A DNA stretch of 64,000 nt from Actinokineospora enzanensis DSM 44649 (GTDB taxonomy: Bacteria > Actinomycetota > Actinomycetes > Mycobacteriales > Pseudonocardiaceae). How positions within the stretch are numbered: position 1 is the first letter of the stretch; each line of letters opens with the position of its first letter. Location of the stretch: contig NZ_KB894405.1 of the NCBI RefSeq assembly GCF_000374445.1, forward strand, positions 401,110-465,109. Direction: 5' to 3'. Positions 1 through 64,000 of the stretch are shown in pieces. The notes beneath the pieces were generated by a model. That model had not been told where the DNA came from and did not search any database. It saw only the letters and a program-made list of their open reading frames with translations. The position numbers were made by a program, and so were the translations under genes.

Positions 1-432
1 GGCAACGGCGGCACCGCCGCGCCGACCATCACCCGGTGCTCGCCCGACCCCGGTCCCGGCACACCGCGCACCGGCATCAAGGCCCTGCAGGACGCGGGCA
101 TCGCGATCACCGGCAGCACGCAGTGGGGGCTCGGGTTCGTGTGCAGGCTGGAGGGCAGGCCGTCGGCCACCGAGACCCTGCCGCGCACCACGAACCCCAC
201 CTACAAGGAGTCCTGCGCGCGGACCCCACCCGCCAACGCCTACTGGGGTTACTGGTACGCCGACGGTTCCGGCACGACCTGGACCTACAGCAGCTACGGC
301 GCCCTCAACCGCAACGTGATCCCCGGCGGTTTCGAGGGTTGGTCGTTCTCGCTGAACAAGACCGCGACCACGAACCCGGCCCCCGGCGTGACCCCGACCC
401 GCCCGGCGTCGACCGGCGGCTTCGTGCGATGA
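1..432 (+). CDS. Secreted protein of ECF-transporter locus, 5' truncated
   Basis: Only the 3' part lies in the window. The frame is open from base 1 and runs 143 codons to a TGA, so the start and any signal peptide are upstream. The visible domain is paralogous to the next gene: both carry GFVCR, then RPSA and ETLP, then a Cys followed by TPPA, YWxYW, WTYS and EGWSFSLN in the same order. That YW/WxY/EGW pattern resembles the SCO2322-type secreted proteins that, as I recall, sit beside ECF transporters in Streptomyces. The stop overlaps the next start (ATGA). A role as an extracellular ligand-binding domain for the adjoining transporter is inferred from context only. It has no C-terminal anchor, unlike its paralogue. 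Confidence 0.8.
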   Translation, partial: GNGGTAAPTITRCSPDPGPGTPRTGIKALQDAGIAITGSTQWGLGFVCRLEGRPSATETLPRTTNPTYKESCARTPPANAYWGYWYADGSGTTWTYSSYGALNRNVIPGGFEGWSFSLNKTATTNPAPGVTPTRPASTGGFVR

Positions 433-1409
433 CGACCAGGTTCGCGGCGCTCGCGGCGGTCACCGCGCTGGTGACGGTCGCGAGCGCCGCCCCGGCGTGG
501 GCGATCGACCAGGGCAAGGGCCTGCCCGGGTTCTGCCCCGGCCCCACCGGCGTGACCGTCGTCGTCGACTTCCAGAGGCTGGGCGGCATCACCATCGTCC
601 GCTGCTACCCGAACGCCGACCCCGGAACCGGGCTGGACGCGCTCAAGGGGGCCGGTTTCCAGATCGCGGGCGCGGCGCGGTGGGGCGAGGGGTTCGTCTG
701 CCGGATCGAGAACCGGCCGTCCGCGGTGGAGACGCTGCCGATCGCCGGGCACGAGGACTACCGCGAGGGGTGCGTCAACACCCCGCCCGCCACCGGGTAC
801 TGGTCGTACTGGCATGCGAGCAATGGCTGCGCGTGGACCTACAGCCAGTGGGGCGTCAAGAACCGGCAGTTCGTCCAGGGCGGTTTCGAGGGTTGGTCCT
901 TCTCGCTCAACGCCACCACGACGTCCAACCCGCAGCCACGCGTCGCCCCCGTCCGTCCGGGCACCGCGGGCCAGCCCTGTGCGGAGGCGGCGGAACCGCC
1001 GCCGAACTCCGACAACCCGGCCGAGCGGCAGCCCGAACCGGCGGCCGCCGCACCCGTGCCGGGCGCCACCGCCCAACCCGGGGTCCGATCGGACGGCGGG
1101 AACGCCGCGCCGGGACAGCCCGGTACGAACGTTCCCGGCACGGCCGTCCCCGATGCGCCGGTGCAGGCCGGGGACGCGCCCGGTGGTGCGTTGCCGCCGC
1201 CTCGGCCGCGGACCGCGTCGGCCGCGCCGGACCCGGCGGCGAACATCGCCTTCACCGGCGGCGAGGACAGGCCGGACGTCAACCGGGTGCTTGAGGACCA
1301 GTCCGGTGCCGACGGTGCCGCGCCCTGGTTCGCCGCCGGGGCCGTGCTGATGCTGGCCGCCGCGACGGCCTACCTCGGTGTGCGGCGCAGACGCGCCGGG
1401 GAGCGGTAG
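429..1409 (+). CDS. Membrane-anchored secreted paralogue, SCO2322-like
   Basis: This 326-residue protein starts at the ATG overlapping the previous stop; longer readings of the frame run into the upstream gene. Residues 1-27 are a signal peptide ending near AWA. Residues about 33-170 repeat the domain of the preceding gene (GFVCR, TPPATGYW, WTYS, EGWSFSLN). A long Pro/Ala/Gly-rich spacer follows, then one hydrophobic helix (WFAAGAVLMLAAATAYLGV) and an Arg-rich tail, so the domain is probably tethered outside the membrane on a flexible stalk. The four Cys in the domain may form disulphides. It abuts the T-component gene (1-base overlap), which argues for a transport function. The ligand cannot be read from the sequence; a DUF4430 / transcobalamin beta-domain relationship is conjecture. 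Confidence 0.85.
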   Translation: MTTRFAALAAVTALVTVASAAPAWAIDQGKGLPGFCPGPTGVTVVVDFQRLGGITIVRCYPNADPGTGLDALKGAGFQIAGAARWGEGFVCRIENRPSAVETLPIAGHEDYREGCVNTPPATGYWSYWHASNGCAWTYSQWGVKNRQFVQGGFEGWSFSLNATTTSNPQPRVAPVRPGTAGQPCAEAAEPPPNSDNPAERQPEPAAAAPVPGATAQPGVRSDGGNAAPGQPGTNVPGTAVPDAPVQAGDAPGGALPPPRPRTASAAPDPAANIAFTGGEDRPDVNRVLEDQSGADGAAPWFAAGAVLMLAAATAYLGVRRRRAGER

Positions 1410-2512
1410 TGCCGGGCGCCACCTACTACCTGCCGCGCGACCTGCACCCGATGGCCTGGTGGGTGTGGGCGCTCGGCCTCGCCACGGCCGCGAGCCGCAC
1501 CACGAACCCGTGGTTGCTGGGGCTGATCCTGGCGGTGGCCGGGTTCGTGGTGGTGGCCCGGCGTGGCGAAGCGCCGTGGGCGCTGGCGTTCCGGATGTAC
1601 CTGTACCTCGGCGCGGTCGTCGTCGGGTTCCGGGTGTTCTTCCGGCTGGTGTTCGGCGGCGGCGAGGGTGCCACGATCGTCCTGCGGCTGCCGGAGATCC
1701 CGCTGCCGGAGTGGGCGGCGGGCATCCGCCTGCTCGGCGACGTGTCGGCGGAGTCGCTGCTCGGCGGGTTCTACGACGGGCTGCGGCTGGCGACCATGGT
1801 GGTGTGCCTCGGCGCGGCCAACGCGCTGGCCAACCCGAAGCGGCTGCTGAAGTCCATGCCGCCCGCGCTCTACGAGGTCGGCACCGCCGTGGTGGTCGCG
1901 CTGTCGGTGTTCCCGCAGCTGGCCGAGAGCGTGGTGCGGGTCCGGCGCGCCCGCAGGCTGCGCGGCGGCGACGGCCGTCGGTTCCACGCGCTGCGGGCGA
2001 TCGTGATCCCGGTGCTGGCCGACGCGCTGGACCGGTCGCTGCGGCTGGCCGCGTCCATGGACTCGCGCGGCTACGGCCGGGCCGGGACGGTCGACCCGCG
2101 CAGGCGCCTGGCCACCGGGGCGTTGATGATCGCCGGTCTGCTCGGCGTGTGCGTCGGCGTCTACGCCACCCTGGACGGGTCGACGCCGCGCGTGCTCGCC
2201 GCGCCCATGCTGGTCCTCGGTGTGGTGGTGGGCCTCGTCGGCTTCCGGGCCGCGGGCGCGCGGGTCCGGCGCACCCGGTACCGGCCGGGCCGCTGGCACC
2301 TGCCGGAGGTGCTCGTCGCGCTGAGCGGGCTCACGGTCGCCGCGGCCCTGGTCGCCACCTCGGCCGTCGACCCCACCGACCTCACCCCGTCCCTGATGGT
2401 CCTGTCCTGGCCCGCGCTGTCGTGGACCCCGCTGGCGGGCGTGCTGCTCGGCGCGCTGCCCGCGGTCCTCGCCCCGCCGCCGGAACCCGCGCTCGGGAGG
2501 GTGCCCGCGTGA
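1409..2512 (+). CDS. ECF transporter T component (EcfT/CbiQ-like permease)
   Basis: A 367-residue integral membrane protein with about eight hydrophobic segments. EcfT proteins form the scaffold that couples two ATPases to a substrate-binding S component. A cytoplasmic basic stretch after the fourth or fifth helix (RVRRARRLRGG) and a later SMDSRGYGR segment match the paired Arg-containing coupling motifs of this family. The GTG start shares its G with the previous stop. The ATPase gene follows with a GTGA overlap, so all components are translationally coupled. It is longer than typical EcfT (about 260) because two extra helices follow the coupling region. Confidence 0.88.
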   Translation: MPGATYYLPRDLHPMAWWVWALGLATAASRTTNPWLLGLILAVAGFVVVARRGEAPWALAFRMYLYLGAVVVGFRVFFRLVFGGGEGATIVLRLPEIPLPEWAAGIRLLGDVSAESLLGGFYDGLRLATMVVCLGAANALANPKRLLKSMPPALYEVGTAVVVALSVFPQLAESVVRVRRARRLRGGDGRRFHALRAIVIPVLADALDRSLRLAASMDSRGYGRAGTVDPRRRLATGALMIAGLLGVCVGVYATLDGSTPRVLAAPMLVLGVVVGLVGFRAAGARVRRTRYRPGRWHLPEVLVALSGLTVAAALVATSAVDPTDLTPSLMVLSWPALSWTPLAGVLLGALPAVLAPPPEPALGRVPA

Positions 2513-4110
2513 TCGAACTCGACCGGGTCAGCTTCTGGTACCACGGGCAGCCGGAGCCGGTGCTGTCCGAGGTGTCCCTGTCCATCGGGGAGGGCGAGCT
2601 GGTGCTGCTCGCCGGCCGCACCGGGGTGGGCAAGTCGACGCTGCTTGGCACGCTCAACGGGCTGGTACCGCACTTCACCGGCGGCCACCTGGACGGCGAG
2701 GTGTCGGTCGACGGGGTGAGCACCCGGTCCCGGCCGCCGCGCGAGTTCGCGCACCTGGTGGGCGTGGTCGGGCAGGACCCGCTGGCCGGGTTCGTCACCG
2801 ACACGGTGGAGGAGGAGCTCGCCTACGGCATGGAGCAGCTCGGCGTCGAGCCGCCGGTGATGCGGCGGCGGGTGGAGGAGACGCTGGACCTGCTCGGGAT
2901 CGCGGACCTGCGCGGCCGGGCGCTGCGGACCCTGTCCGGCGGGCAGCAGCAGCGGGTGGCGGTCGGTTCGGTGCTGACCACGCACCCCAAGGTGCTGGTG
3001 CTGGACGAGCCGACCTCGGCGCTGGACCCGACGGCGGCCGAGGACGTGCTGGCGACCCTGGCGCGGCTCGTGCACGACCTGGGGACGACGGTGCTGCTGG
3101 CCGAACACCGGATGGAACGGGTGGTCCCGTTCGTCGACCGGATGGTCTACCTGACCGGGGACGGGGGAGTGGTCGACGGGGACCCGGCGGAGGTGCTGCG
3201 GGACACGCCGGTCGCCCCGCCGATCGTGGAGCTGGGGCGGCTTGCCGGTTGGGACCCGCTGCCGCTGTCGGTGCGGGACGCGCGTCGTCGGGCGGGGCCG
3301 TTGCGGTCTTCGCTGTCGGTTCCGGCGCGGCCGTCCCGGGTCGACGGGGCGGAGCTGCTGTCGGTGCGGGATGTCGTCGTCCGCTATGGGCCGATCGTGG
3401 CCGTGCGCGGGGTCGACCTGGACGTGCGCGCCGGTGAGGTGCTGGCGATGATGGGGCGCAACGGGTCCGGCAAGTCGTCGCTGCTGTGGGCGGTGCAGGG
3501 ATCGGGGCCGCGGCAGAGCGGCCGGGTCGATGTCGACGGGGTCGACCCGACGAGTATGTCCACTGTGGAGGCTCGGAAGGTCGTCGGGCTGGTCCCGCAG
3601 ACCGCGAGCGACCTGCTGTACCTGGACACGGTCGCGGCCGAGTGCGCGGCCGCCGATCGGGAGTCCGGGGCCGCCGCGGGTACCTGCCGTTCGCTGCTGG
3701 ACCGGCTGGCACCGGAGGTCGACGCGGCGCGACATCCGCGTGATCTCTCGGAGGGGCAACGGTTGGCCCTGGTGCTGGCCGTGCAGTTGACCGCCGAGCC
3801 GCGCGTGCTGCTGTTGGACGAGCCCACGCGCGGCCTCGACTACCCGGCGAAGTCCGCGCTGGGGCGAATGATCGCCGCCATCGCCGCCGAGGGGCGCGCG
3901 GTCGTCGTGGCCACCCATGACGTCGAGTTCGTGGCGGCCATCGCGGACCGGGTGCTGGTCATGGCCGAGGGCGAGATCGTCTCCGCCGGGCCCACCGCCC
4001 GGGTCCTCGGCGACTCGCCCGCCTTCGCGCCGCAGGTGGCCAAGATCCTCGGCCCGGACTGGCTCACCGTCGCCGAGGTCGCCGCCGCCCGTCCGGCGGA
4101 GCCCCGATGA
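2509..4110 (+). CDS. ECF transporter fused double ATPase (EcfA1-EcfA2)
   Basis: A 533-residue protein with two ABC ATPase domains in one chain. Domain 1 has Walker A GRTGVGKS at about 36-43, signature LSGGQQQR at 142 and Walker B VLVLDEP at 162. Domain 2 has Walker A GRNGSGKS at 316, a divergent signature LSEGQ at 413 and Walker B VLLLDEP at 433. Fused A components are common in actinobacterial ECF systems. The GTG start lies in the GTGA overlap with the T component; the open frame extends further upstream but overlaps that gene completely. The stop overlaps the S component's ATG. It powers import by hydrolysing ATP on the cytoplasmic face. Confidence 0.92.
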   Translation: MIELDRVSFWYHGQPEPVLSEVSLSIGEGELVLLAGRTGVGKSTLLGTLNGLVPHFTGGHLDGEVSVDGVSTRSRPPREFAHLVGVVGQDPLAGFVTDTVEEELAYGMEQLGVEPPVMRRRVEETLDLLGIADLRGRALRTLSGGQQQRVAVGSVLTTHPKVLVLDEPTSALDPTAAEDVLATLARLVHDLGTTVLLAEHRMERVVPFVDRMVYLTGDGGVVDGDPAEVLRDTPVAPPIVELGRLAGWDPLPLSVRDARRRAGPLRSSLSVPARPSRVDGAELLSVRDVVVRYGPIVAVRGVDLDVRAGEVLAMMGRNGSGKSSLLWAVQGSGPRQSGRVDVDGVDPTSMSTVEARKVVGLVPQTASDLLYLDTVAAECAAADRESGAAAGTCRSLLDRLAPEVDAARHPRDLSEGQRLALVLAVQLTAEPRVLLLDEPTRGLDYPAKSALGRMIAAIAAEGRAVVVATHDVEFVAAIADRVLVMAEGEIVSAGPTARVLGDSPAFAPQVAKILGPDWLTVAEVAAARPAEPR

Positions 4111-5027
4111 GCGCCGAGCCGGTGGACCGTGAGCGGGCCGGTTCCGCTGTGGGCGGGTCGCGTCGGGTCCGGACCTGGGGGCGGGCCGGTCAGGTGGTCC
4201 GGTTGGGACCGCGGTCGGCGGTCGTGCTCACCCTGGCGTCGCTCGGTGGGCTGATGATGTTCGTGTGGCCGTTGCTGGTCCGGGTGCAGCCGCAGAGCAC
4301 GCAGCACGGACCGGACGCGCCGTTCGTGTTCCTGGGGATCCTGCCGGTCCTCATCGTCATCGTGCTCGCCGAGCTGTCCGAGGGCGGCATGGACGCGAAG
4401 GCGCTGGCGATGCTGGGCGTGCTGTCGGCGGTCAACGCGGCGCTGCGGCCGCTGGGGGCGGGCACGGCGGGCATCGAGGTGGTGTTCTTCATGCTCGTGC
4501 TCGCCGGTCGGGTCTTCGGGGCCGGGTTCGGTTTCGTGCTCGGGTGCACCTCGCTGTTCGCCTCCGCGTTGCTGACCGCCGGGGTGGGGCCGTGGCTGCC
4601 GTTCCAGATGCTGAGTTCGGCCTGGATCGGCATGGGCGCCGGGTTGCTGCCGCGCCGGGTCACCGGCAAGGCGGAGATCGCCATGCTGGTCGGCTACGGC
4701 ATCCTGGTGTCCTATCTGTTCGGTTTCCTGATGAACCTGTGGTTCTGGCCGTTCATCACCGGCGCCGAGGTGCCCTACCACCACGGCCACATCTCCTACG
4801 TGCCCGGCGACCCGGTGCTGGACAACCTGCACCGCTTCGCCGTGTTCACCCTGCTGACGTCCACCGCGGGCTGGGACACCGGTCGGGCCGTCACCAACAC
4901 GATCGCGATCCTCGTGGTCGGCCCCGCCGTCCTGGCCACGCTCCGCCGGGCCGCGCGCCGCGCCTCCTATGGGGCGCCGGTGACGTTCGGCCACAACGGA
5001 AACACCCCCGGAGAAAGGTTCCTATGA
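4107..5027 (+). CDS. ECF transporter S component
   Basis: A 306-residue polytopic protein that should bind the substrate and dock onto the T/A module. About 50 polar N-terminal residues precede at least six hydrophobic segments, from SAVVLTLASLGGLMMFVW through FGFLMNLWFWPFITG to TIAILVVGPAVLATL. The run GIEVVFFMLVLAGRVFG and the PFQMLSSAWIGMGAGLLP segment are typical of group II S components. It overlaps the ATPase gene by ATGA and the following secreted toroid gene by another ATGA. Substrate specificity is not readable. The locus make-up, with a secreted toroid and paired surface proteins, suggests a large extracellular ligand such as a cobamide; that is inference. Confidence 0.85.
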   Translation: MSAEPVDRERAGSAVGGSRRVRTWGRAGQVVRLGPRSAVVLTLASLGGLMMFVWPLLVRVQPQSTQHGPDAPFVFLGILPVLIVIVLAELSEGGMDAKALAMLGVLSAVNAALRPLGAGTAGIEVVFFMLVLAGRVFGAGFGFVLGCTSLFASALLTAGVGPWLPFQMLSSAWIGMGAGLLPRRVTGKAEIAMLVGYGILVSYLFGFLMNLWFWPFITGAEVPYHHGHISYVPGDPVLDNLHRFAVFTLLTSTAGWDTGRAVTNTIAILVVGPAVLATLRRAARRASYGAPVTFGHNGNTPGERFL

Positions 5028-6046
5028 GATTCAAGGCAGTACTCGCGTGTGTCACCGCCGCCACCGTGGTCGCCACCGCCGTGCCCGCGGCCGCCGCGAC
5101 CCACGCCCCGGCGGACGCCGCGTCCGGCTGGCTGGCCCGCCAGTTCGTGCACGGCGACCACCTGGAGACCGACTTCGGCGGCACCAGCTACCCGGACCCG
5201 GGTCTGACCCTCGACGCCGTGTTCGCCTTCGCCGCCACGCGCACTGCCGACGACTATGGTTCCGCGGCGCTGACCTGGTTGGCGCAGCCCGCCAACCTCA
5301 CCGGCTACATCGGCGACGGCACCACCGAAGCGTACGCGGGCGCCACCGCCAAGACCGCGCTCGCCGTCGAGGTCCGCGGCGGCGACCCGGCCGCGTACGG
5401 CGGGGTCGACCTGGTCGCCCGGCTGAACTCGCTGCTCACCCCGTCCGGCCGCTACTCCGACCGCTCGGCCTACGGCGACTACAGCAACGCCTTCACCCAG
5501 TCGCTCGCGCTCATCGCGTTGGACCGCACCCCCTCGGGTGCCCCGGTGTCCGCGGTGGACTACACCGCCGCGACCCAGTGCCCCGACGGCGGTTTCCCGA
5601 TCGTGCTCGACGCGCCCACCTGCGCAGGCGACACCGACGCCACCGCCATGGTCACCCAGGCGCTGCTCGCCACCGGCCGCACCGCCGCCGCGCGGCAGGG
5701 GCTGGCCTGGCTGAAGTCCAAGCAGCAGAACGACGGCGGCATCGCGGCGGGCGACGGCTCCGGCACGCCCAACGCCAACACCACCGGCCTCGCGGGCCAG
5801 GCGTTCCGCGCGGGGCTGCGCGTCGTGCCCGCGCTCAAGGCGCACCAGTTCGTCCTGTCGTTGCGCCAGACCTGCACCGCGCCCGCCGCCCAGCGCGGCG
5901 CGATCGCCTACGACGCCACGGGATACAACCCGTCCACGGTCACCCGCGCCACCACCCAGGCGATCCTCGGCCTGCGCGGCGCGCCCCTGGGCGGTCTGAC
6001 ATCCTCGGGCTCCGCGACCGGCGACCCGGTCCTGTCCTGCCCCTGA
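5024..6046 (+). CDS. Secreted prenyltransferase/squalene-oxidase-repeat (alpha/alpha toroid) protein
   Basis: A 340-residue exported protein starting at an ATG eight bases after GAGAAAGG. Residues 1-25 are a signal peptide ending AAA. The rest reads as repeated helical hairpins with recurring Ala-rich helices and Asp/Gly turns (DYSNAFTQSLALIAL, DTDATAMVTQALLAT, NTTGLAGQAFRAG, TRATTQAILGL), as in terpene-cyclase-type and transcobalamin/intrinsic-factor alpha6/alpha6 barrels. The cyclase DxDD acid motif is not visible, so a binding role is likelier than catalysis. Four Cys in the second half could form disulphides. It is the last gene of the ECF operon and is followed by a strong terminator, which supports a role as the extracellular binder. 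Confidence 0.82.
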   Translation: MRFKAVLACVTAATVVATAVPAAAATHAPADAASGWLARQFVHGDHLETDFGGTSYPDPGLTLDAVFAFAATRTADDYGSAALTWLAQPANLTGYIGDGTTEAYAGATAKTALAVEVRGGDPAAYGGVDLVARLNSLLTPSGRYSDRSAYGDYSNAFTQSLALIALDRTPSGAPVSAVDYTAATQCPDGGFPIVLDAPTCAGDTDATAMVTQALLATGRTAAARQGLAWLKSKQQNDGGIAAGDGSGTPNANTTGLAGQAFRAGLRVVPALKAHQFVLSLRQTCTAPAAQRGAIAYDATGYNPSTVTRATTQAILGLRGAPLGGLTSSGSATGDPVLSCP

Positions 6047-6054
6047 CCCCGGAA

Positions 6055-6082
6055 CCGGTGGGTGCGCTAGCGCACCCACCGG
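6055..6082. terminator. Bidirectional terminator, perfect 28-base palindrome
   Basis: A perfect palindrome centred on GCTAGC sits nine bases after the toroid stop and 60 bases before the stop of the convergent esterase gene. It can fold identically in either transcript, so it probably ends both. No U-tract follows, as is usual in these genomes. Confidence 0.75.
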
Positions 6083-6142
6083 CCGGGATTCTCCTGTCCG
6101 TCACCAAGTTCCCGCCGGGAGCGTCCGGCGGTCAGGAGTCGG

Positions 6143-7105
6143 TCAGAACCAGGATCGCGGGTGGGCGGTGAAGTAGCTCCAGATCGCCGTGGTGGCGTTG
6201 ATCTGGATGGTGTGCGTGCCCGGTCCGCTGTCGGCCGCGCCCGGCCAGGTGTGGCCGTGGCCCAGGATCTTGTAGTGCACGACGTCCACGGAGCTCTGGC
6301 AGGACGACCAGGCGTACCGGATGACCTCGGTGTCCAGGACGGTCTGCGTCGGGCCCGTCGTGCAGTTGTCGCGGACCGCCCAGCCTGCCAGCCAGGTCTG
6401 GATCGCGGGCAGGGTCTCGCCGTGGCTGTCCAGGTCACCGTCGTAGTCGACGATGGTGTCGTTCGTGCCGTGGAAGTCGATGATCGGGACCCCGGGCGGG
6501 TTGGCCCCGCAGCCGGACTGCGTGGCGTCGTAGAAGGCGCCCGCGACGATGCCGAAGGCGGCGATGCGGTTGGGCAGCTGGCAGGCGAGCAGGCCGACGA
6601 AGCCGCCGCCGTTGGACTTGCCCGCCGCGAAGATCCGGGACTTGTCGATGCACAGCTGGGACTGCAGCTTGTCGAGCAGGTCGGCGACGAACTGGACGTC
6701 GTCGACGCCGGTCGCGTTGTAGGGCGCGCCCTGCCAGGCGGTCCCGTTGTCCGTGCCGAGCACGCCGGTCGGGTAGGCCAGAACGGCGTCCGCGCTGTCG
6801 AAACCGGTGTAGGACTCGATGTCGGCTGCGGTGCCCTTGTGCCCGTGGAACACCATCACCAGCGGCTTCAGCTGGCCCGGCACGTAGGTGGAGGGCATGT
6901 GGACCAGGTAGCTCCTGGTCAGGCCCCCGGAGCTGATGGTCTGCGCGGTGGTCTGCCCGAGCGTCAGCGGGGACGTCGTGGCCGAGCAGCCGGTCGAGTC
7001 GACGGCGGAGTTGTGCGCCGGTGCGGCGGATGCCTGCTGCGGGATGGTCAGTGCGCCGAGTGCGAGAGTGAGCGCGAGGGCTGGGGCGAGCCTGCGATGT
7101 CTCAT
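6143..7105 (-). CDS. Secreted PHB depolymerase / feruloyl-esterase-like hydrolase (LpqC type)
   Basis: A 320-residue alpha/beta hydrolase beginning with signal peptide MRHRRLAPALALTLALGAL and cleavage near ASA. HGHKG forms the oxyanion region, GKSNGGG holds the nucleophile Ser, FHGTNDT the acid Asp and GHGHTWPG the His. This is the order of the esterase/PHB depolymerase family (CE1-like), whose members hydrolyse extracellular polyesters or feruloyl/acetyl esters on plant polymers. AGAFYDATQSGC and paired Cys suggest disulphides in the mature protein. The ATG at 7105 is preceded by GAAGGTGG; the frame runs 19 codons further upstream without support. It stands alone, convergent with the ECF operon. 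The actual ester cleaved is unknown. Confidence 0.88.
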   Translation of the reverse strand: MRHRRLAPALALTLALGALTIPQQASAAPAHNSAVDSTGCSATTSPLTLGQTTAQTISSGGLTRSYLVHMPSTYVPGQLKPLVMVFHGHKGTAADIESYTGFDSADAVLAYPTGVLGTDNGTAWQGAPYNATGVDDVQFVADLLDKLQSQLCIDKSRIFAAGKSNGGGFVGLLACQLPNRIAAFGIVAGAFYDATQSGCGANPPGVPIIDFHGTNDTIVDYDGDLDSHGETLPAIQTWLAGWAVRDNCTTGPTQTVLDTEVIRYAWSSCQSSVDVVHYKILGHGHTWPGAADSGPGTHTIQINATTAIWSYFTAHPRSWF

Positions 7106-7517
7106 GGCCACCTTCGGTGATGGGGGACCTGGGTCCCGGGAGGATCGTTCCGCGGACACCACGCCCCCGGGCCTGCCCCTGGTTGCAGCACATTTCGATC
7201 TTGCTCCGGACGGCCGCTCGGCTCGTCCGCCCGGCCCACGGCCGGGTTGCCCGAACCGGCGGAAGCCCCGATGGTCCGTGGTGGCGCGAGGTCCGATGTG
7301 GTCATGTGCGACGGTCTTGCCCGGTCGGGTGGCCGCCGCGCGTGCAATGGACCAAGTGAGTGGTGCCCGGCAGCGGCGGGCTCACCGGCTGTCGTGACGA
7401 CTGCTCGTTTCCGGCATTCCCCTCTCGCGCAACTGGATCCACGCCGCCCGGCTTGGCCACACTGCTGCCTGTCGGGGACGCGAGCACCAGTCGAGAACGG
7501 TTCGAGGCAGGAGAACA
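7106..7517. other. 412-base divergent intergenic region
   Basis: This stretch separates the leftward esterase from the rightward repeat-protein gene. It must hold promoters for both. I see no convincing gene. From about 7382 it matches the region upstream of the second repeat-protein gene, so the duplication included the promoter. Confidence 0.5.
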
Positions 7518-8075
7518 ATGCGCAAGATCCTGGGTTTGGTCGCCAGTGCCGCGTGCGCGCTGGCCCTGGCGGTGGTGGGTTCGGGTTCCGCGAACGCGGG
7601 CACGGAGGCGGTCCTGGGCACGTGGGCGTGCAGTGTGCCCGCAGGCAGGACGTACACGCGCGTGCAGAGCCAGCTGGGGGTGTGCAGCCCCACCGGCTTC
7701 GCGAACTCCTACTACATCGAGACACCCGTGAGCGGGCTGTGGGCCTGTACCGTCCCGTCCGGCTTCAGCTACTCGCGCGTGCAGAGTCAGTTGAACGTGT
7801 GCAGCACGAGTGGTTTCGCGAACTCGTACCTGCTGGAGTCCCCGCGCGGTGGCGTGTGGATGTGCAACGTGCCTTATGGCTACACGTACTCGCGCGTGCA
7901 GAGCCAGTTGAACGTCTGTAGCACGAGCGGTTTCGCGAACTCCTACCTCGTCGAGACGCCCCGCTCCGGTCTGTGGGCGTGCAGTGTTCCGGCGGGGTTC
8001 ACCTACTCGCGGGTGCAGAGTCAGTTGAACGTGTGCAGCACGAGTGGTTTCGCGAACTCGTACCTGCTCGTCTGA
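7382..8075 (+). repeat. Tandem duplication unit, copy 1
   Basis: Copy 1 of a gene-plus-upstream duplication. Matching begins at TCACCG and continues through GTCGTGAC and TGCTCGTTTCCGG, then the whole coding region, which is the same length in both copies. The distance from the first shared base to the ATG is 136 here and 124 in copy 2, so one small indel has occurred. Confidence 0.8.
7518..8075 (+). CDS. Secreted Cys-repeat protein, copy 1 (unknown function)
   Basis: A 185-residue protein with GCAGGAGAAC directly before the ATG. Residues 1-28 are a signal peptide ending SANAG. The mature part is four near-identical units of 39 residues. Each starts with W-x-C, then VPxGxxYSRVQSQL, a second Cys (VCS) and SGFANSY, so the mature chain has eight Cys in a regular two-per-repeat spacing; in the last unit the sequence stops after NSYLLV. 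The pattern suggests a small disulphide-stabilised repeat fold or lectin-like trefoil, but I do not recognise the family. A tandem paralogue follows 251 bases downstream. Nothing nearby indicates a substrate. Confidence 0.88.
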   Translation: MRKILGLVASAACALALAVVGSGSANAGTEAVLGTWACSVPAGRTYTRVQSQLGVCSPTGFANSYYIETPVSGLWACTVPSGFSYSRVQSQLNVCSTSGFANSYLLESPRGGVWMCNVPYGYTYSRVQSQLNVCSTSGFANSYLVETPRSGLWACSVPAGFTYSRVQSQLNVCSTSGFANSYLLV

Positions 8076-8202
8076 TGCCCGACGCACCCCGGGATGGCAC
8101 CGTCCCGGGGTGTCCTGGGCCGGATGGCCTCGGGGTTCGGCCGCCCGGCGGCGGACCACGACATCTGGAATGGACTGGATGAGTGGCGTGTTCCGCACCG
8201 GG

Positions 8203-8884
8203 TTCACCGACCGTCGTGACGGTTGCTCGTTTCCGGTAATGCCCGCACAGAACGGACTCGACGGCCACATCTCCCCGACACACTCTGCTCGTCCGGAGCG
8301 TGATCATCCTTCAAGCGGGGAGAGCAATGCGCAGGATCGTGAGTCTGGTGGCGAGCGCCGCGTGCGCGCTGGCGTTGGCGATGGTGGGTTCGGGATCGGC
8401 GGACGCCACGACCGAGGGGGTGCTGGGTACGTGGGCGTGCAGCGTGCCCGCGGGCAAGGTCTACACGCGGGTGGAGAGCAGGCTGGGCGTGTGCAGTCCC
8501 AGTGGGTTCGCCAACTCGTACTACATCGAGACCCCGGTGTCCGGCCTGTGGGCCTGTTCCGTTCCGTATGGCTTCAGCTACTCGCGGGTGGAGAATCGCC
8601 TGGCCGTGTGCAGTCCCAGCGGTTTCGCCAACTCCTACCTGCTGGAGGCGCCGCGCGGTGGTGTGTCGATGTGCGACGTCCCGGACGGTTACACGTACTC
8701 GCGTGTGGAGAGCCGCTTGGCCGTCTGCAGCCCCAGCGGTTTCGCGAACTCCTACTACGTGGAGACTCCCCGCGCGGGCCTGTGGGCCTGCTCGGTCCCG
8801 TACGGCTTCACCTACTCGCGGGTGGAAAGCCGTCTGGCCGTGTGTAGTCCTAGCGGTTTCGCGAACTCCTATCTGCTCGTCTAG
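8203..8884 (+). repeat. Tandem duplication unit, copy 2
   Basis: Second copy of the unit starting at 7382. Upstream identity is highest over GTCGTGAC through TGCTCGTTTCCGG, consistent with a conserved promoter or operator. The coding parts have diverged mainly at synonymous sites and at a few repeated positions (VQSQLN to VESRLA). Confidence 0.8.
8327..8884 (+). CDS. Secreted Cys-repeat protein, copy 2 (unknown function)
   Basis: A 185-residue paralogue of the preceding gene, with the same signal peptide plan (MRRIVSLVASAACALALAMVGSGSADA) and the same four 39-residue W-x-C/V-C-S repeats. The chosen ATG follows GCGGGGAGAGCA; a GTG nine codons earlier is unsupported and would spoil the signal peptide. 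Within this copy the RVESRLAVCSPSGF core is nearly uniform across repeats 2-4. In copy 1 the equivalent RVQSQLNVCSTSGF core is uniform. Each gene is therefore homogenised internally, as expected from gene conversion or repeat expansion within a copy. Net charge differs (Glu/Arg here, Gln/Asn there), so the copies may have different partners. A strong terminator follows. Confidence 0.88.
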   Translation: MRRIVSLVASAACALALAMVGSGSADATTEGVLGTWACSVPAGKVYTRVESRLGVCSPSGFANSYYIETPVSGLWACSVPYGFSYSRVENRLAVCSPSGFANSYLLEAPRGGVSMCDVPDGYTYSRVESRLAVCSPSGFANSYYVETPRAGLWACSVPYGFTYSRVESRLAVCSPSGFANSYLLV

Positions 8885-8902
8885 ACACGGCTGATCTCGC
8901 CA

Positions 8903-8944
8903 GAACGCACCCTCGGGCACCGACGTCCGAGGGTGCGTTCTTTC
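8903..8944 (+). terminator. Intrinsic terminator after Cys-repeat gene pair
   Basis: A perfect 14-base-pair stem (8903-8916 with 8927-8940), a ten-base loop and then TTTC form a classical terminator 18 bases after the stop. Confidence 0.85.
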
Positions 8945-9116
8945 CTGACCATGATGCAGTTCCGGCAGAACCGCACGGAAGCTACTCTCCGTACTTGCCG
9001 CAGCCGTCGTTGCGTCGATCACGGGTTCTGTCACCAGGCCTGATGATCTCGACATGCGGTGACACTCCGTGTCGAGATCTTCAGAAAATGGCCCTAGCCA
9101 GCACCGTTTGCCTGAT

Positions 9117-9135
9117 TTAGGTTAGGTAAGGCAAC
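9117..9135 (+). promoter_or_regulatory. IdeR/DtxR-like iron box upstream of haem oxygenase
   Basis: TTAGGTTAGGTAAGGCAAC matches the first ten bases of the DtxR/IdeR consensus exactly; the right half is degenerate. It ends 19 bases before the haem oxygenase start, so an iron-loaded repressor bound here would block transcription when iron is plentiful. Confidence 0.7.
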
Positions 9136-9154
9136 CCTTACGGATTGGTGGGCT

Positions 9155-9799
9155 ATGACTGCGGTGGACGAGGGGTTCGCGGCTCGGCTGCGGACCGGGA
9201 CCCGGGACGAGCACGAGCGGGCGGAGCGGTCGACGTTCATCGAGGCGTTGCTGGAAGGTCGGCTCGGGCGGGAAGCCTACGCCGGGCTCCTGGGGCAAAG
9301 CCACCTCTTCTACACCGTGCTCGAAGCCGCGGGCGAGGCGTGGCGGGACGATCCGGTGGTCGGCGGGTTCGTCATCGACGGGCTGCTGCGCAAGGACGCC
9401 CTCGAACGTGACCTCACCCACCTGCTCGGCCGGGACTGGCGTGACCACGTCACCCCGCTCGCGGCCACGAAGTCCTATGTGGACCGCCTGGCCGAGGTCT
9501 GCTTCACCGACCGGGGCGCGTTCGTCGCCCACCACTACACGCGCTACCTGGGGGACCTGTCCGGTGGGCAGGTCATCCGGCGGCGGATGCGGGAGGTGTA
9601 CGGGTTCGATGAGGACGGCGTGCGGTTCTACGTGTTCGACCGGGTCGCCAAGCCCAAACCGTTCCGCGACCACTACCGGTCGCTGCTCGACGACGCGCCG
9701 TGGCGCGAGGGCGAGCGGGAGGCCCTGGTCGAGGAGGCCAACCTGGCGTTCCGGCTGAACCGGGCCGTCTTCGTCGACCTGGCCGCCGTGTACTGCTGA
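9155..9799 (+). CDS. hmuO: Biliverdin-producing haem oxygenase
   Basis: A 214-residue protein, the usual length for bacterial HmuO. It opens the haem ring with O2 and reductant, giving biliverdin, CO and iron in the cytoplasm. The proximal ligand His is at 20 within DEHERAE, and the distal-helix GDLSGGQ sits at 133-139, both diagnostic. Other family marks are FYTVLEAAGE and KPFRDHYRSLLD. The ATG follows GGTGGGCT. An iron box lies upstream and the haem-uptake genes downstream, so it should release iron from imported haem. It is separated from htaA by 172 bases with a second iron box, so it is probably a separate transcript. Confidence 0.95.
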   Translation: MTAVDEGFAARLRTGTRDEHERAERSTFIEALLEGRLGREAYAGLLGQSHLFYTVLEAAGEAWRDDPVVGGFVIDGLLRKDALERDLTHLLGRDWRDHVTPLAATKSYVDRLAEVCFTDRGAFVAHHYTRYLGDLSGGQVIRRRMREVYGFDEDGVRFYVFDRVAKPKPFRDHYRSLLDDAPWREGEREALVEEANLAFRLNRAVFVDLAAVYC

Positions 9800-9909
9800 C
9801 CGTTGCCGGACAAGGGGTTCCGCGGTCGGGACCCCGGCTTCGGCATGCCCGGAATACCACTGTGGACAGTGTGGCGGGCGTCGCCCTTGCCAATACCGCG
9901 ACCGAGTAA

Positions 9910-9928
9910 TTAGGTTAGCCTTACCTAA
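9910..9928 (+). promoter_or_regulatory. Near-perfect IdeR/DtxR iron box upstream of htaA
   Basis: TTAGGTTAGCCTTACCTAA differs from the 19-base palindromic consensus at one position. It lies 43 bases before the htaA start, and flanking AAT/ATT extends the dyad. This is the stronger of the two iron boxes. Confidence 0.88.
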
Positions 9929-9971
9929 TTGACCGGCATGGGTCCGCGCGGTCGCACGCAGGAGGAAACAC

Positions 9972-11300
9972 ATGGCAAGACCACACGCGGCCAGAGCGGT
10001 CGCCGTCGGTGCGGCGGCCGTTCTCGCCGCCACCGTCCTGGGCACCACGCCCGCCGCGGCGGCCACCGCGAACGTCACCGACGCGACGTTCGTCTGGGGC
10101 CTCAACGGGTACGCGCAGGTCGGCATCTTCGGGCCGTGGACCTACAAGGACCTGACCGGCACCGCGTCCATCCTCACCGGATCGGTGTCCGGCGGGGCGC
10201 AGACCGCCTACGCGGTCGACCCGGTCCCGGCCACCTCGATGCCGCCGTCGACGCCGCAGAAGACGCCCAACGCGGTCAGGTTCACCGCGGGCACCGGCAC
10301 GGTCGACCCGGCCACCGGCGCGGGCAAGCTGACCTTCACCGGCAGCTACACCGTCAACGCCTACCCGCCGCAGTTCAACGCGCCCAACGAGATCTACAAG
10401 AACCCGGTCGTGACCGTGGCCGCGGACGGCTCCGGCTCGCTGTCGGTGGAGTACAGCCTGGGCGCGGGCACGGACATCTCCGGCAACCCGACCTCGGCGC
10501 AGGACTTCGGCCGCCTGACCCTGGTCACCTACGACGCGGGCTCGCTCAGCGGCCTGTCCGCCACCGGTTTCCGGGTCACCCCGGACTACCAGGGCGTGCA
10601 GGTCGACGTGCCGGACGGCACCGCGCAGACGCGCGGCTGTGCCGGCGGAACCGGCTGGTGGGGCTCCTGGTCGCCGGACTTCGTCAAGACCGTGCCCACC
10701 TCGATCCGTCCGCACTTCTATTCGACCGGCTGCGGCGGCAACCAGGACTACAAGCCGCCGCTGCCCTTCGACATCGGCTACACCGTCGCCACGACGCCGG
10801 AGCAGCCGCAGCCGTCCGCGAACGAGCAGGACGTGCGGGTGACCGTGCCGGAGAAGGAACAGCCGGGCGAGTTCGTCTGGACCATCGACGGCGGCAACGG
10901 CCTGGTCGACCTCGGCACCGCGAAGGCCGCGGGTGACCACTACCTGGCCACCGGCTCGATCAACCCGGTCCGGGTGACCGACACCCGCGCCGGTGCCCCG
11001 ACGTGGTCGGTGTCCGCGCAGGTCAGCGACTTCTCGGCGAACGGCACCTCGTTCGACGGCAAGTACCTGGGCTGGGCGCCGAAGGCCACCGAGAACTCGG
11101 GTGGCGCGGTGGCCGGTGCCGCCGTGGCGTCCGGTTTCGACGGCGGCACGGGCCTCAAGCAGCCCGCGACGCTGGGCAGCGCGGCACTCGACCACGCGAA
11201 GGGCTCGGTGCTGCTCGGCGCCGACCTGCAGCTGAAGGTCCCGGCGAGCGTGGGTGCGGGGACCTACGACGCCACGTTGACCCTCACTGCGCTGAGTTAG
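9972..11300 (+). CDS. htaA: Secreted HtaA-domain haem-binding protein with WxL-like C-terminus
   Basis: A 442-residue exported protein; the signal peptide ends near AAAA at about residue 34. GGAGGAAACAC precedes the ATG. Residues about 38-260 are an HtaA domain (FVWGLNGYAQVGIFG at the start, then GTGTVDPATGAGKLTFTGSY and GRLTLVTYDA). In Corynebacterium, HtaA domains bind haem outside the cell and pass it to HmuT. Residues about 290-442 read like a WxL-type beta domain (VWTIDG, VTDTR, WSVSAQVSDF, GLKQPATLGSA, TLTLTAL). There is no membrane anchor or sorting signal, so surface retention could rely on the WxL-partner protein encoded next. It is expressed behind an iron box. Confidence 0.9.
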   Translation: MARPHAARAVAVGAAAVLAATVLGTTPAAAATANVTDATFVWGLNGYAQVGIFGPWTYKDLTGTASILTGSVSGGAQTAYAVDPVPATSMPPSTPQKTPNAVRFTAGTGTVDPATGAGKLTFTGSYTVNAYPPQFNAPNEIYKNPVVTVAADGSGSLSVEYSLGAGTDISGNPTSAQDFGRLTLVTYDAGSLSGLSATGFRVTPDYQGVQVDVPDGTAQTRGCAGGTGWWGSWSPDFVKTVPTSIRPHFYSTGCGGNQDYKPPLPFDIGYTVATTPEQPQPSANEQDVRVTVPEKEQPGEFVWTIDGGNGLVDLGTAKAAGDHYLATGSINPVRVTDTRAGAPTWSVSAQVSDFSANGTSFDGKYLGWAPKATENSGGAVAGAAVASGFDGGTGLKQPATLGSAALDHAKGSVLLGADLQLKVPASVGAGTYDATLTLTALS

Positions 11301-11432
11301 TCCTCTCCCGCCACCCGCCCCCACATCCCCGCCCGGCATCGTCCCCGACCCTGGCACCCGCACCGTCACCGCGGCGCCGGGAACGTCACCGGACAAGCCA
11401 CCGCGGGCTGGTGGACACGGTCTGGTCCCCCT

Positions 11433-11471
11433 GGTTGTGGGCGCCATCGCTGCCTGATGGCGCCCACAACC
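11433..11471 (+). terminator. Hairpin between htaA and the rest of the haem operon
   Basis: A perfect 16-base-pair stem (11433-11448 with 11456-11471) with a seven-base loop lies only 27 bases before the next start codon. It is either a terminator giving partial read-through, so that htaA is made in excess over the transporter, or a 3' stabiliser. Confidence 0.75.
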
Positions 11472-11498
11472 GCCCTCTCCCCGCACTGGATTCCCACC

Positions 11499-12485
11499 AT
11501 GACTCGCTTCCTCGCCGCGCTCACCACCGCGGTCCTGCTCGCCGTCGGCCTGCCCGGCCTCGCCGCCGCGCAGAACGTCACCTGGGGCGTGCGTCCCGTC
11601 GACTCCGCGCTCGGCACCGACCGGCCGAACTTCGCCTACTCCGTCGCGCCCGGCGCCGCCCTGGGCGACGCGCTCCTGGTCAGCAACCACGAGCAGCGCG
11701 CGCTCACCTTCGCCGTGTACGCCGCCGACGCCTTCACGACCTCGTCCGGCCGGCTGGACCTCAAGCCCGCGGGCGAGGCCCCGGCCGACGCGGGCGCGTG
11801 GGTGCGTTTCGACACGCCGACCGTCACCGTCCCGGCCGGACAGACCGTCGCCGTGCCGTTCACCGTCACCGTTCCGGCCGACGCCACGCCCGGCGACCAC
11901 AGCGGGGGAGTGGTCACGTCGCTGCGCGTGGAGTCCGGGTCCGGGATCACCGTCGACCGGCGGCTGGGTTCGCGGATGCATCTGCGGGTGGCCGGTGTGC
12001 TGACGCCGTCGGTCGAGGTGCGCGGCCTCACCGTGAACTACGACGGGACGCCGAACCCCGTCGGCAAGGGCACGACGAGCGTGGGCTACACGATCGTCAA
12101 CACCGGCAACACCCGGCTGACCGCCACGCACGGGGTGCGGATCGAGGGGCCGTTCGGCTGGTTCGCGACCGACGCGGCGGTCGAGCCGTTGCCGGAGCTG
12201 CTGCCGGGCGAGAGCGTCACGAGGAAGGCCGCGGTCGGTTCCGTACCGGCGGGCCGGTTGTCGGCGGCGGTCACGGTGACGGCTGCCGTTCCGGGCGGGG
12301 CGGCACTGCCTGTCGTGACCAGCTCCGCTGCTGCTGTGGCGATCCCGTGGTCCGTGGTGGTGTGTCTGCTGCTTCTCGTCTGCCTCGCGCTCGCGTTGCG
12401 TGCACGGGGTAAGGCGAAGTCGGCGGGGGAGAAGGACCGGATCGAGGCGGCCGTGGCGGCGGCGTTGCGGGAGCGTGAGGCGTGA
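11499..12485 (+). CDS. DUF916 / WxL-partner peptidoglycan-domain membrane protein
   Basis: A 328-residue protein with a signal peptide ending AAA, two Ig-like beta domains, one transmembrane helix (WSVVVCLLLLVCLALALRA) and a 30-residue charged cytoplasmic tail. Features of the DUF916 family are the WGVRPVDSALGTDRPNFAYSV start, the VSNHEQRALTFAVYAADAF segment and PADATPGDHSGGVV. In Firmicutes such proteins are encoded with WxL proteins and help bind them to peptidoglycan. Here it directly follows an HtaA protein with a WxL-like C-terminus, so it may hold that haem receptor at the surface (inference). The ATG at 11499 is preferred over an upstream ATG inside the hairpin. It overlaps hmuT by GTGA. 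Confidence 0.85.
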   Translation: MTRFLAALTTAVLLAVGLPGLAAAQNVTWGVRPVDSALGTDRPNFAYSVAPGAALGDALLVSNHEQRALTFAVYAADAFTTSSGRLDLKPAGEAPADAGAWVRFDTPTVTVPAGQTVAVPFTVTVPADATPGDHSGGVVTSLRVESGSGITVDRRLGSRMHLRVAGVLTPSVEVRGLTVNYDGTPNPVGKGTTSVGYTIVNTGNTRLTATHGVRIEGPFGWFATDAAVEPLPELLPGESVTRKAAVGSVPAGRLSAAVTVTAAVPGGAALPVVTSSAAAVAIPWSVVVCLLLLVCLALALRARGKAKSAGEKDRIEAAVAAALREREA

Positions 12486-13558
12486 AGCGCGCGGCACTGC
12501 TCGTCGCCCTGCTCCTGCTCGCGGGCTGCTCGACACCGCCAGGACACTCCGCCCACGGCGCCGCCCAGTCCGGGGAACGCCCGCCACTGTCCGCGTTGAC
12601 ACCGATGGCCGACCCGCGCACGCACGAGGGCCCGACCACGGCCCTGGTCGCGCACAACGACATCGTCCCGGTCCAGCGGCCGACACTGCAGCTGCCGGTC
12701 AAGCTGCCGGTCACCGTCACCGACTTCCAGGGTACCCAGGTCACGGTCAAGGACACCGGCCGCATCCTCGCGCTCGACGTCTCCGGCACCCTCGCGGCCA
12801 CCGTGTTCGGGCTCGGCCTCGGGGATCAGGTGGTCGGGCGGGACATCTCGACCGGCTTCCCGGCCGCGCAGCACCTGCCGCTGGTCACGGTCAACGGCCA
12901 CCAGCTCAACGCCGAGGCGATCCTGCGGCTGCGGCCCACGGTCGTGCTCACCGACACCACGCTCGGCCCCTGGGATGTCGTGCTGCAACTGCGGGACGCC
13001 GGGGTGCCGGTGGTGATCGTGGACCCCAAACGCGGCATGGACACCAACGGTCCGATCGTGCGCGCGGTCGCAGCGGCCCTGGGGGTGCCTGCCGCGGGCG
13101 AGTTGCTGGCACAGCGCACGGAGAGAGAGGTCGCCGACACCGTCGCGCAGATCCAACGGTTGGCGCCCGCGGATCCGGCACGCAAGCCGCGAGTGGTGTT
13201 CCTGTACATGCGCGGGCAGGCAGGGGTGTACTACCTGTTCGGCAAGGGATCCGGCGCGGACTCTCTCATCCAGGCGCTGGGAGCGGTCGATGTCGCAGGC
13301 GAGGCCGGACTGGAGGGCATGCGGCCGATCAACCCGGAGGCGCTGGCCAAGTCCAGACCGGACGTGATCCTGATGATGACCGACGGCCTGGCGTCCGTCG
13401 GGGGAGTCGACGGCGCGCTGAAGGTGCCGGGCGTGGCGCAGACCCCGGCCGGGCAGCGCCACCGGTTCATCGACATGGCCGACTCGGTGGTCCTCGGGTT
13501 CGGGCCGCGGACCGCCGCCGTCCTCGACGGCCTGGCCCGCGCCCTGTACGCGTCATGA
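12482..13558 (+). CDS. hmuT: Haem ABC transporter substrate-binding lipoprotein
   Basis: A 358-residue lipoprotein; LLLLAGCS is the lipobox, with Cys at about 17. About 70 residues of linker precede a TroA/BtuF-type fold: GRILALDVSGTLAATVFGLGLGDQVVGRD, then GHQLNAEAILRLRPTVVL, then the helical backbone and RPINPEALAKSRPDVILMMTDGL. HmuT accepts haem from surface HtaA proteins and delivers it to HmuU. The GTG start overlaps the preceding stop, and hmuU follows by an ATGA overlap. Linker length and haem ligands differ between genera, and I could not assign the axial residues. Confidence 0.92.
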   Translation: MKRAALLVALLLLAGCSTPPGHSAHGAAQSGERPPLSALTPMADPRTHEGPTTALVAHNDIVPVQRPTLQLPVKLPVTVTDFQGTQVTVKDTGRILALDVSGTLAATVFGLGLGDQVVGRDISTGFPAAQHLPLVTVNGHQLNAEAILRLRPTVVLTDTTLGPWDVVLQLRDAGVPVVIVDPKRGMDTNGPIVRAVAAALGVPAAGELLAQRTEREVADTVAQIQRLAPADPARKPRVVFLYMRGQAGVYYLFGKGSGADSLIQALGAVDVAGEAGLEGMRPINPEALAKSRPDVILMMTDGLASVGGVDGALKVPGVAQTPAGQRHRFIDMADSVVLGFGPRTAAVLDGLARALYAS

Positions 13559-14574
13559 GGGCTCGTACCAAGGTCGTGACCTTGTTCGCGGTGCTGCTCG
13601 TGGCGTTGGTCGTGGTGTCGGTGGTGTCCGCCGGAGCAGGCCAGTACGGGGTGCCGGTGTCGGATGTCCTGCGCGCACTGACCGGACAGCCATTGTCCGA
13701 CCCGTACGCCGAGGGCGCGCTCTGGGCAGTGCGGTTCCCGCGAGTCGTGATGTCCCTGCTGGTGGGCGCCGTGCTCGGGGTGTGCGGCGCGTTGATGCAG
13801 GGCAGTTTCGGCAACCCGCTCGCCGAGCCGGGCGTGGTCGGCGTCTCCTCCGGTGCGGCCGTCGGCGCCTGTCTGTCCATCGTGTTCGGCTGGACGTTCC
13901 TGGGCGCGTTCACCACCCCCGGCGCGGCTTTCGTCGCGGGCCTCATCACCACGTCCGCCGTCTACGCGCTGTCCCGCTCGGGCGGCCGCACCGGCACGGT
14001 CTCGATGATCCTCACCGGGGTGGCGGTCAACGCCGTCGCGATGGCCGCGGTGGCCCTGCTGATGTTCGTCGGCGACCAGGCCGCCCGCGAACAGATCATC
14101 TTCTGGCAGCTCGGTTCCGTCGCGGGCGCCCGCTGGTCCTACGTCTGGGTGATCGCCCCGCTGGTCCTGGTCGCCGCCCTGGTGTCGCTGGCCGTGGCCC
14201 GCCGCCTCGACCTGCTGGCCCTCGGCGACCGCCAGGCCCGGCACCTCGGTGTCGACGTCGAGCGGCTCCGGCTCGTCGTGGTCTGCGTGGTGGCGATCGG
14301 CGTCTCGGCGGCCGTCTCCTACGCCGGGATCATCTCCTTCGTCGGCCTGGTCGTGCCCCACCTGATCCGCATGGTCGTCGGTCCTGGCCACCGGGTCTTG
14401 GTCCCCGCCAGCCTCCTCGGCGGCGCGGTGCTGCTCGCGGCGGCCGATCTTCTGGCCCGCACCGTCGTGTCCTACGCGGACCTGCCGATCGGCATGGTCA
14501 CCGCGCTGGTGGGCGGCCCGTTCTTCTTCTGGCTGCTGCGGCGTACACGCACCCGGGAAGGTGGTTGGGCGTGA
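13555..14574 (+). CDS. hmuU: Haem ABC transporter permease (FecCD/BtuC family)
   Basis: A 339-residue permease with the expected ten or so hydrophobic helices. Family marks are RFPRVVMSLLVGAVLGVCGALMQ near residue 65, the NPLAEPGVVGVSSGA loop, and the C-terminal SYAGIISFVGLVVPHLIR plus LARTV segments. It forms a homodimeric channel driven by HmuV. ATGA overlap upstream and GTGA overlap downstream show tight coupling. Confidence 0.94.
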   Translation: MRARTKVVTLFAVLLVALVVVSVVSAGAGQYGVPVSDVLRALTGQPLSDPYAEGALWAVRFPRVVMSLLVGAVLGVCGALMQGSFGNPLAEPGVVGVSSGAAVGACLSIVFGWTFLGAFTTPGAAFVAGLITTSAVYALSRSGGRTGTVSMILTGVAVNAVAMAAVALLMFVGDQAAREQIIFWQLGSVAGARWSYVWVIAPLVLVAALVSLAVARRLDLLALGDRQARHLGVDVERLRLVVVCVVAIGVSAAVSYAGIISFVGLVVPHLIRMVVGPGHRVLVPASLLGGAVLLAAADLLARTVVSYADLPIGMVTALVGGPFFFWLLRRTRTREGGWA

Positions 14575-15356
14575 TCACCGCCGAGAACGTGAGCGTGCGA
14601 CTGGGCAACGCGCTGCTGGTCGACGACGTGTCGGTGCAGTTGCGGACCGGGGAGGTTCTCGTCCTGGTCGGGCCGAACGGCGCGGGCAAGTCGACCCTGT
14701 TGTCCGCGCTGGCCGGGGATGTGCCGCTGGCGAACGGGCGCGTGCTGCTGGACGAGACGCCCGTCGGGGAGTGGCGGGCGGTCGAGGCGGCGCGGCGGCG
14801 AGCGGTGCTGACGCAGCACAATCCCGTCTCCTTCCCCTTCCACACGCGAGCCGTGGTCGAGATGGGCCGCGCGCCGTGGCGGGGGATGCCCGAGGAGGAC
14901 GACGACGAAGCCGTGATCACCGCGGTCATGGCGGACACCGGGGTGGATCACCTGGCGGACCGCGCCTACCCGACGTTGTCCGGCGGGGAGCAGGCGCGTG
15001 TGGCGTTGGCGCGGGTGCTCGCCCAGCGCACGCCGGTGCTGATGCTGGACGAACCCACGGCCGCCTTGGACGTGCGGCATCAGGAGCTTGTGCTCAAGCT
15101 GGCCCACCGGCACGCGCGGGCGGGCGGCGGCGTGTTGGTCGTGCTGCACGACCTGGGCCTGGCCGCCGCGCACGCCGACCGGGTGGCGGTGTTGGACAAG
15201 GGCAGGCTGGTTGCCGTCGGCCCGCCCGCCGAGGTGTGCACGGCCGAGCTGCTCAGCGCCGTCTACCGGCATCCCGTCGAGGTCTTCCCGCACCCGCGCA
15301 CGGGCGTGCCCGTCGTGTTGCCCGTGCGGTCCCGAGAGGAGGAAGAATGTTCGTAG
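14571..15356 (+). CDS. hmuV: Haem ABC transporter ATP-binding protein
   Basis: A 261-residue ABC ATPase. Walker A is GPNGAGKST near residue 36, the signature LSGGEQAR near 140, Walker B VLMLDEPTAALD near 160 and the switch His in VVLHDLGLAAAHADRV. QHNPVSFPFHTRAVVEMGRAPW matches the haem-importer Q-loop region. It drives haem import through HmuU. The GTG start overlaps the hmuU stop; the 3' end overlaps the next gene by ten bases. Confidence 0.94.
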   Translation: MITAENVSVRLGNALLVDDVSVQLRTGEVLVLVGPNGAGKSTLLSALAGDVPLANGRVLLDETPVGEWRAVEAARRRAVLTQHNPVSFPFHTRAVVEMGRAPWRGMPEEDDDEAVITAVMADTGVDHLADRAYPTLSGGEQARVALARVLAQRTPVLMLDEPTAALDVRHQELVLKLAHRHARAGGGVLVVLHDLGLAAAHADRVAVLDKGRLVAVGPPAEVCTAELLSAVYRHPVEVFPHPRTGVPVVLPVRSREEEECS

Positions 15357-16435
15357 CAAAGGCTTTCGGTGCGGTGGCGGCGGCGTTGGTCGCGGCCACG
15401 CTGCTGCCGGGCACGGCGTCCGCCGCCGCGCGGGTGAGCGTGTCGGTGTCCACCGCGGACCCCGACTACGCGACGCAGATCGACGTGCGCGGCACCGGTT
15501 TCCAGTCCGTCCCCAAGGCGCACGGCGGCATCTACGTCCTGTTCGGCTGGGTGTCCGACGGCGCATGGCAACCCAGCAAGGGCGGCGCGGCGGGCACCAC
15601 CTACCGCTACGTCCAGGACAGCGAGGCCAAGGACAACAACGGCTACCAGCGCTTCGTCTCCTTTCCCGGCAGCGACACCGCGACCAGCGCCAACGGCGGC
15701 GTGGTGTCCGCGGACGGCGCGTGGGCCGCGCGGATGGTCATCCCCGGCGCCCGGTTCAAGGCCGTGGACCGCACCGGGAACACCTCCGAGGTCGACTGCG
15801 CCAAGGTCACCTGCGGGATCATCACCATCGGCGCGCACGGCGTCGTCAACCCCACCAACGAGACCTTCACCCCGATCCGCTTCGCCGCCCCCGCCGGCGG
15901 TCAGGCGCAGACACCACAGACTCAGACACCACAGACTCGGGCCCCGGCAACCCAGCCCGCGCCCGATACCAACGCGGTGCCGAACACCGATGCCGTGCCG
16001 GGAGCCGCCACCGCCCTGCCCGCGCGGGCGGCGACCGTGTCGGCCGCCTCGGGTGCGGCCGCGGCCGGGGGGACGGTCACGGTCACCGGGTCCGGGTTCG
16101 CCGCCGACGAGCAGGTGAACGTGGTGCTGCACTCCGACCCGCTGTTCCTGGCCCCTGCCCACTCCGACGCCGCGGGCGCGATCGCCTACACCGCCGACCT
16201 CCCGGCCGACGTGCCCGCGGGCGCCCACACCCTGGAGTTCACCGGCGCGAAGTCGGGCGCGGTCGGGTCGGTCGCCCTGACGGTCTCCGCTGCCGCCGCG
16301 CCCACCGCGGCCCCGGCCGCCGAGCCCGTCAGCGAGACGTCCAGCTGGTGGCCTGCCGTCGTCGCCGTGGGCGTGGTCCTGCTGGTGGTCGTCGTGGTCG
16401 TCGTGCTGCGCAAGCGAAAGAAGGTCGACGCGTGA
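15347..16435 (+). CDS. Membrane-anchored Ig-like surface protein of haem locus
   Basis: A 362-residue protein with a strong ribosome site (GAGAGGAGGAAGA) inside the end of hmuV. A signal peptide ends near ASA at residue 25. Domain 1 (about 27-185) begins with an Ig-like strand pattern (VSVSTADPDYATQIDVRGTGF) and contains GGIYVLFGWV and a C-x5-C pair. A Thr/Pro/Gln linker with direct QTPQTQTP repeats follows. Domain 2 (about 225-315) is a second Ig-like fold (GGTVTVTGSGFAADEQVNVVLHS). One transmembrane helix and KRKKVDA end the chain. Position between hmuV and an htaA gene argues for a role in haem capture or relay, comparable to the membrane-anchored ChtA/HtaC-type proteins. Haem binding itself is not demonstrated by any motif I can see. 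Confidence 0.82.
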   Translation: MFVAKAFGAVAAALVAATLLPGTASAAARVSVSVSTADPDYATQIDVRGTGFQSVPKAHGGIYVLFGWVSDGAWQPSKGGAAGTTYRYVQDSEAKDNNGYQRFVSFPGSDTATSANGGVVSADGAWAARMVIPGARFKAVDRTGNTSEVDCAKVTCGIITIGAHGVVNPTNETFTPIRFAAPAGGQAQTPQTQTPQTRAPATQPAPDTNAVPNTDAVPGAATALPARAATVSAASGAAAAGGTVTVTGSGFAADEQVNVVLHSDPLFLAPAHSDAAGAIAYTADLPADVPAGAHTLEFTGAKSGAVGSVALTVSAAAAPTAAPAAEPVSETSSWWPAVVAVGVVLLVVVVVVVLRKRKKVDA

Positions 16436-17337
16436 GCATCCCCGTCATCGCGGGCCTGGTCTTCCTGGCCGCCCAGGGCCCCACCACCACGCCGGTCACC
16501 ACGACCACAGCACCCAGCACGACCACGACAGCTCCCGGCTGTGCCCTCACGCCCGCCACGGCCAAGCAGGGCGACCTGCTGTGGGGGGTCAAGAAGAGCT
16601 TCCGCCAGTACGTCGGCATCGGTCTCGCGGGTGCCACCGGCAACTCCATCAAGGCCACCGACGGCGCCACCATCACCACCCTCGACGAGATCGTCCGCGA
16701 CGGCGTCGCCAACCCCACGGGCGTCCCGACCGGCGCCTACCGCTTCACCTTCGGCTCGGCCGACTACACCGACCCGACCCACTTCACCGTCCACTACCGC
16801 GGCACGGTCGCCTTCAGCTACCCCGGCCACTTCTTCACCCTGCTGCTGTCCGACCCCTCGGTGACCACCGCGGGCGGCGCTGCCACCCTGCACGCCGACA
16901 TCGAGCTCAAGGCCGACCCCGGCGCCCCGGCCCAGCCGACCGACCTGCCCGACGTGGCCCTGGCGAACCTCACCCCGCCCACCGCCACGCCGACCGACGG
17001 TCTGCTCGCCTGGTCGAACGTCCCCGCCACGCTGACCAGCTCGGAGGCGTTCGCGGGCTTCTACCAGGCGGGCGCGGACCTGGACCCGGTGACGCTCCAC
17101 CTCGCCGCCGACTGCGCGGCCACCCCGCCCCCGCCGAGCACGGCGACCCCGGCCCCGCAGACGCCCGCGCCGACCGAGAACCTCGTCCCGGAGGCGAGAT
17201 ACCGCCCGGCGACCACTCCCGCCCTGGCCGCCACCGGGGTGGACGCCGAGCATGGCTTCTGGGCGGGAGTGGTCCTCCTGCTGGCCGGTATGGCCCTGGT
17301 CCTTGCCGCCTACCGGCCCGCCCGGCTCAGGCGATGA
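16432..17337 (+). CDS. Second HtaA-domain protein with LAATG sortase E signal
   Basis: A 301-residue protein starting at GTG in a GTGA overlap. After a short hydrophobic N-terminus (IPVIAGLVFLAAQ) and a Thr-rich stretch, residues about 40-235 form an HtaA domain (GDLLWGVKKSFRQYVGIGLAGATG, GAYRFTFGSADYTDP, VHYRGTVAFSYPGHFFTLLLSDP). A Pro/Thr linker leads to LAATG at 265-269, a hydrophobic helix and RPARLRR. LAxTG is the signal cut by class E sortases of actinomycetes, so this protein is predicted to be covalently wall-anchored. The N-terminal signal lacks a clear basic region, and an alternative start may exist. The gene ends by overlapping the convergent lyase gene by 11 bases. Confidence 0.87.
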   Translation: MSIPVIAGLVFLAAQGPTTTPVTTTTAPSTTTTAPGCALTPATAKQGDLLWGVKKSFRQYVGIGLAGATGNSIKATDGATITTLDEIVRDGVANPTGVPTGAYRFTFGSADYTDPTHFTVHYRGTVAFSYPGHFFTLLLSDPSVTTAGGAATLHADIELKADPGAPAQPTDLPDVALANLTPPTATPTDGLLAWSNVPATLTSSEAFAGFYQAGADLDPVTLHLAADCAATPPPPSTATPAPQTPAPTENLVPEARYRPATTPALAATGVDAEHGFWAGVVLLLAGMALVLAAYRPARLRR

Positions 17338-20140
17338 TCTCCAGCACCGGGCGGACACCGGCGGCGGCCTCGCGGCTGTCGAAGGTCACGTACTCGTCGG
17401 CGGTCAGGCCGTAGGACACCGTGCTCGGATTGGTGCTCAGCTCGGCGGTGATGTCGAGCCCGACCCAGTCCGGGTTCTTGCCGACCTGGAACGTGGCGAT
17501 GTTCGTGCCGAGCGTGGGCTGGTTGTTCCAGGTCACCCCGGTCTCGGTCCACGCCGCGGTCACCCGGTACAGCTTCACCGTCGAGTAGAGCTGGTCGATG
17601 GCCTTGCCGTGCAGCCACAGGATCGCTCGCCTCGGCGCGGCGGGCAGGGAAAGGGTGAACCGGAGGAACGCGCGCCGGGTGAAGCCGGTGGCCGCCGTCT
17701 TGATGCCGAAGGTCGTCGCGGTGCCGAAGTTCTGGCCCGCGTAGCTGCCGTCACGCACATACGAGTCCGCGGCGGGCGCGACGGTCGAGGCCGTGCCGGG
17801 CGAGATGGGTGCCCCGGTGCCGAGCCGGATCACCTTGCTCGCGCCCTGCACGCCGCCGATCTCGACCAGCAGCTTGGTGGTCGGCGTGGTCTGCAAGACC
17901 GTCACCCCGGGGTCGGCCGTGGCGGTGGTGAACCCGTTGTCCGGCAAGGTGACCGTGACCGTCGGTACCGAGCGGTCGGGGCTGGCGACGGCGACGGAGA
18001 GCACGGAACCGTCCTGCCGGGCCAGCACCGAGCACGGGCCGTCGGCACTGATCGACCCGCAGGTGCCCGCGGCGAAGAAGTTCGTCCCGCGCACCGTCGT
18101 CGTCGAGATTCCCTGGATGGACGCGGTGTTCGACAGCACCGTCACGCCCGGCGACGCACTGCGGGCCGCTGTGGTGATGTCCGACGCGCCGGGCAGGACC
18201 AGGTAGGCGTAGGAGGCGCTCACGGGCGTGCTGCCGTGGTCGTACCAGAGTGTCAGGTAGCGGCGGGTGATCGAGGTGGCGGAGCCGCCGCTGTCGATGT
18301 CGCTCCACTTGCCGGTGCGGTCGGCGCGGGTCGCCTTGATGGTCGGGCCGCCCAGGAACACATAGCCGCCGAACCCGGCGATCGTCGCCCACTGCGCTCC
18401 GGTGAGCGTGCCCGACCAGGGGACCGTGGCGGGTTGCGCGGTGCCGTTCACGACCAGCGCGTTCGTGCCCGAGGCGCCGAGGTTGCGGTTGTCCACGATG
18501 GAGTCCACCGACGCGCCGTCGGTCGCGGTGATGCCCGCGCCCAGGCACACCACGGCGTCGTCCAGGCAGAACCACGACTTGCGGCCGGTGAGCGTCGAGC
18601 TCAGCCCGGTGACGTGCTGGCCGACCACCGACGACACGCCATCGGCCGCCCCGCCCGCCCAGGCGTTGGTCGGCGGGGTCTGGTTCCAGTTGCCGCCCTC
18701 CCCGTCCGCGAGCGGCTTGCGCGAGGCGGTGACGCCGGGCAGCCGGTACGGGTCGACGGTGGGCCAGAACCTGTCGGTGTACTGGTCGAGGCCGTAGGTG
18801 TCGCCCCACCAGTAGGTCATGCCGCTGCCGGTGTGCCAGCCGCGCAGGTTCTCGCCGTTGCCGGTCTCGTAGAAGGTGGTACGAGCCGAGTGCATCGAGA
18901 CCGCGAACGTCCATAGTGGACGTCGGTGTACCGCCCGGTCCATCGCGGCGAACACCCGGCTCGACGACGGCTGCGCGGCCGCGGGCACGGCCCCGTCGGC
19001 CAGCAGGGTCGCCGCCCGCGCCAGGTCCGGCACCGGCGTGCCGCCCAGGTTCGGCGAGAGGGTGTCCCGGGTGATCCAGCCCTTCACCAGCCCGCGCCAC
19101 CGGGTCGCGTCGGCAGGCGCGGCCAGGCCGGTGGTGGTCAGCAGCAGGATCGACGCGATGGCGTTGTGCCCGCGCTGGTGGTCGTTCTGGTCCGCGCGCG
19201 CGATCCCGCGCCCGGACACGCCGTCCATCATCAACCCGTTGTGCAGGAACGGGGCGAACGCGGACTCCACCGAGTCGAACAGCACCTGCCGGTTCGGGTC
19301 GGTCACCGCCCACGTGGTCCCGGCGAGCAGGAACATCACCTCGGTCAGGCCGCCGAGCAGCACGCCGCCGTAGCCGCCGGTGTAGGGCACGCAGGTGTGC
19401 TGGACGAACGAGCCGTCCGCGTAGATCCCGTCGCCGATCAACACCCGCGGGAACACGGGGGACAGGCCGGTACGCGCGGCCGCGATGCTCGTCGGGTCGG
19501 CGCCCAGCACCCCGCGCAGCGCCACCACCTGGCACAGGTCGACCCGGTTCGCGCCGGTGCTGTTGCCCTCGTAGTCGGTCAACCGCGACAACGGCACCGA
19601 GTGGTCGACCGCCGTGATCACGTCCGCCAGGTCGGTGGGAGAGAGGGTGAGCAGACAGCAGATGTCCAGAAGTCGTTGCGGGGAGCCGATCTGCCAGTCC
19701 CACCAGTTGGTGCTGTCCGGGTCGACGGTGGTGTTGTAGGCGTGGTCGAGCATCCAGCGCACGCCGTCGGACACGGCGGTGGCCGTCGTGGCCGAGCCGG
19801 TGTGCCCGGTCCCGGGCTGGGCCCAGGCCAGCGCCATCGTGCGCAGCCTGCTGAACGAGGTGGTGACGTTCGCCGAGACGTCGACCGGGTAGCCCGGCCA
19901 GAGTTCGGTGGTCGAGCCGAGCGTCATGGCGGTCAGGTAGTTGGTGGCCGAGGTGCCGGTGGCCGCCAGCGCGGAGTCGAAGGGGGCCACGTTCGGGTCG
20001 AACCCGAGGCCGGTGAGCAGGTCCCGCCACCGCGACCGCATCGCGTCGTACGGTGCCGCGGCCCGCGCGGGCCCGTCCAGGCCCAACACGAGTGCCGCGG
20101 TCGACCCCGCGATCAGGAAACCCCGTCTGGACAGCGTCAT
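17327..20140 (-). CDS. Tat-exported polysaccharide lyase family 8 (hyaluronate/xanthan lyase-like) with DNRLRE/CBM96-like domain
   Basis: A 937-residue extracellular enzyme. LSRRGFLIAG is a twin-arginine signal. Residues about 35-370 form the PL8 alpha/alpha toroid with the catalytic set: Asn in NWWDWQIGSP (about 145), His in FVQHTCVPY (about 249), Tyr in YTGGYG and Arg in SGRGIAR. The beta-sandwich domains follow (HRRPLWTFAVSMHSART, ENLRGWHTGSGMTYWWGD). PL8 enzymes cut hyaluronan, chondroitin or xanthan by beta-elimination. Residues about 785-937 are a DNRLRE/CBM96-like module (DSYVRDGSYAGQNFG, LRFTLSL, AWTETGVTWNNQP), probably for carbohydrate or wall binding. The ATG at 20140 follows AGGTGGAG; a GTG three codons earlier is possible. 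Confidence 0.9.
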   Translation of the reverse strand: MTLSRRGFLIAGSTAALVLGLDGPARAAAPYDAMRSRWRDLLTGLGFDPNVAPFDSALAATGTSATNYLTAMTLGSTTELWPGYPVDVSANVTTSFSRLRTMALAWAQPGTGHTGSATTATAVSDGVRWMLDHAYNTTVDPDSTNWWDWQIGSPQRLLDICCLLTLSPTDLADVITAVDHSVPLSRLTDYEGNSTGANRVDLCQVVALRGVLGADPTSIAAARTGLSPVFPRVLIGDGIYADGSFVQHTCVPYTGGYGGVLLGGLTEVMFLLAGTTWAVTDPNRQVLFDSVESAFAPFLHNGLMMDGVSGRGIARADQNDHQRGHNAIASILLLTTTGLAAPADATRWRGLVKGWITRDTLSPNLGGTPVPDLARAATLLADGAVPAAAQPSSSRVFAAMDRAVHRRPLWTFAVSMHSARTTFYETGNGENLRGWHTGSGMTYWWGDTYGLDQYTDRFWPTVDPYRLPGVTASRKPLADGEGGNWNQTPPTNAWAGGAADGVSSVVGQHVTGLSSTLTGRKSWFCLDDAVVCLGAGITATDGASVDSIVDNRNLGASGTNALVVNGTAQPATVPWSGTLTGAQWATIAGFGGYVFLGGPTIKATRADRTGKWSDIDSGGSATSITRRYLTLWYDHGSTPVSASYAYLVLPGASDITTAARSASPGVTVLSNTASIQGISTTTVRGTNFFAAGTCGSISADGPCSVLARQDGSVLSVAVASPDRSVPTVTVTLPDNGFTTATADPGVTVLQTTPTTKLLVEIGGVQGASKVIRLGTGAPISPGTASTVAPAADSYVRDGSYAGQNFGTATTFGIKTAATGFTRRAFLRFTLSLPAAPRRAILWLHGKAIDQLYSTVKLYRVTAAWTETGVTWNNQPTLGTNIATFQVGKNPDWVGLDITAELSTNPSTVSYGLTADEYVTFDSREAAAGVRPVLEIIA

Positions 20141-20293
20141 CTGCTCCACCTCTTCGCTGATTTCACCAACGCGGTCGAACTCGAACGCCGGCTACACGCC
20201 CGGACCCCGGTCCCGGGTTGCACGCGCGCTCTCGCTGTCGCTCACTATTCTCGGAGACGACAGGACGGGTGGCCGACGGACCCGGGGGCAGGC

Positions 20294-21187
20294 GTGAGCG
20301 GCGACGGCGTACTGGTCGGGATAGATGTCGGGGGCACCAAGACGCACGTCCGGGTGTGCCGGGTGAACGGGGAGTTGCTCGCCGACCAGGTGCACGTCAC
20401 CCGGGACTGGCGCGGAGCCCCCTGGTCGGACAAGGCGGCCCAGCTCGCCGACCACACCATCGCGGCCCTCGGCGACCACCCACTCGGGGCACTGGCCATC
20501 GGCGCCCACGGGTGCGACAGCGACGAACAGTGCACGGCCCTCACCGACGCGTTGCGGCTGCTGGTGTCCGCCCCGTGCCGGGTCGTCAGCGACGCCCGCC
20601 TGATCGGCGCCGGAATGGGCGACCCGACGGCGATCTGCCTGGTCTCCGGCACCGGCTCGCTGGCCATCGGCGTCCTGCCCGACGGCCGCACGGTCCCGGC
20701 GGGCGGCTGGGGCTGGCTGGTCGGCGACGAGGGAAGCGCGGCGGGCATCGTGCGCGAGGCCGTCCGGGCCGTTCTGCACGCCGCCCAGGACGACCACCCG
20801 GACCCCGTCCTGGACGCCTGTCTGGCCACCTCGGCGGAGGTCGCCTCGACCCGCCGACTCCCCGTGGTCATGATGACCACCCCCGCGCACACCTGGGCCG
20901 CCCACGCACGCGCCGTGTTCGAGGCCGCCGACCAGGGCTCCCCGCTGGCGGTGAAGCTCATCGAGCAGGCGGGCCGTGACCTCGCCGCCCTGGTGTGCAA
21001 GGTGATCCGGAAAGGCGCGGCCGCTCACGCGGTGGTCGCGGGCGGCAGCACCATCACGAACCAACCCCGCCTGTCCGCCGCGTTCACCACGGCGCTGCGG
21101 AGCACGCACCCGGATATCGACGTGCGCTTCCTGACCGAGCCCCCGGTGGTCGGCGCCATCACCCTGGCCCGCGCCCTGATCGAGTGA
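20294..21187 (+). CDS. BadF/BadG/BcrA/BcrD-family kinase, N-acetylglucosamine-kinase-like
   Basis: A 297-residue ASKHA-fold ATPase. GIDVGGTKTHVRV at about 8-20 is the phosphate-1 motif, VSGTGSLAIG the phosphate-2 loop and GGWGWLVGDEGSA the hallmark of eukaryote-type GlcNAc kinases; VVAGGSTITNQ is the adenosine motif. The likely reaction is phosphorylation of an amino sugar with ATP. It is divergent from the PL8 lyase across about 150 bases; the pairing suggests that GlcNAc or an unsaturated disaccharide product is salvaged. The GTG at 20294 is chosen because it lies at the start of the conserved region; no strong ribosome site is visible. Confidence 0.87.
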   Translation: MSGDGVLVGIDVGGTKTHVRVCRVNGELLADQVHVTRDWRGAPWSDKAAQLADHTIAALGDHPLGALAIGAHGCDSDEQCTALTDALRLLVSAPCRVVSDARLIGAGMGDPTAICLVSGTGSLAIGVLPDGRTVPAGGWGWLVGDEGSAAGIVREAVRAVLHAAQDDHPDPVLDACLATSAEVASTRRLPVVMMTTPAHTWAAHARAVFEAADQGSPLAVKLIEQAGRDLAALVCKVIRKGAAAHAVVAGGSTITNQPRLSAAFTTALRSTHPDIDVRFLTEPPVVGAITLARALIE

Positions 21188-21209
21188 CTTGGCGTGGTGC
21201 CGGGGAAAC

Positions 21210-21455
21210 CTAGCGGACGAGGGCCTGTTTCCGAGGCCGTTCCAGCAGGAGAATGACGGCGATGGCGGCGACACTCACGGCGATCGGCACGGCATAGGCG
21301 AGCGCGCCGGAGAGGTGGCCGAAGAGAAAGTCGAAAAGCGCGCCGTGGTTCTTCTGGTTGACGTAGCTGATCAACGGGACGCCGCCCACCACACCACCCA
21401 GGACCGCGACCACGGCCTGCACGGCTTCAATGGCGTAGGACTTCCCGCGAGACAC
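21210..21455 (-). CDS. Small two-helix membrane protein, unknown
   Basis: An 81-residue protein with two hydrophobic helices (VQAVVAVLGGVVGGVPLISYV and LAYAVPIAVSVAAIAVILLL), a short loop and a basic C-terminus. The start is GTG with GAGGGAG about ten bases upstream. Codon use matches neighbouring genes. I do not recognise the family; it could be a small stress or holin-like protein. It runs convergent with the kinase gene. Confidence 0.65.
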   Translation of the reverse strand: MSRGKSYAIEAVQAVVAVLGGVVGGVPLISYVNQKNHGALFDFLFGHLSGALAYAVPIAVSVAAIAVILLLERPRKQALVR

Positions 21456-21623
21456 AGCCTGACTCCCTCATCACCCAGGTGCGCTCAGCCCGACTGCCGC
21501 GATCACGTCACCGGACCGCCATGCTATCAGGGCCGATCCGGGCCGAGGTCGATGGCTCATTCCTGCATCAATCCGTGTCCACTCGCATCCGGAGCGTGCC
21601 TTGGATCACCGTCGGGAAAAGCA

Positions 21624-21653
21624 GGGCTCCGCGCTCAATCGAACGCGGAGCCC
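21624..21653 (-). terminator. Terminator after subtilase gene
   Basis: A perfect ten-base-pair stem (21624-21633 with 21644-21653) with a ten-base loop lies 34 bases downstream of the leftward subtilase stop. Confidence 0.75.
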
Positions 21654-21687
21654 GCAGAACAAGCATCAAGCCCGAATCACAGTGTCC

Positions 21688-24600
21688 TTATTCACCGACC
21701 GGCTCACACCAGATCAACCGATATGTCCACCCCCGCCGCAACACCTGCTGGCGCCGCAATACCTCCGAACCCGACCGAACCTCGAACCGCCAATCCCCAG
21801 GCGTGTAATACTCCACGCGCTCACCACGCGGAATCGCCGCCAACGGCCAGTCCACCCCCAACTTCCCGCCAAGCCCGGCCACCCAGGCCTGCATGCGTGG
21901 CGGCGAAGTCTCCGTACCCAACCGGTAGACCATGCGCACCGACGCCAGGTCGGCCCGCCGAGCCCGATAGGTCAACGACTCGGCGACCCGCCCCTCGCTC
22001 GGATACGACAGGTCATACGCGACATCGCTGTTCCGGCGCGTGGTCAGCCTGGCCCACGAACCACTCTTGGCCGCGTCCACGAACGCCTGAGTGGTACCCC
22101 CGGCCAGCAACACCGTGGGCAGCGCGGGCGCCGGATCCCCCTCCGGCGTGGAGATCCGCTTCGTCCGAACGACGCCCACGACCTTGGCGCCCGCGTTCTT
22201 GAGGTCCGCGATCCGCGCATAGAGGTCATCGGGCGACATCTCCCGAGTGGGAGCGAGCACCGCGAGCTTCCCCCGCAGGTCCACACCCCGCAGTGCGTCC
22301 GGGCCACCATCGCCCACGTACGCGAGGGCCAGCCGTTCGCACAGGTCGGCGCGGTGTGCGTCGGACAGCCAGATCGCGGTCGCCTCGAACCCGCGCGGGC
22401 CGTCCGTGAACAGTTCGACCGGGGCCTGTTGCAGGCGCGCGTTGACCGCGAAGCTGAACCACGGCGCGGTGACCCCGGGCGGGGAGTACGCGTAGACCTC
22501 GTTGAACTGCGGGTTGAACAGATCCTTCACATCGAAGGGGAACGCCATCTTGTCGGTCTTGACCCGGAACCGCGTCTGCAACCAGCCGGAGCGGGCATCG
22601 GGCCGGTCGGTACTGACCGAGACCCGTTTGGCCGCGCGGGCGTCGAAGGCGACCGTGGTGTCCTTGTCCACCCGCACGCCCGGGTGCGCGAAGACGGTCG
22701 TCACCGGCTCCCGGCCGGGCCGCGGCGTGTCGGCCCAGGTCTCCACCGCGTACGTGCCCGCCACGACCCGCATGGGCGCCCGCGGGTCGAGCGTCAACAC
22801 CTCGCCGGTGTCGATGCTGATCAGGGTGAGGCCGCCGAGGTCGGCGGGCGCGCCGTTGCGGTCCTTGACGTCCAGGGCCAGTTGATAGGACTCCGGTTCC
22901 TCGGTCACGCCGACCGGTGTCCGGATGGCCGTGCCGTCCGCGGTCTGCGCCACCAGCAGGCCGCCGTAGCTGTCCGCCTTGCCGCTGCGTGGCGTCATGG
23001 TCAACACCGTGTCGGCCGTCCCGTGCGCGGGGACGGTCACCGTCGGGGACGCCGGTCGGACCAGCCCGGCGGGGGCCGGGGCGCCGTCCGTGCCGGTCAG
23101 CGCCAGCTCCAGGTTCAGGGTGACCGGGGCCGCGCCGTCGTTGTGGTAGGTGATCGTCCGCTGCTGCGGGGTGGTCGACGGCCAGGGCAGGAACGCGTTG
23201 GCCGTCGCCGGTGTCGCGGTCACCGGCTGGGTGGTCGCGCGGGCCAGGTCGACCAGGCCGCCGCCGACGGTGAACACGCCCGCGTCGGCGACCGACTTGG
23301 CCGAGCCGACGAGCGCGGCCTTGATCCGGTCGCCGGACCAGTCCGGGTGCTGCTGGGCCATGATCGCCGCCGCCCCGGCGACGTGCGGGGTCGCCATCGA
23401 GGTGCCGGACAGGCGGCTGTAGTGCTCGTCGACCGGGTCGCCGATCGTCGCGTCCTTCGCCTTGGCCGCCACGATGTCCGAGCCCGGCGCCGCGATCTCC
23501 GGTTTGACCGCGCCGTCGCGCACCCGCGGGCCGCGACTGGAGAACTCGGACACCGCGCCGTCCTTGGTGACACTGCCGACCGCGAGCGCCGCGTCCGCGC
23601 TCGCCGGGCTGTCCACCGTGCGGTCGCGTCCGTCGTTGCCCGCCGCGACGACGAACAGCGTGCCGTATCGGGCGCTGAGTTCGTTCACGGTCTGTGCGAC
23701 CGGATCCGTGCCGTCGTTGGGGAGGTTGCCGCCCAGGCTCATGTTCACGACCTTGGCGTGCACGTCGGCGGCGGCCCACCGCATGCCCTCGATGACGCCG
23801 TCCATGGACCCGCCACCGTTGTCGTCGAGCACTCGGCCGACGGCCAGCGTGACCCCCGGTGCCGCGCCCTTGTACTTGCCGTCGGAGGCCGCGCCCGAAC
23901 CGGCGATGGTGGAGGCGACGTGCGTGCCGTGGCCCGCGTGGTCCTGCACGCTGCCCGAGCCGGTGAAGTCCTTGCTCTGCACCACCTTCCCGGCCAGGTC
24001 GGGGTGGGTGGCGTCGTAGCCGGTGTCCAGCACGGCGACGGTGACGCCCTGGCCGGTGAACCCCGCCTGCCAGGCCGCGGGCGCGCCGATCTGCGGCACG
24101 CTGCGGTCCAGGGACGCGGCCACCCTGGCGTTGAGCCAGATCCTGCGATCCTGCTTGGCGAAGGCGTCGGGCCGGTCGAGTCCGGCCCAGAACGTCTCGG
24201 CCTCGGACTTGGTGGCGTCCAGGGCGACCAGGTCGGTGCCGGTGAGCTGACGGCGCACCTTGGCGGCGGTCGGCGCGGCCAGTGCCGGGCCGGATCCCTG
24301 CACCAGCAACGGGATCGACTTGCTGTGCGCGTCGTCGTAGCCTTGGCGGATCAGGCCGGTGATGTTGAACAGCTCCTGGTCCAGCACGCCGGACTGGATC
24401 AGCTTGGTTGCCTTGCGCGGTACCAGGTAGACGTCGGTGGTGTTGCCGCGGCGTTTGCCGTAGGTCAGGTACGAGTCGCGTTGGGTCGTCTCGTCAGGAC
24501 GGGCGGAGACAGACCATTGACCGTCGGCGCCCCGGCTCGCCTGTGCGTGGTCGCCGGTGATGAGGGTGATCTCGTAGTCGGCGGGTCCGTCCGGTGTCGT

Positions 24601-24696
24601 GCCCGGGGGTGCGGCGGTCGCGGTGGTCGGGATGAGCGCGGCCGCGGTGGTGGCGGTGACCACCGCTGCCGCGAATACCCGCATGTGTTTGGTCAT
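21688..24696 (-). CDS. Secreted S8 subtilisin-like serine protease, large multidomain
   Basis: A 1002-residue exported protease. The ATG at 24696 follows AGGAGTCTGC; 13 further codons upstream lack support. After a signal peptide ending ATAA comes a prodomain-like segment (YEITLITGDHAQ, a common opening in Streptomyces S8 proteases). The catalytic domain has Asp in VAVLDTGYD (about 222), His in GHGTHVAST (about 252) and Ser in GTSMATPHVAGAA (about 430), with Asn in VVAAGNDGRD. About 480 further residues form beta-rich domains (YHNDGAAPVTLNLELAL, then VDKDTTVAFDARAAKRVS) as in large actinobacterial subtilases that degrade protein extracellularly. No sorting signal is seen, so it is probably released. 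Confidence 0.93.
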   Translation of the reverse strand: MTKHMRVFAAAVVTATTAAALIPTTATAAPPGTTPDGPADYEITLITGDHAQASRGADGQWSVSARPDETTQRDSYLTYGKRRGNTTDVYLVPRKATKLIQSGVLDQELFNITGLIRQGYDDAHSKSIPLLVQGSGPALAAPTAAKVRRQLTGTDLVALDATKSEAETFWAGLDRPDAFAKQDRRIWLNARVAASLDRSVPQIGAPAAWQAGFTGQGVTVAVLDTGYDATHPDLAGKVVQSKDFTGSGSVQDHAGHGTHVASTIAGSGAASDGKYKGAAPGVTLAVGRVLDDNGGGSMDGVIEGMRWAAADVHAKVVNMSLGGNLPNDGTDPVAQTVNELSARYGTLFVVAAGNDGRDRTVDSPASADAALAVGSVTKDGAVSEFSSRGPRVRDGAVKPEIAAPGSDIVAAKAKDATIGDPVDEHYSRLSGTSMATPHVAGAAAIMAQQHPDWSGDRIKAALVGSAKSVADAGVFTVGGGLVDLARATTQPVTATPATANAFLPWPSTTPQQRTITYHNDGAAPVTLNLELALTGTDGAPAPAGLVRPASPTVTVPAHGTADTVLTMTPRSGKADSYGGLLVAQTADGTAIRTPVGVTEEPESYQLALDVKDRNGAPADLGGLTLISIDTGEVLTLDPRAPMRVVAGTYAVETWADTPRPGREPVTTVFAHPGVRVDKDTTVAFDARAAKRVSVSTDRPDARSGWLQTRFRVKTDKMAFPFDVKDLFNPQFNEVYAYSPPGVTAPWFSFAVNARLQQAPVELFTDGPRGFEATAIWLSDAHRADLCERLALAYVGDGGPDALRGVDLRGKLAVLAPTREMSPDDLYARIADLKNAGAKVVGVVRTKRISTPEGDPAPALPTVLLAGGTTQAFVDAAKSGSWARLTTRRNSDVAYDLSYPSEGRVAESLTYRARRADLASVRMVYRLGTETSPPRMQAWVAGLGGKLGVDWPLAAIPRGERVEYYTPGDWRFEVRSGSEVLRRQQVLRRGWTYRLIWCEPVGE

Positions 24697-24815
24697 GCAG
24701 ACTCCTGCGTGAGTTGGTCTTCCGCGCGCTGACACGCGGTGACCTGTCTCGCACGTTGCATGACCGTGGGAATGCCAGATCAGTGGGGGCGCCCGGGCTG
24801 GTCCACTGTGGATTG

Positions 24816-25112
24816 TCAGGCGTCGGACGGGTCCCAGTCGAGACCCGCCGCACCGTAGTGGTGCAGGAAGTCACGCGGCCGAAGCTCATCCTCGTCCTGT
24901 GGGCGGGCAGTCTGCGCACTCGTGGTCGTCCCGCTCGGGTCGACCCGTTCAGGCAGCTGCCCATACCGCTGCTCCCGCGCCATGTACTGTGCGTACCAAT
25001 CCGGCCAGTCCGGATCGGCCCGTCCGATGCGCTCCTCGTACCGCCCATGCGCCTCGGCGGCACGACGCAATGCCTTCGCCAGTTCCTCGGCGGACCGGTA
25101 GCCGACAGTCAT
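24816..25112 (-). CDS. Small acidic hypothetical protein
   Basis: A 98-residue soluble protein starting at an ATG preceded by GAGAGGGACG. A helical segment (SAEELAKALRRAAEAHGRYEERIG) leads to an aromatic and acidic region (PDWPDWYAQYMAREQ) and a charged C-terminus ending DWDPSDA. The first part resembles small actinobacterial proteins of unknown function containing a WPxWYAxYM motif. It lies 28 bases after the VOC gene, in the same direction, and is probably cotranscribed with it. Function unknown. Confidence 0.78.
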   Translation of the reverse strand: MTVGYRSAEELAKALRRAAEAHGRYEERIGRADPDWPDWYAQYMAREQRYGQLPERVDPSGTTTSAQTARPQDEDELRPRDFLHHYGAAGLDWDPSDA

Positions 25113-25140
25113 CGTCCCTCTCCCTTGTGGATAGTGCGGG

Positions 25141-25584
25141 TCAGCGCCCCGGCGCCCGCGTGGTGATCTCCTGCAGCACCCACCCGTTGCCGTCCGGGTC
25201 GCTGAACGACGCGAACGAGCCGTAGCTGCGCCGCTGCGGGTCCGGCCCGGTGACCCGGCCCTCGGTCCCGGCGTGGTGGAACACGCCATCCGCGTCGTGG
25301 AAGACCTCGCTCACCGCGACACCATGGTCGAGCAGCTCCGCACGGGCGGCCTCGATGTCGGTCACGATCAGGTGCAGGCCCCGGGCCGAGCCGGGCGCGG
25401 CATCCGAGACCCCGACGCCGAGGATCACCGAGGCGGCCGAGCCGGGCGGGGTGAGCTGCACGACCCGGAAGTCGCCCTGGCCGGGGAAGTCGGCGTCCAG
25501 ACGCCAGCCCAGCGTCTTGTAGAAGTGCTTGGCCCGGTCGACGTCCGCCACCGGCAGGACCACGACCTCCAGCTTCATGTCCAT
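25141..25584 (-). CDS. VOC/glyoxalase superfamily protein
   Basis: A 147-residue vicinal-oxygen-chelate protein. Two beta-alpha-beta-beta-beta units are visible: residues 3-60 (KLEVVVLPVADVDRAKHFYKTLGW) and 75-147 (GLHLIVTDIEAARAELLDHG, FASFSDPDGNGWVLQEI). Members bind a metal and act on glutathione- or bacillithiol-type adducts, sequester drugs or cleave diols; the substrate is not readable. The ATG follows GAAGGAGAGACGG. The gene is divergent from the LuxR regulator, which may control it. Confidence 0.88.
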   Translation of the reverse strand: MDMKLEVVVLPVADVDRAKHFYKTLGWRLDADFPGQGDFRVVQLTPPGSAASVILGVGVSDAAPGSARGLHLIVTDIEAARAELLDHGVAVSEVFHDADGVFHHAGTEGRVTGPDPQRRSYGSFASFSDPDGNGWVLQEITTRAPGR

Positions 25585-25747
25585 CCGTCTCTCCTTCTCG
25601 GCGCCCCGCGGCCCCTCGTGGCCGCTGACACCACGATCGCTCGCCGGGCAGGTCGGTCGCACCCGTGGAACACCCTGGTCCGTGCCCGGGGACCGGCCCC
25701 CGGGCACGGGCCCGCGCTACGGTGGCGGGGAGTCGCAGGGGGTGTTC

Positions 25748-28456
25748 ATGTCGGGGTTGCTCGGCAGGCGGGTCGAGTGCGGGATCCTCGACGGCCTGCC
25801 CGCACGGGCGCGCGCGGGTGCGGGCCAGGTCCTCGTGCTGCGCGGCGAGGCCGGGATCGGCAAGACCGCCCTGCTCGACCACCTGGCCGCCGCGGCCGAC
25901 GGCTGCCGGGTCGTGCGGGCCGCCGGGGTGGAGTCCGAGCGCGAGCTGGTCTACTCCGGCCTGCACCAGCTGTGCGCGCCGTTCCTCGCCCACGTCGACC
26001 GGCTGCCCGACCCGCAACGCGACGCCCTGGGCACGGCGTTCGGGTTGAGCGCGGGCGGGCGGGTGAACCGGTTCCTGGTCGGGCTGGGCGTGCTGACCCT
26101 GCTCGCCGAGGTGGCCGAGACCGAGCCGCTGGTGTGCCTGGTCGACGACGCGCAGTGGCTGGACCGGATGTCCGCCCAGGTGCTGGCGTTCGTCGCGCGC
26201 AGGCTGCTGGCCGAGCGGGTCGTCCTGGTGTTCGCCACCCGCGAGTCCGCCGCCGAGCTGGCCGACCTGCCCGAGCTGGTGGTCGAGGGCCTTGGCCAGG
26301 CCGATGCCCGCGCACTCCTGGACTCGCTGGTCACCGGCCCGGTCGACCCGCGAGTCCGCGACCGGGTCCTCGCCGAGGCCCACGGCAACCCGCTCGCCCT
26401 GGTCGAGCTCCCGCGCTCCTGGACCGGCCTCACCGCGCCCGGACCGCTGACCGGCCGCCTCGAACAGGGCTACGCCGACCAGGTGGCCGACCTGCCGCCG
26501 GACACCCGCCGGTTGCTGCTGGCCGCGGCCGCCGAACCCCTCGGTGACGCCACCCTCCTCTGGGCCGCCGCCGGACTGCTGGGGCTGGGCGCGGACCCGG
26601 CGACGGCGGCCGAACAGACCGGCCTGATCGAGTTCGGCCCCCGGGTGCGCTTCCGCCACCCGCTCGTGCGCTCGGCCGTCTACCGGTCGGCCACGGCGCG
26701 GGACCGGCAGGCGGTCCACCGGGCCCTGGCCGAGGTCACCGACCCGCGGCTCGACCCCGACCGCCGCGCCTGGCACCGCGCCCTGGCGACGGTCACCCCG
26801 GACGGGGACGTGGCCGCCGACCTGGAGGGTTCGGCCGTCCGCGCCCGGGCCCGGGGCGGCCTGGTCGCGGCGGCGTCGTTCCTCGAACAGGCGGCCCTGC
26901 TCACCCCGGAACCGGACCGCCGGGCCGACCGCGAACTCGCCGCCGCCCGCGCCCGCCGCGCGGCCGGTCTGCTGGACGCGGCCCTCGACCTGCTGACCGT
27001 CGTCGAATCCGGCCCGCCCGACCCCTTGCGCACGGCGGAGGTCGCCCACCTCCGCGGCCAGATCGCCTTCGACCGACGCCACGGCACCGACGCCGCCCGA
27101 CTGCTGCTGCACGCGGCCCGTTGTCTGGCTCCGCGGGACACGGCTCTCGCCCGCGAGGCCCACCTGGAAGCACTCTCGGCCGCGATCTGGGCCGATGGTC
27201 CGGGCGGTTCGACCGCAGTGGTGGAGGCAGCGGAGGCCGCGTGCGCGGCGTCACGGGTCGACGGGCCACCGAGGGCTGTCGACCTCGTACTCGACGCGTT
27301 CGCGGTTCGGTTCACCAAGGGGTACGCGGCCGCGAACGAGTTGCTGGGCCGGGCGCTTGAAGCGCTGCACGACCTCCCGGATCCGGACGACGCAGCCGAA
27401 ACCGGGCGCGTGCTGTGGCTGCTCGGCAACCGGGCAGGCGGCATCGTCGCCGCCGAGCTGGGTGACTTCGCCGCCGCGCACGCGCTCGCCGAGCGGCAGG
27501 TGCAGCTCGCCCGGGACGCAGGCGCGTTGGTACAGCTCCAGTTCGCCCTCAACTTCCTCGCCGCCACCGAAATGTTCACCGGCGATCTGTCCGGTGCCGA
27601 AACCTCCCTGGCCGAGGACTCGCGAATCGCGGACGTCACCAGGAACCCGCCCGTCGGCTACAGCGGAGTGCTGCTCGCCGCCTTCCGGGGCCACGAGACC
27701 GAGGCCATCGAGATGATCACGGCCACCGCCAGGGAAGCCGCCGCGCGCGGCCAGGGCAGGCTGGTCACGTTCGCGGACTACGCCACCGCCGTCCTCTACA
27801 ACGGCCTCGGGCGCCACGACGCCGCGCGGGACGCGGCGGCGCGAGTGTTCGAACGGGACTGGATCGGCTACGGGATGCTCGCCACGATGGAACTCGCCGA
27901 GGCGGCCTCCCGCACCGGCGACGGCGTGTCGCTGGCGGCGGCCATCGCACGTTCCGCCGAGCGAGCCCGGGTAACCCCCACCGACTGGGTACTAGGAGTC
28001 GACGCCCGACTGCGCGCGCTGGCAGGCGACGAACAGTGCTACCGGCGATCCCTCGATCACCTGTCCCGCACCCCGAACCGCGTCGACACCGCCCGAGGCC
28101 ACCTCCTGTTCGGCGAGTGGCTACGCCGCGAGGGCAGGCGCGTCGAAGCACGTGAGCATCTCCGCGCCGCCCACGACCGGCTCACCACGATGGGCCTCAC
28201 CGCGTTCGCCGACCGGGCCCGCCGTGAGCTGCTGGCCACCGGCGAGACGGTGCGCAAACGGAGCGAACCGGAGGCCGCCGACGAGCTGACCGCGCAGGAG
28301 TTCCAGATCGCCCGGCTCGCCCGCGAGGGGTTGTCGAACCCGGAGATCGGCACCCGCCTGTTCATCAGCCCGCGCACCGTGGAGTGGCACCTGCGCAAGG
28401 TCTTCACCAAGCTCGGGATCAGCTCCCGCCGCCAACTCCGCGACGTCGCGCGGTGA
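25748..28456 (+). CDS. Large ATP-binding LuxR-family transcriptional regulator (LAL type)
   Basis: A 902-residue regulator with an N-terminal AAA/STAND ATPase (Walker A GEAGIGKT at 33-40, Walker B LVCLVDDAQW near 130), a long helical, TPR-like central region and a C-terminal LuxR HTH (TAQEFQIARLAREGLSNPEIGTRLF ... TVEWHLRKVFTKLGI at about 838-895). LAL regulators sense small molecules and activate catabolic or antibiotic genes in actinomycetes. The ATG at 25748 is preceded by CAGGGGG; an in-frame GTG two codons earlier is possible. It is divergent from the VOC gene and 80 bases upstream of a hydrolase gene; either may be its target. Confidence 0.92.
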   Translation: MSGLLGRRVECGILDGLPARARAGAGQVLVLRGEAGIGKTALLDHLAAAADGCRVVRAAGVESERELVYSGLHQLCAPFLAHVDRLPDPQRDALGTAFGLSAGGRVNRFLVGLGVLTLLAEVAETEPLVCLVDDAQWLDRMSAQVLAFVARRLLAERVVLVFATRESAAELADLPELVVEGLGQADARALLDSLVTGPVDPRVRDRVLAEAHGNPLALVELPRSWTGLTAPGPLTGRLEQGYADQVADLPPDTRRLLLAAAAEPLGDATLLWAAAGLLGLGADPATAAEQTGLIEFGPRVRFRHPLVRSAVYRSATARDRQAVHRALAEVTDPRLDPDRRAWHRALATVTPDGDVAADLEGSAVRARARGGLVAAASFLEQAALLTPEPDRRADRELAAARARRAAGLLDAALDLLTVVESGPPDPLRTAEVAHLRGQIAFDRRHGTDAARLLLHAARCLAPRDTALAREAHLEALSAAIWADGPGGSTAVVEAAEAACAASRVDGPPRAVDLVLDAFAVRFTKGYAAANELLGRALEALHDLPDPDDAAETGRVLWLLGNRAGGIVAAELGDFAAAHALAERQVQLARDAGALVQLQFALNFLAATEMFTGDLSGAETSLAEDSRIADVTRNPPVGYSGVLLAAFRGHETEAIEMITATAREAAARGQGRLVTFADYATAVLYNGLGRHDAARDAAARVFERDWIGYGMLATMELAEAASRTGDGVSLAAAIARSAERARVTPTDWVLGVDARLRALAGDEQCYRRSLDHLSRTPNRVDTARGHLLFGEWLRREGRRVEAREHLRAAHDRLTTMGLTAFADRARRELLATGETVRKRSEPEAADELTAQEFQIARLAREGLSNPEIGTRLFISPRTVEWHLRKVFTKLGISSRRQLRDVAR

Positions 28457-28477
28457 CACCAGGGAGTCTCCCTGGTG
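28457..28477 (+). terminator. Hairpin directly after LuxR regulator
   Basis: A nine-base-pair perfect stem with a three-base loop begins immediately after the stop codon. It separates the regulator from the hydrolase gene, so the latter probably has its own promoter. Confidence 0.65.
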
Positions 28478-28536
28478 CGAACGGTCACCGCCCGCTCTCA
28501 CGATGAGTGCACGCACTCCACGGGAAAGGGCGGCAG

Positions 28537-29520
28537 ATGATCACCAGGCGGACCTTCGGAATGGCACTCGGCCTCGGCGCGGCCGCGGCCACCATGACGA
28601 CCACCCCGGCGGCGGCGAAGGTGCCCTTCGGCCCGGTCCGGCAGATCCACGCGGGCGGGCTCGACATCGGCTATGTCGAGGTCGGCCCCGCCCACGGCCG
28701 CCCCGCCGTCCTCCTGCACGGCTGGCCGTACGACATTCACAGCTACGCCGACGTCGCCCCCATGCTCGCCGAGCACGGCTACCGGGTGATCGTCCCGCAC
28801 CTGCGCGGCCACGGCACGACCCGGTTCCTCGCCGACGATGCCTTCCGCAACGCCCAGCAGTCCGTGTTCGCGCTCGACATCCTCGCGCTGATGGACGCGC
28901 TCGGCATCGACAAGGCCGTCCTCGCGGGCTACGACTGGGGGACCCGCACCGCCGACATCATCGCCGCGCTCTGGCCGCACCGCGTGCACGCGCTCGTCTC
29001 CACCACCGGTTACCTGATCACCAACCGCGACAACAACAAGACCCCGCTTGCCCCCAGCGCGGAATGGGCGTGGTGGTACCAGTACTACTTCGCCACCGAG
29101 CGCGGCAGGCTCGGTCTCCGGGAGCACGCCCGCGACCTGGCCAAACTGGTCTGGACCTTTAACTCGCCGACCTGGCGGTTCGACGACCGCACCCTCGACC
29201 GGACGGCCGCGTCCTTCGCCAATCCGGACTATGTGGACATTGTCGTGCACAACTATCGTTGGCGTCTCGGCCTGGCGGACGGCGATCCCCGGTACGACGA
29301 CCTGGAGAACCGCCTCGCGGCCCGCCCGACCATCGCCGTCCCGACCATCACCGTGGACGCCGAAGTGGACCCGTTCACCCCCGCGGGCGACGGTACGGGC
29401 TACCGCGACCGGTTCACCGGTCCGTACGGGCACCGCAAGTTCCCCGGAACCGGACACAATGTGCCCCAAGAGGCACCTCGCGCGTTCGTTCGGGCACTCC
29501 TCGACGCCGATCACCTCTGA
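28537..29520 (+). CDS. Tat-exported epoxide-hydrolase-like alpha/beta hydrolase
   Basis: A 327-residue protein whose ATG follows GGGAAAGGGCGGCAG. ITRRTFGMALGLGAAAA is a twin-arginine signal with cleavage near AAA. The fold shows HGWP (oxyanion), nucleophile Asp in GYDWGTRTA at about 132 and the terminal His in GTGHNVPQEAP at about 308; VDAEVDPF supplies the acid. An Asp nucleophile with HGxP points to an epoxide hydrolase or haloalkane dehalogenase-like enzyme rather than an esterase. Export of such an enzyme is less common and suggests it acts on an environmental or secreted compound. It follows the LuxR regulator. Confidence 0.87.
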   Translation: MITRRTFGMALGLGAAAATMTTTPAAAKVPFGPVRQIHAGGLDIGYVEVGPAHGRPAVLLHGWPYDIHSYADVAPMLAEHGYRVIVPHLRGHGTTRFLADDAFRNAQQSVFALDILALMDALGIDKAVLAGYDWGTRTADIIAALWPHRVHALVSTTGYLITNRDNNKTPLAPSAEWAWWYQYYFATERGRLGLREHARDLAKLVWTFNSPTWRFDDRTLDRTAASFANPDYVDIVVHNYRWRLGLADGDPRYDDLENRLAARPTIAVPTITVDAEVDPFTPAGDGTGYRDRFTGPYGHRKFPGTGHNVPQEAPRAFVRALLDADHL

Positions 29521-29625
29521 TTGCGCGCCATAATATTGTTACAGCGCAACGAATCCCGACCGCCCACGCGCGGAGCGGCCGCCGGGGTTGCCCCGTGTGT
29601 GGTGGCCGACAACAGCCCTCCACTT

Positions 29626-29653
29626 TGAACCCGAGACGTCTGCCATCCGTGTC
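29626..29653 (+). promoter_or_regulatory. SigL-like ECF promoter of the sigma/anti-sigma operon
   Basis: TGAACC (29626-29631), a 16-base spacer and CGTGTC (29648-29653) match the promoter consensus I recall for mycobacterial SigL. It lies 45 bases before the sigma factor start, so the sigma factor probably activates its own operon. Confidence 0.65.
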
Positions 29654-29697
29654 AGCAGTGAGGGCCCGAAGCACGGAGACGGACAGGGGAGTCGGGG

Positions 29698-30240
29698 ATG
29701 GTGCGGCTGTTCGCCTCTGCCAGGACCGCCAGAGCGGACGAGGCACTGGTGCGCTCGCTGTACGAGGAGCACAGCAGGCCGCTGCTCGCCTACGCCACCC
29801 GCCTCACCGGCGACCGGGCCGCCGCCGAGGACGTGGTGCAGGAGACCCTGGTGCGCGCCTGGCGCAACGCCTCCGCGCTGGCGGCGAAGCCGGAGACGGC
29901 GCGTGCCTGGCTGTTCACCGTCAGCCGCAACCTGGTCATCGACCGGGCCCGCGCGCTGGCGGCGCGACCGGCCGAGGTGGCCGAGCCCGCCCCGGCGGAC
30001 CCGGTGCTGGTCGACCACGCGCAGCGGGTGGTCGACTCGATGAGCGTGCTGGCCGCCATCGATCGGCTCTCCGAGGACCACCGCCGGGTCCTGGTGGAGA
30101 TCTACTTCCACGATCGCAGCGTCGCCGACGCCGCGCGGGAGCTGGGGATCGCCCCGGGCACGGTGAAGTCCCGTTCGCACTACGCGGTGCAGGCCCTGCG
30201 GGCCGTGCTGGCGGGTCCGCTGGAGAGGACCGCGACATGA
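29698..30240 (+). CDS. ECF-family RNA polymerase sigma factor (SigL/SigK-like)
   Basis: A 180-residue sigma factor with region 2 (LVRSLYEEHSRPLLAYATRLTGDRAAAEDVVQETLVRAWRN) and region 4 (LSEDHRRVLVEIYFHDRSVADAARELGIAPGTVKSRSHYAVQALR). The ATG follows GGGGAGTCGGGG. It directs polymerase to ECF promoters when released from the membrane anti-sigma factor encoded next by an ATGA overlap. The promoter ahead of it fits the SigL class. The ESX-type genes that follow within 21 bases of the anti-sigma gene may belong to its regulon. Confidence 0.93.
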   Translation: MVRLFASARTARADEALVRSLYEEHSRPLLAYATRLTGDRAAAEDVVQETLVRAWRNASALAAKPETARAWLFTVSRNLVIDRARALAARPAEVAEPAPADPVLVDHAQRVVDSMSVLAAIDRLSEDHRRVLVEIYFHDRSVADAARELGIAPGTVKSRSHYAVQALRAVLAGPLERTAT

Positions 30241-31151
30241 GCGCGCCGGACTGCCCGCCGCTCGGCGCCTACGCGCTGGGTGTGCTCGACGACGAGGAGC
30301 GACGCGTGACCGAGGCGCATCTGGACGGCTGCCCGCCGTGCCGGTCCGAGCTCGTCGAGGTGCGCGCGCTGCTGGACCTGGCCGACGCGCTGCCGCCCGA
30401 GGCCCTGTTGCGGACCAAGCCCGCCGACGATCTCCTGTTGGCACGGACACTGCGGCAGATCCGCGCGGAGGCCGCCGCCCGCCGCACGCGAACCCTGACG
30501 GCCGCCGCCGCGGGCGTGGTGGTCGCGGCGGCGGTGAGCGTCACCGTCCTGGTGGGCCGGTCGGGATCGGACAGTGGTGTGGCGCAACGGCAGCCGCTGC
30601 CCGATCGGGGACCGAGCCAGGTCCTGACCGCCGCGCCCGTCGCCCCGGCCCCGGTCGAGAGCCAGGGCCGGACGAGCGTGCCGGGCGAGAAGCCGAGCCA
30701 CGCGCCGGGTTCGACCGCGGACACGGCCACCCGGACGTCCGCACCCGGCGGCCCGGCACCGACCACGGGCGTCTCCACGGTGCCCGTCACCAGCACCACC
30801 GTGCCCTCGACCACGGTGGTCACGACCACACCGACCAGGGTGGGGCTACCGCCCCAGCTGCCGGTCGTGCTGTCCGGCACCGACCCGGTGACCGGGGTGT
30901 GGTTGGAAGCGACCCTCACGGCCGACCGCGGCGGCTCGGCTGTGCGGGCGAGCGTGACCGGGGTTCCGCCCGGCACGCACTGCCGGTTGCTCGTCGTCGG
31001 ACCCGACGACAACCGGACCGAGGCCGCGCGGTGGGTCGCCTCCACGGCCACCGCGCGGCCATCGGGCCGCACCGCGATCCCGCCGGGCGCGGTCGTCGCC
31101 GTCGAGGTCGTCACCGAGGACGGCCGCACCCTCGTCACCGCCCGCCGCTGA
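30237..31151 (+). CDS. Transmembrane zinc-finger anti-sigma factor (RslA-like)
   Basis: A 304-residue protein. Residues 1-80 form the zinc anti-sigma domain with the HLDGCPPC signature (H-x3-C-x2-C near 32-39), which binds the sigma factor in the cytoplasm. One transmembrane helix (TLTAAAAGVVVAAAVSVTVLVG) is at about 84-105. A Pro/Thr/Ser-rich extracellular stalk then leads to a C-terminal beta domain (GVWLEATLTADRGGSAVRASVTGVPPGTHCRLLVVG), as in RslA/RskA sensors. Release of the sigma factor probably needs redox change at the zinc site or regulated proteolysis. Confidence 0.9.
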   Translation: MSAPDCPPLGAYALGVLDDEERRVTEAHLDGCPPCRSELVEVRALLDLADALPPEALLRTKPADDLLLARTLRQIRAEAAARRTRTLTAAAAGVVVAAAVSVTVLVGRSGSDSGVAQRQPLPDRGPSQVLTAAPVAPAPVESQGRTSVPGEKPSHAPGSTADTATRTSAPGGPAPTTGVSTVPVTSTTVPSTTVVTTTPTRVGLPPQLPVVLSGTDPVTGVWLEATLTADRGGSAVRASVTGVPPGTHCRLLVVGPDDNRTEAARWVASTATARPSGRTAIPPGAVVAVEVVTEDGRTLVTARR

Positions 31152-31171
31152 CCGTCCACCTGGGAGAGAGA

Positions 31172-31483
31172 GTGACGAACCAGAACGAGTTCACCGTGAT
31201 CGAGGGGCAGCTGCTCGACCTGGCCCGGCTGCTCGACGACACCGGGCAGGGCGTGCACGACACCGCGGGCCGGATGGGCGACCACTGGGCGCCGCAGGCC
31301 TGGGGCTACCTGCTCGGCCAGGTGTTCGGCCTGGTCGCGCACACCGCCATGGACATCCTGGAGAACAGCTGCCTGGACCGGGCGGAACTCATGCACCGGG
31401 ACGCCGACCAGGTCCGCGGCATCGCCGCCGCCTACCTCGGTACCGACCACGGCGCCGCCACGACGTTCATCCCGGCGACATGA
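31172..31483 (+). CDS. Small ESX-associated EspC-like helical protein
   Basis: A 103-residue all-helical protein starting at GTG after GGGAGAGAGA. It has a helix-turn-helix hairpin layout of WXG100/EspC size (TVIEGQLLDLARLLDDTGQGVHD, then WGYLLGQVFGLVAHTAMDILEN). Tryptophans lie near the turn (DHWAPQAWG). It is followed by an ATGA overlap with a long helical toxin-like protein, so the two may be secreted as a pair. Assignment to a named family is tentative. Confidence 0.75.
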   Translation: MTNQNEFTVIEGQLLDLARLLDDTGQGVHDTAGRMGDHWAPQAWGYLLGQVFGLVAHTAMDILENSCLDRAELMHRDADQVRGIAAAYLGTDHGAATTFIPAT

Positions 31484-32790
31484 CCGAGCCACTCAATGAA
31501 CAGCTCCCGGAGCCGAAGGTCAGCGCCACCGCGGGCGCGGGCATCGTCGACTCCGGCGCAAACCTGTTCAGCGACATCATGGCCATCAAGGACGCGCAGG
31601 GCGCGGACATCGCGCGGTTCGGCGTCGAGATCGGCGTGGACGTGCTGGCGCTGGCCTTCGACGTGGTCAAGCTGGTGTTCAACCCGTTCGGCTCGCTGAT
31701 CTCGGCCGGGCTGGGCTGGGCGGTCGAGCACTTCGAGCCGACCCGCCAGGTGCTTACCTGGATCGCGGGCGACCCCGACCAGGCGCAGCTGGTCTCGCAG
31801 AACCTGCACGCGCTCGCCGAGGCGTTCACCCAGCTCGACGCCGAGTTCGACCACGGCCGGGCCGGGGTCGACCAGTGGCAGGGCGAGGCGGCGACCACCT
31901 GCAAGGCCGCGATGAACCAGCACCACGTTGCGGTGGCCGCGCTGGCCGCCACCACCAAGACGGTCGGCTACATCGTGCACGGCTGCGCGGCGGCGGTGGG
32001 CGTGGTGCGGGCGCTGGTCCGCGACCTGATCACCACCCTGGTCGGCGACGCCATCGCGGCGGGCCTGATCGCGCTGGCGCTCACCCCGGTCACCGGGGGC
32101 ACCTCGCTGATCGGCTTCGTCGCCTGGCTGTGGGCGCAGATCTGCGCCACGGTCGGCAAGGCGGTCACCCAGATCACCCGGGTGGTGGGCCTGTTGGGGC
32201 GCTCCGGGAACCGCACCACCCAGCTCGGCAGGCTCGGCACGAACAACGCCACCCGCACGACGACGAACACCACCACGAACACGGCCAACGCCACCCGCAC
32301 GACCACCAACTCGACCTCGAACGTCGCCAACAACGCCACCCGCACCACCACGAACACCAGCACTACCAACAACGTCACCCGGACGTCGACCAACACCTCG
32401 AACAACGCGACCCGAACCACGACGAGCCAGAGCACGACCAACCCGAGCACCAACACCACCAAGCCGCCCGCGACCAAGCCGTACGACGGGCCGTGGCTCA
32501 AGTACCACGAGCACGTGCTCAAGTCCCGGCTTCCCGACTCGTGGACGCTGCTCAAACGCGGTGAGGAACGGATCAAGAACAGCAGCAGGCTCGGCAAGCA
32601 TTATCCGAACCTGCGCCGGATGGCCGATCTGGATAGTTCCAAGGAGACGATCGGCTGGTACGGCAAGGCGGGCACCAAGGTGATCACCGAGACCACCGAT
32701 GTGCAGTGGTCCGCGCAGCAGGGCACCAACGCCGAGATCCGGCGCAGGCAACAGCTACAGCAACCGCACGACCAGAAGAACCGGCACTGA
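31480..32790 (+). CDS. Putative ESX-secreted polymorphic toxin-like protein with Asn/Thr repeat linker
   Basis: A 436-residue protein in three parts. Residues 1-250 are helical, with a WQGEAA turn (WxG) near 133 and long hydrophobic helices (TTLVGDAIAAGLIALALTPVTGGTSLIGFVAWLWAQI), like the N-termini of WXG/PPE-type polymorphic toxins. Residues about 250-330 are a low-complexity linker almost wholly of Asn, Thr, Arg and Ser, built on NATRTTTN repeats. Residues about 335-436 form a compact charged C-terminal domain (GPWLKYHEHVLKSRLPDSW, GWYGKAGTKVITETTDVQW). I do not recognise this domain. No obvious immunity gene follows. A toxin role is inferred from architecture. Confidence 0.78.
   Translation: MTEPLNEQLPEPKVSATAGAGIVDSGANLFSDIMAIKDAQGADIARFGVEIGVDVLALAFDVVKLVFNPFGSLISAGLGWAVEHFEPTRQVLTWIAGDPDQAQLVSQNLHALAEAFTQLDAEFDHGRAGVDQWQGEAATTCKAAMNQHHVAVAALAATTKTVGYIVHGCAAAVGVVRALVRDLITTLVGDAIAAGLIALALTPVTGGTSLIGFVAWLWAQICATVGKAVTQITRVVGLLGRSGNRTTQLGRLGTNNATRTTTNTTTNTANATRTTTNSTSNVANNATRTTTNTSTTNNVTRTSTNTSNNATRTTTSQSTTNPSTNTTKPPATKPYDGPWLKYHEHVLKSRLPDSWTLLKRGEERIKNSSRLGKHYPNLRRMADLDSSKETIGWYGKAGTKVITETTDVQWSAQQGTNAEIRRRQQLQQPHDQKNRH
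32230..32460 (+). repeat. Irregular coding repeats (NATRTTTN type)
   Basis: Recurrent AACGCCACCCGCAC-type units, spaced roughly 54-78 bases apart and separated by AAC/ACC-rich DNA, encode the Asn/Thr linker of the toxin-like gene. The strand is nearly free of G at codon position 2, giving strong A/C bias. Length variation by slippage is expected. Confidence 0.75.
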
Positions 32791-32802
32791 CCGAGGAGAA
32801 CC

Positions 32803-33231
32803 GTGGACAACCCACAAGGGCCCGACCGGATGCTGGTGACGGGCCCGCAGAGCGGCACGGCCATGAAGACGGCGATCACCGGGGTGCGGACGCTCACCGA
32901 CGACATTCGCACCGGCCGGGTCACCATCGACCGGGAGACCGGTGCCCGGCTGCTCGCCGCGTTGCGCGGTCAGCGTGACGAGGCGGCGGGCTGGCTGACC
33001 CGCGCCCAGGCGCTGACAAGCGCGATCCCGTTGGGCACCAACGACGTCGGCATGGCGATGGCCGACAAGTTCCGGCGCCGCGCGGACAGCGACGACACGT
33101 CTTTCGTGGTCGTTCTGCGCAGCTATGTGGAAGCGTTGGACGGGGCGGTCGAGGCCGTCTCGTTCGCGATCAAGGCATACCAGGACACCGACCAGGAGCG
33201 AGCGGACCTCATGCAGACGGCGGACAGCTGA
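32803..33231 (+). CDS. ESX-locus helical protein, unknown
   Basis: A 142-residue soluble protein with a GTG start after GAGGAGAACC. It is mainly helical (GTAMKTAITGVRTLTDDIRTGRVTIDRETGARLLAALRGQRDEAAGWLTRAQAL, then VVVLRSYVEALDGAVEAVSFAIKAYQ) without signal peptide or membrane segment. It ends with a one-base overlap to the PPE-like gene, which is the arrangement of PE/PPE or EspC/PPE partners, so it may be the helical partner of that protein. An immunity function toward the preceding toxin-like protein cannot be excluded. Confidence 0.78.
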   Translation: MDNPQGPDRMLVTGPQSGTAMKTAITGVRTLTDDIRTGRVTIDRETGARLLAALRGQRDEAAGWLTRAQALTSAIPLGTNDVGMAMADKFRRRADSDDTSFVVVLRSYVEALDGAVEAVSFAIKAYQDTDQERADLMQTADS

Positions 33232-34655
33232 TGACCGCGCCCACGAGCGGTCCCCGCCTGGGGACGGACCTGGTGCTGACCGAGCCGGTGAACTGGTCGG
33301 CCTACACGCACCCGCAGCTCTACTACTCGGTGCACATGAACGTCGACCCGGCCACCACCCAGGACATCGCGGGGGAGTGGGAGCGGCTGGGCGCCGACAT
33401 GGGCGAGGCGGTCACCCGGTTCGCCGCCTCGGTGCGCGACACCGAGTCCGGCTGGGAGGGCGACGCGGCCGACGCGGCCCGTGCCTCGACCATGAGCCTG
33501 GTGTCCTGGGGCTCGGCCACCGCGGCCACCGCCACCACGTTGTCGGTGCGGCTGGGAGAGCAGGGCATCCTGGTCGAACGGGCCCGCGCGGCCATGCCCG
33601 AGCCGGTGGTGTTCGACTGGCAGTCGATGCTGCGGGCCGCGTTCGGCGGTAGCGGCATCGGCGGGTTTCTGGTGCTGTTGCAGGACATGTCCCGGGTCAA
33701 CGAGATGTCCCGCGAGGCGCACGAGCGCGCGGTCGACGTGATGACCGAGCTGGAGAGCAACTCCCGCGAGGTCGACGTCGCGATGCCGGTGTTCGCGCTG
33801 CCGCCGAACGGCACGCAGACGGTCGACCCCGCGCTCAACCTGTCCACGGGGGACAACGGCGGGTTCGGCTTCGGCGGCGGCGGCGAGTTCGACCCGGACT
33901 CCGGCGGCGCGGGTGCCTTCACCGGCGACGTGTTCGGCGGCCAGTCCGACCTGCCCCAGTACGCCGACCTGTCCGCGCTCGGGCCAGCGTCCGGCTCCCC
34001 GGACCTCGGCGGCACCGGCTTCGACCCGGGCATGCTCGATCCGAACGGTCCCGGCGGCGGGTTCGACCCCAACAGTCTCGGCACCGGCGGCTTCAACCCG
34101 GCCGTGCACGCAGGCGGCATCGGTCAGGGCGACTTCGGCCGCGACTTCGAGCCGTTCGGTCCGGGCGGCACCGGTGGTCTCGGCCCCGGCAGCTATGTCA
34201 AATCGGGTGTCGACACGGCGGGCTTCGTCCCCGACTTCGGCCCCACCGGCACCTTCCTCCCCGGCACCGCCCTGGGCGGACCGGGCGGCGGGTACGGCGG
34301 CACGGGCATGCCGGACCTCGGTGGCGGCTCCGGCGGCGGTTCGGGCGTCGGTTCCGGATTCGGCGCGACCGGCACCGGCGCGGTCGGCACGGGCCCGCTG
34401 GCAGGCCTCGCGCAATCCCGACCGGCACAGCCGACCGGTGGCCCCGGACGGCCGGTGTTCGCCCCGGAACGCGCCGCCCCCGGCCAGCCCGGTCTGCCCG
34501 GCGCCGCCGCGGGTACCGGCGCCCAGGGCGAGGAGGACGAGGAACGCCGCTCCGCCCCGTACATCAAGGGCGAGTCCATCTTCGAGGACGAGGAGCGCGT
34601 CGCCCCGTCGGTCATCGGTGTCAGCTTCAAGTCCAAGAGCTGGGTCCGCGAATGA
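33231..34655 (+). CDS. PPE-like protein with WxG turn and Gly-rich tail
   Basis: A 474-residue protein. Residues about 15-180 are a PPE/WXG-type helical bundle (VNWSAYTHPQLYYSV, IAGEWERLGADMGEAVTRFAASVRDTESGWEGDAADAAR) with WEG at the hairpin turn. Residues about 205-425 are a disordered Gly/Phe/Asp/Pro-rich region (GFGFGGGGEFDPDSGG and similar). A conserved acidic C-terminus follows (YIKGESIFEDEERV). PPE proteins pair with small helical partners and are guided by EspG. The adjacent downstream gene is EspG, joined by ATGA overlap, which supports the call. The C-terminal IKGESIFED segment recurs in Pseudonocardiaceae ESX loci as I recall. Confidence 0.85.
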   Translation: MTAPTSGPRLGTDLVLTEPVNWSAYTHPQLYYSVHMNVDPATTQDIAGEWERLGADMGEAVTRFAASVRDTESGWEGDAADAARASTMSLVSWGSATAATATTLSVRLGEQGILVERARAAMPEPVVFDWQSMLRAAFGGSGIGGFLVLLQDMSRVNEMSREAHERAVDVMTELESNSREVDVAMPVFALPPNGTQTVDPALNLSTGDNGGFGFGGGGEFDPDSGGAGAFTGDVFGGQSDLPQYADLSALGPASGSPDLGGTGFDPGMLDPNGPGGGFDPNSLGTGGFNPAVHAGGIGQGDFGRDFEPFGPGGTGGLGPGSYVKSGVDTAGFVPDFGPTGTFLPGTALGGPGGGYGGTGMPDLGGGSGGGSGVGSGFGATGTGAVGTGPLAGLAQSRPAQPTGGPGRPVFAPERAAPGQPGLPGAAAGTGAQGEEDEERRSAPYIKGESIFEDEERVAPSVIGVSFKSKSWVRE

Positions 34656-35386
34656 CCGCGATCCGGCTCAGTGTCGAGGAGTTCGACGTGGTCTGGTCGA
34701 CCGGCCGGTTCGGTCGGCTGCCCTACCCGCTGGATGTGCCCAGCGCGGGCGTGACCCGTGCCGAGCGCACCGAGATCACCGAGCGGGTGCGGAACGGTCT
34801 CCTGGCCCGGGGCCTGTGGAGTGGCCGGGGACCGGACGGCGCATTGCTCGACCTGCTCGCCGTCCTCGCCGCGCCGGACCACTCGGTCGACGCGGTCGGG
34901 CACCTCGCCGAGGAGTCGCCCGGACTCGGGCCCGCCGGTCCGTTCCGGGCGCTGGGCGCGGTGCGCGAGGGCATGGGCGCGCTGGCGATCGTGCACGCGG
35001 ACGAGTCGGTCACCGTGCGGTCGTTGCGGCCCACCGAGCTGCCCCGGGCCGTGGTGGGCCTGCTGCCCGCGGGCCAGGCGGGTCCCGGGCACGCGGTGTC
35101 CGTGGCGGTCGCCGCGCTCACCGGCGAGGAGGACGACAGCGTGCTGGAGTCGGGCGCGCCGAACCCGGACTACCTGGTGCTCGGCGAGCTGGCCGAGACC
35201 CGGGTCGCGGGCGGTCAGTTCGGGGTCGGCTCCGGCCGGTACCGGGCGCACCCGGTGGTGTGCTGGTTCGACACCGCCGACGGCCGCTACCTGGTGATCC
35301 TGGACGACCACTGGCTCAGCATGGCCCCCACCGACAACGAGCGGATCGCCCAGCGGCTGGACACGATCCTGGCGGTGGCCCCGTGA
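34652..35386 (+). CDS. EspG-family ESX secretion chaperone
   Basis: A 244-residue cytosolic protein of EspG size and fold. Marks are the N-terminal LSVEEFDVVWSTGRFGRLPYPLDVPSAG, the central ELAETRVAGGQFGVG and the C-terminal RYRAHPVVCWFDTADGRYLVILDDHWLSMAPTD. EspG binds the tip of PPE proteins and keeps them soluble before export through a type VII system. Here it lies between the PPE-like gene (ATGA overlap) and a YbaB-like gene (GTGA overlap). The core ESX components (EccB, C, D, E, MycP) are not in the window. Confidence 0.9.
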   Translation: MTAIRLSVEEFDVVWSTGRFGRLPYPLDVPSAGVTRAERTEITERVRNGLLARGLWSGRGPDGALLDLLAVLAAPDHSVDAVGHLAEESPGLGPAGPFRALGAVREGMGALAIVHADESVTVRSLRPTELPRAVVGLLPAGQAGPGHAVSVAVAALTGEEDDSVLESGAPNPDYLVLGELAETRVAGGQFGVGSGRYRAHPVVCWFDTADGRYLVILDDHWLSMAPTDNERIAQRLDTILAVAP

Positions 35387-35898
35387 CCAACCCGCACCTC
35401 GACCCACCGTCGCTGGGCGGTATCCAGCAGGACATCGACCAGCTGCGCGCACGCTCCGTCGAACTCGGCGAGCGGCTGTCCAACGACCGGGTGGTGATGT
35501 CGTCGCAGGACGGGGCGGTGACCGTCACGCTCAGCCTGTCCGGCGCGCTGCTGGACCTGTCTCTCGGGCACCGCGCCTGCGAGCTGGGCCCGGCCCGGCT
35601 CACCGCCGCGATCATGCAGACGGTGTCCGCCGCCCGGGGCCGGGTCGTGCGGCAGGTCGCGGACGCCTTCGCCCCGATGGGCGCGGGCACCGAGGTCATG
35701 CGGATGCTCAGCGTGTACCTGCCGGAGGAGCAGGACCCCGCTCCCGATTCCTACTACCCGGCCGAGGAACCGCCGCAGGCACAGTCTCAGCCGCAAGTCC
35801 GTCCGCAATCCCAGTCAAGACCCGAGACCACGGGGCGTCGCCCTCGCCGCCCCCGCCCCGCCGAACCGGAGGACGACGACGAGGTCGACCTCTGGTGA
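35383..35898 (+). CDS. YbaB/EbfC-family nucleoid-associated-like protein of ESX locus
   Basis: A 171-residue protein starting at GTG in a GTGA overlap. Residues about 12-110 match the YbaB/EbfC tweezer fold: an N-terminal helix (GGIQQDIDQLRARSVELGERLSN), the strand pair VVMSSQDGAVTVTLSLSGALLDLSL and a C-terminal helix (LTAAIMQTVSAARGRVVRQVADAF). A Gln/Pro/Arg-rich and then acidic tail (EDDDEVDLW) is extra. Such genes regularly accompany ESX genes in actinomycetes; DNA binding has been shown for the family but the role here is unknown. It is the last gene of the unit before tandem terminators. Confidence 0.85.
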   Translation: MTNPHLDPPSLGGIQQDIDQLRARSVELGERLSNDRVVMSSQDGAVTVTLSLSGALLDLSLGHRACELGPARLTAAIMQTVSAARGRVVRQVADAFAPMGAGTEVMRMLSVYLPEEQDPAPDSYYPAEEPPQAQSQPQVRPQSQSRPETTGRRPRRPRPAEPEDDDEVDLW

Positions 35899-35905
35899 AG
35901 CAGGC

Positions 35906-35975
35906 CCGGGACGGATAGCCCCGTCCGTCCCGGTTCCCAGCGGCCGTCGCGGTATCCCCCTACCGCGACGGCCGC
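35906..35975 (+). terminator. Tandem terminator hairpins after ESX unit
   Basis: Two consecutive perfect hairpins: ten base pairs with loop 35916-35923 (35906-35933), then 15 base pairs with a six-base loop (35940-35975). They isolate the ESX unit from the ABC-F gene and its promoter. Confidence 0.85.
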
Positions 35976-36002
35976 GCCCATTTCGGCTGTCGGTAAATGC
36001 GG

Positions 36003-36031
36003 TTGGGGGCGCCCGGACCGCCTGGTAGCGT
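36003..36031 (+). promoter_or_regulatory. Promoter of the ABC-F gene
   Basis: TTGGGG (36003-36008), a 17-base spacer and TAGCGT (36026-36031) form a good vegetative actinobacterial promoter. Transcription would start at or next to 36039, the first base of the leader peptide, so the leader may be translated from a leaderless message. Confidence 0.65.
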
Positions 36032-36038
36032 CCGAACC

Positions 36039-36062
36039 GTGATCACGCAGCTCTACCTCTGA
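36039..36062 (+). CDS. Seven-codon leader peptide (MITQLYL) of ABC-F attenuator
   Basis: GTG-ATC-ACG-CAG-CTC-TAC-CTC-TGA encodes MITQLYL. It begins about eight bases after the -10 box, with no room for a ribosome site, as in leaderless genes. Its stop is ten bases before a strong hairpin, so a ribosome stalled here by an antibiotic would alter folding of the downstream leader. Short leader peptides of this kind control many ABC-F and erm resistance genes. The identity rests on position and context, since seven codons alone have no statistical weight. Confidence 0.6.
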   Translation: MITQLYL

Positions 36063-36071
36063 CGGACCCGA

Positions 36072-36176
36072 GCGGACCGCCCCTCGCACAGTTCGAGGCG
36101 GCGGTCCGGTTGATGCGCTCAGCCAGCCCGAGTAAATCGACGCGCAGCCGAACTGCGCCTCCGTCCGGAGGAAAGC
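36072..36176 (+). promoter_or_regulatory. Attenuator hairpins and hidden ribosome site of ABC-F gene
   Basis: Three foldings are visible. Hairpin A: 36073-36086 pairs with 36094-36108 (9 plus 5 base pairs with one bulged C). Hairpin B: GCGCAG (36142-36147) with CTGCGC (36153-36158). Hairpin C: CCTCC (36158-36162) with GGAGG (36167-36171), which buries the Shine-Dalgarno sequence of the ABC-F gene. B and C share base 36158 and compete. GACGGA at 36061-36066, covered by a ribosome at the leader stop, could also pair with TCCGTC at 36160-36165. Confidence 0.6.
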
Positions 36177-37778
36177 GTGACCATCTCCATTCCCCTGCCC
36201 GCGCGTGCGCGGGCCCAGCTCACCGTGTCCGGGATCGCCATCGTCCGAAGTGGACGTCCAGTGCTGTCCGGTGTGGACATGACGGTGACACCCCGGTCCA
36301 GCTGGGGTGTCGTCGGCGAGAACGGCTGCGGGAAATCCACCCTCCTGCACATTCTCGCTGGTGTCCTCGAACCCGATTCCGGGACGATCCACCGCACCGG
36401 GACACTCGGTGTCGCGGAACAGGAAATGTCCGACGACCGCACCGTCGGGGAGGTCGTCGACACCGAACTCGCCGACGCCCGGTTCGTGCTCCGCGCCCTC
36501 GACCAGGCCACCGAGGCCCTCACCGAGGACCGGCCCGGTGCGGCGGAGGACTACGCCGCCGCCCTGGACGCCGCCGAGACCCTCGACGCCTGGGACGCGG
36601 ACCGGCGCGTCGACCTGGCGCTGGACAACCTCGGCGCCGTCACCGACCGTTCCCTGCGGCTGGCCGAGCTGTCCGTCGGTCAGCGCTACCGGGTGCGGTT
36701 GGCGTGCCTGCTCGGCGCGGGCCACGACTTCCTGCTCCTCGACGAGCCCACCAACCACCTGGACCAGGCCGGGCTCGACTTCCTCACCGACCGGCTCCGC
36801 GAGTACCCGGGCGGCGTGGTGCTGGTCAGCCACGACCGGGCGCTGCTCGCGGACGTGGCGACCACGATCCTCGATCTCGACCCCAGCCGCGACGGCGGAC
36901 CCCGCGTGTACGGGGGCGGGTTCGCCGGGTATCAAGAGGGGCGGCAGGCCGAGCGGGAGCGTTGGGTGCAGGAATACGAGCAACAGCAAGCCGAGCACGC
37001 CCGTCTCACCCAGGACCTGTCCACCGCCCAGAACCGTCTGGTCGCGGGTTGGCGGCCGGAGAAGGGGCACGGCAGGCACGAACGGGCCACCCGCGCGCCC
37101 GCGCTCGTCCGATCGGTGCACCGGCGCCGCGAGGACCTGGAGCGGCACGCGGTCACCGTGCCGCCGCCACCGCTGCGGTTCCGTATGCCAGACCTGCCGA
37201 CGCGGCCGGGCGTGACCCTGCTGAGCGCGGAGGAGGTGACAGTGGACGGTCGGCTGGACCGACCGGTCACCGTGCACCTGGAGTCCGGTGCGCGGCTGGT
37301 CGTCAGCGGTCCGAACGGGGCAGGCAAATCGACACTGCTGGCGGTACTGGCCGGTCGTCTCGACCCGTCCGGCGGCACGGTCCGCACCGCCCGCACGGCG
37401 CGGGTGTGCCTGCTGGACCAGGAATCCGCACAAGCCCGGAGCGGCCGTGCGGCCGATGTGTTCGCCGCCCGACTGAACCGGCTCGTCGACAACCCGTCGG
37501 TCTCGCTTTCCGCACTCGGACTCCTGACCGCTGCGGATGCCGACAAACGTGTCCGTGATCTATCCATGGGACAACAAAGGCGGCTCGATTTGGCCATCGC
37601 GCTCGCGTCCCGACCGCACGTGCTGCTGATGGACGAACCGACCAACCACCTGTCGATCGCGCTGGTCGACGAGCTCACCGAGGCGCTCCGGCTCACCGGG
37701 GCCGCGGTCGTCCTCGCCACGCACGATCGGCAACTCCGGCGGGACACCGGTTCCTGGCCCTGCCTTCCGCTGTCATGA
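36177..37778 (+). CDS. ABC-F ATPase, probable antibiotic-resistance ribosome protection protein
   Basis: A 533-residue soluble protein with two ABC domains and no membrane segment. Domain 1 has Walker A GENGCGKST near residue 47, signature LSVGQ and Walker B FLLLDEPTNHLD; domain 2 has Walker A GPNGAGKST near 381, signature LSMGQQRR and LLMDEPTNHLS. Between them is the linker (residues about 245-330: YQEGRQAERERWVQEYEQQQAEHARL ... GRHERATRAPALVRSVHRRREDLE) that reaches the ribosome's peptidyl-transferase centre. Relatives such as LmrC, TlrC, CarA, OleB and SrmB protect macrolide or lincosamide producers. The GTG start is fixed by GGAGGAAAGC. The leader attenuator supports drug-inducible translation. 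Which drug is unknown. Confidence 0.9.
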   Translation: MTISIPLPARARAQLTVSGIAIVRSGRPVLSGVDMTVTPRSSWGVVGENGCGKSTLLHILAGVLEPDSGTIHRTGTLGVAEQEMSDDRTVGEVVDTELADARFVLRALDQATEALTEDRPGAAEDYAAALDAAETLDAWDADRRVDLALDNLGAVTDRSLRLAELSVGQRYRVRLACLLGAGHDFLLLDEPTNHLDQAGLDFLTDRLREYPGGVVLVSHDRALLADVATTILDLDPSRDGGPRVYGGGFAGYQEGRQAERERWVQEYEQQQAEHARLTQDLSTAQNRLVAGWRPEKGHGRHERATRAPALVRSVHRRREDLERHAVTVPPPPLRFRMPDLPTRPGVTLLSAEEVTVDGRLDRPVTVHLESGARLVVSGPNGAGKSTLLAVLAGRLDPSGGTVRTARTARVCLLDQESAQARSGRAADVFAARLNRLVDNPSVSLSALGLLTAADADKRVRDLSMGQQRRLDLAIALASRPHVLLMDEPTNHLSIALVDELTEALRLTGAAVVLATHDRQLRRDTGSWPCLPLS

Positions 37779-38927
37779 CAGGGCTCGCCGCAGCACGGAC
37801 CACAGCAGCATGAACCCCGCTGCGGCGAGCCACAGCGGCCACATGCTGCCGATCCAGAGCAGGGTGAGGCGGCCGTTCTCGTGCAGGATGTCGGTCGCCG
37901 GCACCTCGTCGACCAGGAAGGACGCGTTGGCCGCGACCAGTTCCCAGAACAGCAGGACCAGCCACCCCAGCGGGTAGCAGACGATCGCGGTGGTCGGTCC
38001 GCCGCGTAGCGCGGCCCGGCGCAGGGCGCGTGGGGGATGGGTGATCCGGCCGAACAGCCAGTGCCGGGAGCCACCGGGACGGTCGGTGTGCGCGAGCGCG
38101 CCGATCGTCCCTTGTGGATCGACGAGCGCCGCCGCCTGGTCGGCGCCCAGCTCCGCGCTCCACGACGCGGCGATCGCCATGGTGAGCGCGGCGAACAGCC
38201 GGGCGCCGGAACCGGCCAGGGTGAGCAGCAGGCCCGGCAGGACATGAGTGAGCAGTTGGCCCAGGGTGTGCGAGGTGCCGCCGGTCGTACGAAGGAAGTC
38301 GATCGCGTTGGCCAGCCACACCGCCGACGTGGGGATCAGCACCGCGCAGACGAACAGCAGCAGCCAGTGCCGCAGTACGAACTCGAACGGGCTCACCGCG
38401 CCCAGCAGTGCGTTGTCGCCCTGTCTGCAGTGGTTGACCTCGTGCCGCACCACCGCTTCCGCGGCCCGGCGGTCCGACCGCCACAGCTTGACCAGCGAGC
38501 CGAACACCGCCAGCCGCGGCCGCCGCGGCCCGCGGAAGTAGGCGAACGATGTCTGCCTGGCCCGGACCAGGTTGACCCTGACCTCGATGTTCGGCAGTTG
38601 CGCGCGGGCGTACTCGGCCATCTCCGCGACGGCGCCCACCGGAGCAGCGGCCCGCAGATTGTAGCGGGACTCGATGAAACGGCCGCGGATGCCTGCGCCG
38701 AACACCGTCACGACGGCCGTCACGATCACCAGTGGCCCGACGAGATCGACCAGGTTGGCGATCCGCAGCAGGCCACTGGCGGTGAGTTCCCTGGCCGGGT
38801 CCGGGGCGATGCCGAGGAGGTCGAGCAGCTCCGTCCACCACGGCCCCGCGCCTCGCGGGAGTGTCCACAGCAGCGCCGTGCCGAGCCAGAACACCGGCCA
38901 CGGCGGCGTGCTCGGCCTGCTTGTCAC
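37773..38927 (-). CDS. M48/M56-like membrane zinc metalloprotease
   Basis: A 384-residue polytopic protein with HEVNH (HExxH) at about 161-165 in RHEVNHCRQGDN and a later SAELGAD that would supply the third zinc ligand, as in M48 peptidases. Hydrophobic segments lie before the motif (FWLGTALLWTLP, VDLVGPLVIVTAVVTVFGAG), in pairs after it (HWLLLFVCAVLIPTSAVWLANA, LLTHVLPGLLLTLAGSGARLFAALTMAIA) and at the C-terminus. It starts with GTG overlapping the previous stop (GTGA). The 3' end overlaps the ABC-F gene by six bases. The operon with two unknown proteins suggests a membrane quality-control or signalling protease. Confidence 0.82.
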   Translation of the reverse strand: MTSRPSTPPWPVFWLGTALLWTLPRGAGPWWTELLDLLGIAPDPARELTASGLLRIANLVDLVGPLVIVTAVVTVFGAGIRGRFIESRYNLRAAAPVGAVAEMAEYARAQLPNIEVRVNLVRARQTSFAYFRGPRRPRLAVFGSLVKLWRSDRRAAEAVVRHEVNHCRQGDNALLGAVSPFEFVLRHWLLLFVCAVLIPTSAVWLANAIDFLRTTGGTSHTLGQLLTHVLPGLLLTLAGSGARLFAALTMAIAASWSAELGADQAAALVDPQGTIGALAHTDRPGGSRHWLFGRITHPPRALRRAALRGGPTTAIVCYPLGWLVLLFWELVAANASFLVDEVPATDILHENGRLTLLWIGSMWPLWLAAAGFMLLWSVLRRALS

Positions 38928-39421
38928 GCAGGCCCGGCCGCCGTCAGGAACGCCCGCGTGCCACCGGCGTCGGCGAGCAGCGCCCACGTGGTGCGCAGGG
39001 CCAGCGGTTCGCGCTCGGCGAGGGGTACTCCCGCCTCGGCGAACCGGGCGTCGAGCGTGCCCAGCACCTGGTCCAGCTCTGGGTCGGCGGCGCGCAGGAT
39101 CCGCAGCGCGCCCACCGCCGGGGCCGCGTCCGCGTGCCGGTCCACCAGGTTCCACAGGCCGCGTCCGGCGCCCGGCAGGGCGGCGAGGATCCACGGGAAC
39201 ACGACCACCAGGCCGTCGGGATCGAAGCCGGAGGAGGTGCTGCCGTCCACACGGAACAGTTCCGCGCGCTCCCGACCGCCCGCCACGTAGGCGAGGACCA
39301 TGGACGGGGCCAGCTCGACCTCGTCGGGCACCGCCGCGGCCGCCAGCCGCGCCGCCCAGGCGGCCAGCTCGGCTGTGTTGCCGATGTTGCCGGTGTCCGA
39401 GGTCTGCCGGTCGGCGCTCAC
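38924..39421 (-). CDS. Conserved hypothetical protein of M48 operon
   Basis: A 165-residue soluble protein rich in Ala and acidic residues, with no signal peptide or membrane helix. It has helical N-terminal (ELAAWAARLAAAAVP) and C-terminal (RFAEAGVPLAEREPLALRTTWALLADAG) parts around a central strand region (GLVVVFPWILAALP). GTGA overlaps at both ends place it between an M48-like protease and a membrane-anchored protein in one operon. I do not recognise it; a cytosolic regulator of the protease is possible. Confidence 0.75.
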   Translation of the reverse strand: MSADRQTSDTGNIGNTAELAAWAARLAAAAVPDEVELAPSMVLAYVAGGRERAELFRVDGSTSSGFDPDGLVVVFPWILAALPGAGRGLWNLVDRHADAAPAVGALRILRAADPELDQVLGTLDARFAEAGVPLAEREPLALRTTWALLADAGGTRAFLTAAGPA

Positions 39422-39867
39422 GCGTATGCCTCGTGGAAGACGACCGTGTACGGTCCGGCCACGAACTGGTCGCCGATCGGCAATTCCACGACCTCGGTCT
39501 CGCCGGGGTCGATCGGCTTCTCGGTCTGGCCCATGAGCGTCTTGAGTTGTTTGCCGGACGAGATCTCCAGTTTGAACAGCCCCATGCGCGCCGTGGCGGC
39601 CTGGTTGGTGACGGTGATCCGACCGGTGAAGAATCCGGTGCCGTCATCCTGGACGAGGTAGTCGACCAGCAGCCAGTCCCGCTCGATCTGGTGCGTGGCA
39701 ACGGGAGTGGGCACCGTGGTGGGAAGCGGCACACCGGTCCGCGGACCGTCCGGTGTGGTCTGTCCGGCCGCCCCGGACAACGCGATGGCGACACCCAGGA
39801 CCACGATGGCGGCGACCGTGCCGACCGCGAGAAACCAACGGCGACGAAGAATGCGAGGTGAACTCAC
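39418..39867 (-). CDS. Membrane-anchored FxLYD-like protein
   Basis: A 149-residue protein with an N-terminal membrane anchor (RRRWFLAVGTVAAIVVLGVAIAL) and an extracellular beta domain (LVDYLVQDDGTGFFTGRITVTNQAATARMGLFKLEISSG, then VVELPIGDQFVAGPYTVVFHEAYA). The pattern of a short Ig-like fold commenting on gained or lost contacts is typical of FxLYD-type domains. It is the first gene of the leftward operon, with GTGA overlap to the next. Function unknown. Confidence 0.78.
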   Translation of the reverse strand: MSSPRILRRRWFLAVGTVAAIVVLGVAIALSGAAGQTTPDGPRTGVPLPTTVPTPVATHQIERDWLLVDYLVQDDGTGFFTGRITVTNQAATARMGLFKLEISSGKQLKTLMGQTEKPIDPGETEVVELPIGDQFVAGPYTVVFHEAYA

Positions 39868-39924
39868 CGATCGCCCCTTCCGTTCGCGATCGATCCGCCT
39901 GCGATATCGCGGACCTGTCCGGAG

Positions 39925-39960
39925 CCGTTACTACTCCGAATGGGGCGGCCGTCGTAACGG
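39925..39960. promoter_or_regulatory. Inverted repeat in divergent promoter region
   Basis: CCGTTAC (39925-39931) and GTAACGG (39954-39960) form a seven-base inverted repeat 22 bases apart, between the leftward FxLYD operon and the rightward lipoprotein gene. It may be an operator; support is weak. Confidence 0.3.
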
Positions 39961-40022
39961 GATCACAATCCGCACAGACATAGTCGGCGACAACCCCACG
40001 CCCCGAACAGGGGAGGAAGACC

Positions 40023-40838
40023 GTGCGCACTTCCTTATGCGGCACGCCCTTGTCCAGCACCATGATGGTGTTCCTCGTCGCGACCGCCCTGTCGCTGTCC
40101 GCCTGCGGCCACGAGAACTCCGACGCCATCGTCATCACCAGCACCACGCCGACCCCGCGGACGACGACCACGACCACCGAACCGCCGCCCGCCGCGCCTG
40201 CGACGACACCGGAATCCTCCGCCGCGGTGACCACAATTCGCGGCACGAGCACCGCCCGGACCGCACGGGCGGGCGGCTCCACCCGGACCTCGGGTCCGGC
40301 CAAGGCCACCCGCACCACGACCGCCGCGCTGCCGCCCAAGTCCGACACCGAGGTCCCACGGGCCCCGGCCACCGGCGCCTTCACCGTGACGATCTCCGGC
40401 ACCGTGTCCGGCAATTCCTTCCGCCGCACCGGAACCCTGCGCGTCGTGTCCACGATCACCACCACCGGGACCACCAACGGCGTGAACCCGGTCGACGTCT
40501 GCCTGATCTCCGGATTCCCCGCGGGCCAACCGGAAGTGGGCGCGATCCGCTTCGGCTCGAACTCCGGCTGCTACCCGTCGACCTCGGCCAAGCTCGACAT
40601 GGCCACCGTGTCGGCGAACGGGAACACCTACACCGTCGCCCCGGATGAGCGAATGGCCGCCACCGGCTCCAACAATTTCACGGCGTCATCGGACTATATC
40701 TTCGCCTGCCCGTTCTTTCCGGTCTCCGGCCAACTGCGCCTCACCCTCGATAGGGGCGTCCAAGGCGCTATCGACATAACCGGCTACGGCGGCGCGTCCT
40801 GCGGATCATCCCATTATCAGGCGACGATCTCGGCCTGA
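40023..40838 (+). CDS. Lipoprotein with Thr/Pro stalk, unknown function
   Basis: A 271-residue protein starting at GTG after GGGGAGGAAGACC. LSLSAC is a lipobox at about residues 23-28, after an unusually long charged N-terminus; an internal ATG (MMVFLVAT) may be an alternative start. A Thr/Pro/Ala-rich stalk runs to about residue 115, followed by a beta-rich domain (FTVTISGTVSGNSFRRTGTLRVV) with paired Cys. No homologous family recognised. It is divergent from the M48 operon. Confidence 0.78.
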   Translation: MRTSLCGTPLSSTMMVFLVATALSLSACGHENSDAIVITSTTPTPRTTTTTTEPPPAAPATTPESSAAVTTIRGTSTARTARAGGSTRTSGPAKATRTTTAALPPKSDTEVPRAPATGAFTVTISGTVSGNSFRRTGTLRVVSTITTTGTTNGVNPVDVCLISGFPAGQPEVGAIRFGSNSGCYPSTSAKLDMATVSANGNTYTVAPDERMAATGSNNFTASSDYIFACPFFPVSGQLRLTLDRGVQGAIDITGYGGASCGSSHYQATISA

Positions 40839-40890
40839 TCGCTCCACGGAAATGTGTTTCGTGGGAGGCGGGAGGGAAAGTCGTCGCGCC

Positions 40891-40931
40891 GTGACCGCCG
40901 GTCGCGCGTCGGGCACGCCACCGGCGGTCAC
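40891..40931. terminator. Bidirectional terminator between lipoprotein and ridA genes
   Basis: A perfect 12-base-pair stem (40891-40902 with 40920-40931) with a 17-base loop lies between two convergent stops. Confidence 0.7.
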
Positions 40932-40939
40932 GCCACTGA

Positions 40940-41362
40940 TTACTCGCCGTCGACCAGGGCGCGGACGGCGGTGATCTCGACCTCGATGACGGCCTCGGGC
41001 AGGAACAGCTTGGAGACCTCGACCGTCGTGCTGGTCGGCAGCGCGTCCACCGGCAGGTAGCGGTTGCGAACCTCGGCGTAGGCGGCCAGGTCGCCGCCGA
41101 TGTCGGTCAGGTAGGTGCGGACGTTGATGACATCGGCGAACGTGGCGCCGTGCGCGGCCAGCAGGGTGCCGATGATCTCGAAGATCCGCTCCGACTGCGC
41201 GCGCACGTCCCCGGGCGCCACGACCTTCATCTCGTCGTCCACCGCGCACTGCCCGGCCAGCACCAGCGTGACGCTGTCCGCGACCTCCACCCGCGCCACG
41301 TGCGAGTACCGGCCCGGCGGCGGGGCGGGCACCCCGGCCGGATTGTCGATGATCTTCTTCAC
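40940..41362 (-). CDS. RidA/YjgF-family enamine-imine deaminase-like protein
   Basis: A 140-residue protein of YjgF size with GTG start after GAGGAGCGAGACGC. The family signature appears as GATFADVINVRTYLTDIGG, with the substrate-binding Arg in NVRTYLTD, and the C-terminal PEAVIEVEITAVRAL. RidA hydrolyses reactive imines or enamines; other family members act in catabolic pathways. Divergence from the flavin monooxygenase across 189 bases, with an operator between them, suggests joint control and a possible role in that pathway. Confidence 0.88.
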   Translation of the reverse strand: MKKIIDNPAGVPAPPPGRYSHVARVEVADSVTLVLAGQCAVDDEMKVVAPGDVRAQSERIFEIIGTLLAAHGATFADVINVRTYLTDIGGDLAAYAEVRNRYLPVDALPTSTTVEVSKLFLPEAVIEVEITAVRALVDGE

Positions 41363-41471
41363 GCGTCTCGCTCCTCACCCTCGTGTGGCCCGGACCACCG
41401 GCCCGGATCCCGCGCCGACCCTACCTACCCGTCGAGCGAGGTCGGAGTGATTCCGAGCACCGGGGAACGTA

Positions 41472-41517
41472 GTCAATCAACCAGATGATTGACATAGCCG
41501 GACGGCTGGTTGAAAAT
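41472..41517 (+). promoter_or_regulatory. Promoter and TetR-type operator of the flavin monooxygenase
   Basis: GTCAATCA (41472-41479) and TGATTGAC (41486-41493) form a perfect inverted repeat with a six-base spacer. Its right arm runs into TTGACA (41489-41494), a perfect -35 box, followed by 17 bases and GAAAAT (41512-41517). A second dyad, TCAACCAG (41477-41484) with CTGGTTGA (41506-41513), spans the spacer. A repressor bound here would block the promoter. Confidence 0.7.
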
Positions 41518-41551
41518 GGATGCTCGCAGCGACCACGAGCAGGGGGAATCC

Positions 41552-43135
41552 ATGGGAACGCGCGACCACCGGACACCGGTGCTGATCATCGGCGGCGGCC
41601 TCACCGGCCTGGCCACGGCCTTCTTCCTGGCCCGGCAGGGGGTCCGGGCCACGCTGGTCGAACGGCACCCGACCGAGTCGATCATGCCCAAGGCGCGGGC
41701 GTTCAACCCACGCACGGTCGAGATCCTGCGTGGCCACGGCCTGGCCGACGAGGTACGGGCACGCCGGTCCTACCTGGCCGACTTCCCGGAGATGATCGGC
41801 GCGGACACCCTTGCCGGGCAGGAGCGGTTCCGCGTCGACTTCGCCGACCACTACCGGGCGCCGGTCGAGCTGAGCCCGGTCGCGTGGGCCGCGATCGACC
41901 AGGACGAGCTGGAACGGCTGTTGCGCGCCCGTGCCATCGCGGCCGGTGCGGACATCCGCTTCGACACCGAGATGATCTCCCTGGACAGCCGGACCGACGG
42001 CGTCGAGGTCGTGGTCCGGGAGTCGGCCGGGACCGAGTACCGGATCGGGGCGGACTACCTGGTGGCCGCCGACGGCCACCGGGCGGGCATCCGGGCCGGG
42101 CTCGGGATCGGCACCGACCAGGCCCTCCCGCCCGCGCTCGGCGCGTACATCATCTTCGCGGCCGACCTCACCGAGGCCATGCGCGGACGTCGGTTCATCC
42201 TCGCCTACCTGGACAAACCCACCCCCAACACCACCCTGGTCCCGGTCGGCCCGAACCGCTGGACGATCAGCTTCGGCTACGCCCCCGGTGAGCGCCCGTC
42301 GGACTACACCGAGGAACGGTGCACCGAGCTGACCCGACAGGCCATCGGTCTATCCGATGTGGACATCACGCTGTTGCCACCCGTCCCAGGCCGCCCGGAG
42401 AAGGTCGCGCACACCTCGGCCACCGGCGGCGGCGTCATCGCGCACCGCTTCCGGGACGGCCGGGTCTTCCTGATCGGCGACGCCGCGCACACCGTGCCGC
42501 CCTCGGGTGCCTACGGAGCCAGCACCGGGATCGCCGACGCGCACAACCTGGCCTGGAAGCTCACCGCAGTCCTGGCCGGTCACGGCGCCCCCGCGCTCCT
42601 GGACACCTACGACGCCGAACGCCGCCCCGTCGCGCTGGCCACGCTCGCCCACACCCTGGACGTGATGCGCGCCCGCGGCACCGGCACCGTCGAGGACAAC
42701 GCCGCCCTCGACGACCTGACCATGATCTTCGGCTACCGTTACACCTCCGCGGCCGTCCACACGGAACATCCGGGCGGCATCACCAGCGACCCTCGCACCG
42801 CCACCGGCGAACCAGGCCTCCGCGCACCGCACGTCTGGTTGGCACGAAACGGAACCCGCTTCTCCACCACCGAGCTTTGCGCGGGCGTCTGGACCCTCCT
42901 CACCGGACCGGAGGACGACTGGGACGCCGAGGTCAAGTCCGCGCCTGTCGCCATCGACGCCTACCGCGTCGGCACCGACCTGGCTGACCCCGACGGCACG
43001 TTCCTGGCGTCCTTCGGCCTGACCGGCACCGGCGCCACCCTCATCCGCCCGGACGGCTTCGTCGCCTGGCGCAGTGCCGCCCGTCCCGCCGAACCCGTGC
43101 TCCACCAGGCGATGCGCGGCCTACTGGGTCACTGA
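41552..43135 (+). CDS. FAD-dependent aromatic monooxygenase (PheA/TfdB family)
   Basis: A 527-residue flavoprotein. GGGLTGLATAFFLARQG at 14-30 is the FAD-binding fold, DQDELERLL near 130 the DG-type linker, and GDAAHTVPPSGAYGASTGIADAHNLAWKL near 308 the second FAD motif. A C-terminal thioredoxin-like domain ends with LIRPDGFVAWRS. Such enzymes hydroxylate phenols or polyketides using NAD(P)H and O2, or inactivate antibiotics. The ATG at 41552 follows AGGGGGAATCC; earlier in-frame ATG and TTG codons lie at the predicted promoter. It is convergent with a TetR gene (seven-base overlap) that may be its repressor. Confidence 0.9.
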   Translation: MGTRDHRTPVLIIGGGLTGLATAFFLARQGVRATLVERHPTESIMPKARAFNPRTVEILRGHGLADEVRARRSYLADFPEMIGADTLAGQERFRVDFADHYRAPVELSPVAWAAIDQDELERLLRARAIAAGADIRFDTEMISLDSRTDGVEVVVRESAGTEYRIGADYLVAADGHRAGIRAGLGIGTDQALPPALGAYIIFAADLTEAMRGRRFILAYLDKPTPNTTLVPVGPNRWTISFGYAPGERPSDYTEERCTELTRQAIGLSDVDITLLPPVPGRPEKVAHTSATGGGVIAHRFRDGRVFLIGDAAHTVPPSGAYGASTGIADAHNLAWKLTAVLAGHGAPALLDTYDAERRPVALATLAHTLDVMRARGTGTVEDNAALDDLTMIFGYRYTSAAVHTEHPGGITSDPRTATGEPGLRAPHVWLARNGTRFSTTELCAGVWTLLTGPEDDWDAEVKSAPVAIDAYRVGTDLADPDGTFLASFGLTGTGATLIRPDGFVAWRSAARPAEPVLHQAMRGLLGH

Positions 43136-43767
43136 GTGGTCTCCCCGAGGCCGAGCATCCGCGTGACCACCGCCATCTGTTCGGCGTAACGGTGCAGGAA
43201 CTCGGCCGAGCGGGGGTCCACATCGCACAGTCCCGCGAAGACCTGCGGCAACGTCACCGGTGCCATCGCGGCGGCCATCAACATGACCACCAGGCACTCC
43301 GGATCCACATCGGACGGCAACGCCCCTTCCGCCTGCCGCGCCCGCACCGCGTCCACGTCCCGCCGGATCCGCTCGGACCGCTGCACCCGATCCGGGTCGT
43401 CCTCGGGCCCGGTGTACTCCAGGCCCCGCCACGCGAACTGCCGCATCCCGTCCGGGTTGTGCAACGCCTGCAACACATATCGCCGCGCCGCCTCGGCGAA
43501 CGGGGTCCCCGGCGGTACAAGTTCCCGCTCGTACTCCCACCAGGCCCCGGTCACCGCGTGGTAAAGCCCCTGCTTGCCGTCGAAGTAATACGAGATGAGC
43601 TGCTGGTTCACCCCGGCCCGCGCGGCGATCGCGGCCACCCGCGCCCCGGCGTACCCGTGTGCGGCGAACTCGGCCGCGGCCGCCTCCAGGATCCGCTGCC
43701 GACTGCGCTCCGAGTCACGCTGCCGCTGTTCCGGCGCGGGCGAACGGCGCGGTTTCGAAGGGGGCAT
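43129..43767 (-). CDS. TetR-family regulator (beside monooxygenase)
   Basis: A 212-residue regulator with an N-terminal HTH (RSRQRILEAAAAEFAAHGYAGARVAAIAARAGVNQQLISYYFDGKQGLYHAV, about 22-72) and a helical ligand domain (PFAEAARRYVLQALHNPDGMRQFAWRGLEY). It is a candidate repressor of the convergent monooxygenase/ridA promoters. Its own start lies 26 bases from a 16-base palindrome, so autoregulation is likely. Pro/Arg-rich residues 1-20 precede the HTH. Confidence 0.9.
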   Translation of the reverse strand: MPPSKPRRSPAPEQRQRDSERSRQRILEAAAAEFAAHGYAGARVAAIAARAGVNQQLISYYFDGKQGLYHAVTGAWWEYERELVPPGTPFAEAARRYVLQALHNPDGMRQFAWRGLEYTGPEDDPDRVQRSERIRRDVDAVRARQAEGALPSDVDPECLVVMLMAAAMAPVTLPQVFAGLCDVDPRSAEFLHRYAEQMAVVTRMLGLGETTQ

Positions 43768-43793
43768 GCGTGCATCATACCGCCGCCTGACTG

Positions 43794-43809
43794 AGACAAA
43801 CGTTTGTCT
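43794..43809. promoter_or_regulatory. Perfect 16-base palindrome, probable TetR operator
   Basis: AGACAAACGTTTGTCT lies between the start of the 43129-43767 TetR gene and the stop of the next TetR gene. Position and size suit a TetR dimer, most likely autoregulation of the first gene. It does not resemble the monooxygenase operator, so two specificities are involved. Confidence 0.7.
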
Positions 43810-43812
43810 GAC

Positions 43813-44439
43813 TCAGGCGAACACCGCGCCCAACCCCCGCTCCAGCAGGTCGAAGCCCTGCTCGGCGGCGGCCACGGCCTCCGGGTACACCTCGTCGGGA
43901 GTCCGACCGGCCGACACCCGGTCGAAGTTGTACTGCACCAGCTCCTGCCGCACCGCGATCACCTGACTCGCCGCGACCCGGGCGGTGAGCTCCGCACCCC
44001 CGAGCACCTCGGCGAACGCCTCGGCCAGGCGCGCGGCCGCGCGCAGCTGGAGATCCCCCAACCGCAGCCGGAGCCCGGGTGTCGACACGACCATCCGCCG
44101 GAACGCCAGGAAGTGCTCGTCCGCCGACAGCCCGCTGCCGGGATCCCGAGCGGCGAGATCGGCCAGGAACCCGCGCCGGAGCGCGGCGACGGGCGACTCG
44201 CCGGACGTCCGCCCGCGAACCGTCCGGGCCGCCGCGTCCGCGTCGTCGATCTGGTGCATGACCAGGTCTTCCTTGGTGGGGAAGTAGTTGAAGACGGTCA
44301 TCTTGGACACGTCGGCCGTCGCCGCGACCTCCGCCACGGACACGGCGTCGAACCCTCGTTCGAGGAACAGTGCGGTCGCCGCCGCCGCGATCGCGTCCCT
44401 GGTCCGCGCCTTCTTCCGTGCCCGCAGCCCGTCGCCCAT
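43813..44439 (-). CDS. TetR-family regulator (divergent from DHA2 efflux pump)
   Basis: A 208-residue regulator with HTH at about 8-55 (KKARTRDAIAAAATALFLERGFDAVSVAEVAATADVSKMTVFNYFPTKEDLVMHQI). The C-terminal helical part (PEEV... to FDLLERGLGAVF) should bind an inducer. The ATG at 44439 is the start of the conserved region; the open frame continues far upstream only as a shadow of the MFS gene. It is divergent from a 14-helix efflux pump across about 100 bases, the classical layout of a drug-inducible repressor and pump. Codon use is typical of the region. Confidence 0.9.
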   Translation of the reverse strand: MGDGLRARKKARTRDAIAAAATALFLERGFDAVSVAEVAATADVSKMTVFNYFPTKEDLVMHQIDDADAAARTVRGRTSGESPVAALRRGFLADLAARDPGSGLSADEHFLAFRRMVVSTPGLRLRLGDLQLRAAARLAEAFAEVLGGAELTARVAASQVIAVRQELVQYNFDRVSAGRTPDEVYPEAVAAAEQGFDLLERGLGAVFA

Positions 44440-44465
44440 GCCGGGCAGCCTAGCAGCGCATCTGT

Positions 44466-44505
44466 ACTCGGCTGAAACTTGTACTTGCCAAAAACTTTGA
44501 CTCGG
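44466..44505. promoter_or_regulatory. AT-rich divergent control region with ACTCGG/ACTTG repeats
   Basis: Between the second TetR gene and its pump, ACTCGG occurs at 44466-44471 and 44500-44505, enclosing ACTTGTACTTG and ACTTTGACT. The stretch is much richer in A and T than its surroundings. It probably holds overlapping promoters and the repressor site; no perfect dyad was found. Confidence 0.4.
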
Positions 44506-44541
44506 ATCAATATTGCTGCCGAACCGACGAAGGGGAGTGGC

Positions 44542-46005
44542 ATGACCGAGGTACTGCCCGCGCCGGGCCGGGGCCGGGTGATCCTGGTGGCGGCGAGCTG
44601 CCTGACCACGCTGCTGCTGTCCCTGCTGGACATCAACATCGTCAGCGCCGTCTCGTGGCGGATGGTCGCGGACCTGGACCCGGTGCACGGCATCGCCCTG
44701 CTGCCCTGGTTGACCACGTCCTACGCCCTCGCGGACTGCGTCGTCGTGCCGCTCTACGGGAAGCTCGTCGACGTGCACGGCCCGCGACCGGTCTTCCTGG
44801 TCGCGATGGGGACGTTCCTCGTCGGCTCGTGCCTGTGCGGGATCGCCCGGTCCATGACCGAGCTGATCGTGTTCCGCACCCTGCAGGGCGTCGGCGCCGG
44901 CGGGCTCACCACGACCGCGCTGACGATCATCGGCATCCTGTTCCGGACCGAGGACGCGGAGGTCGACATGGCCACCGCGACGTCGGCGCGGTCGGCCTTC
45001 GCCAGTGTCCTGCTGGGACTGGGCCTCGCCCTCGGCCCGTCCCTTGGCGGTTTGGTCGCGGACACCCTGAACTGGCGGTGGGTGTTCTACCTCAACCTGC
45101 CGCTCAGCCTGGCCGCCTTCGTCATCGTCGCGGTCCTGCTCCGGTTGCCCGCGCACCGGGTCCGCCGCCGGGTCGACTTCCTCGGTGCCGCGTTGATCGG
45201 CGGCGCGGGCGGGACACTGCTGCTGTGCGTCGAGTGGGGCGGCAAGCGGTACCCGTGGGGTTCGAGCGTCATCATCCTGCTCGCGGTGGCGGGGGTGGCA
45301 CTGCTCGCCGGGTTCGTCCGGCGGGTCACGACCGCTGCCGAGCCGCTGATTTCGTTGTCCCTGCTGCGAAACCGGGTGTTCCGGATCACGATGCCGAGCG
45401 CGTTCCTTTCCGGACTGGGCCTGTCCGGCGCCCTGTTCTACGTCGGCGGCTACCTCCAGGTGGGCCGTGGCCTCGGCGCCGCCCAGGCGGGACTGGCGAG
45501 CCTGTGCATGGCGGCCGGGCTGGTCGCCGCCGCGTTCGTGGCAAAGTGGATCGTGCGGCTGTTGGGCGGGTTCAAGTACCTGTTGTTCAGCACCGGCGTG
45601 GTGAACGCGTCGGTGTTACTGGGGTTCAGCGGACTGGACGACCGGACGAGCTACGTGTGGGTCGGCGTGGGCATGTTCGTCATCGGAGTCGCCTTGGGAC
45701 AGTCGACGGGGCTGGCGTTGAGCTTCACCCAGAACGCGGTCCCGCTCGCGGATGTCGGCATCGCGAGCGCGTCGCTGCGCTTCAACCAGCAGCTCGGGGT
45801 GGCGTTCGGGTACGCGCTGTTCAGCACGATCATCAGCTGGTCGCTCGGCGAGTTCGACCCGGCCGCGGTCGCCGCGCTGCCGCCGGACCGCAGGCACGCC
45901 GCGCTCGACGCGTTCATCTCCGCGACGGACACGGTGTTCCTCGTCGCCGCGCTGATCGCACTGGTCCCGGCGGGTCTCGCGCTGCTCCTGCGAGAGCCGC
46001 GATAA
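44542..46005 (+). CDS. DHA2-family MFS drug efflux transporter
   Basis: A 487-residue transporter with about 14 hydrophobic segments, the DHA2 layout (EmrB/QacA type). DINIVSAVSWRMV is motif D1-like in helix 1, ADCVVVPLYGKLVDVHGPRPVF is motif A and LGLGLALGPSLGGLVADTLNWRWVFYLNLPL motif C. It should export a cationic or amphiphilic drug in exchange for protons. The ATG at 44542 follows AAGGGGAGTGGC. The adjoining divergent TetR gene suggests substrate-inducible expression. A second DHA2-type pump follows 292 bases downstream. Confidence 0.9.
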   Translation: MTEVLPAPGRGRVILVAASCLTTLLLSLLDINIVSAVSWRMVADLDPVHGIALLPWLTTSYALADCVVVPLYGKLVDVHGPRPVFLVAMGTFLVGSCLCGIARSMTELIVFRTLQGVGAGGLTTTALTIIGILFRTEDAEVDMATATSARSAFASVLLGLGLALGPSLGGLVADTLNWRWVFYLNLPLSLAAFVIVAVLLRLPAHRVRRRVDFLGAALIGGAGGTLLLCVEWGGKRYPWGSSVIILLAVAGVALLAGFVRRVTTAAEPLISLSLLRNRVFRITMPSAFLSGLGLSGALFYVGGYLQVGRGLGAAQAGLASLCMAAGLVAAAFVAKWIVRLLGGFKYLLFSTGVVNASVLLGFSGLDDRTSYVWVGVGMFVIGVALGQSTGLALSFTQNAVPLADVGIASASLRFNQQLGVAFGYALFSTIISWSLGEFDPAAVAALPPDRRHAALDAFISATDTVFLVAALIALVPAGLALLLREPR

Positions 46006-46297
46006 AACGGTTGTCAGGTGTTCGGGGCGCCGGTATGGTGCTCGCCGAGAATGTTTCTGGGGAAAGAGGTACCCATTCGCATGGAGTGAGCTCGTAGGCG
46101 TCGCGCCGTAATGGCGTTTCGTGTGCGCGTTCGGGAAGCAAGCCTGGCTACGCCGGGACCGTCGACGAGGCATGTCCTCGCCCGGTCGCCCTGGTGGGCC
46201 TTACTTACCCGTCGCCGCACAGACTCCTGGCTCATGGTTCCACGCGTCGAATGGCGACGGATCACATTCACAAATGCTGATCTGGAGACATCCCCCC
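46006..46297. other. 292-base gap between two efflux genes
   Basis: I find no supported gene here. A tiny ATG-GAG-TGA frame at 46081-46089, preceded by AAAGAGG, could be a start-stop leader but has no independent support. The strand carries the promoter of the second pump. Confidence 0.4.
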
Positions 46298-47704
46298 ATG
46301 ACTTCACCCACGGTGGAATCCACCCGCCCCAGCACACTGCTGGTGCTTGGCCTGATGGCCGCCGTCTTCCTGGGCGTCCTCGACGCCCAGGTCACGGCCA
46401 CCGCGCTGCCCAGAATGGTGGCCGACCTCGGCGGTCTCGACCTGTTCGCCTGGGTCACCACCGCCTATCTGATCGCCGGTTCGGTCGCCACCCCCTTGTA
46501 CGGCAAACTGAGCGACACCGCCGGTCGAAAAATAGCTTTCACCACCGCCGTGAGCGTTTTCGCCGTCGGTTCACTCGCCTGCGCCCTCGCCACCTCGATG
46601 CCGCAACTGATCGCCTTCCGCGCGGTGCAGGGCATCGGCGCAGGCGGCCTTTTCGTCACCGCGATCACCGTGATCGCCGACCTGGCCCCACCCCGCGAGG
46701 CCGCGAAGTACTACGGCCACGTGTCCGTCGTCTTCGGCCTCGCCTCCCTCGCGGGCCCGGCCGTCGGCGGCCTGCTCACCGACGCCCTCGGCTGGCGCTC
46801 GGTGTTCTACCTCAACCTGCCCATCGCCGCGTTCGCCCTGACCGCCATCGGTTCCCGGCTGCGACTCCCGGTGCAACGCCGCCGAAAGTCCGTCGACTAC
46901 GCGGGAATCATCCTGCTGAGCGCCGCCATCGTCGCGATCACCCTTCTCGGCAGCTGGGCAGGTACCGCCTATGCGTGGACGTCCCCGATGATCCTGTGCC
47001 TCGCCACCGGTTTCGTCGTCCTGATCCTCACGTTCATCGCCGCCGAGCGCCGCGCCACCGAACCGCTGATCCCACTGACCCTGTTCCGCAATCCCACCTT
47101 CACCCTCAGCGTCATCCTGAGCGTCATCGCCGGATTCGTCTTCCTCGGCTCCGTCAACTTCCTGGCCCTGTTCACCCAACTCGTCACCGGCGCCACCCCC
47201 ACCCTCTCCGGCGTCGTACTCCTGCCGATGATGCTGGGCCTGGTCCTGTCATCCATCGCCAGCACCCGGTTCATCCGCCGAACCGGAACCTACAAGTGGT
47301 TCCCCGTCACCAGCATGGCCCTGGGCGCCGTCGGCGCACTCCTTCTATCCACTATGGACGCCGATGTTCCGCGTGCCCTGCTCGGCGCCTACATGGCTGT
47401 CTACGGCATCGCCGCGGGCCTGAACATCCAGGTCCTGACGCAGGCCGCGCAGAACACGGCTCCCCGTGAGCACATGGGCACGGTCTCCTCGACCATCGCC
47501 TTCAGCCGGTCGGTCGGCACGTCCCTGGGCATCTCCATCTTCGCCTCGATCTTCAACACCCACCTACCGTCCACGACGAAATACCTGCCCCAGGACGCCG
47601 CCGACGCCCTCACCCCGGTCTTCCTGGTCGCGACCCCGATCCTGCTGGTCGGCCTGCTATTCGCCCTATCCCTGAAGAACGACAAGATCCGCAACACCCG
47701 CTGA
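46298..47704 (+). CDS. Second DHA2-family MFS drug efflux transporter
   Basis: A 468-residue transporter with about 14 hydrophobic segments. Helix 1 has DAQVTATALPRMVADLGG, the usual DHA2 substrate motif; motif A is GSVATPLYGKLSDTAGRKIAF and motif C is GLASLAGPAVGGLLTDALGWRSVFYLNLPI. It is only distantly similar to the preceding pump, so it is not a recent duplicate. The ATG at 46298 is preceded by TCTGGAGACATCCCCCC; an extended frame to 46121 reads through the intergenic region. No regulator of its own adjoins. Confidence 0.9.
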   Translation: MTSPTVESTRPSTLLVLGLMAAVFLGVLDAQVTATALPRMVADLGGLDLFAWVTTAYLIAGSVATPLYGKLSDTAGRKIAFTTAVSVFAVGSLACALATSMPQLIAFRAVQGIGAGGLFVTAITVIADLAPPREAAKYYGHVSVVFGLASLAGPAVGGLLTDALGWRSVFYLNLPIAAFALTAIGSRLRLPVQRRRKSVDYAGIILLSAAIVAITLLGSWAGTAYAWTSPMILCLATGFVVLILTFIAAERRATEPLIPLTLFRNPTFTLSVILSVIAGFVFLGSVNFLALFTQLVTGATPTLSGVVLLPMMLGLVLSSIASTRFIRRTGTYKWFPVTSMALGAVGALLLSTMDADVPRALLGAYMAVYGIAAGLNIQVLTQAAQNTAPREHMGTVSSTIAFSRSVGTSLGISIFASIFNTHLPSTTKYLPQDAADALTPVFLVATPILLVGLLFALSLKNDKIRNTR

Positions 47705-47711
47705 CCACCAA

Positions 47712-47738
47712 GGCGGGGCGCCACCCAGGCGCCCCGCC
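47712..47738 (+). terminator. Terminator after second efflux pump
   Basis: A perfect 11-base-pair GC-rich stem (47712-47722 with 47728-47738) with a five-base loop lies eight bases after the stop. Confidence 0.75.
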
Positions 47739-48078
47739 GTCCCGGTCGGCGAAGATCACCCGAACCAGGTCAAGCGGATCGGTCACGGACAACGGGAGGG
47801 TTGCCTGCGTGACCATCCCGGTAATCACGCTCAACGCGCAAGGCGGAACAGATGGCGCGGCGCGAGCCCCGACCTCGACCACAGCCTCGTCTGCGGCGCG
47901 GCTCACAGCTCGCGACTGTCCACAGTGGCGCTCCCGGGTCCGGACAGGGACATGCCCGGCCTGCCGTTCCGGAATGCCCACGCGATATCGCGGAGAATTG
48001 TCTCGAATATGGCCACTGGACAATGTCCATCGAGCCCCGAAAATCCACGTGAGATTGTCCGTACGACATACTGCCGCG

Positions 48079-50835
48079 GTGCGGTCTCGGAGATGGCGCG
48101 GCCTGGCCGTGTCGGACGTCGTCGGTGCGATCCTGCTCAACACGGGCGCGGGGGTGCTCACCAACATCGCCACGGACGACGATCCGGAGGCCTGGGCGGC
48201 GCTCGCGTTGGTGACCACGGTCGCGGCCCTCGTAGCACTGAGCCTGTGGAGGTTGCGAACACAGGCCGACGAGAACCTGATCGCCCGGACCGGGATCCTG
48301 CCCGAGCTGCTCGACCCGCCACGCCCATCCGCCGAGGTCGTGACCTGGTTGTCGGCGGCGCGGTGCCCGGCACCGTTGTGGTCCCGGAGAACGGAATCGG
48401 CCGAACTGCGCGACTGGTGCCTCGGCGACCGGGGCTGGATCGCGGTGGTGCAGGGCGGCAGCGGCGTGGGCAAGAAGCGCCTGGCCGTCGAACTCGCCCG
48501 CACCCTGCCCGACGAGTGGTACTGCGGCCGCGTCGTCTCGGTGTCCGGGGTCGCCGCGGCCATCGATGCCTGCCCGGGACCGACCCTGGTCGTGGTGACC
48601 GATGCCGACCGTCGAACCGACCTCGACGAGCTGATCGGCTCGTTGCGCGCCGTCCGTACCCGGGTGCGGCTGCTGCTGTGTGCCCGTACGCCCATGGACA
48701 TCTCGGCGGCGGCGCTGGTGCTCCGACTCGGTCCCATCGGCACCGACAACGACCGGATCCGATGGTTCAACGAGGCCACCCGGGCGTTCGCCGCGGTCTG
48801 GCGGGTCCCGCCGCCTGCGATGGCGAGGACCCGGGTCGGCGACGACCATGACACCCCGCTCGACGTGCTGTGCCGGGCGGTGCTCGCGGTGCTGGACCGT
48901 GCGGACCCGAGGGGCCCGCGCACGATGTCGCGGACGGAGCTGATGACCGCCCTGTGGCGGCACACCGTGGACCGCTGGGCGGCGGACCCGGATCTGAGGC
49001 TGCCCGCGAGCCTGCGCGGCGACCACGCGCTGGCCGAGCTGGTCACCGCGGCACTGGTGACCCCGTCGGCGCTCAGCCGGGTCCCGCGCCTGGCCACCAC
49101 CTCGTCCGACGTGCTCGCGGGCGCCGTCGACTGGCTCCGGGACCGCGTGGGCGAGCCCCTCCGACTGGCACCTCGCGCCTTGGCCGACCACGTCGTACTC
49201 ACGACCGCATCGCGTGTGCCCACGATCATTCCGCCGGACGAGCACGCGATCGAGATCCTCGCGAACGCGCTGCGGACCTATCCGGAACATTTCCCGGTGC
49301 TCGTCGACCTGTTGCGAAGCGTCCCGGAACGAGTTCCCTTGCTGACCGCGGTGTTCGAGCACGCCTCGCCGACCGACGGTCTCGACGCGGCCCTGGCCGA
49401 GCTCATTCCGGGTCGGGCGGACTCGGCCTTGGTGGAGGCGGCGGCACCCGATTGGTTCCCGCGGACACGTCGCGCCCAGTTGGCCGCCGTGGTCAGCGGA
49501 CTGCCGGGCAGGTCGAGCGCCCTGGTCGACGCGCTGATCGAACTTTCCGAACTGTGCACACAGTTGAGCGACGGGCACGGCGCCGTGCGCGCTGCCACCA
49601 GGGCCGTCGCGGTCGGCAGGAAGATCGGCGAGGAGGCCCTGATCGCCAGAGCCCTGGATGCACGGGCGCGGGCGTTGCTACGGCGTGGTGAGGTCGCCAA
49701 GGCCCACGTCGCGGCGAACGAGGCGACTCGTCGATATCGCGGCCTGGCTGCCGGGATGCCCGCGGAGTTCACCCTGAGCCTGGCCGCGGCCGTGCACGTA
49801 CTCGCCGAAGTCCAAGCCGAACTCGGGCAGACGCGGGCGGCACTCACCCACGCCCGGGAGGCCGTCGCCCTCACCATGTCCGCCATCGACATGGACTCGC
49901 TCGACCAGTTGCCGCGACTGCTCGCGTCGTTGAACTCCCTCGGCATCAGGTTGCACGAGTCCGGCTTGTTCGCGGAGGCGGTCGCGACCTGGGAACGGAT
50001 CATCGCCCGGGCGGCAGGCCCGGTGGCTGTCAGACCGGACCTGTTCCTCACCACGTTCGCCGCCGCGCAGACGAACCTGGCGGCGGACCTGGGCATGGCG
50101 GGACGCCTCGACGAGGCGCTGGCGGCTGCCGAAGCCGGTGTCGCCACCTGGAAGTCGGCGCCCCTGGGTTTGTACCGGGAAATGCATCTGGCCAACTACG
50201 CGAACGCCCACTTCGTACTGGGCTCCAGCCGCATGGCGGCCGGGCGTGTGCACGAGGCGGGAGAGATGTTCGACATCGCGAGGACACTGCAGGAAAGGCT
50301 CGCCGCGCAGAACCCGCGCTACCGTCCAGCCTTGGCCAAGACCCTCACCATGTCGGGTTTGATGCACACCCGAGCCGGTCGACCCGCGACCGGTCTGGCC
50401 TCGGCCGAGAAGGCGGTGGTGTTGCTCCGGGAAGCGGACAAGTCGACGCCCGGTCGCCACATCCCGGATGTGAACAGGGCATTCCACGTGGTCGCCATAT
50501 GCAAGGCGGACGCGGGTGAGCTCAGGGCGGCTCTGATGGATCTGGAGAACATGCGCGCGGACGCGCTGTCTCTCGTCCGCGCCAACCCCTTGCGCAACAT
50601 CCCGCCCTATGTCAACCAGTGCACACTGGCCGCCGGGCTGCTCCGGTGGTTGGGTGACGCGGGCGCGGCTCGGCGGGTACTGGAGCACGCCTTGGACGTC
50701 ATGCGTGCGCATGTGGACGCGTCTTCGTCGATCGCGGCGGAGTACGCGAGCGTCGTCGACGCGATCACCAGGCTGGTCATCGAGTGGGAGTATGCCGACG
50801 GGCGTGTGGCGTCGTTCGCCGTGAAAGCGGAGTAG
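48079..50835 (+). CDS. Membrane-tethered STAND-like NTPase with TPR repeats, altered P-loop
   Basis: A protein of about 918 residues. Two hydrophobic segments lie near the N-terminus (VGAILLNTGAGVLTNI and AWAALALVTTVAALVALSLW). A P-loop NTPase domain follows: VVQGGSGVGKKRLAVELA near 124, where GKK replaces GK[ST], and a Walker-B-like TLVVVTDADR. Residues about 490-910 are TPR-like helical pairs (ALIARALDARARALLRRGEVAKAHVAANEA and similar). The frame is open from 47809, but codons before about 48060 lose the normal G/C third-base bias and the DNA is AT-rich, so I place the start near the GTG at 48079 without a clear ribosome site. Such proteins act as signalling or defence scaffolds; the specific role is unknown. 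Confidence 0.75.
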   Translation: MRSRRWRGLAVSDVVGAILLNTGAGVLTNIATDDDPEAWAALALVTTVAALVALSLWRLRTQADENLIARTGILPELLDPPRPSAEVVTWLSAARCPAPLWSRRTESAELRDWCLGDRGWIAVVQGGSGVGKKRLAVELARTLPDEWYCGRVVSVSGVAAAIDACPGPTLVVVTDADRRTDLDELIGSLRAVRTRVRLLLCARTPMDISAAALVLRLGPIGTDNDRIRWFNEATRAFAAVWRVPPPAMARTRVGDDHDTPLDVLCRAVLAVLDRADPRGPRTMSRTELMTALWRHTVDRWAADPDLRLPASLRGDHALAELVTAALVTPSALSRVPRLATTSSDVLAGAVDWLRDRVGEPLRLAPRALADHVVLTTASRVPTIIPPDEHAIEILANALRTYPEHFPVLVDLLRSVPERVPLLTAVFEHASPTDGLDAALAELIPGRADSALVEAAAPDWFPRTRRAQLAAVVSGLPGRSSALVDALIELSELCTQLSDGHGAVRAATRAVAVGRKIGEEALIARALDARARALLRRGEVAKAHVAANEATRRYRGLAAGMPAEFTLSLAAAVHVLAEVQAELGQTRAALTHAREAVALTMSAIDMDSLDQLPRLLASLNSLGIRLHESGLFAEAVATWERIIARAAGPVAVRPDLFLTTFAAAQTNLAADLGMAGRLDEALAAAEAGVATWKSAPLGLYREMHLANYANAHFVLGSSRMAAGRVHEAGEMFDIARTLQERLAAQNPRYRPALAKTLTMSGLMHTRAGRPATGLASAEKAVVLLREADKSTPGRHIPDVNRAFHVVAICKADAGELRAALMDLENMRADALSLVRANPLRNIPPYVNQCTLAAGLLRWLGDAGAARRVLEHALDVMRAHVDASSSIAAEYASVVDAITRLVIEWEYADGRVASFAVKAE

Positions 50836-50951
50836 TTGACCGGGCCGGGACCAATGTCACTGGTGGTCGCGGCTTTGGGCTTCTGGACCGGTGTCGCCTC
50901 AGTGAGCAAAGTGGAGTGGTGCTGTGTTGTTGGCCTCGGCTTCGCCTCGCG

Positions 50952-51045
50952 GCGGGATCGCCTTCAGCCGGTCTCTTCCCACCCGATCCCACTCGGCCCT
51001 GGGGGCCTCCTGGGATCGGGTGGGAAGAGACCGGCGCGATCCCGC
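50952..51045. repeat. 94-base near-perfect inverted repeat (giant hairpin)
   Basis: A 24-base arm (50968-50991) is exactly complementary to 51011-51034, with a 19-base loop. Outside it, a ten-base stem (50952-50961 with 51036-51045) adds to the fold beyond a small internal loop. It is much longer than the ordinary terminators in this window. It ends the NTPase/TPR unit 116 bases after its stop, or may be a palindromic mobile remnant. Confidence 0.85.
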
Positions 51046-51049
51046 GTGG

Positions 51050-51290
51050 TGGCTGGGTTAGGGGTAGTCGAGTTGGGGGGTGGCTGGGGTGGGAGGGCGG
51101 GGTTGGGGTGGGCGAGTTAGTGGTGGCTGGGTTTGGGGTGGCTGGGGTGGGTGGTGTGTGTGGGTGAGGGGGGTGAAGGTGATCTTGTGGGGTGGTGGTG
51201 ATCGGGATGGTGGGGAAGGGGGGAATCGAGTGGAGGGCGGTTTGAAGGGAGTGGGGTCACCGGAATGGGGCATGTCGGAGTGGCACGTCA
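51050..51290 (+). other. Strongly G-rich, C-poor tract upstream of narK
   Basis: About 240 bases in which runs of three to six G recur every few bases and C is rare on this strand, with GGTGGCTGGG-like units repeating. It can form G-quadruplexes on the plus strand. I see no gene; the only long frame lies on the minus strand and is an artefact of Pro codons (CCN). It contains or adjoins the narK promoter. With the giant hairpin it fills most of the 515-base gap. Confidence 0.7.
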
Positions 51291-51350
51291 GTGGGGTTTC
51301 CGGTTGTCTCACTTGAATCGGCGTGGGCTGGGAGCGGTGGAGCGGGAACC

Positions 51351-52577
51351 ATGACCTCGACACGGGACATCAAGGGCGAGCATGTCGCGGGCGTGTCTGC
51401 GGTCGGGCGGCGGGTGGGCATGTTGGTCGTGGCCACCTTGGGTTTTGCGGTGAACTTCTGGGCGTGGGCGTTGTTGAGTCCGCTCGGTCCCCGGTTCAAG
51501 GAGTCGCTGGGGCTGTCGGCGTTCCAACAGGCCCTGCTCGTGGCTGTCCCGGTGGTGGTCGGTTCCGTCGGTCGGATTCCCGTGGGTGCGTTGACGGACC
51601 GGTTCGGTGGGCGGGTGATGTTCCCGATCGTGTCGGCGGCCACGATCGTGCCGGTGCTTTTCCTCGGTCTGTGGGGGCATCGGTCGCTGGCGGCGCTTCT
51701 GGTCGGCGGGTTCTTCCTGGGGATCGGTGGGACCGTGTTCGCGGCGGGAGTCCCGTTTGTCAACGCGTGGTTCCCGCCCAAGCGGCGGGGGTTCGCGATC
51801 GGGGTGTTCGGTGCGGGAATGGGTGGGACGGCGATCAGCGCGTTGACCACCGTTCCCCTGGTCAATGCGGGTGACATCGAGACCCCGTTCCTGGCCATCG
51901 CGGTCGCCCTGTTCGTCTACGCGGTGCTCGCGGCGGTCGTGTTGCGGGACGCGCCGGGACGGCCGGTGCCGACCGCGCCGTTGGCCCAGCGGCTGGCCGC
52001 GACGGCCCGGTTGGGCGCGACCTGGCAGGCCTCGCTCCTCTATGCCGTGGCCTTCGGCGGGTACGTCGCGTTCTCGGTGTACCTGCCCGCCTACCTCAAG
52101 ACCGCCTACGGCCTCACCCAGTCCGACGCGGCGAACCGGATGGCCGGGTTCGTGCTGCTCGCCGTGGTGATGCGGCCCGCGGGCGGCTGGCTGTCCGACC
52201 GGCTCGGGCCCGTCCGCGTGCTCGCCGCCTCCTACACCGTGGTCGCCCTCGGCGCGGCCGTCCAGGCGTTCACCCCGGCCCTGATGCCGGTCGGCACGAT
52301 CGCGTTCCTGGCCATGGCCGCCGCCCTGGGCGCGGGCAGCGGCGCGGTGTTCGCGCTGGTCGCGCTGGTGACACCGGCCGACAAGGTCGGTTCGGTCACC
52401 GGCGTGGTCGGTGCCGCGGGCGGGCTCGGTGGGTTCGTCCCGCCGCTGGTCATGGGCGCCCTGTACGGCGCGTTCGGCTCGTATGCGGTCGGCTTGGCTG
52501 CGCTGGCCGTGGTCGCGGCCGGGACGCTCGCGTTCACCCTTACCGCCGTGCGGCGCCGTCTGCCCGCGCACGGCTGA
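51351..52577 (+). CDS. narK: Nitrate/nitrite MFS transporter
   Basis: A 408-residue NNP-family transporter with 12 hydrophobic segments. The nitrate signatures are visible: GGFFLGIGGTVFAAGVPFVNAWFPPKRRGFAIGVFGAGMGGTA after helix 4, and later GAGSGAVFALVALVTPADKVGSVTGVVGAAGGLGGFVPPL. An Arg in IPVGALTDRFGG and another in VVMRPAGGWLSDRLG would bind the anion. It probably imports nitrate and/or exports nitrite for the NarGHI enzyme encoded next. The ATG at 51351 follows GGAGCGGGAACC; a GTG 20 codons earlier is unsupported. Confidence 0.94.
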   Translation: MTSTRDIKGEHVAGVSAVGRRVGMLVVATLGFAVNFWAWALLSPLGPRFKESLGLSAFQQALLVAVPVVVGSVGRIPVGALTDRFGGRVMFPIVSAATIVPVLFLGLWGHRSLAALLVGGFFLGIGGTVFAAGVPFVNAWFPPKRRGFAIGVFGAGMGGTAISALTTVPLVNAGDIETPFLAIAVALFVYAVLAAVVLRDAPGRPVPTAPLAQRLAATARLGATWQASLLYAVAFGGYVAFSVYLPAYLKTAYGLTQSDAANRMAGFVLLAVVMRPAGGWLSDRLGPVRVLAASYTVVALGAAVQAFTPALMPVGTIAFLAMAAALGAGSGAVFALVALVTPADKVGSVTGVVGAAGGLGGFVPPLVMGALYGAFGSYAVGLAALAVVAAGTLAFTLTAVRRRLPAHG

Positions 52578-52608
52578 GCACCGAGAACCCACCACCGGAA
52601 GGACGCCT

Positions 52609-55600
52609 GTGAGCACCTCGACCGAGCCCCCCGGCCTCGATTCGGAACTGAGTGCGGCGCTGGTGCGCACCCGCCGCTTCTTCACCCGCGCCGAGGTCTC
52701 GGCCGACCTGCGCACCCTGCACCGGATCGGCGGCCGCCAAGCCGACGAGTTCTACCGGGACCGGTGGAGCCACGACAAGGTCGTCCGCTCCACGCACGGC
52801 GTCAACTGCACCGGCTCGTGCTCGTGGAAGGTCTACGTCAAAGACGGCATCATCACCTGGGAGACCCAGCAGACCGACTACCCCTCCGCGGGCGCCGACC
52901 GGCCCGAGTACGAGCCGCGCGGCTGTCCTCGCGGCGCCGCCTTCTCCTGGTACACCTACTCGCCGACGCGCGTGCGCTACCCGTACATCCGTGGATTGCT
53001 CCTCCAGATGTACCGAGAGGCCAAGGCCCGCACCGGGGACCCGGTCGAGGCATGGGCGGAGATCGTCGAGGACCCCGAACGTGCACGTCGGTACAAGGCG
53101 GCTCGGGGCAAGGGCGGACTGGTGCGCGCGAGTTGGGACGAGGCCACGGAGATGGTCGCCGCCGCGCATGTGCACACCATCAAGCGCTACGGGCCCGACC
53201 GGGTCGCCGGGTTCTCCCCGATCCCGGCCATGTCCATGGTCTCGCACGCCTCCGGCGCCCGGTTCGTGTCGCTGCTCGGCGGCGCGATGCTGTCCTTCTA
53301 CGACTGGTACGCCGACCTGCCGGTGGCCTCCCCGCAGGTGTTCGGCGACCAGACCGACGTGCCCGAGTCCGGCGACTGGTGGGACGCCGGGTACCTGATC
53401 ATGTGGGGCTCGAACCTGCCGGTCACCCGCACCCCGGACGCGCACTGGATGGCCGAGGCGCGCTACCGCGGCCAGAAGGTCGTGGCGGTCGCCCCGGACT
53501 ACGCCGACAACGTCAAGTTCGCCGACGAGTGGCTGGCCGCCCGCCCCGGCACCGACGGCGCGCTCGCCATGGCGATGGGCCACGTGGTGCTCCGCGAGTT
53601 CTTCGTGGACCGCCAGGTGCCGTATTTCACCGACTACGTCAAGCGTTACACCGACCTACCGTTCCTGGTGCGCCTGGACGAGCACCACGGAGTGCACCGA
53701 CCGGGCAAGTTCCTCACCGCCGCCGACCTCCCGGATCAATCCGATGTGGACAACGCGGCGTTCAAGACCGTCCTGCTCGACGCCGCGGGCGAACCCATCG
53801 TGCCGCACGGCTCCCTCGGCTTCCGCTACGGCGAGCAGGGCGTGGGCAAGTGGAATCTCGACCTTGGTCAGGTGGACCCATTGCTCTCGGTGCACGGCGG
53901 CGAGTCGGTGGAGGTGGAGCTGCCCCGCTTCGACAACCCCACCGCCGACACCCTCCGCCGCGGTGTCCCCGTGCGCCGGGTCGGCGGCCACCTCGTCACC
54001 ACGGTGTTCGACCTGCTGCTCGCCCAGTACGGCGTGCGCCGCCCCGGCCTGCCCGGCAGCTGGCCGCGCGGCTACGACGACGCCGCGCACCCGGGCACCC
54101 CCGCCTGGCAGGAGGCGATCACCGGCGTGCCCGCCAAGGTCGCCGCCCGCATCGGCCGGGAGTTCGCGGCCAACGCCGAGGAGTCCCGCGGCCGCTCGAT
54201 GATCATCATGGGCGCGGGCACCAACCACTGGTTCCACTCCGACACCATCTACCGCGCCTTCCTCGCGCTGACCACGCTGACCGGCTGCCAGGGCGTCAAC
54301 GGCGGCGGCTGGGCGCACTACGTCGGCCAGGAGAAGTGCCGCCCGGTCACCGGCTGGTCGCAGCTGGCCTTCGGTCTGGACTGGTCGCGCCCGCCGCGGC
54401 AGATGATCCAGACCGCGTTCTGGTACCTGCACACCGACCAGTTCCGCTACGACCCGTTCGGCGCCGACACGCTCTCCGCCGCGACGACCAAGGGCGTGCT
54501 GGCGGGCAAGACCACCGCGGACATCATCGCGCTGGCCACCCGGCTCGGCTGGATGCCCTCGTACCCGACCTTCGACCGCAACCCGCTGGACCTGGCCGAC
54601 GAGGCCGAGGCCGCGGGCGTGTCCGCCGCCGACCATGTGGTCACCCAGCTCAAGACGGGGATGATGGGGTTCGCCTGCGAGGACCCCGACTCGCCGGAGA
54701 ACTTCCCGCGCGTGCTCAGCGTCTGGCGGGCCAACCTGCTCGGCTCGTCGGCCAAGGGCAACGAGTACTTCCTCAAGCACCTGCTGGGCACCGACTCCGC
54801 GCTGCGCGCCGAGGAGGCACGGCCCGGCATGCGGCCCATGGGGGTGCGGTGGGCCGAGGCGGCGCCGGAGGGCAAGCTGGACATGTTGCTCTCGTTGGAC
54901 TTCCGGATGACCAGTACGACCCTGTTCTCCGACGTCGTATTGCCCGCGGCCACCTGGTACGAGAAACACGATCTCAACACCACGGACATGCACCCCTTCG
55001 TGCACTCGTTCAACCCGGCCATCGCCCCGCCCTGGCAGACCCGCACCGACTGGGCGGCGTTCCAGGCCATCGCCGAGGTGTTCAGCAAGCTGGCCGAGAA
55101 GCACCTGGGTGTGCGCAAGGACATCGTGGCGACGCCGCTGCTGCACGACACCCCCGACGAGCTGGCCACCCCGCACGGGCGGGTGCTGGACTGGCGGATG
55201 GGGGAGTGCGAACCGATCCCGGGCGTCACCATGCCCCGTATCACCGTGGTCGAGCGCGATTACACCGCGATCGCGGCGAAGATGGGCGCGCTGGGTCCAC
55301 TGGTCGACCAGCTCGGTGTGACCACCAAGGGCCTGACCTATCACGTCGAGCGGGAAGTCGACTATCTCCGAGGCAAGAACGGGGCGATCCGCGGCGGCCC
55401 GGCCGATGGCCGCCCGTCGCTGGTCCGCGACATCCACGCGTGCGAGGCCATCCTGGCGCTGTCCGGCACCACCAACGGCCACCTCGCCACCCAGGGTTTC
55501 CGCACCCTGGAGCAGCGCACCGGTACCGAGCTGGCCGACCTGGCCGCCGAGCACGAGGGCAAGCGGATCACGTTCGCCGACACCCAGGCCGCGCCGGTCC

Positions 55601-56289
55601 CGGTGATCACGTCGCCGGAGTGGTCCGGCTCGGAGACCGGCGGCCGCCGGTACTCGCCGTTCACCATCAACGTGGAGCGGCACAAGCCCTGGCACACGCT
55701 CACCGGCCGTCAGCACTTCTACCTCGACCACGACTGGATGGCCGAGCTGGGCGAACAGCTCCCGGTGTTCCGACCACCACTGGATATGACCGCGCTGTTC
55801 TCCGAGCCGGAGATCGGAGAGGTCGGGGCAACCGGGATCACGGTGCGCTATCTGACGCCGCACTCCAAATGGTCGATCCACTCGGAGTACCAGGACAACC
55901 TGTTCATGCTCAGCCTGTCCCGCGGCGGCCAGACGATCTGGATGTCCGACCACGACGCCGAGCGGATCGGCGTGGCGGACAACGACTGGATCGAGGCCGT
56001 GAACCGGAACGGCGTGGTGGTGGCGCGGGCGATCGTGTCGCACCGCATGCCCGCCGGGACCGTGTACATGCACCACGCCCAGGACCGGCTCATCGACGTA
56101 CCCCGCTCGGAGACCTCGGGGAAACGCGGCGGCATCCACAACTCGCTGACCCGGCTGCTGATCAAGCCGTCGCACCTGATCGGCGGGTACGCGCAGCTGT
56201 CCTTCGCGTTCAACTACCTCGGGCCGACCGGCAACCAGCGCGACGAGGTCACCGTGATCCGCCGCCGTTCGCAGGAGGTGGTCTACTGA
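52609..56289 (+). CDS. narG: Respiratory nitrate reductase, catalytic alpha subunit
   Basis: A 1226-residue molybdopterin enzyme of full NarG length. His63, Cys67, Cys71 and Cys106 coordinate the FS0 cluster in THGVNCTGSCSW and EPRGCPRGA. Asp236 in YDWYADLPVASP corresponds to the Asp that ligates molybdenum in E. coli NarG. GVNGGGWAHYVGQEK and SNLPVTRTPDAHW are cofactor-binding segments. It reduces nitrate to nitrite on the cytoplasmic face using electrons from NarH. The GTG start has GGAAGGACGCCT upstream; extension further runs into narK. narH overlaps the stop by one base. No twin-arginine signal is present, as expected for NarG of this type. Confidence 0.97.
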   Translation: MSTSTEPPGLDSELSAALVRTRRFFTRAEVSADLRTLHRIGGRQADEFYRDRWSHDKVVRSTHGVNCTGSCSWKVYVKDGIITWETQQTDYPSAGADRPEYEPRGCPRGAAFSWYTYSPTRVRYPYIRGLLLQMYREAKARTGDPVEAWAEIVEDPERARRYKAARGKGGLVRASWDEATEMVAAAHVHTIKRYGPDRVAGFSPIPAMSMVSHASGARFVSLLGGAMLSFYDWYADLPVASPQVFGDQTDVPESGDWWDAGYLIMWGSNLPVTRTPDAHWMAEARYRGQKVVAVAPDYADNVKFADEWLAARPGTDGALAMAMGHVVLREFFVDRQVPYFTDYVKRYTDLPFLVRLDEHHGVHRPGKFLTAADLPDQSDVDNAAFKTVLLDAAGEPIVPHGSLGFRYGEQGVGKWNLDLGQVDPLLSVHGGESVEVELPRFDNPTADTLRRGVPVRRVGGHLVTTVFDLLLAQYGVRRPGLPGSWPRGYDDAAHPGTPAWQEAITGVPAKVAARIGREFAANAEESRGRSMIIMGAGTNHWFHSDTIYRAFLALTTLTGCQGVNGGGWAHYVGQEKCRPVTGWSQLAFGLDWSRPPRQMIQTAFWYLHTDQFRYDPFGADTLSAATTKGVLAGKTTADIIALATRLGWMPSYPTFDRNPLDLADEAEAAGVSAADHVVTQLKTGMMGFACEDPDSPENFPRVLSVWRANLLGSSAKGNEYFLKHLLGTDSALRAEEARPGMRPMGVRWAEAAPEGKLDMLLSLDFRMTSTTLFSDVVLPAATWYEKHDLNTTDMHPFVHSFNPAIAPPWQTRTDWAAFQAIAEVFSKLAEKHLGVRKDIVATPLLHDTPDELATPHGRVLDWRMGECEPIPGVTMPRITVVERDYTAIAAKMGALGPLVDQLGVTTKGLTYHVEREVDYLRGKNGAIRGGPADGRPSLVRDIHACEAILALSGTTNGHLATQGFRTLEQRTGTELADLAAEHEGKRITFADTQAAPVPVITSPEWSGSETGGRRYSPFTINVERHKPWHTLTGRQHFYLDHDWMAELGEQLPVFRPPLDMTALFSEPEIGEVGATGITVRYLTPHSKWSIHSEYQDNLFMLSLSRGGQTIWMSDHDAERIGVADNDWIEAVNRNGVVVARAIVSHRMPAGTVYMHHAQDRLIDVPRSETSGKRGGIHNSLTRLLIKPSHLIGGYAQLSFAFNYLGPTGNQRDEVTVIRRRSQEVVY

Positions 56290-57947
56290 TGCGCGTCATG
56301 GCCCAGCTGGCGATGGTGATGAACCTGGACAAGTGCATCGGCTGCCACACCTGCTCGGTCACCTGCAAACAGGCGTGGACCAACCGCTCCGGCGTCGAGT
56401 ACGTCTGGTTCAACAACGTCGAGACCCGTCCAGGGCAGGGATATCCGCGCACCTACGAGGACCAGGAGCGCTGGCGCGGCGGCTGGGAGCTGTCCCGGCG
56501 CGGCAGGCTGCGGCTCAAGGGCGGCGGTCGGCTGCGCAAACTGCTGACGATCTTCAGCAACCCCAAGCTGCCCGGCCTGGACGCGTACTACGAGCCCTGG
56601 ACCTACGACTACGACACGCTGACCACCGCGCCGCTGCAGGAGCACACCCCGGTCGCCCGCCCGCGCTCGCTGATCAGCGGCAAGCCCACCCGGATCACCT
56701 GGTCGGCGAACTGGGACGACAACCTCGGCGGTGCCCCGGACCTGGCCGACCAGGACCCGATGATCAAGGGCATCGAGGACAAGGTGCGGCTGGAGTTCGA
56801 GAAGACGTTCATGTTCTACCTGCCGCGCATCTGCGAGCACTGCCTCAACCCGTCGTGCGCCGCGTCGTGTCCGTCCGGGGCGATCTACAAGCGCTCCGAG
56901 GACGGCATCGTGCTGGTCGACCAGGACCGCTGCCGGGGCTGGCGGATGTGCGTGTCCGGCTGCCCGTACAAGAAGGTGTACTTCAACCACCGAACGGGCA
57001 AGGCGGAGAAATGCACTTTCTGCTTCCCCCGGGTGGAGGTCGGCATCCCCACGGTGTGCGCCGAGACCTGCGTCGGACGATTGCGTTATATCGGCTTGAT
57101 GCTCTACGACGCCGACCGCGTCCTCGCGGCCGCGTCCACAAAGGATGATCGAGACCTGTATGCGGCGCAGCGCGAAGTCTTCCTTGATCCGAACGACTCC
57201 GCGGTGATCTCCGAGGCGGAACGCGCGGGTATTCCGCGGGACTGGATCGAGGCGGCGCAGCGGTCCCCGGTGTACGCGCTGATCAACACGTACCGGGTGG
57301 CGCTGCCGCTGCACCCGGAGTACCGGACCATGCCGATGGTCTGGTACATCCCGCCGCTGTCGCCGGTGGTCGACGTCGTGCGCGACACCGGGCACGACGC
57401 GGAGGACCACGGCAACCTGTTCGCCGCCGTCGACGCCCTGCGCATCCCGGTCGAGTACCTGGCGAACCTGTTCACCGCGGGCGACCCGGCCCCGGTGGAC
57501 GCGGTGCTGCGCAAGCTGGCGGCGATGCGCAGCTACATGCGTGACATCAACCTCGGCCGCGAGCCGCGCGAGACCATCCCAGCGGCGGTGGGCATGACCG
57601 GCGAACAGGTCTACGACATGTACCGGCTGCTGGCGCTGGCCAAGTACGACGAGCGCTACGTCATCCCGCCCGCGCACGCCGAACAGGCCCACGGCCTGGA
57701 AGAACTGGCGACGGAGTGCAGCCTCGACTACGAGGGCGGCCCCGGCATGACCGGCCCGTTCGGCGAGAGTTCCGGCGCGTTGTCCCCGATTGCGGTGGAG
57801 AACTTCCATCTGCTCCGCGACCGGCAGACCGCCGACACCCTCGCCGCGCCCACCGACAAGGGCAAGCGCGTCAACCTGCTCAACTGGGACGGGAAGGGAC
57901 GGCCGGACGGGCTGTTCCCGCTGCGGGGAGAGGAGCCGAAGCCGTGA
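56289..57947 (+). CDS. narH: Respiratory nitrate reductase, iron-sulphur beta subunit
   Basis: A 552-residue protein carrying four clusters. Cys16/19/22/26 begin the first (CIGCHTCSVTC); CEHCLNPSCAASCP and CRGWRMCVSGCPYKK follow, where Trp replaces a Cys and marks the [3Fe-4S] site; CTFCFPRVEVGIPTVCAETCVGR completes the set. It relays electrons from the cytochrome subunit NarI to NarG. The start MRVMAQLAMVMNLDKCIGC matches NarH of mycobacteria. A TGATG overlap joins it to narG; narJ follows by GTGA. Confidence 0.97.
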   Translation: MRVMAQLAMVMNLDKCIGCHTCSVTCKQAWTNRSGVEYVWFNNVETRPGQGYPRTYEDQERWRGGWELSRRGRLRLKGGGRLRKLLTIFSNPKLPGLDAYYEPWTYDYDTLTTAPLQEHTPVARPRSLISGKPTRITWSANWDDNLGGAPDLADQDPMIKGIEDKVRLEFEKTFMFYLPRICEHCLNPSCAASCPSGAIYKRSEDGIVLVDQDRCRGWRMCVSGCPYKKVYFNHRTGKAEKCTFCFPRVEVGIPTVCAETCVGRLRYIGLMLYDADRVLAAASTKDDRDLYAAQREVFLDPNDSAVISEAERAGIPRDWIEAAQRSPVYALINTYRVALPLHPEYRTMPMVWYIPPLSPVVDVVRDTGHDAEDHGNLFAAVDALRIPVEYLANLFTAGDPAPVDAVLRKLAAMRSYMRDINLGREPRETIPAAVGMTGEQVYDMYRLLALAKYDERYVIPPAHAEQAHGLEELATECSLDYEGGPGMTGPFGESSGALSPIAVENFHLLRDRQTADTLAAPTDKGKRVNLLNWDGKGRPDGLFPLRGEEPKP

Positions 57948-58570
57948 CCGAGTACCCGACCACGGCCTGGCAGCTCCAGTCCCTGTCCCTGTGCTATCCG
58001 GACGCGCGGCTGGTCGAGGCGATCCCGTTGCTGCGCGCTGCGTCCGGGGTCCTGCCCGACGCCATCGCCCGCCCACTGGGCGTGTTCGCCGACCAGGTCG
58101 AGACCACGCCGCTGATCGAGCTGGCCTCGTCCTACGTGGCCACGTTCGACCACCGGCGGAAGTTCAGCCCGTACCTGACGTACTTCGCCTACGGCGACAC
58201 CCGCAAACGCGGCATGGCGTTGTTGCGGTTCAAACACGCGTACCGCGCGGTCGGCATGGAACTGAACGACGACGAACTACCGGACCACCTGGCCGTCGTA
58301 CTGGAGTTCGCCGCCTCGGGGGACGCGGCCGCGGGCCGCCGCCTCCTGCTGGAACACCGCGCGGGCCTGGAACTGATGCGCCTCGGTCTGCGGGAGTGCG
58401 ACTCGCCCTGGGCGAACGTGCTGGAGTCGGTGACGGCCACCCTCCCGCCGTTGAACACCCACGACCACTCGACCATCGCGCGCCTGGCAGCCGAGGGGCC
58501 GCCGGAGGAGGAGGTCGGCCTCGCACCGTACGGCCCGCCCGAGTACATGCCCACCGGAGCCGCCCGATGA
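57944..58570 (+). CDS. narJ: Nitrate reductase assembly chaperone
   Basis: A 208-residue all-helical cytosolic protein of the NarJ/TorD type. It carries family segments SLCYPDARLVEAIPLL, VATFDHRRKFSPYLTYFAYGDTRKRGMALLRFKHAY and ELPDHLAVVLEFAA. NarJ binds apo-NarG and holds it competent for molybdenum cofactor insertion; it is not part of the final enzyme. GTGA and ATGA overlaps tie it to narH and narI. Confidence 0.94.
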   Translation: MTEYPTTAWQLQSLSLCYPDARLVEAIPLLRAASGVLPDAIARPLGVFADQVETTPLIELASSYVATFDHRRKFSPYLTYFAYGDTRKRGMALLRFKHAYRAVGMELNDDELPDHLAVVLEFAASGDAAAGRRLLLEHRAGLELMRLGLRECDSPWANVLESVTATLPPLNTHDHSTIARLAAEGPPEEEVGLAPYGPPEYMPTGAAR

Positions 58571-59298
58571 ACTCCCCCTTGGACATCCTGCTGTGGGGCG
58601 CGATCCCGTACGCCGCCATCGCCGTCTTCATCGTCGGCCACCTCTGGCGCTACCGCTACGACAAGTTCGGCTGGACCACCCGCTCCTCCCAGCTCTACGA
58701 GAACCGGTTGTTGCGCCTCGGCAGCCCCCTGTTCCACTTCGGCATCCTGCTCGTCGCCCTCGGCCACGTCGGCGGCCTGGTCATCCCCCGCTCCTGGACC
58801 GAGGCCGCGGGCATCACCGACCACGCGTACCACCTGGTCGCGGTATCCCTCGGCATCCTCGCGGGCATCTGCACCCTGGCGGGCGCCGCCATCCTGATCT
58901 ACCGCCGCCGCACCGTCGGCCCGGTCTTCTCCGCAACCACCCGCAACGACAAGGTCATGTACGTCCTGCTGATCGGCACGATCCTGCTCGGCCTGACCGT
59001 CACCTTCCTCGGCACCCTGGCGGGCGACCCGCACGACTACCGACAGACGGTGTCCCCGTGGTTCCGTTCCATCTTCATCCTGCAACCCGACCCGGCCCTG
59101 ATGGCCGCCGCCCCACTCGGCTTCCGCCTGCACGCCATGGCCGCCTGGACCCTCTTCGCCTTCTGGCCCTTCAGCCGCCTCGTTCACGTCTTCTCGTTCC
59201 CCCTCGGCTACGCCACCAGGCCTTACATCGTCTATCGCAGCCGCGACGCCGCCCCGGGCAACAGGGCTCCGAGGCGCGGTTGGGAACGCGCAACCTGA
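58567..59298 (+). CDS. narI: Respiratory nitrate reductase, cytochrome b gamma subunit
   Basis: A 243-residue membrane protein with five hydrophobic helices. It binds two b-type haems through His57 and His67 (SPLFHFGILLVALGHVGG) and the C-terminal pair in RLHAMAAWTLFAFWPFSRLVHVFS. It oxidises menaquinol at the outer side and passes electrons to NarH. KFGWTTRSSQLYENRLLR is the conserved cytoplasmic loop. It is the last nar gene; no two-component or FNR-type regulator adjoins. Confidence 0.96.
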   Translation: MNSPLDILLWGAIPYAAIAVFIVGHLWRYRYDKFGWTTRSSQLYENRLLRLGSPLFHFGILLVALGHVGGLVIPRSWTEAAGITDHAYHLVAVSLGILAGICTLAGAAILIYRRRTVGPVFSATTRNDKVMYVLLIGTILLGLTVTFLGTLAGDPHDYRQTVSPWFRSIFILQPDPALMAAAPLGFRLHAMAAWTLFAFWPFSRLVHVFSFPLGYATRPYIVYRSRDAAPGNRAPRRGWERAT

Positions 59299-59537
59299 GC
59301 GCGGTCCGATATCTCGCAAGTCGACTGTTCGCGTGCGGCCGCCGTTGGATTGAACTTGGGGGAAGGGTCCCGATCTGCCGTGTCCACCGATCTGGGTGGT
59401 GGATGCTTGTCGACTGTGATCGGGAGCGAACGGGACGACGGCCGGAGCGTCATTCGGACGAGGAGTCCGGCTCGGGAACCGGGTGACGGTCAGGCGCGGC
59501 GCGCGTGGATGGGCCTTGGGGCTGGGAGACTCCGGTC

Positions 59538-60293
59538 GTGTCCGATGATGATGCCTGGGCCGCGCTCGCCGACGCGTTCGTGGAAGGGGCCTATGCGACG
59601 GTGAAGGGGCAGGTGCGTACCTACGTCCTGCACCAGCACCTGCTCCGCCACCTCCCCGCCCCGCCCGCCTCCGTCCTGGACGTGGGTGGGGGAGCCGCGC
59701 ACCAATCCCTTCCGTTGGCCAGGCTCGGTTACGACGTGACGGTCCTCGACCCGTCCGAGGCCATGCTGGCGAAGGCGAGGCAACGGGTCGCGACCGAGTC
59801 CGAGGCGGTTCGGGACCGGGTCAGGTTCATCCAGGCCGAGGGGGAGAAGGCGGACGGCGAGACCTTCGACGTCGTCCTCTGCCATGGCGTGCTCATGTAC
59901 CTCGACCAGCCCGAGCCCATGCTTGACGCCCTCTGTCGGTCGCTGGCGCCCGGTGGTCTGCTCTCGATCATGGCTCTCAACGCGCGCACCCTCGCCGTCC
60001 GGCCCGCGATCGAGCAGCGGTGGGACGAGGCGTTGGCCGCGTTCGATGCCGCAACCGAAACGGGAGTTTTCGGGACTTCCACCCGGGCCGACACCGTCGA
60101 CCACCTGTCCCAGCTGATGCGGGACCGCGAGGTCGACCCGGTGGCCTGGTACGGAGTGTGGTTGTTCACCGACTGGCGCGATCCCGATCCCGACGACCTC
60201 GAAGTCGTCGCCGCCGTGGAGTTGCAGGCGAGTCTGCGGGACCCGTACCGCGGGCTCAGCCGGGTGTTCCACCTTCTCGGGCACCGGCGCTGA
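59538..60293 (+). CDS. SAM-dependent class I methyltransferase
   Basis: A 251-residue methyltransferase. Motif I is VLDVGGGAAHQSLPLARLGYDVTVLDPSEAML near 55, motif II VRFIQAEGEKADGETFDVVLCHGVLMYLDQP and motif III LAPGGLLSIMALN. Overall resemblance is to SmtA/CmoM-type enzymes, which methylate wobble-uridine acetate in tRNA or small molecules. The GTG at 59538 has GGGAGACTCC nine bases upstream; an earlier GTG at 59505 lacks a site. It stands alone after the nar operon. Confidence 0.85.
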   Translation: MSDDDAWAALADAFVEGAYATVKGQVRTYVLHQHLLRHLPAPPASVLDVGGGAAHQSLPLARLGYDVTVLDPSEAMLAKARQRVATESEAVRDRVRFIQAEGEKADGETFDVVLCHGVLMYLDQPEPMLDALCRSLAPGGLLSIMALNARTLAVRPAIEQRWDEALAAFDAATETGVFGTSTRADTVDHLSQLMRDREVDPVAWYGVWLFTDWRDPDPDDLEVVAAVELQASLRDPYRGLSRVFHLLGHRR

Positions 60294-60352
60294 AAACCCC
60301 CGCTCTATGATGTGACGGCCGGTAATCCCGCCGGCGGGAAGGGATCGAACAC

Positions 60353-61390
60353 GTGCGTTTCCTGGCGAGGACCCTGCGTGGGTTGGAGGATGTCGCCGCG
60401 CGGGAGATCGCCGGGTTCGGGCGGGTGCGGCGGGAGCGGCACCGCGAGGTGTGGTTCAGCGCGCCGGAGCCGGACCCCCGGCTGCTCGGCCTGCGCACGA
60501 TCGACGACCTGTTCCTGCTGGTCGCGGCCATCGACGAGGTCGGGCACACCAAGGCAGACCTGGTCCGCTTCACCACCGCCGCCCGCGCCGCCGACCCCGT
60601 CGAGCTCCTGCGTCAACGCGGCCGCTGCGGTGGTGCCGACACGGCGACCGGTGTCGACGTCGCCGCCTCCTTCCTCGGCAAGCGCAACTACAACCGGTTC
60701 GACATCGAGGACGCCGTCGGCATCGAGCTCTCCCGCGCCCTCGGCCTGCCCTACCACTCCCGGCGTGGCGGTGCGGCCCCGCCGGAAGGCACCTTGTCTT
60801 TCCGCGTGACGGTCGAGGGCACCCGCGCGGCACTGGCCCTCCGTATCGGTGACCGTCCGTTGCACCGCCGCGACTACAAGCAGGAGTCCACCCGGGGAAC
60901 CCTGCACCCGCCGCTGGCCGCCGCGATGGCCGTGCTGGCAGGCGTCAGGCCCGGCGACACCGTGCTCGACCCCTGTTGCGGAACCGGAACCATCCTCATC
61001 GAGACCGCCGCCCTCGTCTCCGAGGCCCGGCTGCTGGGCAGCGACCACGACCCGCGCGCCGTCGCCGCGGCCACCGCCAACGGGCCCGCGACAACCTGGC
61101 TCAGGGCGGACGCGGGCAGGCTGCCCGTCGCCACCGGTCGGGTGGATCGGGTGGTGAGCAACCCGCCATGGGACCGGCAGGTTCCGGCACAGGGCACGCT
61201 GTCCGCGCAACCGGAACGCCTCTATCGGGAGGTCCGGCGGGTGCTGTCCGACACCGGGCAGGCCGTGCTGCTGCTGCACGAGGCGGAAGACCAGTTCACC
61301 GCCGCGAAGGCCGCCGGGCTGCGGGTGCGGGACGTCCGCCAGGTGAGCCTGTTCGGCGCGCACCCCTCAGTCGTGACCTTCACCGTGTGA
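60353..61390 (+). CDS. THUMP/UPF0020-type RNA guanine or adenine methyltransferase
   Basis: A 345-residue enzyme with GTG start after GGGAAGGGATCGAACAC. The N-terminal half (residues 1-165) is THUMP-like, with RNA-contact segments KRNYNRFDIEDAVG and LHRRDYKQESTRGTLHPPLAAAM. The C-terminal Rossmann domain has DPCCGTGTILIETA near 205 and catalytic SNPPWD near 265 (NPPW). Members methylate N2 of guanosine in tRNA or 23S rRNA. The adjoining gene is another RNA methyltransferase, so this is a small RNA-modification cluster. Confidence 0.88.
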   Translation: MRFLARTLRGLEDVAAREIAGFGRVRRERHREVWFSAPEPDPRLLGLRTIDDLFLLVAAIDEVGHTKADLVRFTTAARAADPVELLRQRGRCGGADTATGVDVAASFLGKRNYNRFDIEDAVGIELSRALGLPYHSRRGGAAPPEGTLSFRVTVEGTRAALALRIGDRPLHRRDYKQESTRGTLHPPLAAAMAVLAGVRPGDTVLDPCCGTGTILIETAALVSEARLLGSDHDPRAVAAATANGPATTWLRADAGRLPVATGRVDRVVSNPPWDRQVPAQGTLSAQPERLYREVRRVLSDTGQAVLLLHEAEDQFTAAKAAGLRVRDVRQVSLFGAHPSVVTFTV

Positions 61391-61417
61391 ATGCCGGTTA
61401 TCCGAGAGAGACGAGCC

Positions 61418-62257
61418 ATGTCCAACGTCAGGCGCCATCCCCCGAAGACGGACGAGTCCCGGGTGGGTCGCCGCAACGCCCGGTTCCAACAGTGGGAGTC
61501 CCTGTTGACGAACCGGAACGCCCGGCACCGGCGGGGCGAGTTCCTGGTCCAGGGCGTGCGGCCGATCAACGAGGCGCTCGCGCACGGCTGGCGGGTCCGG
61601 GCCCTGCTGCACGCGGGTGACGTGCGTTCGCAGTGGGCCCGGGACCTGGTGACCGGCGGGGTTGCCGACGAGGTGGTGCACCTCGCTCCCGATCTGTTGC
61701 ACGACCTCGGCGAGAAGGACGAGGACACCCCCGAGCTGATCGCCGTCGTGGAATCCCCGCCGGACGACCTCGACCGGATCCGGCCGCGTGCCGACGGCGT
61801 GGTGGTCGTGCTCGACCGTCCCATCAGTCCCGGGAACATCGGCTCGTTGTTGCGTTCCGCCGACGCGCTCGGTGCCGACGGCGTGATCATCACCGGGCAC
61901 GCCGCCGACCTCTACGACCCCAAGACCGTCCGGGCCAGCCGTGGCTCGCTGTTCGCCGTCCCGGCCGTCCGCGCCGCGAGCCCGGCCGCCGCCCTGGACT
62001 GGTTGCGTTCCGCCGTCCCGTTCCGGGTGGTCGGGACGAGCGAGGACGCCGCCGCCGACATCTGGGACCACGACTTCCGCGGCCCGACCGCGATCGTCGT
62101 CGGCAACGAGACCGCGGGCATGAGCGGCTTCTGGACCGAGAACTGCGACAGCACGATCAGCATCCCCATGGTCGGCTCGGCCAGCTCGTTCAACGCCACG
62201 GTCGCCGCCTCGATCACCCTCTACGAGATCGCCCGCCAACGCGCGCCGCGGCCTTGA
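61418..62257 (+). CDS. SpoU/TrmH-family RNA 2'-O-methyltransferase
   Basis: A 279-residue knotted (SPOUT) methyltransferase. The N-terminal ribosomal-protein-L30e-like domain (RRGEFLVQGVRPINEALAHGW) is followed by the knot motifs: motif 1 SPGNIGSLLRSADALGADGVI, motif 2 AIVVGNETAGM and motif 3 ISIPMVGSASSFNATVAASITLYE. In motif 3 the usual LN of SLNVSVA is FN here, an unusual change. It should methylate ribose in rRNA or tRNA; related proteins confer thiostrepton resistance (Tsr), but that specificity cannot be read here. The ATG follows GAGAGACGAGCC; it lies 27 bases after the THUMP enzyme gene. Confidence 0.88.
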   Translation: MSNVRRHPPKTDESRVGRRNARFQQWESLLTNRNARHRRGEFLVQGVRPINEALAHGWRVRALLHAGDVRSQWARDLVTGGVADEVVHLAPDLLHDLGEKDEDTPELIAVVESPPDDLDRIRPRADGVVVVLDRPISPGNIGSLLRSADALGADGVIITGHAADLYDPKTVRASRGSLFAVPAVRAASPAAALDWLRSAVPFRVVGTSEDAAADIWDHDFRGPTAIVVGNETAGMSGFWTENCDSTISIPMVGSASSFNATVAASITLYEIARQRAPRP

Positions 62258-62293
62258 CCCTGACACCGTGTCACGGCCTGGAATCGGCTCACC

Positions 62294-63115
62294 ATGTTGA
62301 GCATCGGAGAACTCGCCCACCGCACCGGCGTGTCGGTCCGGATGCTGCGGCACTACGACGCCCTCGGGCTGGTGGCGCCGCAGCGGATCGACCCGGCCTC
62401 CGGCTACCGCTGGTACTCGGCCGCGCAGGTCGGCCGGGTCAGCGGTCTGGTCGCGCTGAAGGACCTCGGGTTCACACTGGACCAGTGCCGCGCCCTCCTC
62501 GACGACCTGCCCGTGGAGCGGTTGCGGGACATGTTGCGGCTGCGCCGGGACGAGCTGGAACAGCGCATCGCGGCCGACCGGGAGCGGCTGGCCGGGGTGG
62601 AGCGGCGACTCCGAGCGATCGAGAGGGAACAGTCCATGACCACCGAAACCTTGCGGCTCCAATCCCTGCCCGCGCTGCGCCTCGCCCAGGTCAGCGGCGA
62701 GGTCAACGACACCAGCGAGATCAAGTCCATGGTGCGCGCGCTGGCCGCGTCGCTTACCGGGCAGCTGACTGCGGCGGGCGTGCCGGACGGCCTTCGTGTG
62801 CATACCTACTTTGGCCGCCCGGACGGTTCCAAGATCGACGTTGCGGTGGGTGTCCCACTTGTTTCGGGTGCTGTTCCGGTATCAGGTCTGGAACTGGTCG
62901 AGTTGCCTGCGGTGGAGCGGGCGGCTGTCGTGACCCATCGCCGCTCGCTGGACGACACCGGCGATCCGTGGCTCACCATCGATGCCGCACTGGAAAGCCA
63001 TGATCTGGAATCTCATGGGGTGTACCGGCAGGTTTTTGTCGAATATCTCGATGATGGCGAGTACGTGGCCGAGTTCCAGTGTCCTGTCCGGGACCGTGGC
63101 AGCGCCTGTCTCTGA
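62294..63115 (+). CDS. MerR-family regulator with GyrI-like effector domain
   Basis: A 273-residue regulator. Residues 1-70 are a MerR winged HTH (MLSIGELAHRTGVSVRMLRHYDALGL), a coiled coil follows (RLRDMLRLRRDELEQRIAADRERLAGVERRLRAIERE) and residues about 115-273 form a GyrI/BmrR-type ligand domain (LRLAQVSGEVND, VHTYFGRPDG, GVYRQVFVEYLDDGEYVAEFQCPV). Such proteins sense drugs or small amphiphiles and activate efflux or modifying enzymes by twisting a 19-base-spacer promoter. Convergent to it is a drug-type monooxygenase, a possible target. Confidence 0.9.
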   Translation: MLSIGELAHRTGVSVRMLRHYDALGLVAPQRIDPASGYRWYSAAQVGRVSGLVALKDLGFTLDQCRALLDDLPVERLRDMLRLRRDELEQRIAADRERLAGVERRLRAIEREQSMTTETLRLQSLPALRLAQVSGEVNDTSEIKSMVRALAASLTGQLTAAGVPDGLRVHTYFGRPDGSKIDVAVGVPLVSGAVPVSGLELVELPAVERAAVVTHRRSLDDTGDPWLTIDAALESHDLESHGVYRQVFVEYLDDGEYVAEFQCPVRDRGSACL

Positions 63116-63187
63116 GCTGAATGGTGTCGGCTGCCGGATAGGGCGCCGACCGAACCGTCACATCATCCATGTCATCGCCGACGTGCC

Positions 63188-64000
63188 TCATGACAGACCG
63201 GCAGGCACGGATACCGATGCGGTGCCGAACCAGCGGGTGAGTGCCGCGCGCAGGCCACGCTGGCCTGCCGTGTCGGTGGCCCAGGCGACATAGCCGTCCG
63301 GGCGGATCAGTACGGCTCCGGCCGGGATGTCCGCCCGGACGGTGATCGCGTCGACCCGGTCTCGCCAGTCGGTCGCGGCGGTGGCGGTGGCCGGGTCGCC
63401 TGCCAGGTCCAACAGCAGAGGGCGGGCGGATCGGGCCAGTTCGGCCAGTCGGGTCCGGCCGTCCCGGGTCCACACCGGACGGTCGCCGAGGAAGTGGCCG
63501 GTGAGCGGGTGTGGATCGGGGCCAGGGTCGTAGCGGACGTCGGAGCCTGCCATCGTGGCCGCGATGTGGCGGCGGTTGCCGGGGTCGGTCAGGAGTTCGC
63601 CGAACACCTCGCGCAGGGCGGTGGTGGCGGAGCCGGGGGAGATCAGCATCCCCTGGGCCTCGGTGTGCGTGATCACCCGCTCGGCCGCCCGTCGCCGCTC
63701 GGTCTCGTAGGTGTCCAGCAGGTCGGGGCCGACCTGGCCGTGCAGTACGGCGGCGAGCTTCCAGCCGAGGTTGACCGCGTCCTGGAGACCGAGGTTGAGC
63801 CCGGGACCGCCGATCGCCGAGTGCACGTGTGCGGCGTCGCCGACCAGCAGCACCCGGCCGTCCCGGTACCGGTCGGCCAGTCGGGTGTTCCCGCCCTCGA
63901 CCCGCCGCAGCAGGTGTGGTCCCGGGCCCGCGGGTTCGGAAAGCGGGAGTTCCACGCCGAGCACCCGGTGCGCGCTCGCCCGCAGCTCGTCCAGGGTCAT
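63188..64000 (-). CDS. FAD aromatic monooxygenase, C-terminal part (truncated by window)
   Basis: The 3' 271 codons of a leftward gene; the open frame reaches the window edge, where an in-frame ATG is internal to the family, not a start. The second FAD motif DGRVLLVGDAAHVHSAIGGPGLNLGLQDAVNLGWKLAAVL is present, then a thioredoxin-like C-terminal domain (RADIPAGAVLIRPDGYVAWATD). It resembles PgaE/RdmE-type polyketide hydroxylases and Rox-type rifampicin monooxygenases. It is unlike the monooxygenase at 41552 in detail. The N-terminal Rossmann fold lies beyond the window. Confidence 0.88.
   Translation of the reverse strand: MTLDELRASAHRVLGVELPLSEPAGPGPHLLRRVEGGNTRLADRYRDGRVLLVGDAAHVHSAIGGPGLNLGLQDAVNLGWKLAAVLHGQVGPDLLDTYETERRRAAERVITHTEAQGMLISPGSATTALREVFGELLTDPGNRRHIAATMAGSDVRYDPGPDPHPLTGHFLGDRPVWTRDGRTRLAELARSARPLLLDLAGDPATATAATDWRDRVDAITVRADIPAGAVLIRPDGYVAWATDTAGQRGLRAALTRWFGTASVSVPAGLS

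Follow-up and report, generated by a model that had tools for sequence, protein, structure and literature searches.

This locus of Actinokineospora enzanensis DSM 44649 raises the question of which substrate is taken up by an ECF importer encoded together with secreted toroid and beta-domain proteins, and what those proteins contribute. Many vitamin ECF transporters were reportedly predicted by Rodionov et al. in 2009 (J Bacteriol), and to our knowledge ECF systems lack extracellular binders. The operon is located at the start of the window, the whole stretch of 64,000 nucleotides that was analysed. An earlier note had described a single overlapping operon with six listed genes, and this was borne out, as these are on the same strand and overlap by 1-4 bases. 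The operon does not start at base 1, and genes A and B begin upstream of the window. The whole operon encodes three toroids and two beta domains; two of the toroids (gene A) and a riboswitch are outside the stretch on which that note was based. The features, in window or L003 coordinates, are:

L003:13047-13192 (window -3063 to -2918), upstream of gene A: AdoCbl riboswitch RF01482 (local scan with all Rfam families)
L003:13184-15943, before gene B: gene A, two toroid domains (mechanical ORF of 919 aa; likeliest start GTG 13250)
1..432, plus strand: gene B, 3' part, small secreted beta-domain protein, SCO2322-like (SCO2322_fam E 8.7e-5, below cut-off)
429..1409, plus strand: gene C, secreted beta-domain protein, predicted to be surface-anchored (SCO2322_fam E 1.8e-6, below cut-off)
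504..962, plus strand: beta domain of C, transcobalamin-like beta-grasp (SLBB/DUF4430-like) fold in a structure model
1409..2512, plus strand: gene D, ECF T component, CbiQ family (Pfam CbiQ E 7.3e-14, over cut-off)
2509..4110, plus strand: gene E, fused double ECF ATPase (Pfam ABC_tran, two stretches, E 2.8e-51)
4107..5027, plus strand: gene F, S component, predicted corrinoid-binding membrane subunit (ECF-ribofla_trS E 2.5e-4, below cut-off)
5024..6046, plus strand: gene G, secreted single alpha/alpha toroid, SCO2321-like (NCBIfam SCO2321_fam E 3.3e-27, below cut-off)

The ECF T component and fused double ATPase were confirmed by the matches to CbiQ and to two ABC_tran stretches, all over the Pfam cut-offs; gene E also matches ECF_ATPase_1 (E 5.5e-83) with 278.5 bits, under the cut-off of 315. 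From its position and below-cut-off matches, gene F is predicted to be the S component. Its best Pfam match is ECF-ribofla_trS and it also matches the FolT family (E 3.7e-5, below cut-off), and a profile of 21 F relatives matched no solved chain in the PDB at E <=1. The two secreted proteins B and C are paralogues, as had been claimed, with 49% identity and an E of 3.8e-45 in an own-genome search with C, which matched itself and one other place only, the B region, where the aligned stretch extends beyond the stop of B. Gene B starts at window -170 (L003:15940) and has a signal-like N-terminus, and no anchor was seen in either B or G. Gene C has a Pro-rich linker, an IAFTG motif and a hydrophobic segment at its C-terminus (Gram_pos_anchor E 0.16, below cut-off), and gene A combines an LPLTG motif with a hydrophobic C-terminal stretch. 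A tRNA-like call at 978-1059, inside C on the opposite strand, was disregarded as it has no proper anticodon.

The earlier note proposed a search for a cobalamin riboswitch just upstream of base 1; one is present, 3 kb farther away, at the true operon start. The RF01482 match covers the whole model (positions 1-149) with an E of 2e-7 in 551 bases, its score of 46.4 bits is below the Rfam gathering score of 50, and its end is 58 bases upstream of the likely GTG start of gene A. It was not among the matches listed from an RF00174 scan of the own genome, in which 150 of 681 candidates were scored. In relatives, an RF00174 match is present <=10 kb upstream, on the same strand, for 27 of 34 S places in 23 of 29 genomes (expected, 0.16), and in 6 of the genomes with such a match it is the only one listed. 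Upstream of the remaining seven places (G246, G101, two in G035, G002, G004 and G240) there is no riboswitch among the matches listed; the contig of G004 has only 3.9 kb before S. A riboswitch above cut-off was detected upstream of S in 11/20 and 8/14 loci of two scanned sets. One relative (L036) has an RF01482 match of 57.3 bits, above Rfam's cut-off, and another (L034) an AdoCbl-II riboswitch above cut-off. Toroid genes outside the operon are also associated with cobalamin riboswitches, the gene in Actinophytocola oryzae (L035) having its own and that in Amycolatopsis roodepoortensis (L037) being divergent from one. The riboswitch is supported on the basis of sequence and of repeated position, and apparently controls the operon.

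The S component is present in 155 of the 296 genomes sampled of the class. Amongst loci that were long enough, S, T, ATPase, beta domain and toroid are found within 9 kb in 58/66 and 17/19 loci of two sets, and of the same 66 loci seven have a beta domain without a detected toroid and one has neither. As the gene set is kept in distant relatives, chance is ruled out. Toroid proteins carry signal-like N-termini and anchors, and toroid and beta domain are in a single ORF in 9 of 101 loci; both orders occur, toroid then beta (the transcobalamin order) in L048 and the reverse in others, and in L092, which is counted among the fusions, an anchor-like segment separates the two domains and the ORF may really be two merged genes. 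This locus comparison used mechanical ORF starts, and its protein lengths are not gene models. The S component is commoner in genomes without CobI/CbiL (95/134) than in those with it (60/162), as is expected of an importer; the host has CobI/CbiL and so probably makes B12 itself.

In animal transcobalamin and intrinsic factor, an alpha6/alpha6 toroid precedes a small beta domain in a single chain and the corrinoid is sandwiched between them. The fold check proposed for C bore this likeness out for the beta domain (504-962), as its predicted model has the transcobalamin/intrinsic-factor beta-domain fold in Foldseek, where no match reached E <=0.001. The model has two strands, a helix and then additional strands, an order in keeping with the beta-grasp and post-helix hairpin given for the SLBB clade in excerpts of Burroughs et al. 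2007 (PMC1796856). The beta profile aligned with DUF4430 in hhalign (probability 84.2, E 7.3e-6, 97 collinear columns; 0.1 for two negative controls), and in L023 the gene after the toroid gene matches DUF4430 above Pfam's cut-off. DUF4430 matches by Pfam in 3 of 73 beta domains, weakly, and for the window beta domain Pfam gives no match at all up to E 10; the beta profile found no PDB chain by sequence up to E 10.

The toroid part of a fused relative, L038, was modelled confidently as an alpha/alpha toroid, and the fold evidence is from this relative. A fold search against transcobalamin had been proposed; in Foldseek the nearest structures are class II terpene cyclases, and transcobalamin is lower in the list (ranks 36 and 43, E about 2e-3). 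VIA-align of the fused model returned toroid enzymes, with no transcobalamin among the best 50 matches listed. The fold is common to terpene cyclases and sugar enzymes and is therefore not specific to transcobalamin, and at a pTM of 0.74 the placement of the two domains relative to each other is not established. A profile of 84 toroid relatives matches squalene-hopene cyclase (E 3.7e-34) and 59 PDB chains up to E 10, none of them transcobalamin; Pfam Cobalamin_bind matches 16 of the 84, weakly, and gene G matches SQHop_cyclase_C with an E of 0.036, below cut-off. Catalytic terpene-cyclase residues would have told against the earlier note's reading, and DxDD, the catalytic motif of class II terpene cyclases, is found at the aligned place in 0/84 toroids. 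Toroid stretches of related operons match NCBIfam SCO2321_fam (NF053823; cut-off 300), with 488.6 bits in L031 and 322.5 bits in L024, and their beta stretches, in the pieces scored, reach 80.9 bits with SCO2322_fam (NF040672), just under the cut-off of 85. The family names state no function, and the window's own proteins are below cut-off.

We consider it probable that this is a vitamin B12 (corrinoid) uptake operon. Low intracellular adenosylcobalamin would permit expression through the AdoCbl riboswitch, which is the direction of control in known riboswitches. Outside the membrane, a corrinoid would be captured jointly by the toroids of A and G and the beta-grasp domains of B and C, secreted or surface-anchored, with the ligand presumably held between the two kinds of domain, the arrangement of animal transcobalamin. 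The ligand may then be handed to F, as family knowledge suggests, and F would reorient through the membrane, driven by D and E, as in other ECF importers. The transcobalamin-type folds and the toroid/beta partnership are supported; the earlier note's reading, in which the ligand may be captured outside the cell and fed to S, gained support from the riboswitch, the beta fold and the lack of DxDD, and we infer binding and the clamp. We lean towards the view that actinomycetes have a split, multi-copy surface transcobalamin, in which separate, partly wall-anchored toroids and beta-grasp lids assemble round a corrinoid and then pass it to S.

An unlikely alternative is a B12 importer in which the surface domains do not clamp the ligand, and store or buffer corrinoid in the wall, remove its upper ligand or exclude rivals, with S binding free B12 as in CbrT. 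The riboswitch evidence fits this equally well, three toroids and two beta domains do not make a simple 1:1 clamp, and some operons have no detected toroid. ECF-CbrT of Lactobacillus delbrueckii, a cobalamin ECF importer which likewise has T and ATPase parts, and in whose system S components use one common module, transports cobalamin with no extracellular binder mentioned in excerpts of PMC5997447; the F profile matches no solved chain at E <=1. Natural fusions in both orders, including L048, nevertheless suggest that toroid and beta domain act as a unit. It is highly improbable that the operon encodes a CbiMNQO-like cobalt importer under B12 control with surface metal-capturing proteins, even though the T component and ATPase are of the CbiQ/CbiO family, cobalamin riboswitches control cobalt transporters too (excerpts of PMC3766115) and 3u7z, a solved bacterial relative, is titled putative metal-binding protein. 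Against this, Pfam gives no CbiM match for F at E <=1, the weak matches that F does have are to vitamin S components, the beta domain matches those of B12 carriers, and F is commoner in genomes without CobI/CbiL, whose cobalt need for B12 synthesis is less. It is scarcely credible that the toroids act on a lipid or terpenoid as secreted enzymes resembling class II terpene cyclases, and are merely co-regulated with B12 uptake, given the absence of DxDD, the signal-like N-termini and anchors, the fusions to a transcobalamin-type beta domain and the toroid genes with their own riboswitches outside the operon.

The split clamp that we favour shares a transcobalamin-type beta-grasp domain and an alpha/alpha toroid (modelled in L038) with animal transcobalamin. 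It differs from transcobalamin, intrinsic factor and haptocorrin in that toroid and beta domain are separate proteins of unequal copy number, the toroid and beta profiles do not match PDB chains of these carriers (E up to 10), and the partner is an ECF importer, whereas that of the animal proteins is receptor-mediated endocytosis. As toroid and beta domain are not in one chain, we did not file the window system as transcobalamin. The transcobalamin-like SLBB clade, as described in the excerpts of PMC1796856, comprises bacterial secreted, sometimes anchored beta-grasp domains with predicted B12 scavenging, toroid fusions in both possible orders, in many cases a further SLBB paralogue, and operons with a CbiO-like ATPase and CbiQ; the clade is presented there as having arisen in Gram-positive bacteria, with animals acquiring it from low-GC Gram-positives. 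The window operon resembles it in its CbiQ/CbiO-like genes, toroid and DUF4430 profile relationship, but is split, most members here are missed by DUF4430, and the excerpts mention neither riboswitch nor S component. Their text does not contain Streptomyces or Nocardi*, and the alignment species list has Corynebacterium glutamicum and Kineococcus radiotolerans, with the SLBB branch not specified. Excerpts on the ECF module of freshwater acI actinobacteria (PMC5301498) do not mention surface binders; our sample includes small genomes (G172, G215).

Among the matches listed from openly licensed PMC papers, none concerned an actinobacterial split transcobalamin or SCO2321/SCO2322 as B12 proteins, and the sole one naming SCO2321 is, in the part available, on a transdermal peptide (PMC9237094). 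Identifying B12 transporters in many gut genomes is called an open problem in an excerpt of PMC6593275. The function proposed here for SCO2321/SCO2322-like proteins is B12 capture. If this is correct, both families and their relatives would become B12-capture proteins, encoded with an S component found in more than half of the genomes sampled, and the ECF importer would have extracellular partners dedicated to substrate binding. For work on how animal B12 transport arose, it would also supply bacterial relatives of transcobalamin and intrinsic factor that are soluble and open to testing. If the split clamp is true, a bacterial two-part clamp would seem to be the older form, with the animal B12 carriers as one fused offshoot of it.

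The six overlapping genes described by the earlier note are all real, and their overlaps are present in the sequence of the 8.1 Mb host genome, where the window spans C3:401110-465109. Reading the upstream DNA in the extended locus (L003, in which L003:16111 is window base 1) placed base 1 within gene B and not at the start of the operon, which runs riboswitch-A-B-C-D-E-F-G. The operon ends at gene G, as the next gene lies on the opposite strand and is depolymerase-like.

Features bounding the operon
L003:13047-13192, plus strand, match to the AdoCbl riboswitch family RF01482
L003:13184-15943, gene A (best-placed start GTG 13250, behind TGAGGA)
L003:15940, start of gene B, overlapping the stop of gene A
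Window 6143-7162, strand opposite to the operon, gene resembling a polyhydroxyalkanoate depolymerase (146.9 bits against a cut-off of 150)

Three toroid domains and two transcobalamin-type beta domains are encoded per single ECF transporter. The product of gene A carries two of the toroids and, after them, LPLTG and a hydrophobic stretch at the C-terminus. Anchor-like C-terminal segments are found in A (LPLTG) and C (IAFTG), and these are presumably anchor-type sorting motifs; the signal is not classical, because each motif sits some 55 residues from the end. B and G have signal-like N-termini only.

Beyond the depolymerase-like gene, two tandem paralogous secreted proteins (window 7518-8075 and 8300-8884, plus strand) each hold about four 39-residue repeats, with a 117-base spacing and six copies listed; they gave partial Pfam matches only and may represent an unnamed repeat family. 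At 9155-12485 (plus strand) a heme oxygenase (Pfam E 2.6e-57) precedes a protein with an HtaA-like match under the cut-off (E 0.0033). Lying near the B12 operon, the two are likely a heme-uptake set; after them comes a WxLIP_PGBD-domain protein (11457-12485, plus strand).

The earlier note had suggested looking for a cobalamin riboswitch just upstream of base 1; a match was found upstream of gene A, not directly before base 1. This RF01482 match had E 2.1e-6 in a scan of 5.6 kb and E 2e-7 on 551 bases, covering model positions 1-149 with six positions flagged as non-standard pairs, and its 46.4 bits fall under the Rfam gathering score of 50. The case for riboswitch control is carried by the relatives. 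Thirty genomes were surveyed at E <= 0.001 (G241 was dropped, and 29 genomes had listed S places), and a same-strand RF00174 match lay no more than 10 kb upstream of S at 27 of 34 places, in 23 of the 29 genomes, against 0.16 expected from the count of RF00174 matches and genome sizes, with at least 11 genome-scan rows below the family cut-off. No RF00174 match was found upstream at the other seven (G246, G101, two in G035, G002, G004, G240). By curated cut-offs only, a cobalamin-type riboswitch precedes S, in the same orientation, in 11 loci of a set of 20 that overlaps the previous count, and in 8 of 14 loci chosen from a set of 80 (the best 80 matches, hence a selection); L035, L040, L041, L047, L058 and L100 had none over cut-off upstream of S.

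Loci with a riboswitch over cut-off, S strand
20-locus set: L015, L018-L021, L025-L028, L032, L034
Chosen loci: L036, L037, L044, L052, L066, L072, L097, L111

Two of the 14 also have a further toroid gene that lies outside the operon and has a separate cobalamin riboswitch.

Riboswitches of separate toroid genes
L035:15658-15791, preceding a toroid ORF that starts at 15881
L037:2017-2142, minus strand, overlapping the mechanical ORF start, the toroid domain beginning about 110 bases further on

These gene-riboswitch units (L035:15658-16918, L037:983-2142) are either separate from the operon or face away from it. In L018, L097 and L025 the operon holds two toroid-beta units, together with two cobalamin riboswitches in its own orientation (in L025 one is over cut-off and the other below), an arrangement that would fit a duplication of the surface module along with its riboswitch.

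Of the 296 genomes in the sample of the class, 155 have a match to F, as do 58 of 105 genera; the 80 loci, from named genomes, include Amycolatopsis, Actinomadura, Streptomyces, Nocardioides, Micromonospora, Kribbella and Tessaracoccus. Domains were sought with iterated profiles over 101 loci (the window's own and both sets). Where at least 6 kb before S and 3 kb after it were available, beta, toroid, T component and ATPase fell within 9 kb in 58 of 66 loci of the larger set and 17 of 19 of the smaller, in which two lacked the toroid. In the larger set seven had beta with no toroid detected (L045, L056, L060, L073, L075, L081, L113) and one had neither; in the seven, the toroid may have diverged or be encoded at another site in the genome, or the system may be of a beta-only form. 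Nine ORFs, in 9 of 101 loci, join both domains, with beta first in L015, L038, L043, L046, L047, L090 and L093 and toroid first in L048 and L092 (the latter doubtful). In L024, L029 and L031, which form a second and more distantly related group, pieces of the operons score above the cut-off for SCO2321_fam and just below that for SCO2322_fam. Other C-terminal segments follow the toroid in genes downstream of S in L088, L100, L102 and L114, and in L090, where the terminal repeats of the beta-toroid ORF resemble S-layer homology domains.

The riboswitch, ECF parts, transcobalamin-type beta fold, toroid fold, partnership and fusion are all computational results. A corrinoid would be the ligand of the surface proteins, clamped between toroid and beta domain and handed over to F. 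Reorientation of the S component is a feature of ECF importers. F may reorient likewise, judging from ECF literature that includes the excerpted text of PMC5997447.

This kind of system is already known as a prediction, since Burroughs et al. 2007 (PMC1796856) predicts B12 scavenging by the transcobalamin-like SLBB domains of bacteria, which are joined to toroids in both orders and encoded alongside CbiO and CbiQ, and PMC5301498 (acI) places an ECF module behind cobalamin riboswitches. The former also predicts that the animal domains were acquired from low-GC Gram-positives. The matches listed from the CC-licensed PMC literature include none on the split form of actinobacteria or its fold, on its linkage to a riboswitch, or on SCO2321/SCO2322 as B12-capture families.

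F is commoner in genomes without CobI/CbiL (95 of 134) than in those with it (60 of 162), both counts covering 296 genomes under identical handles. Fisher's test gives p = 7e-9, a value to be read as no more than indicative, because the genomes are related. As CobI/CbiL is present in the window's host, corrinoid import there probably spares synthesis.
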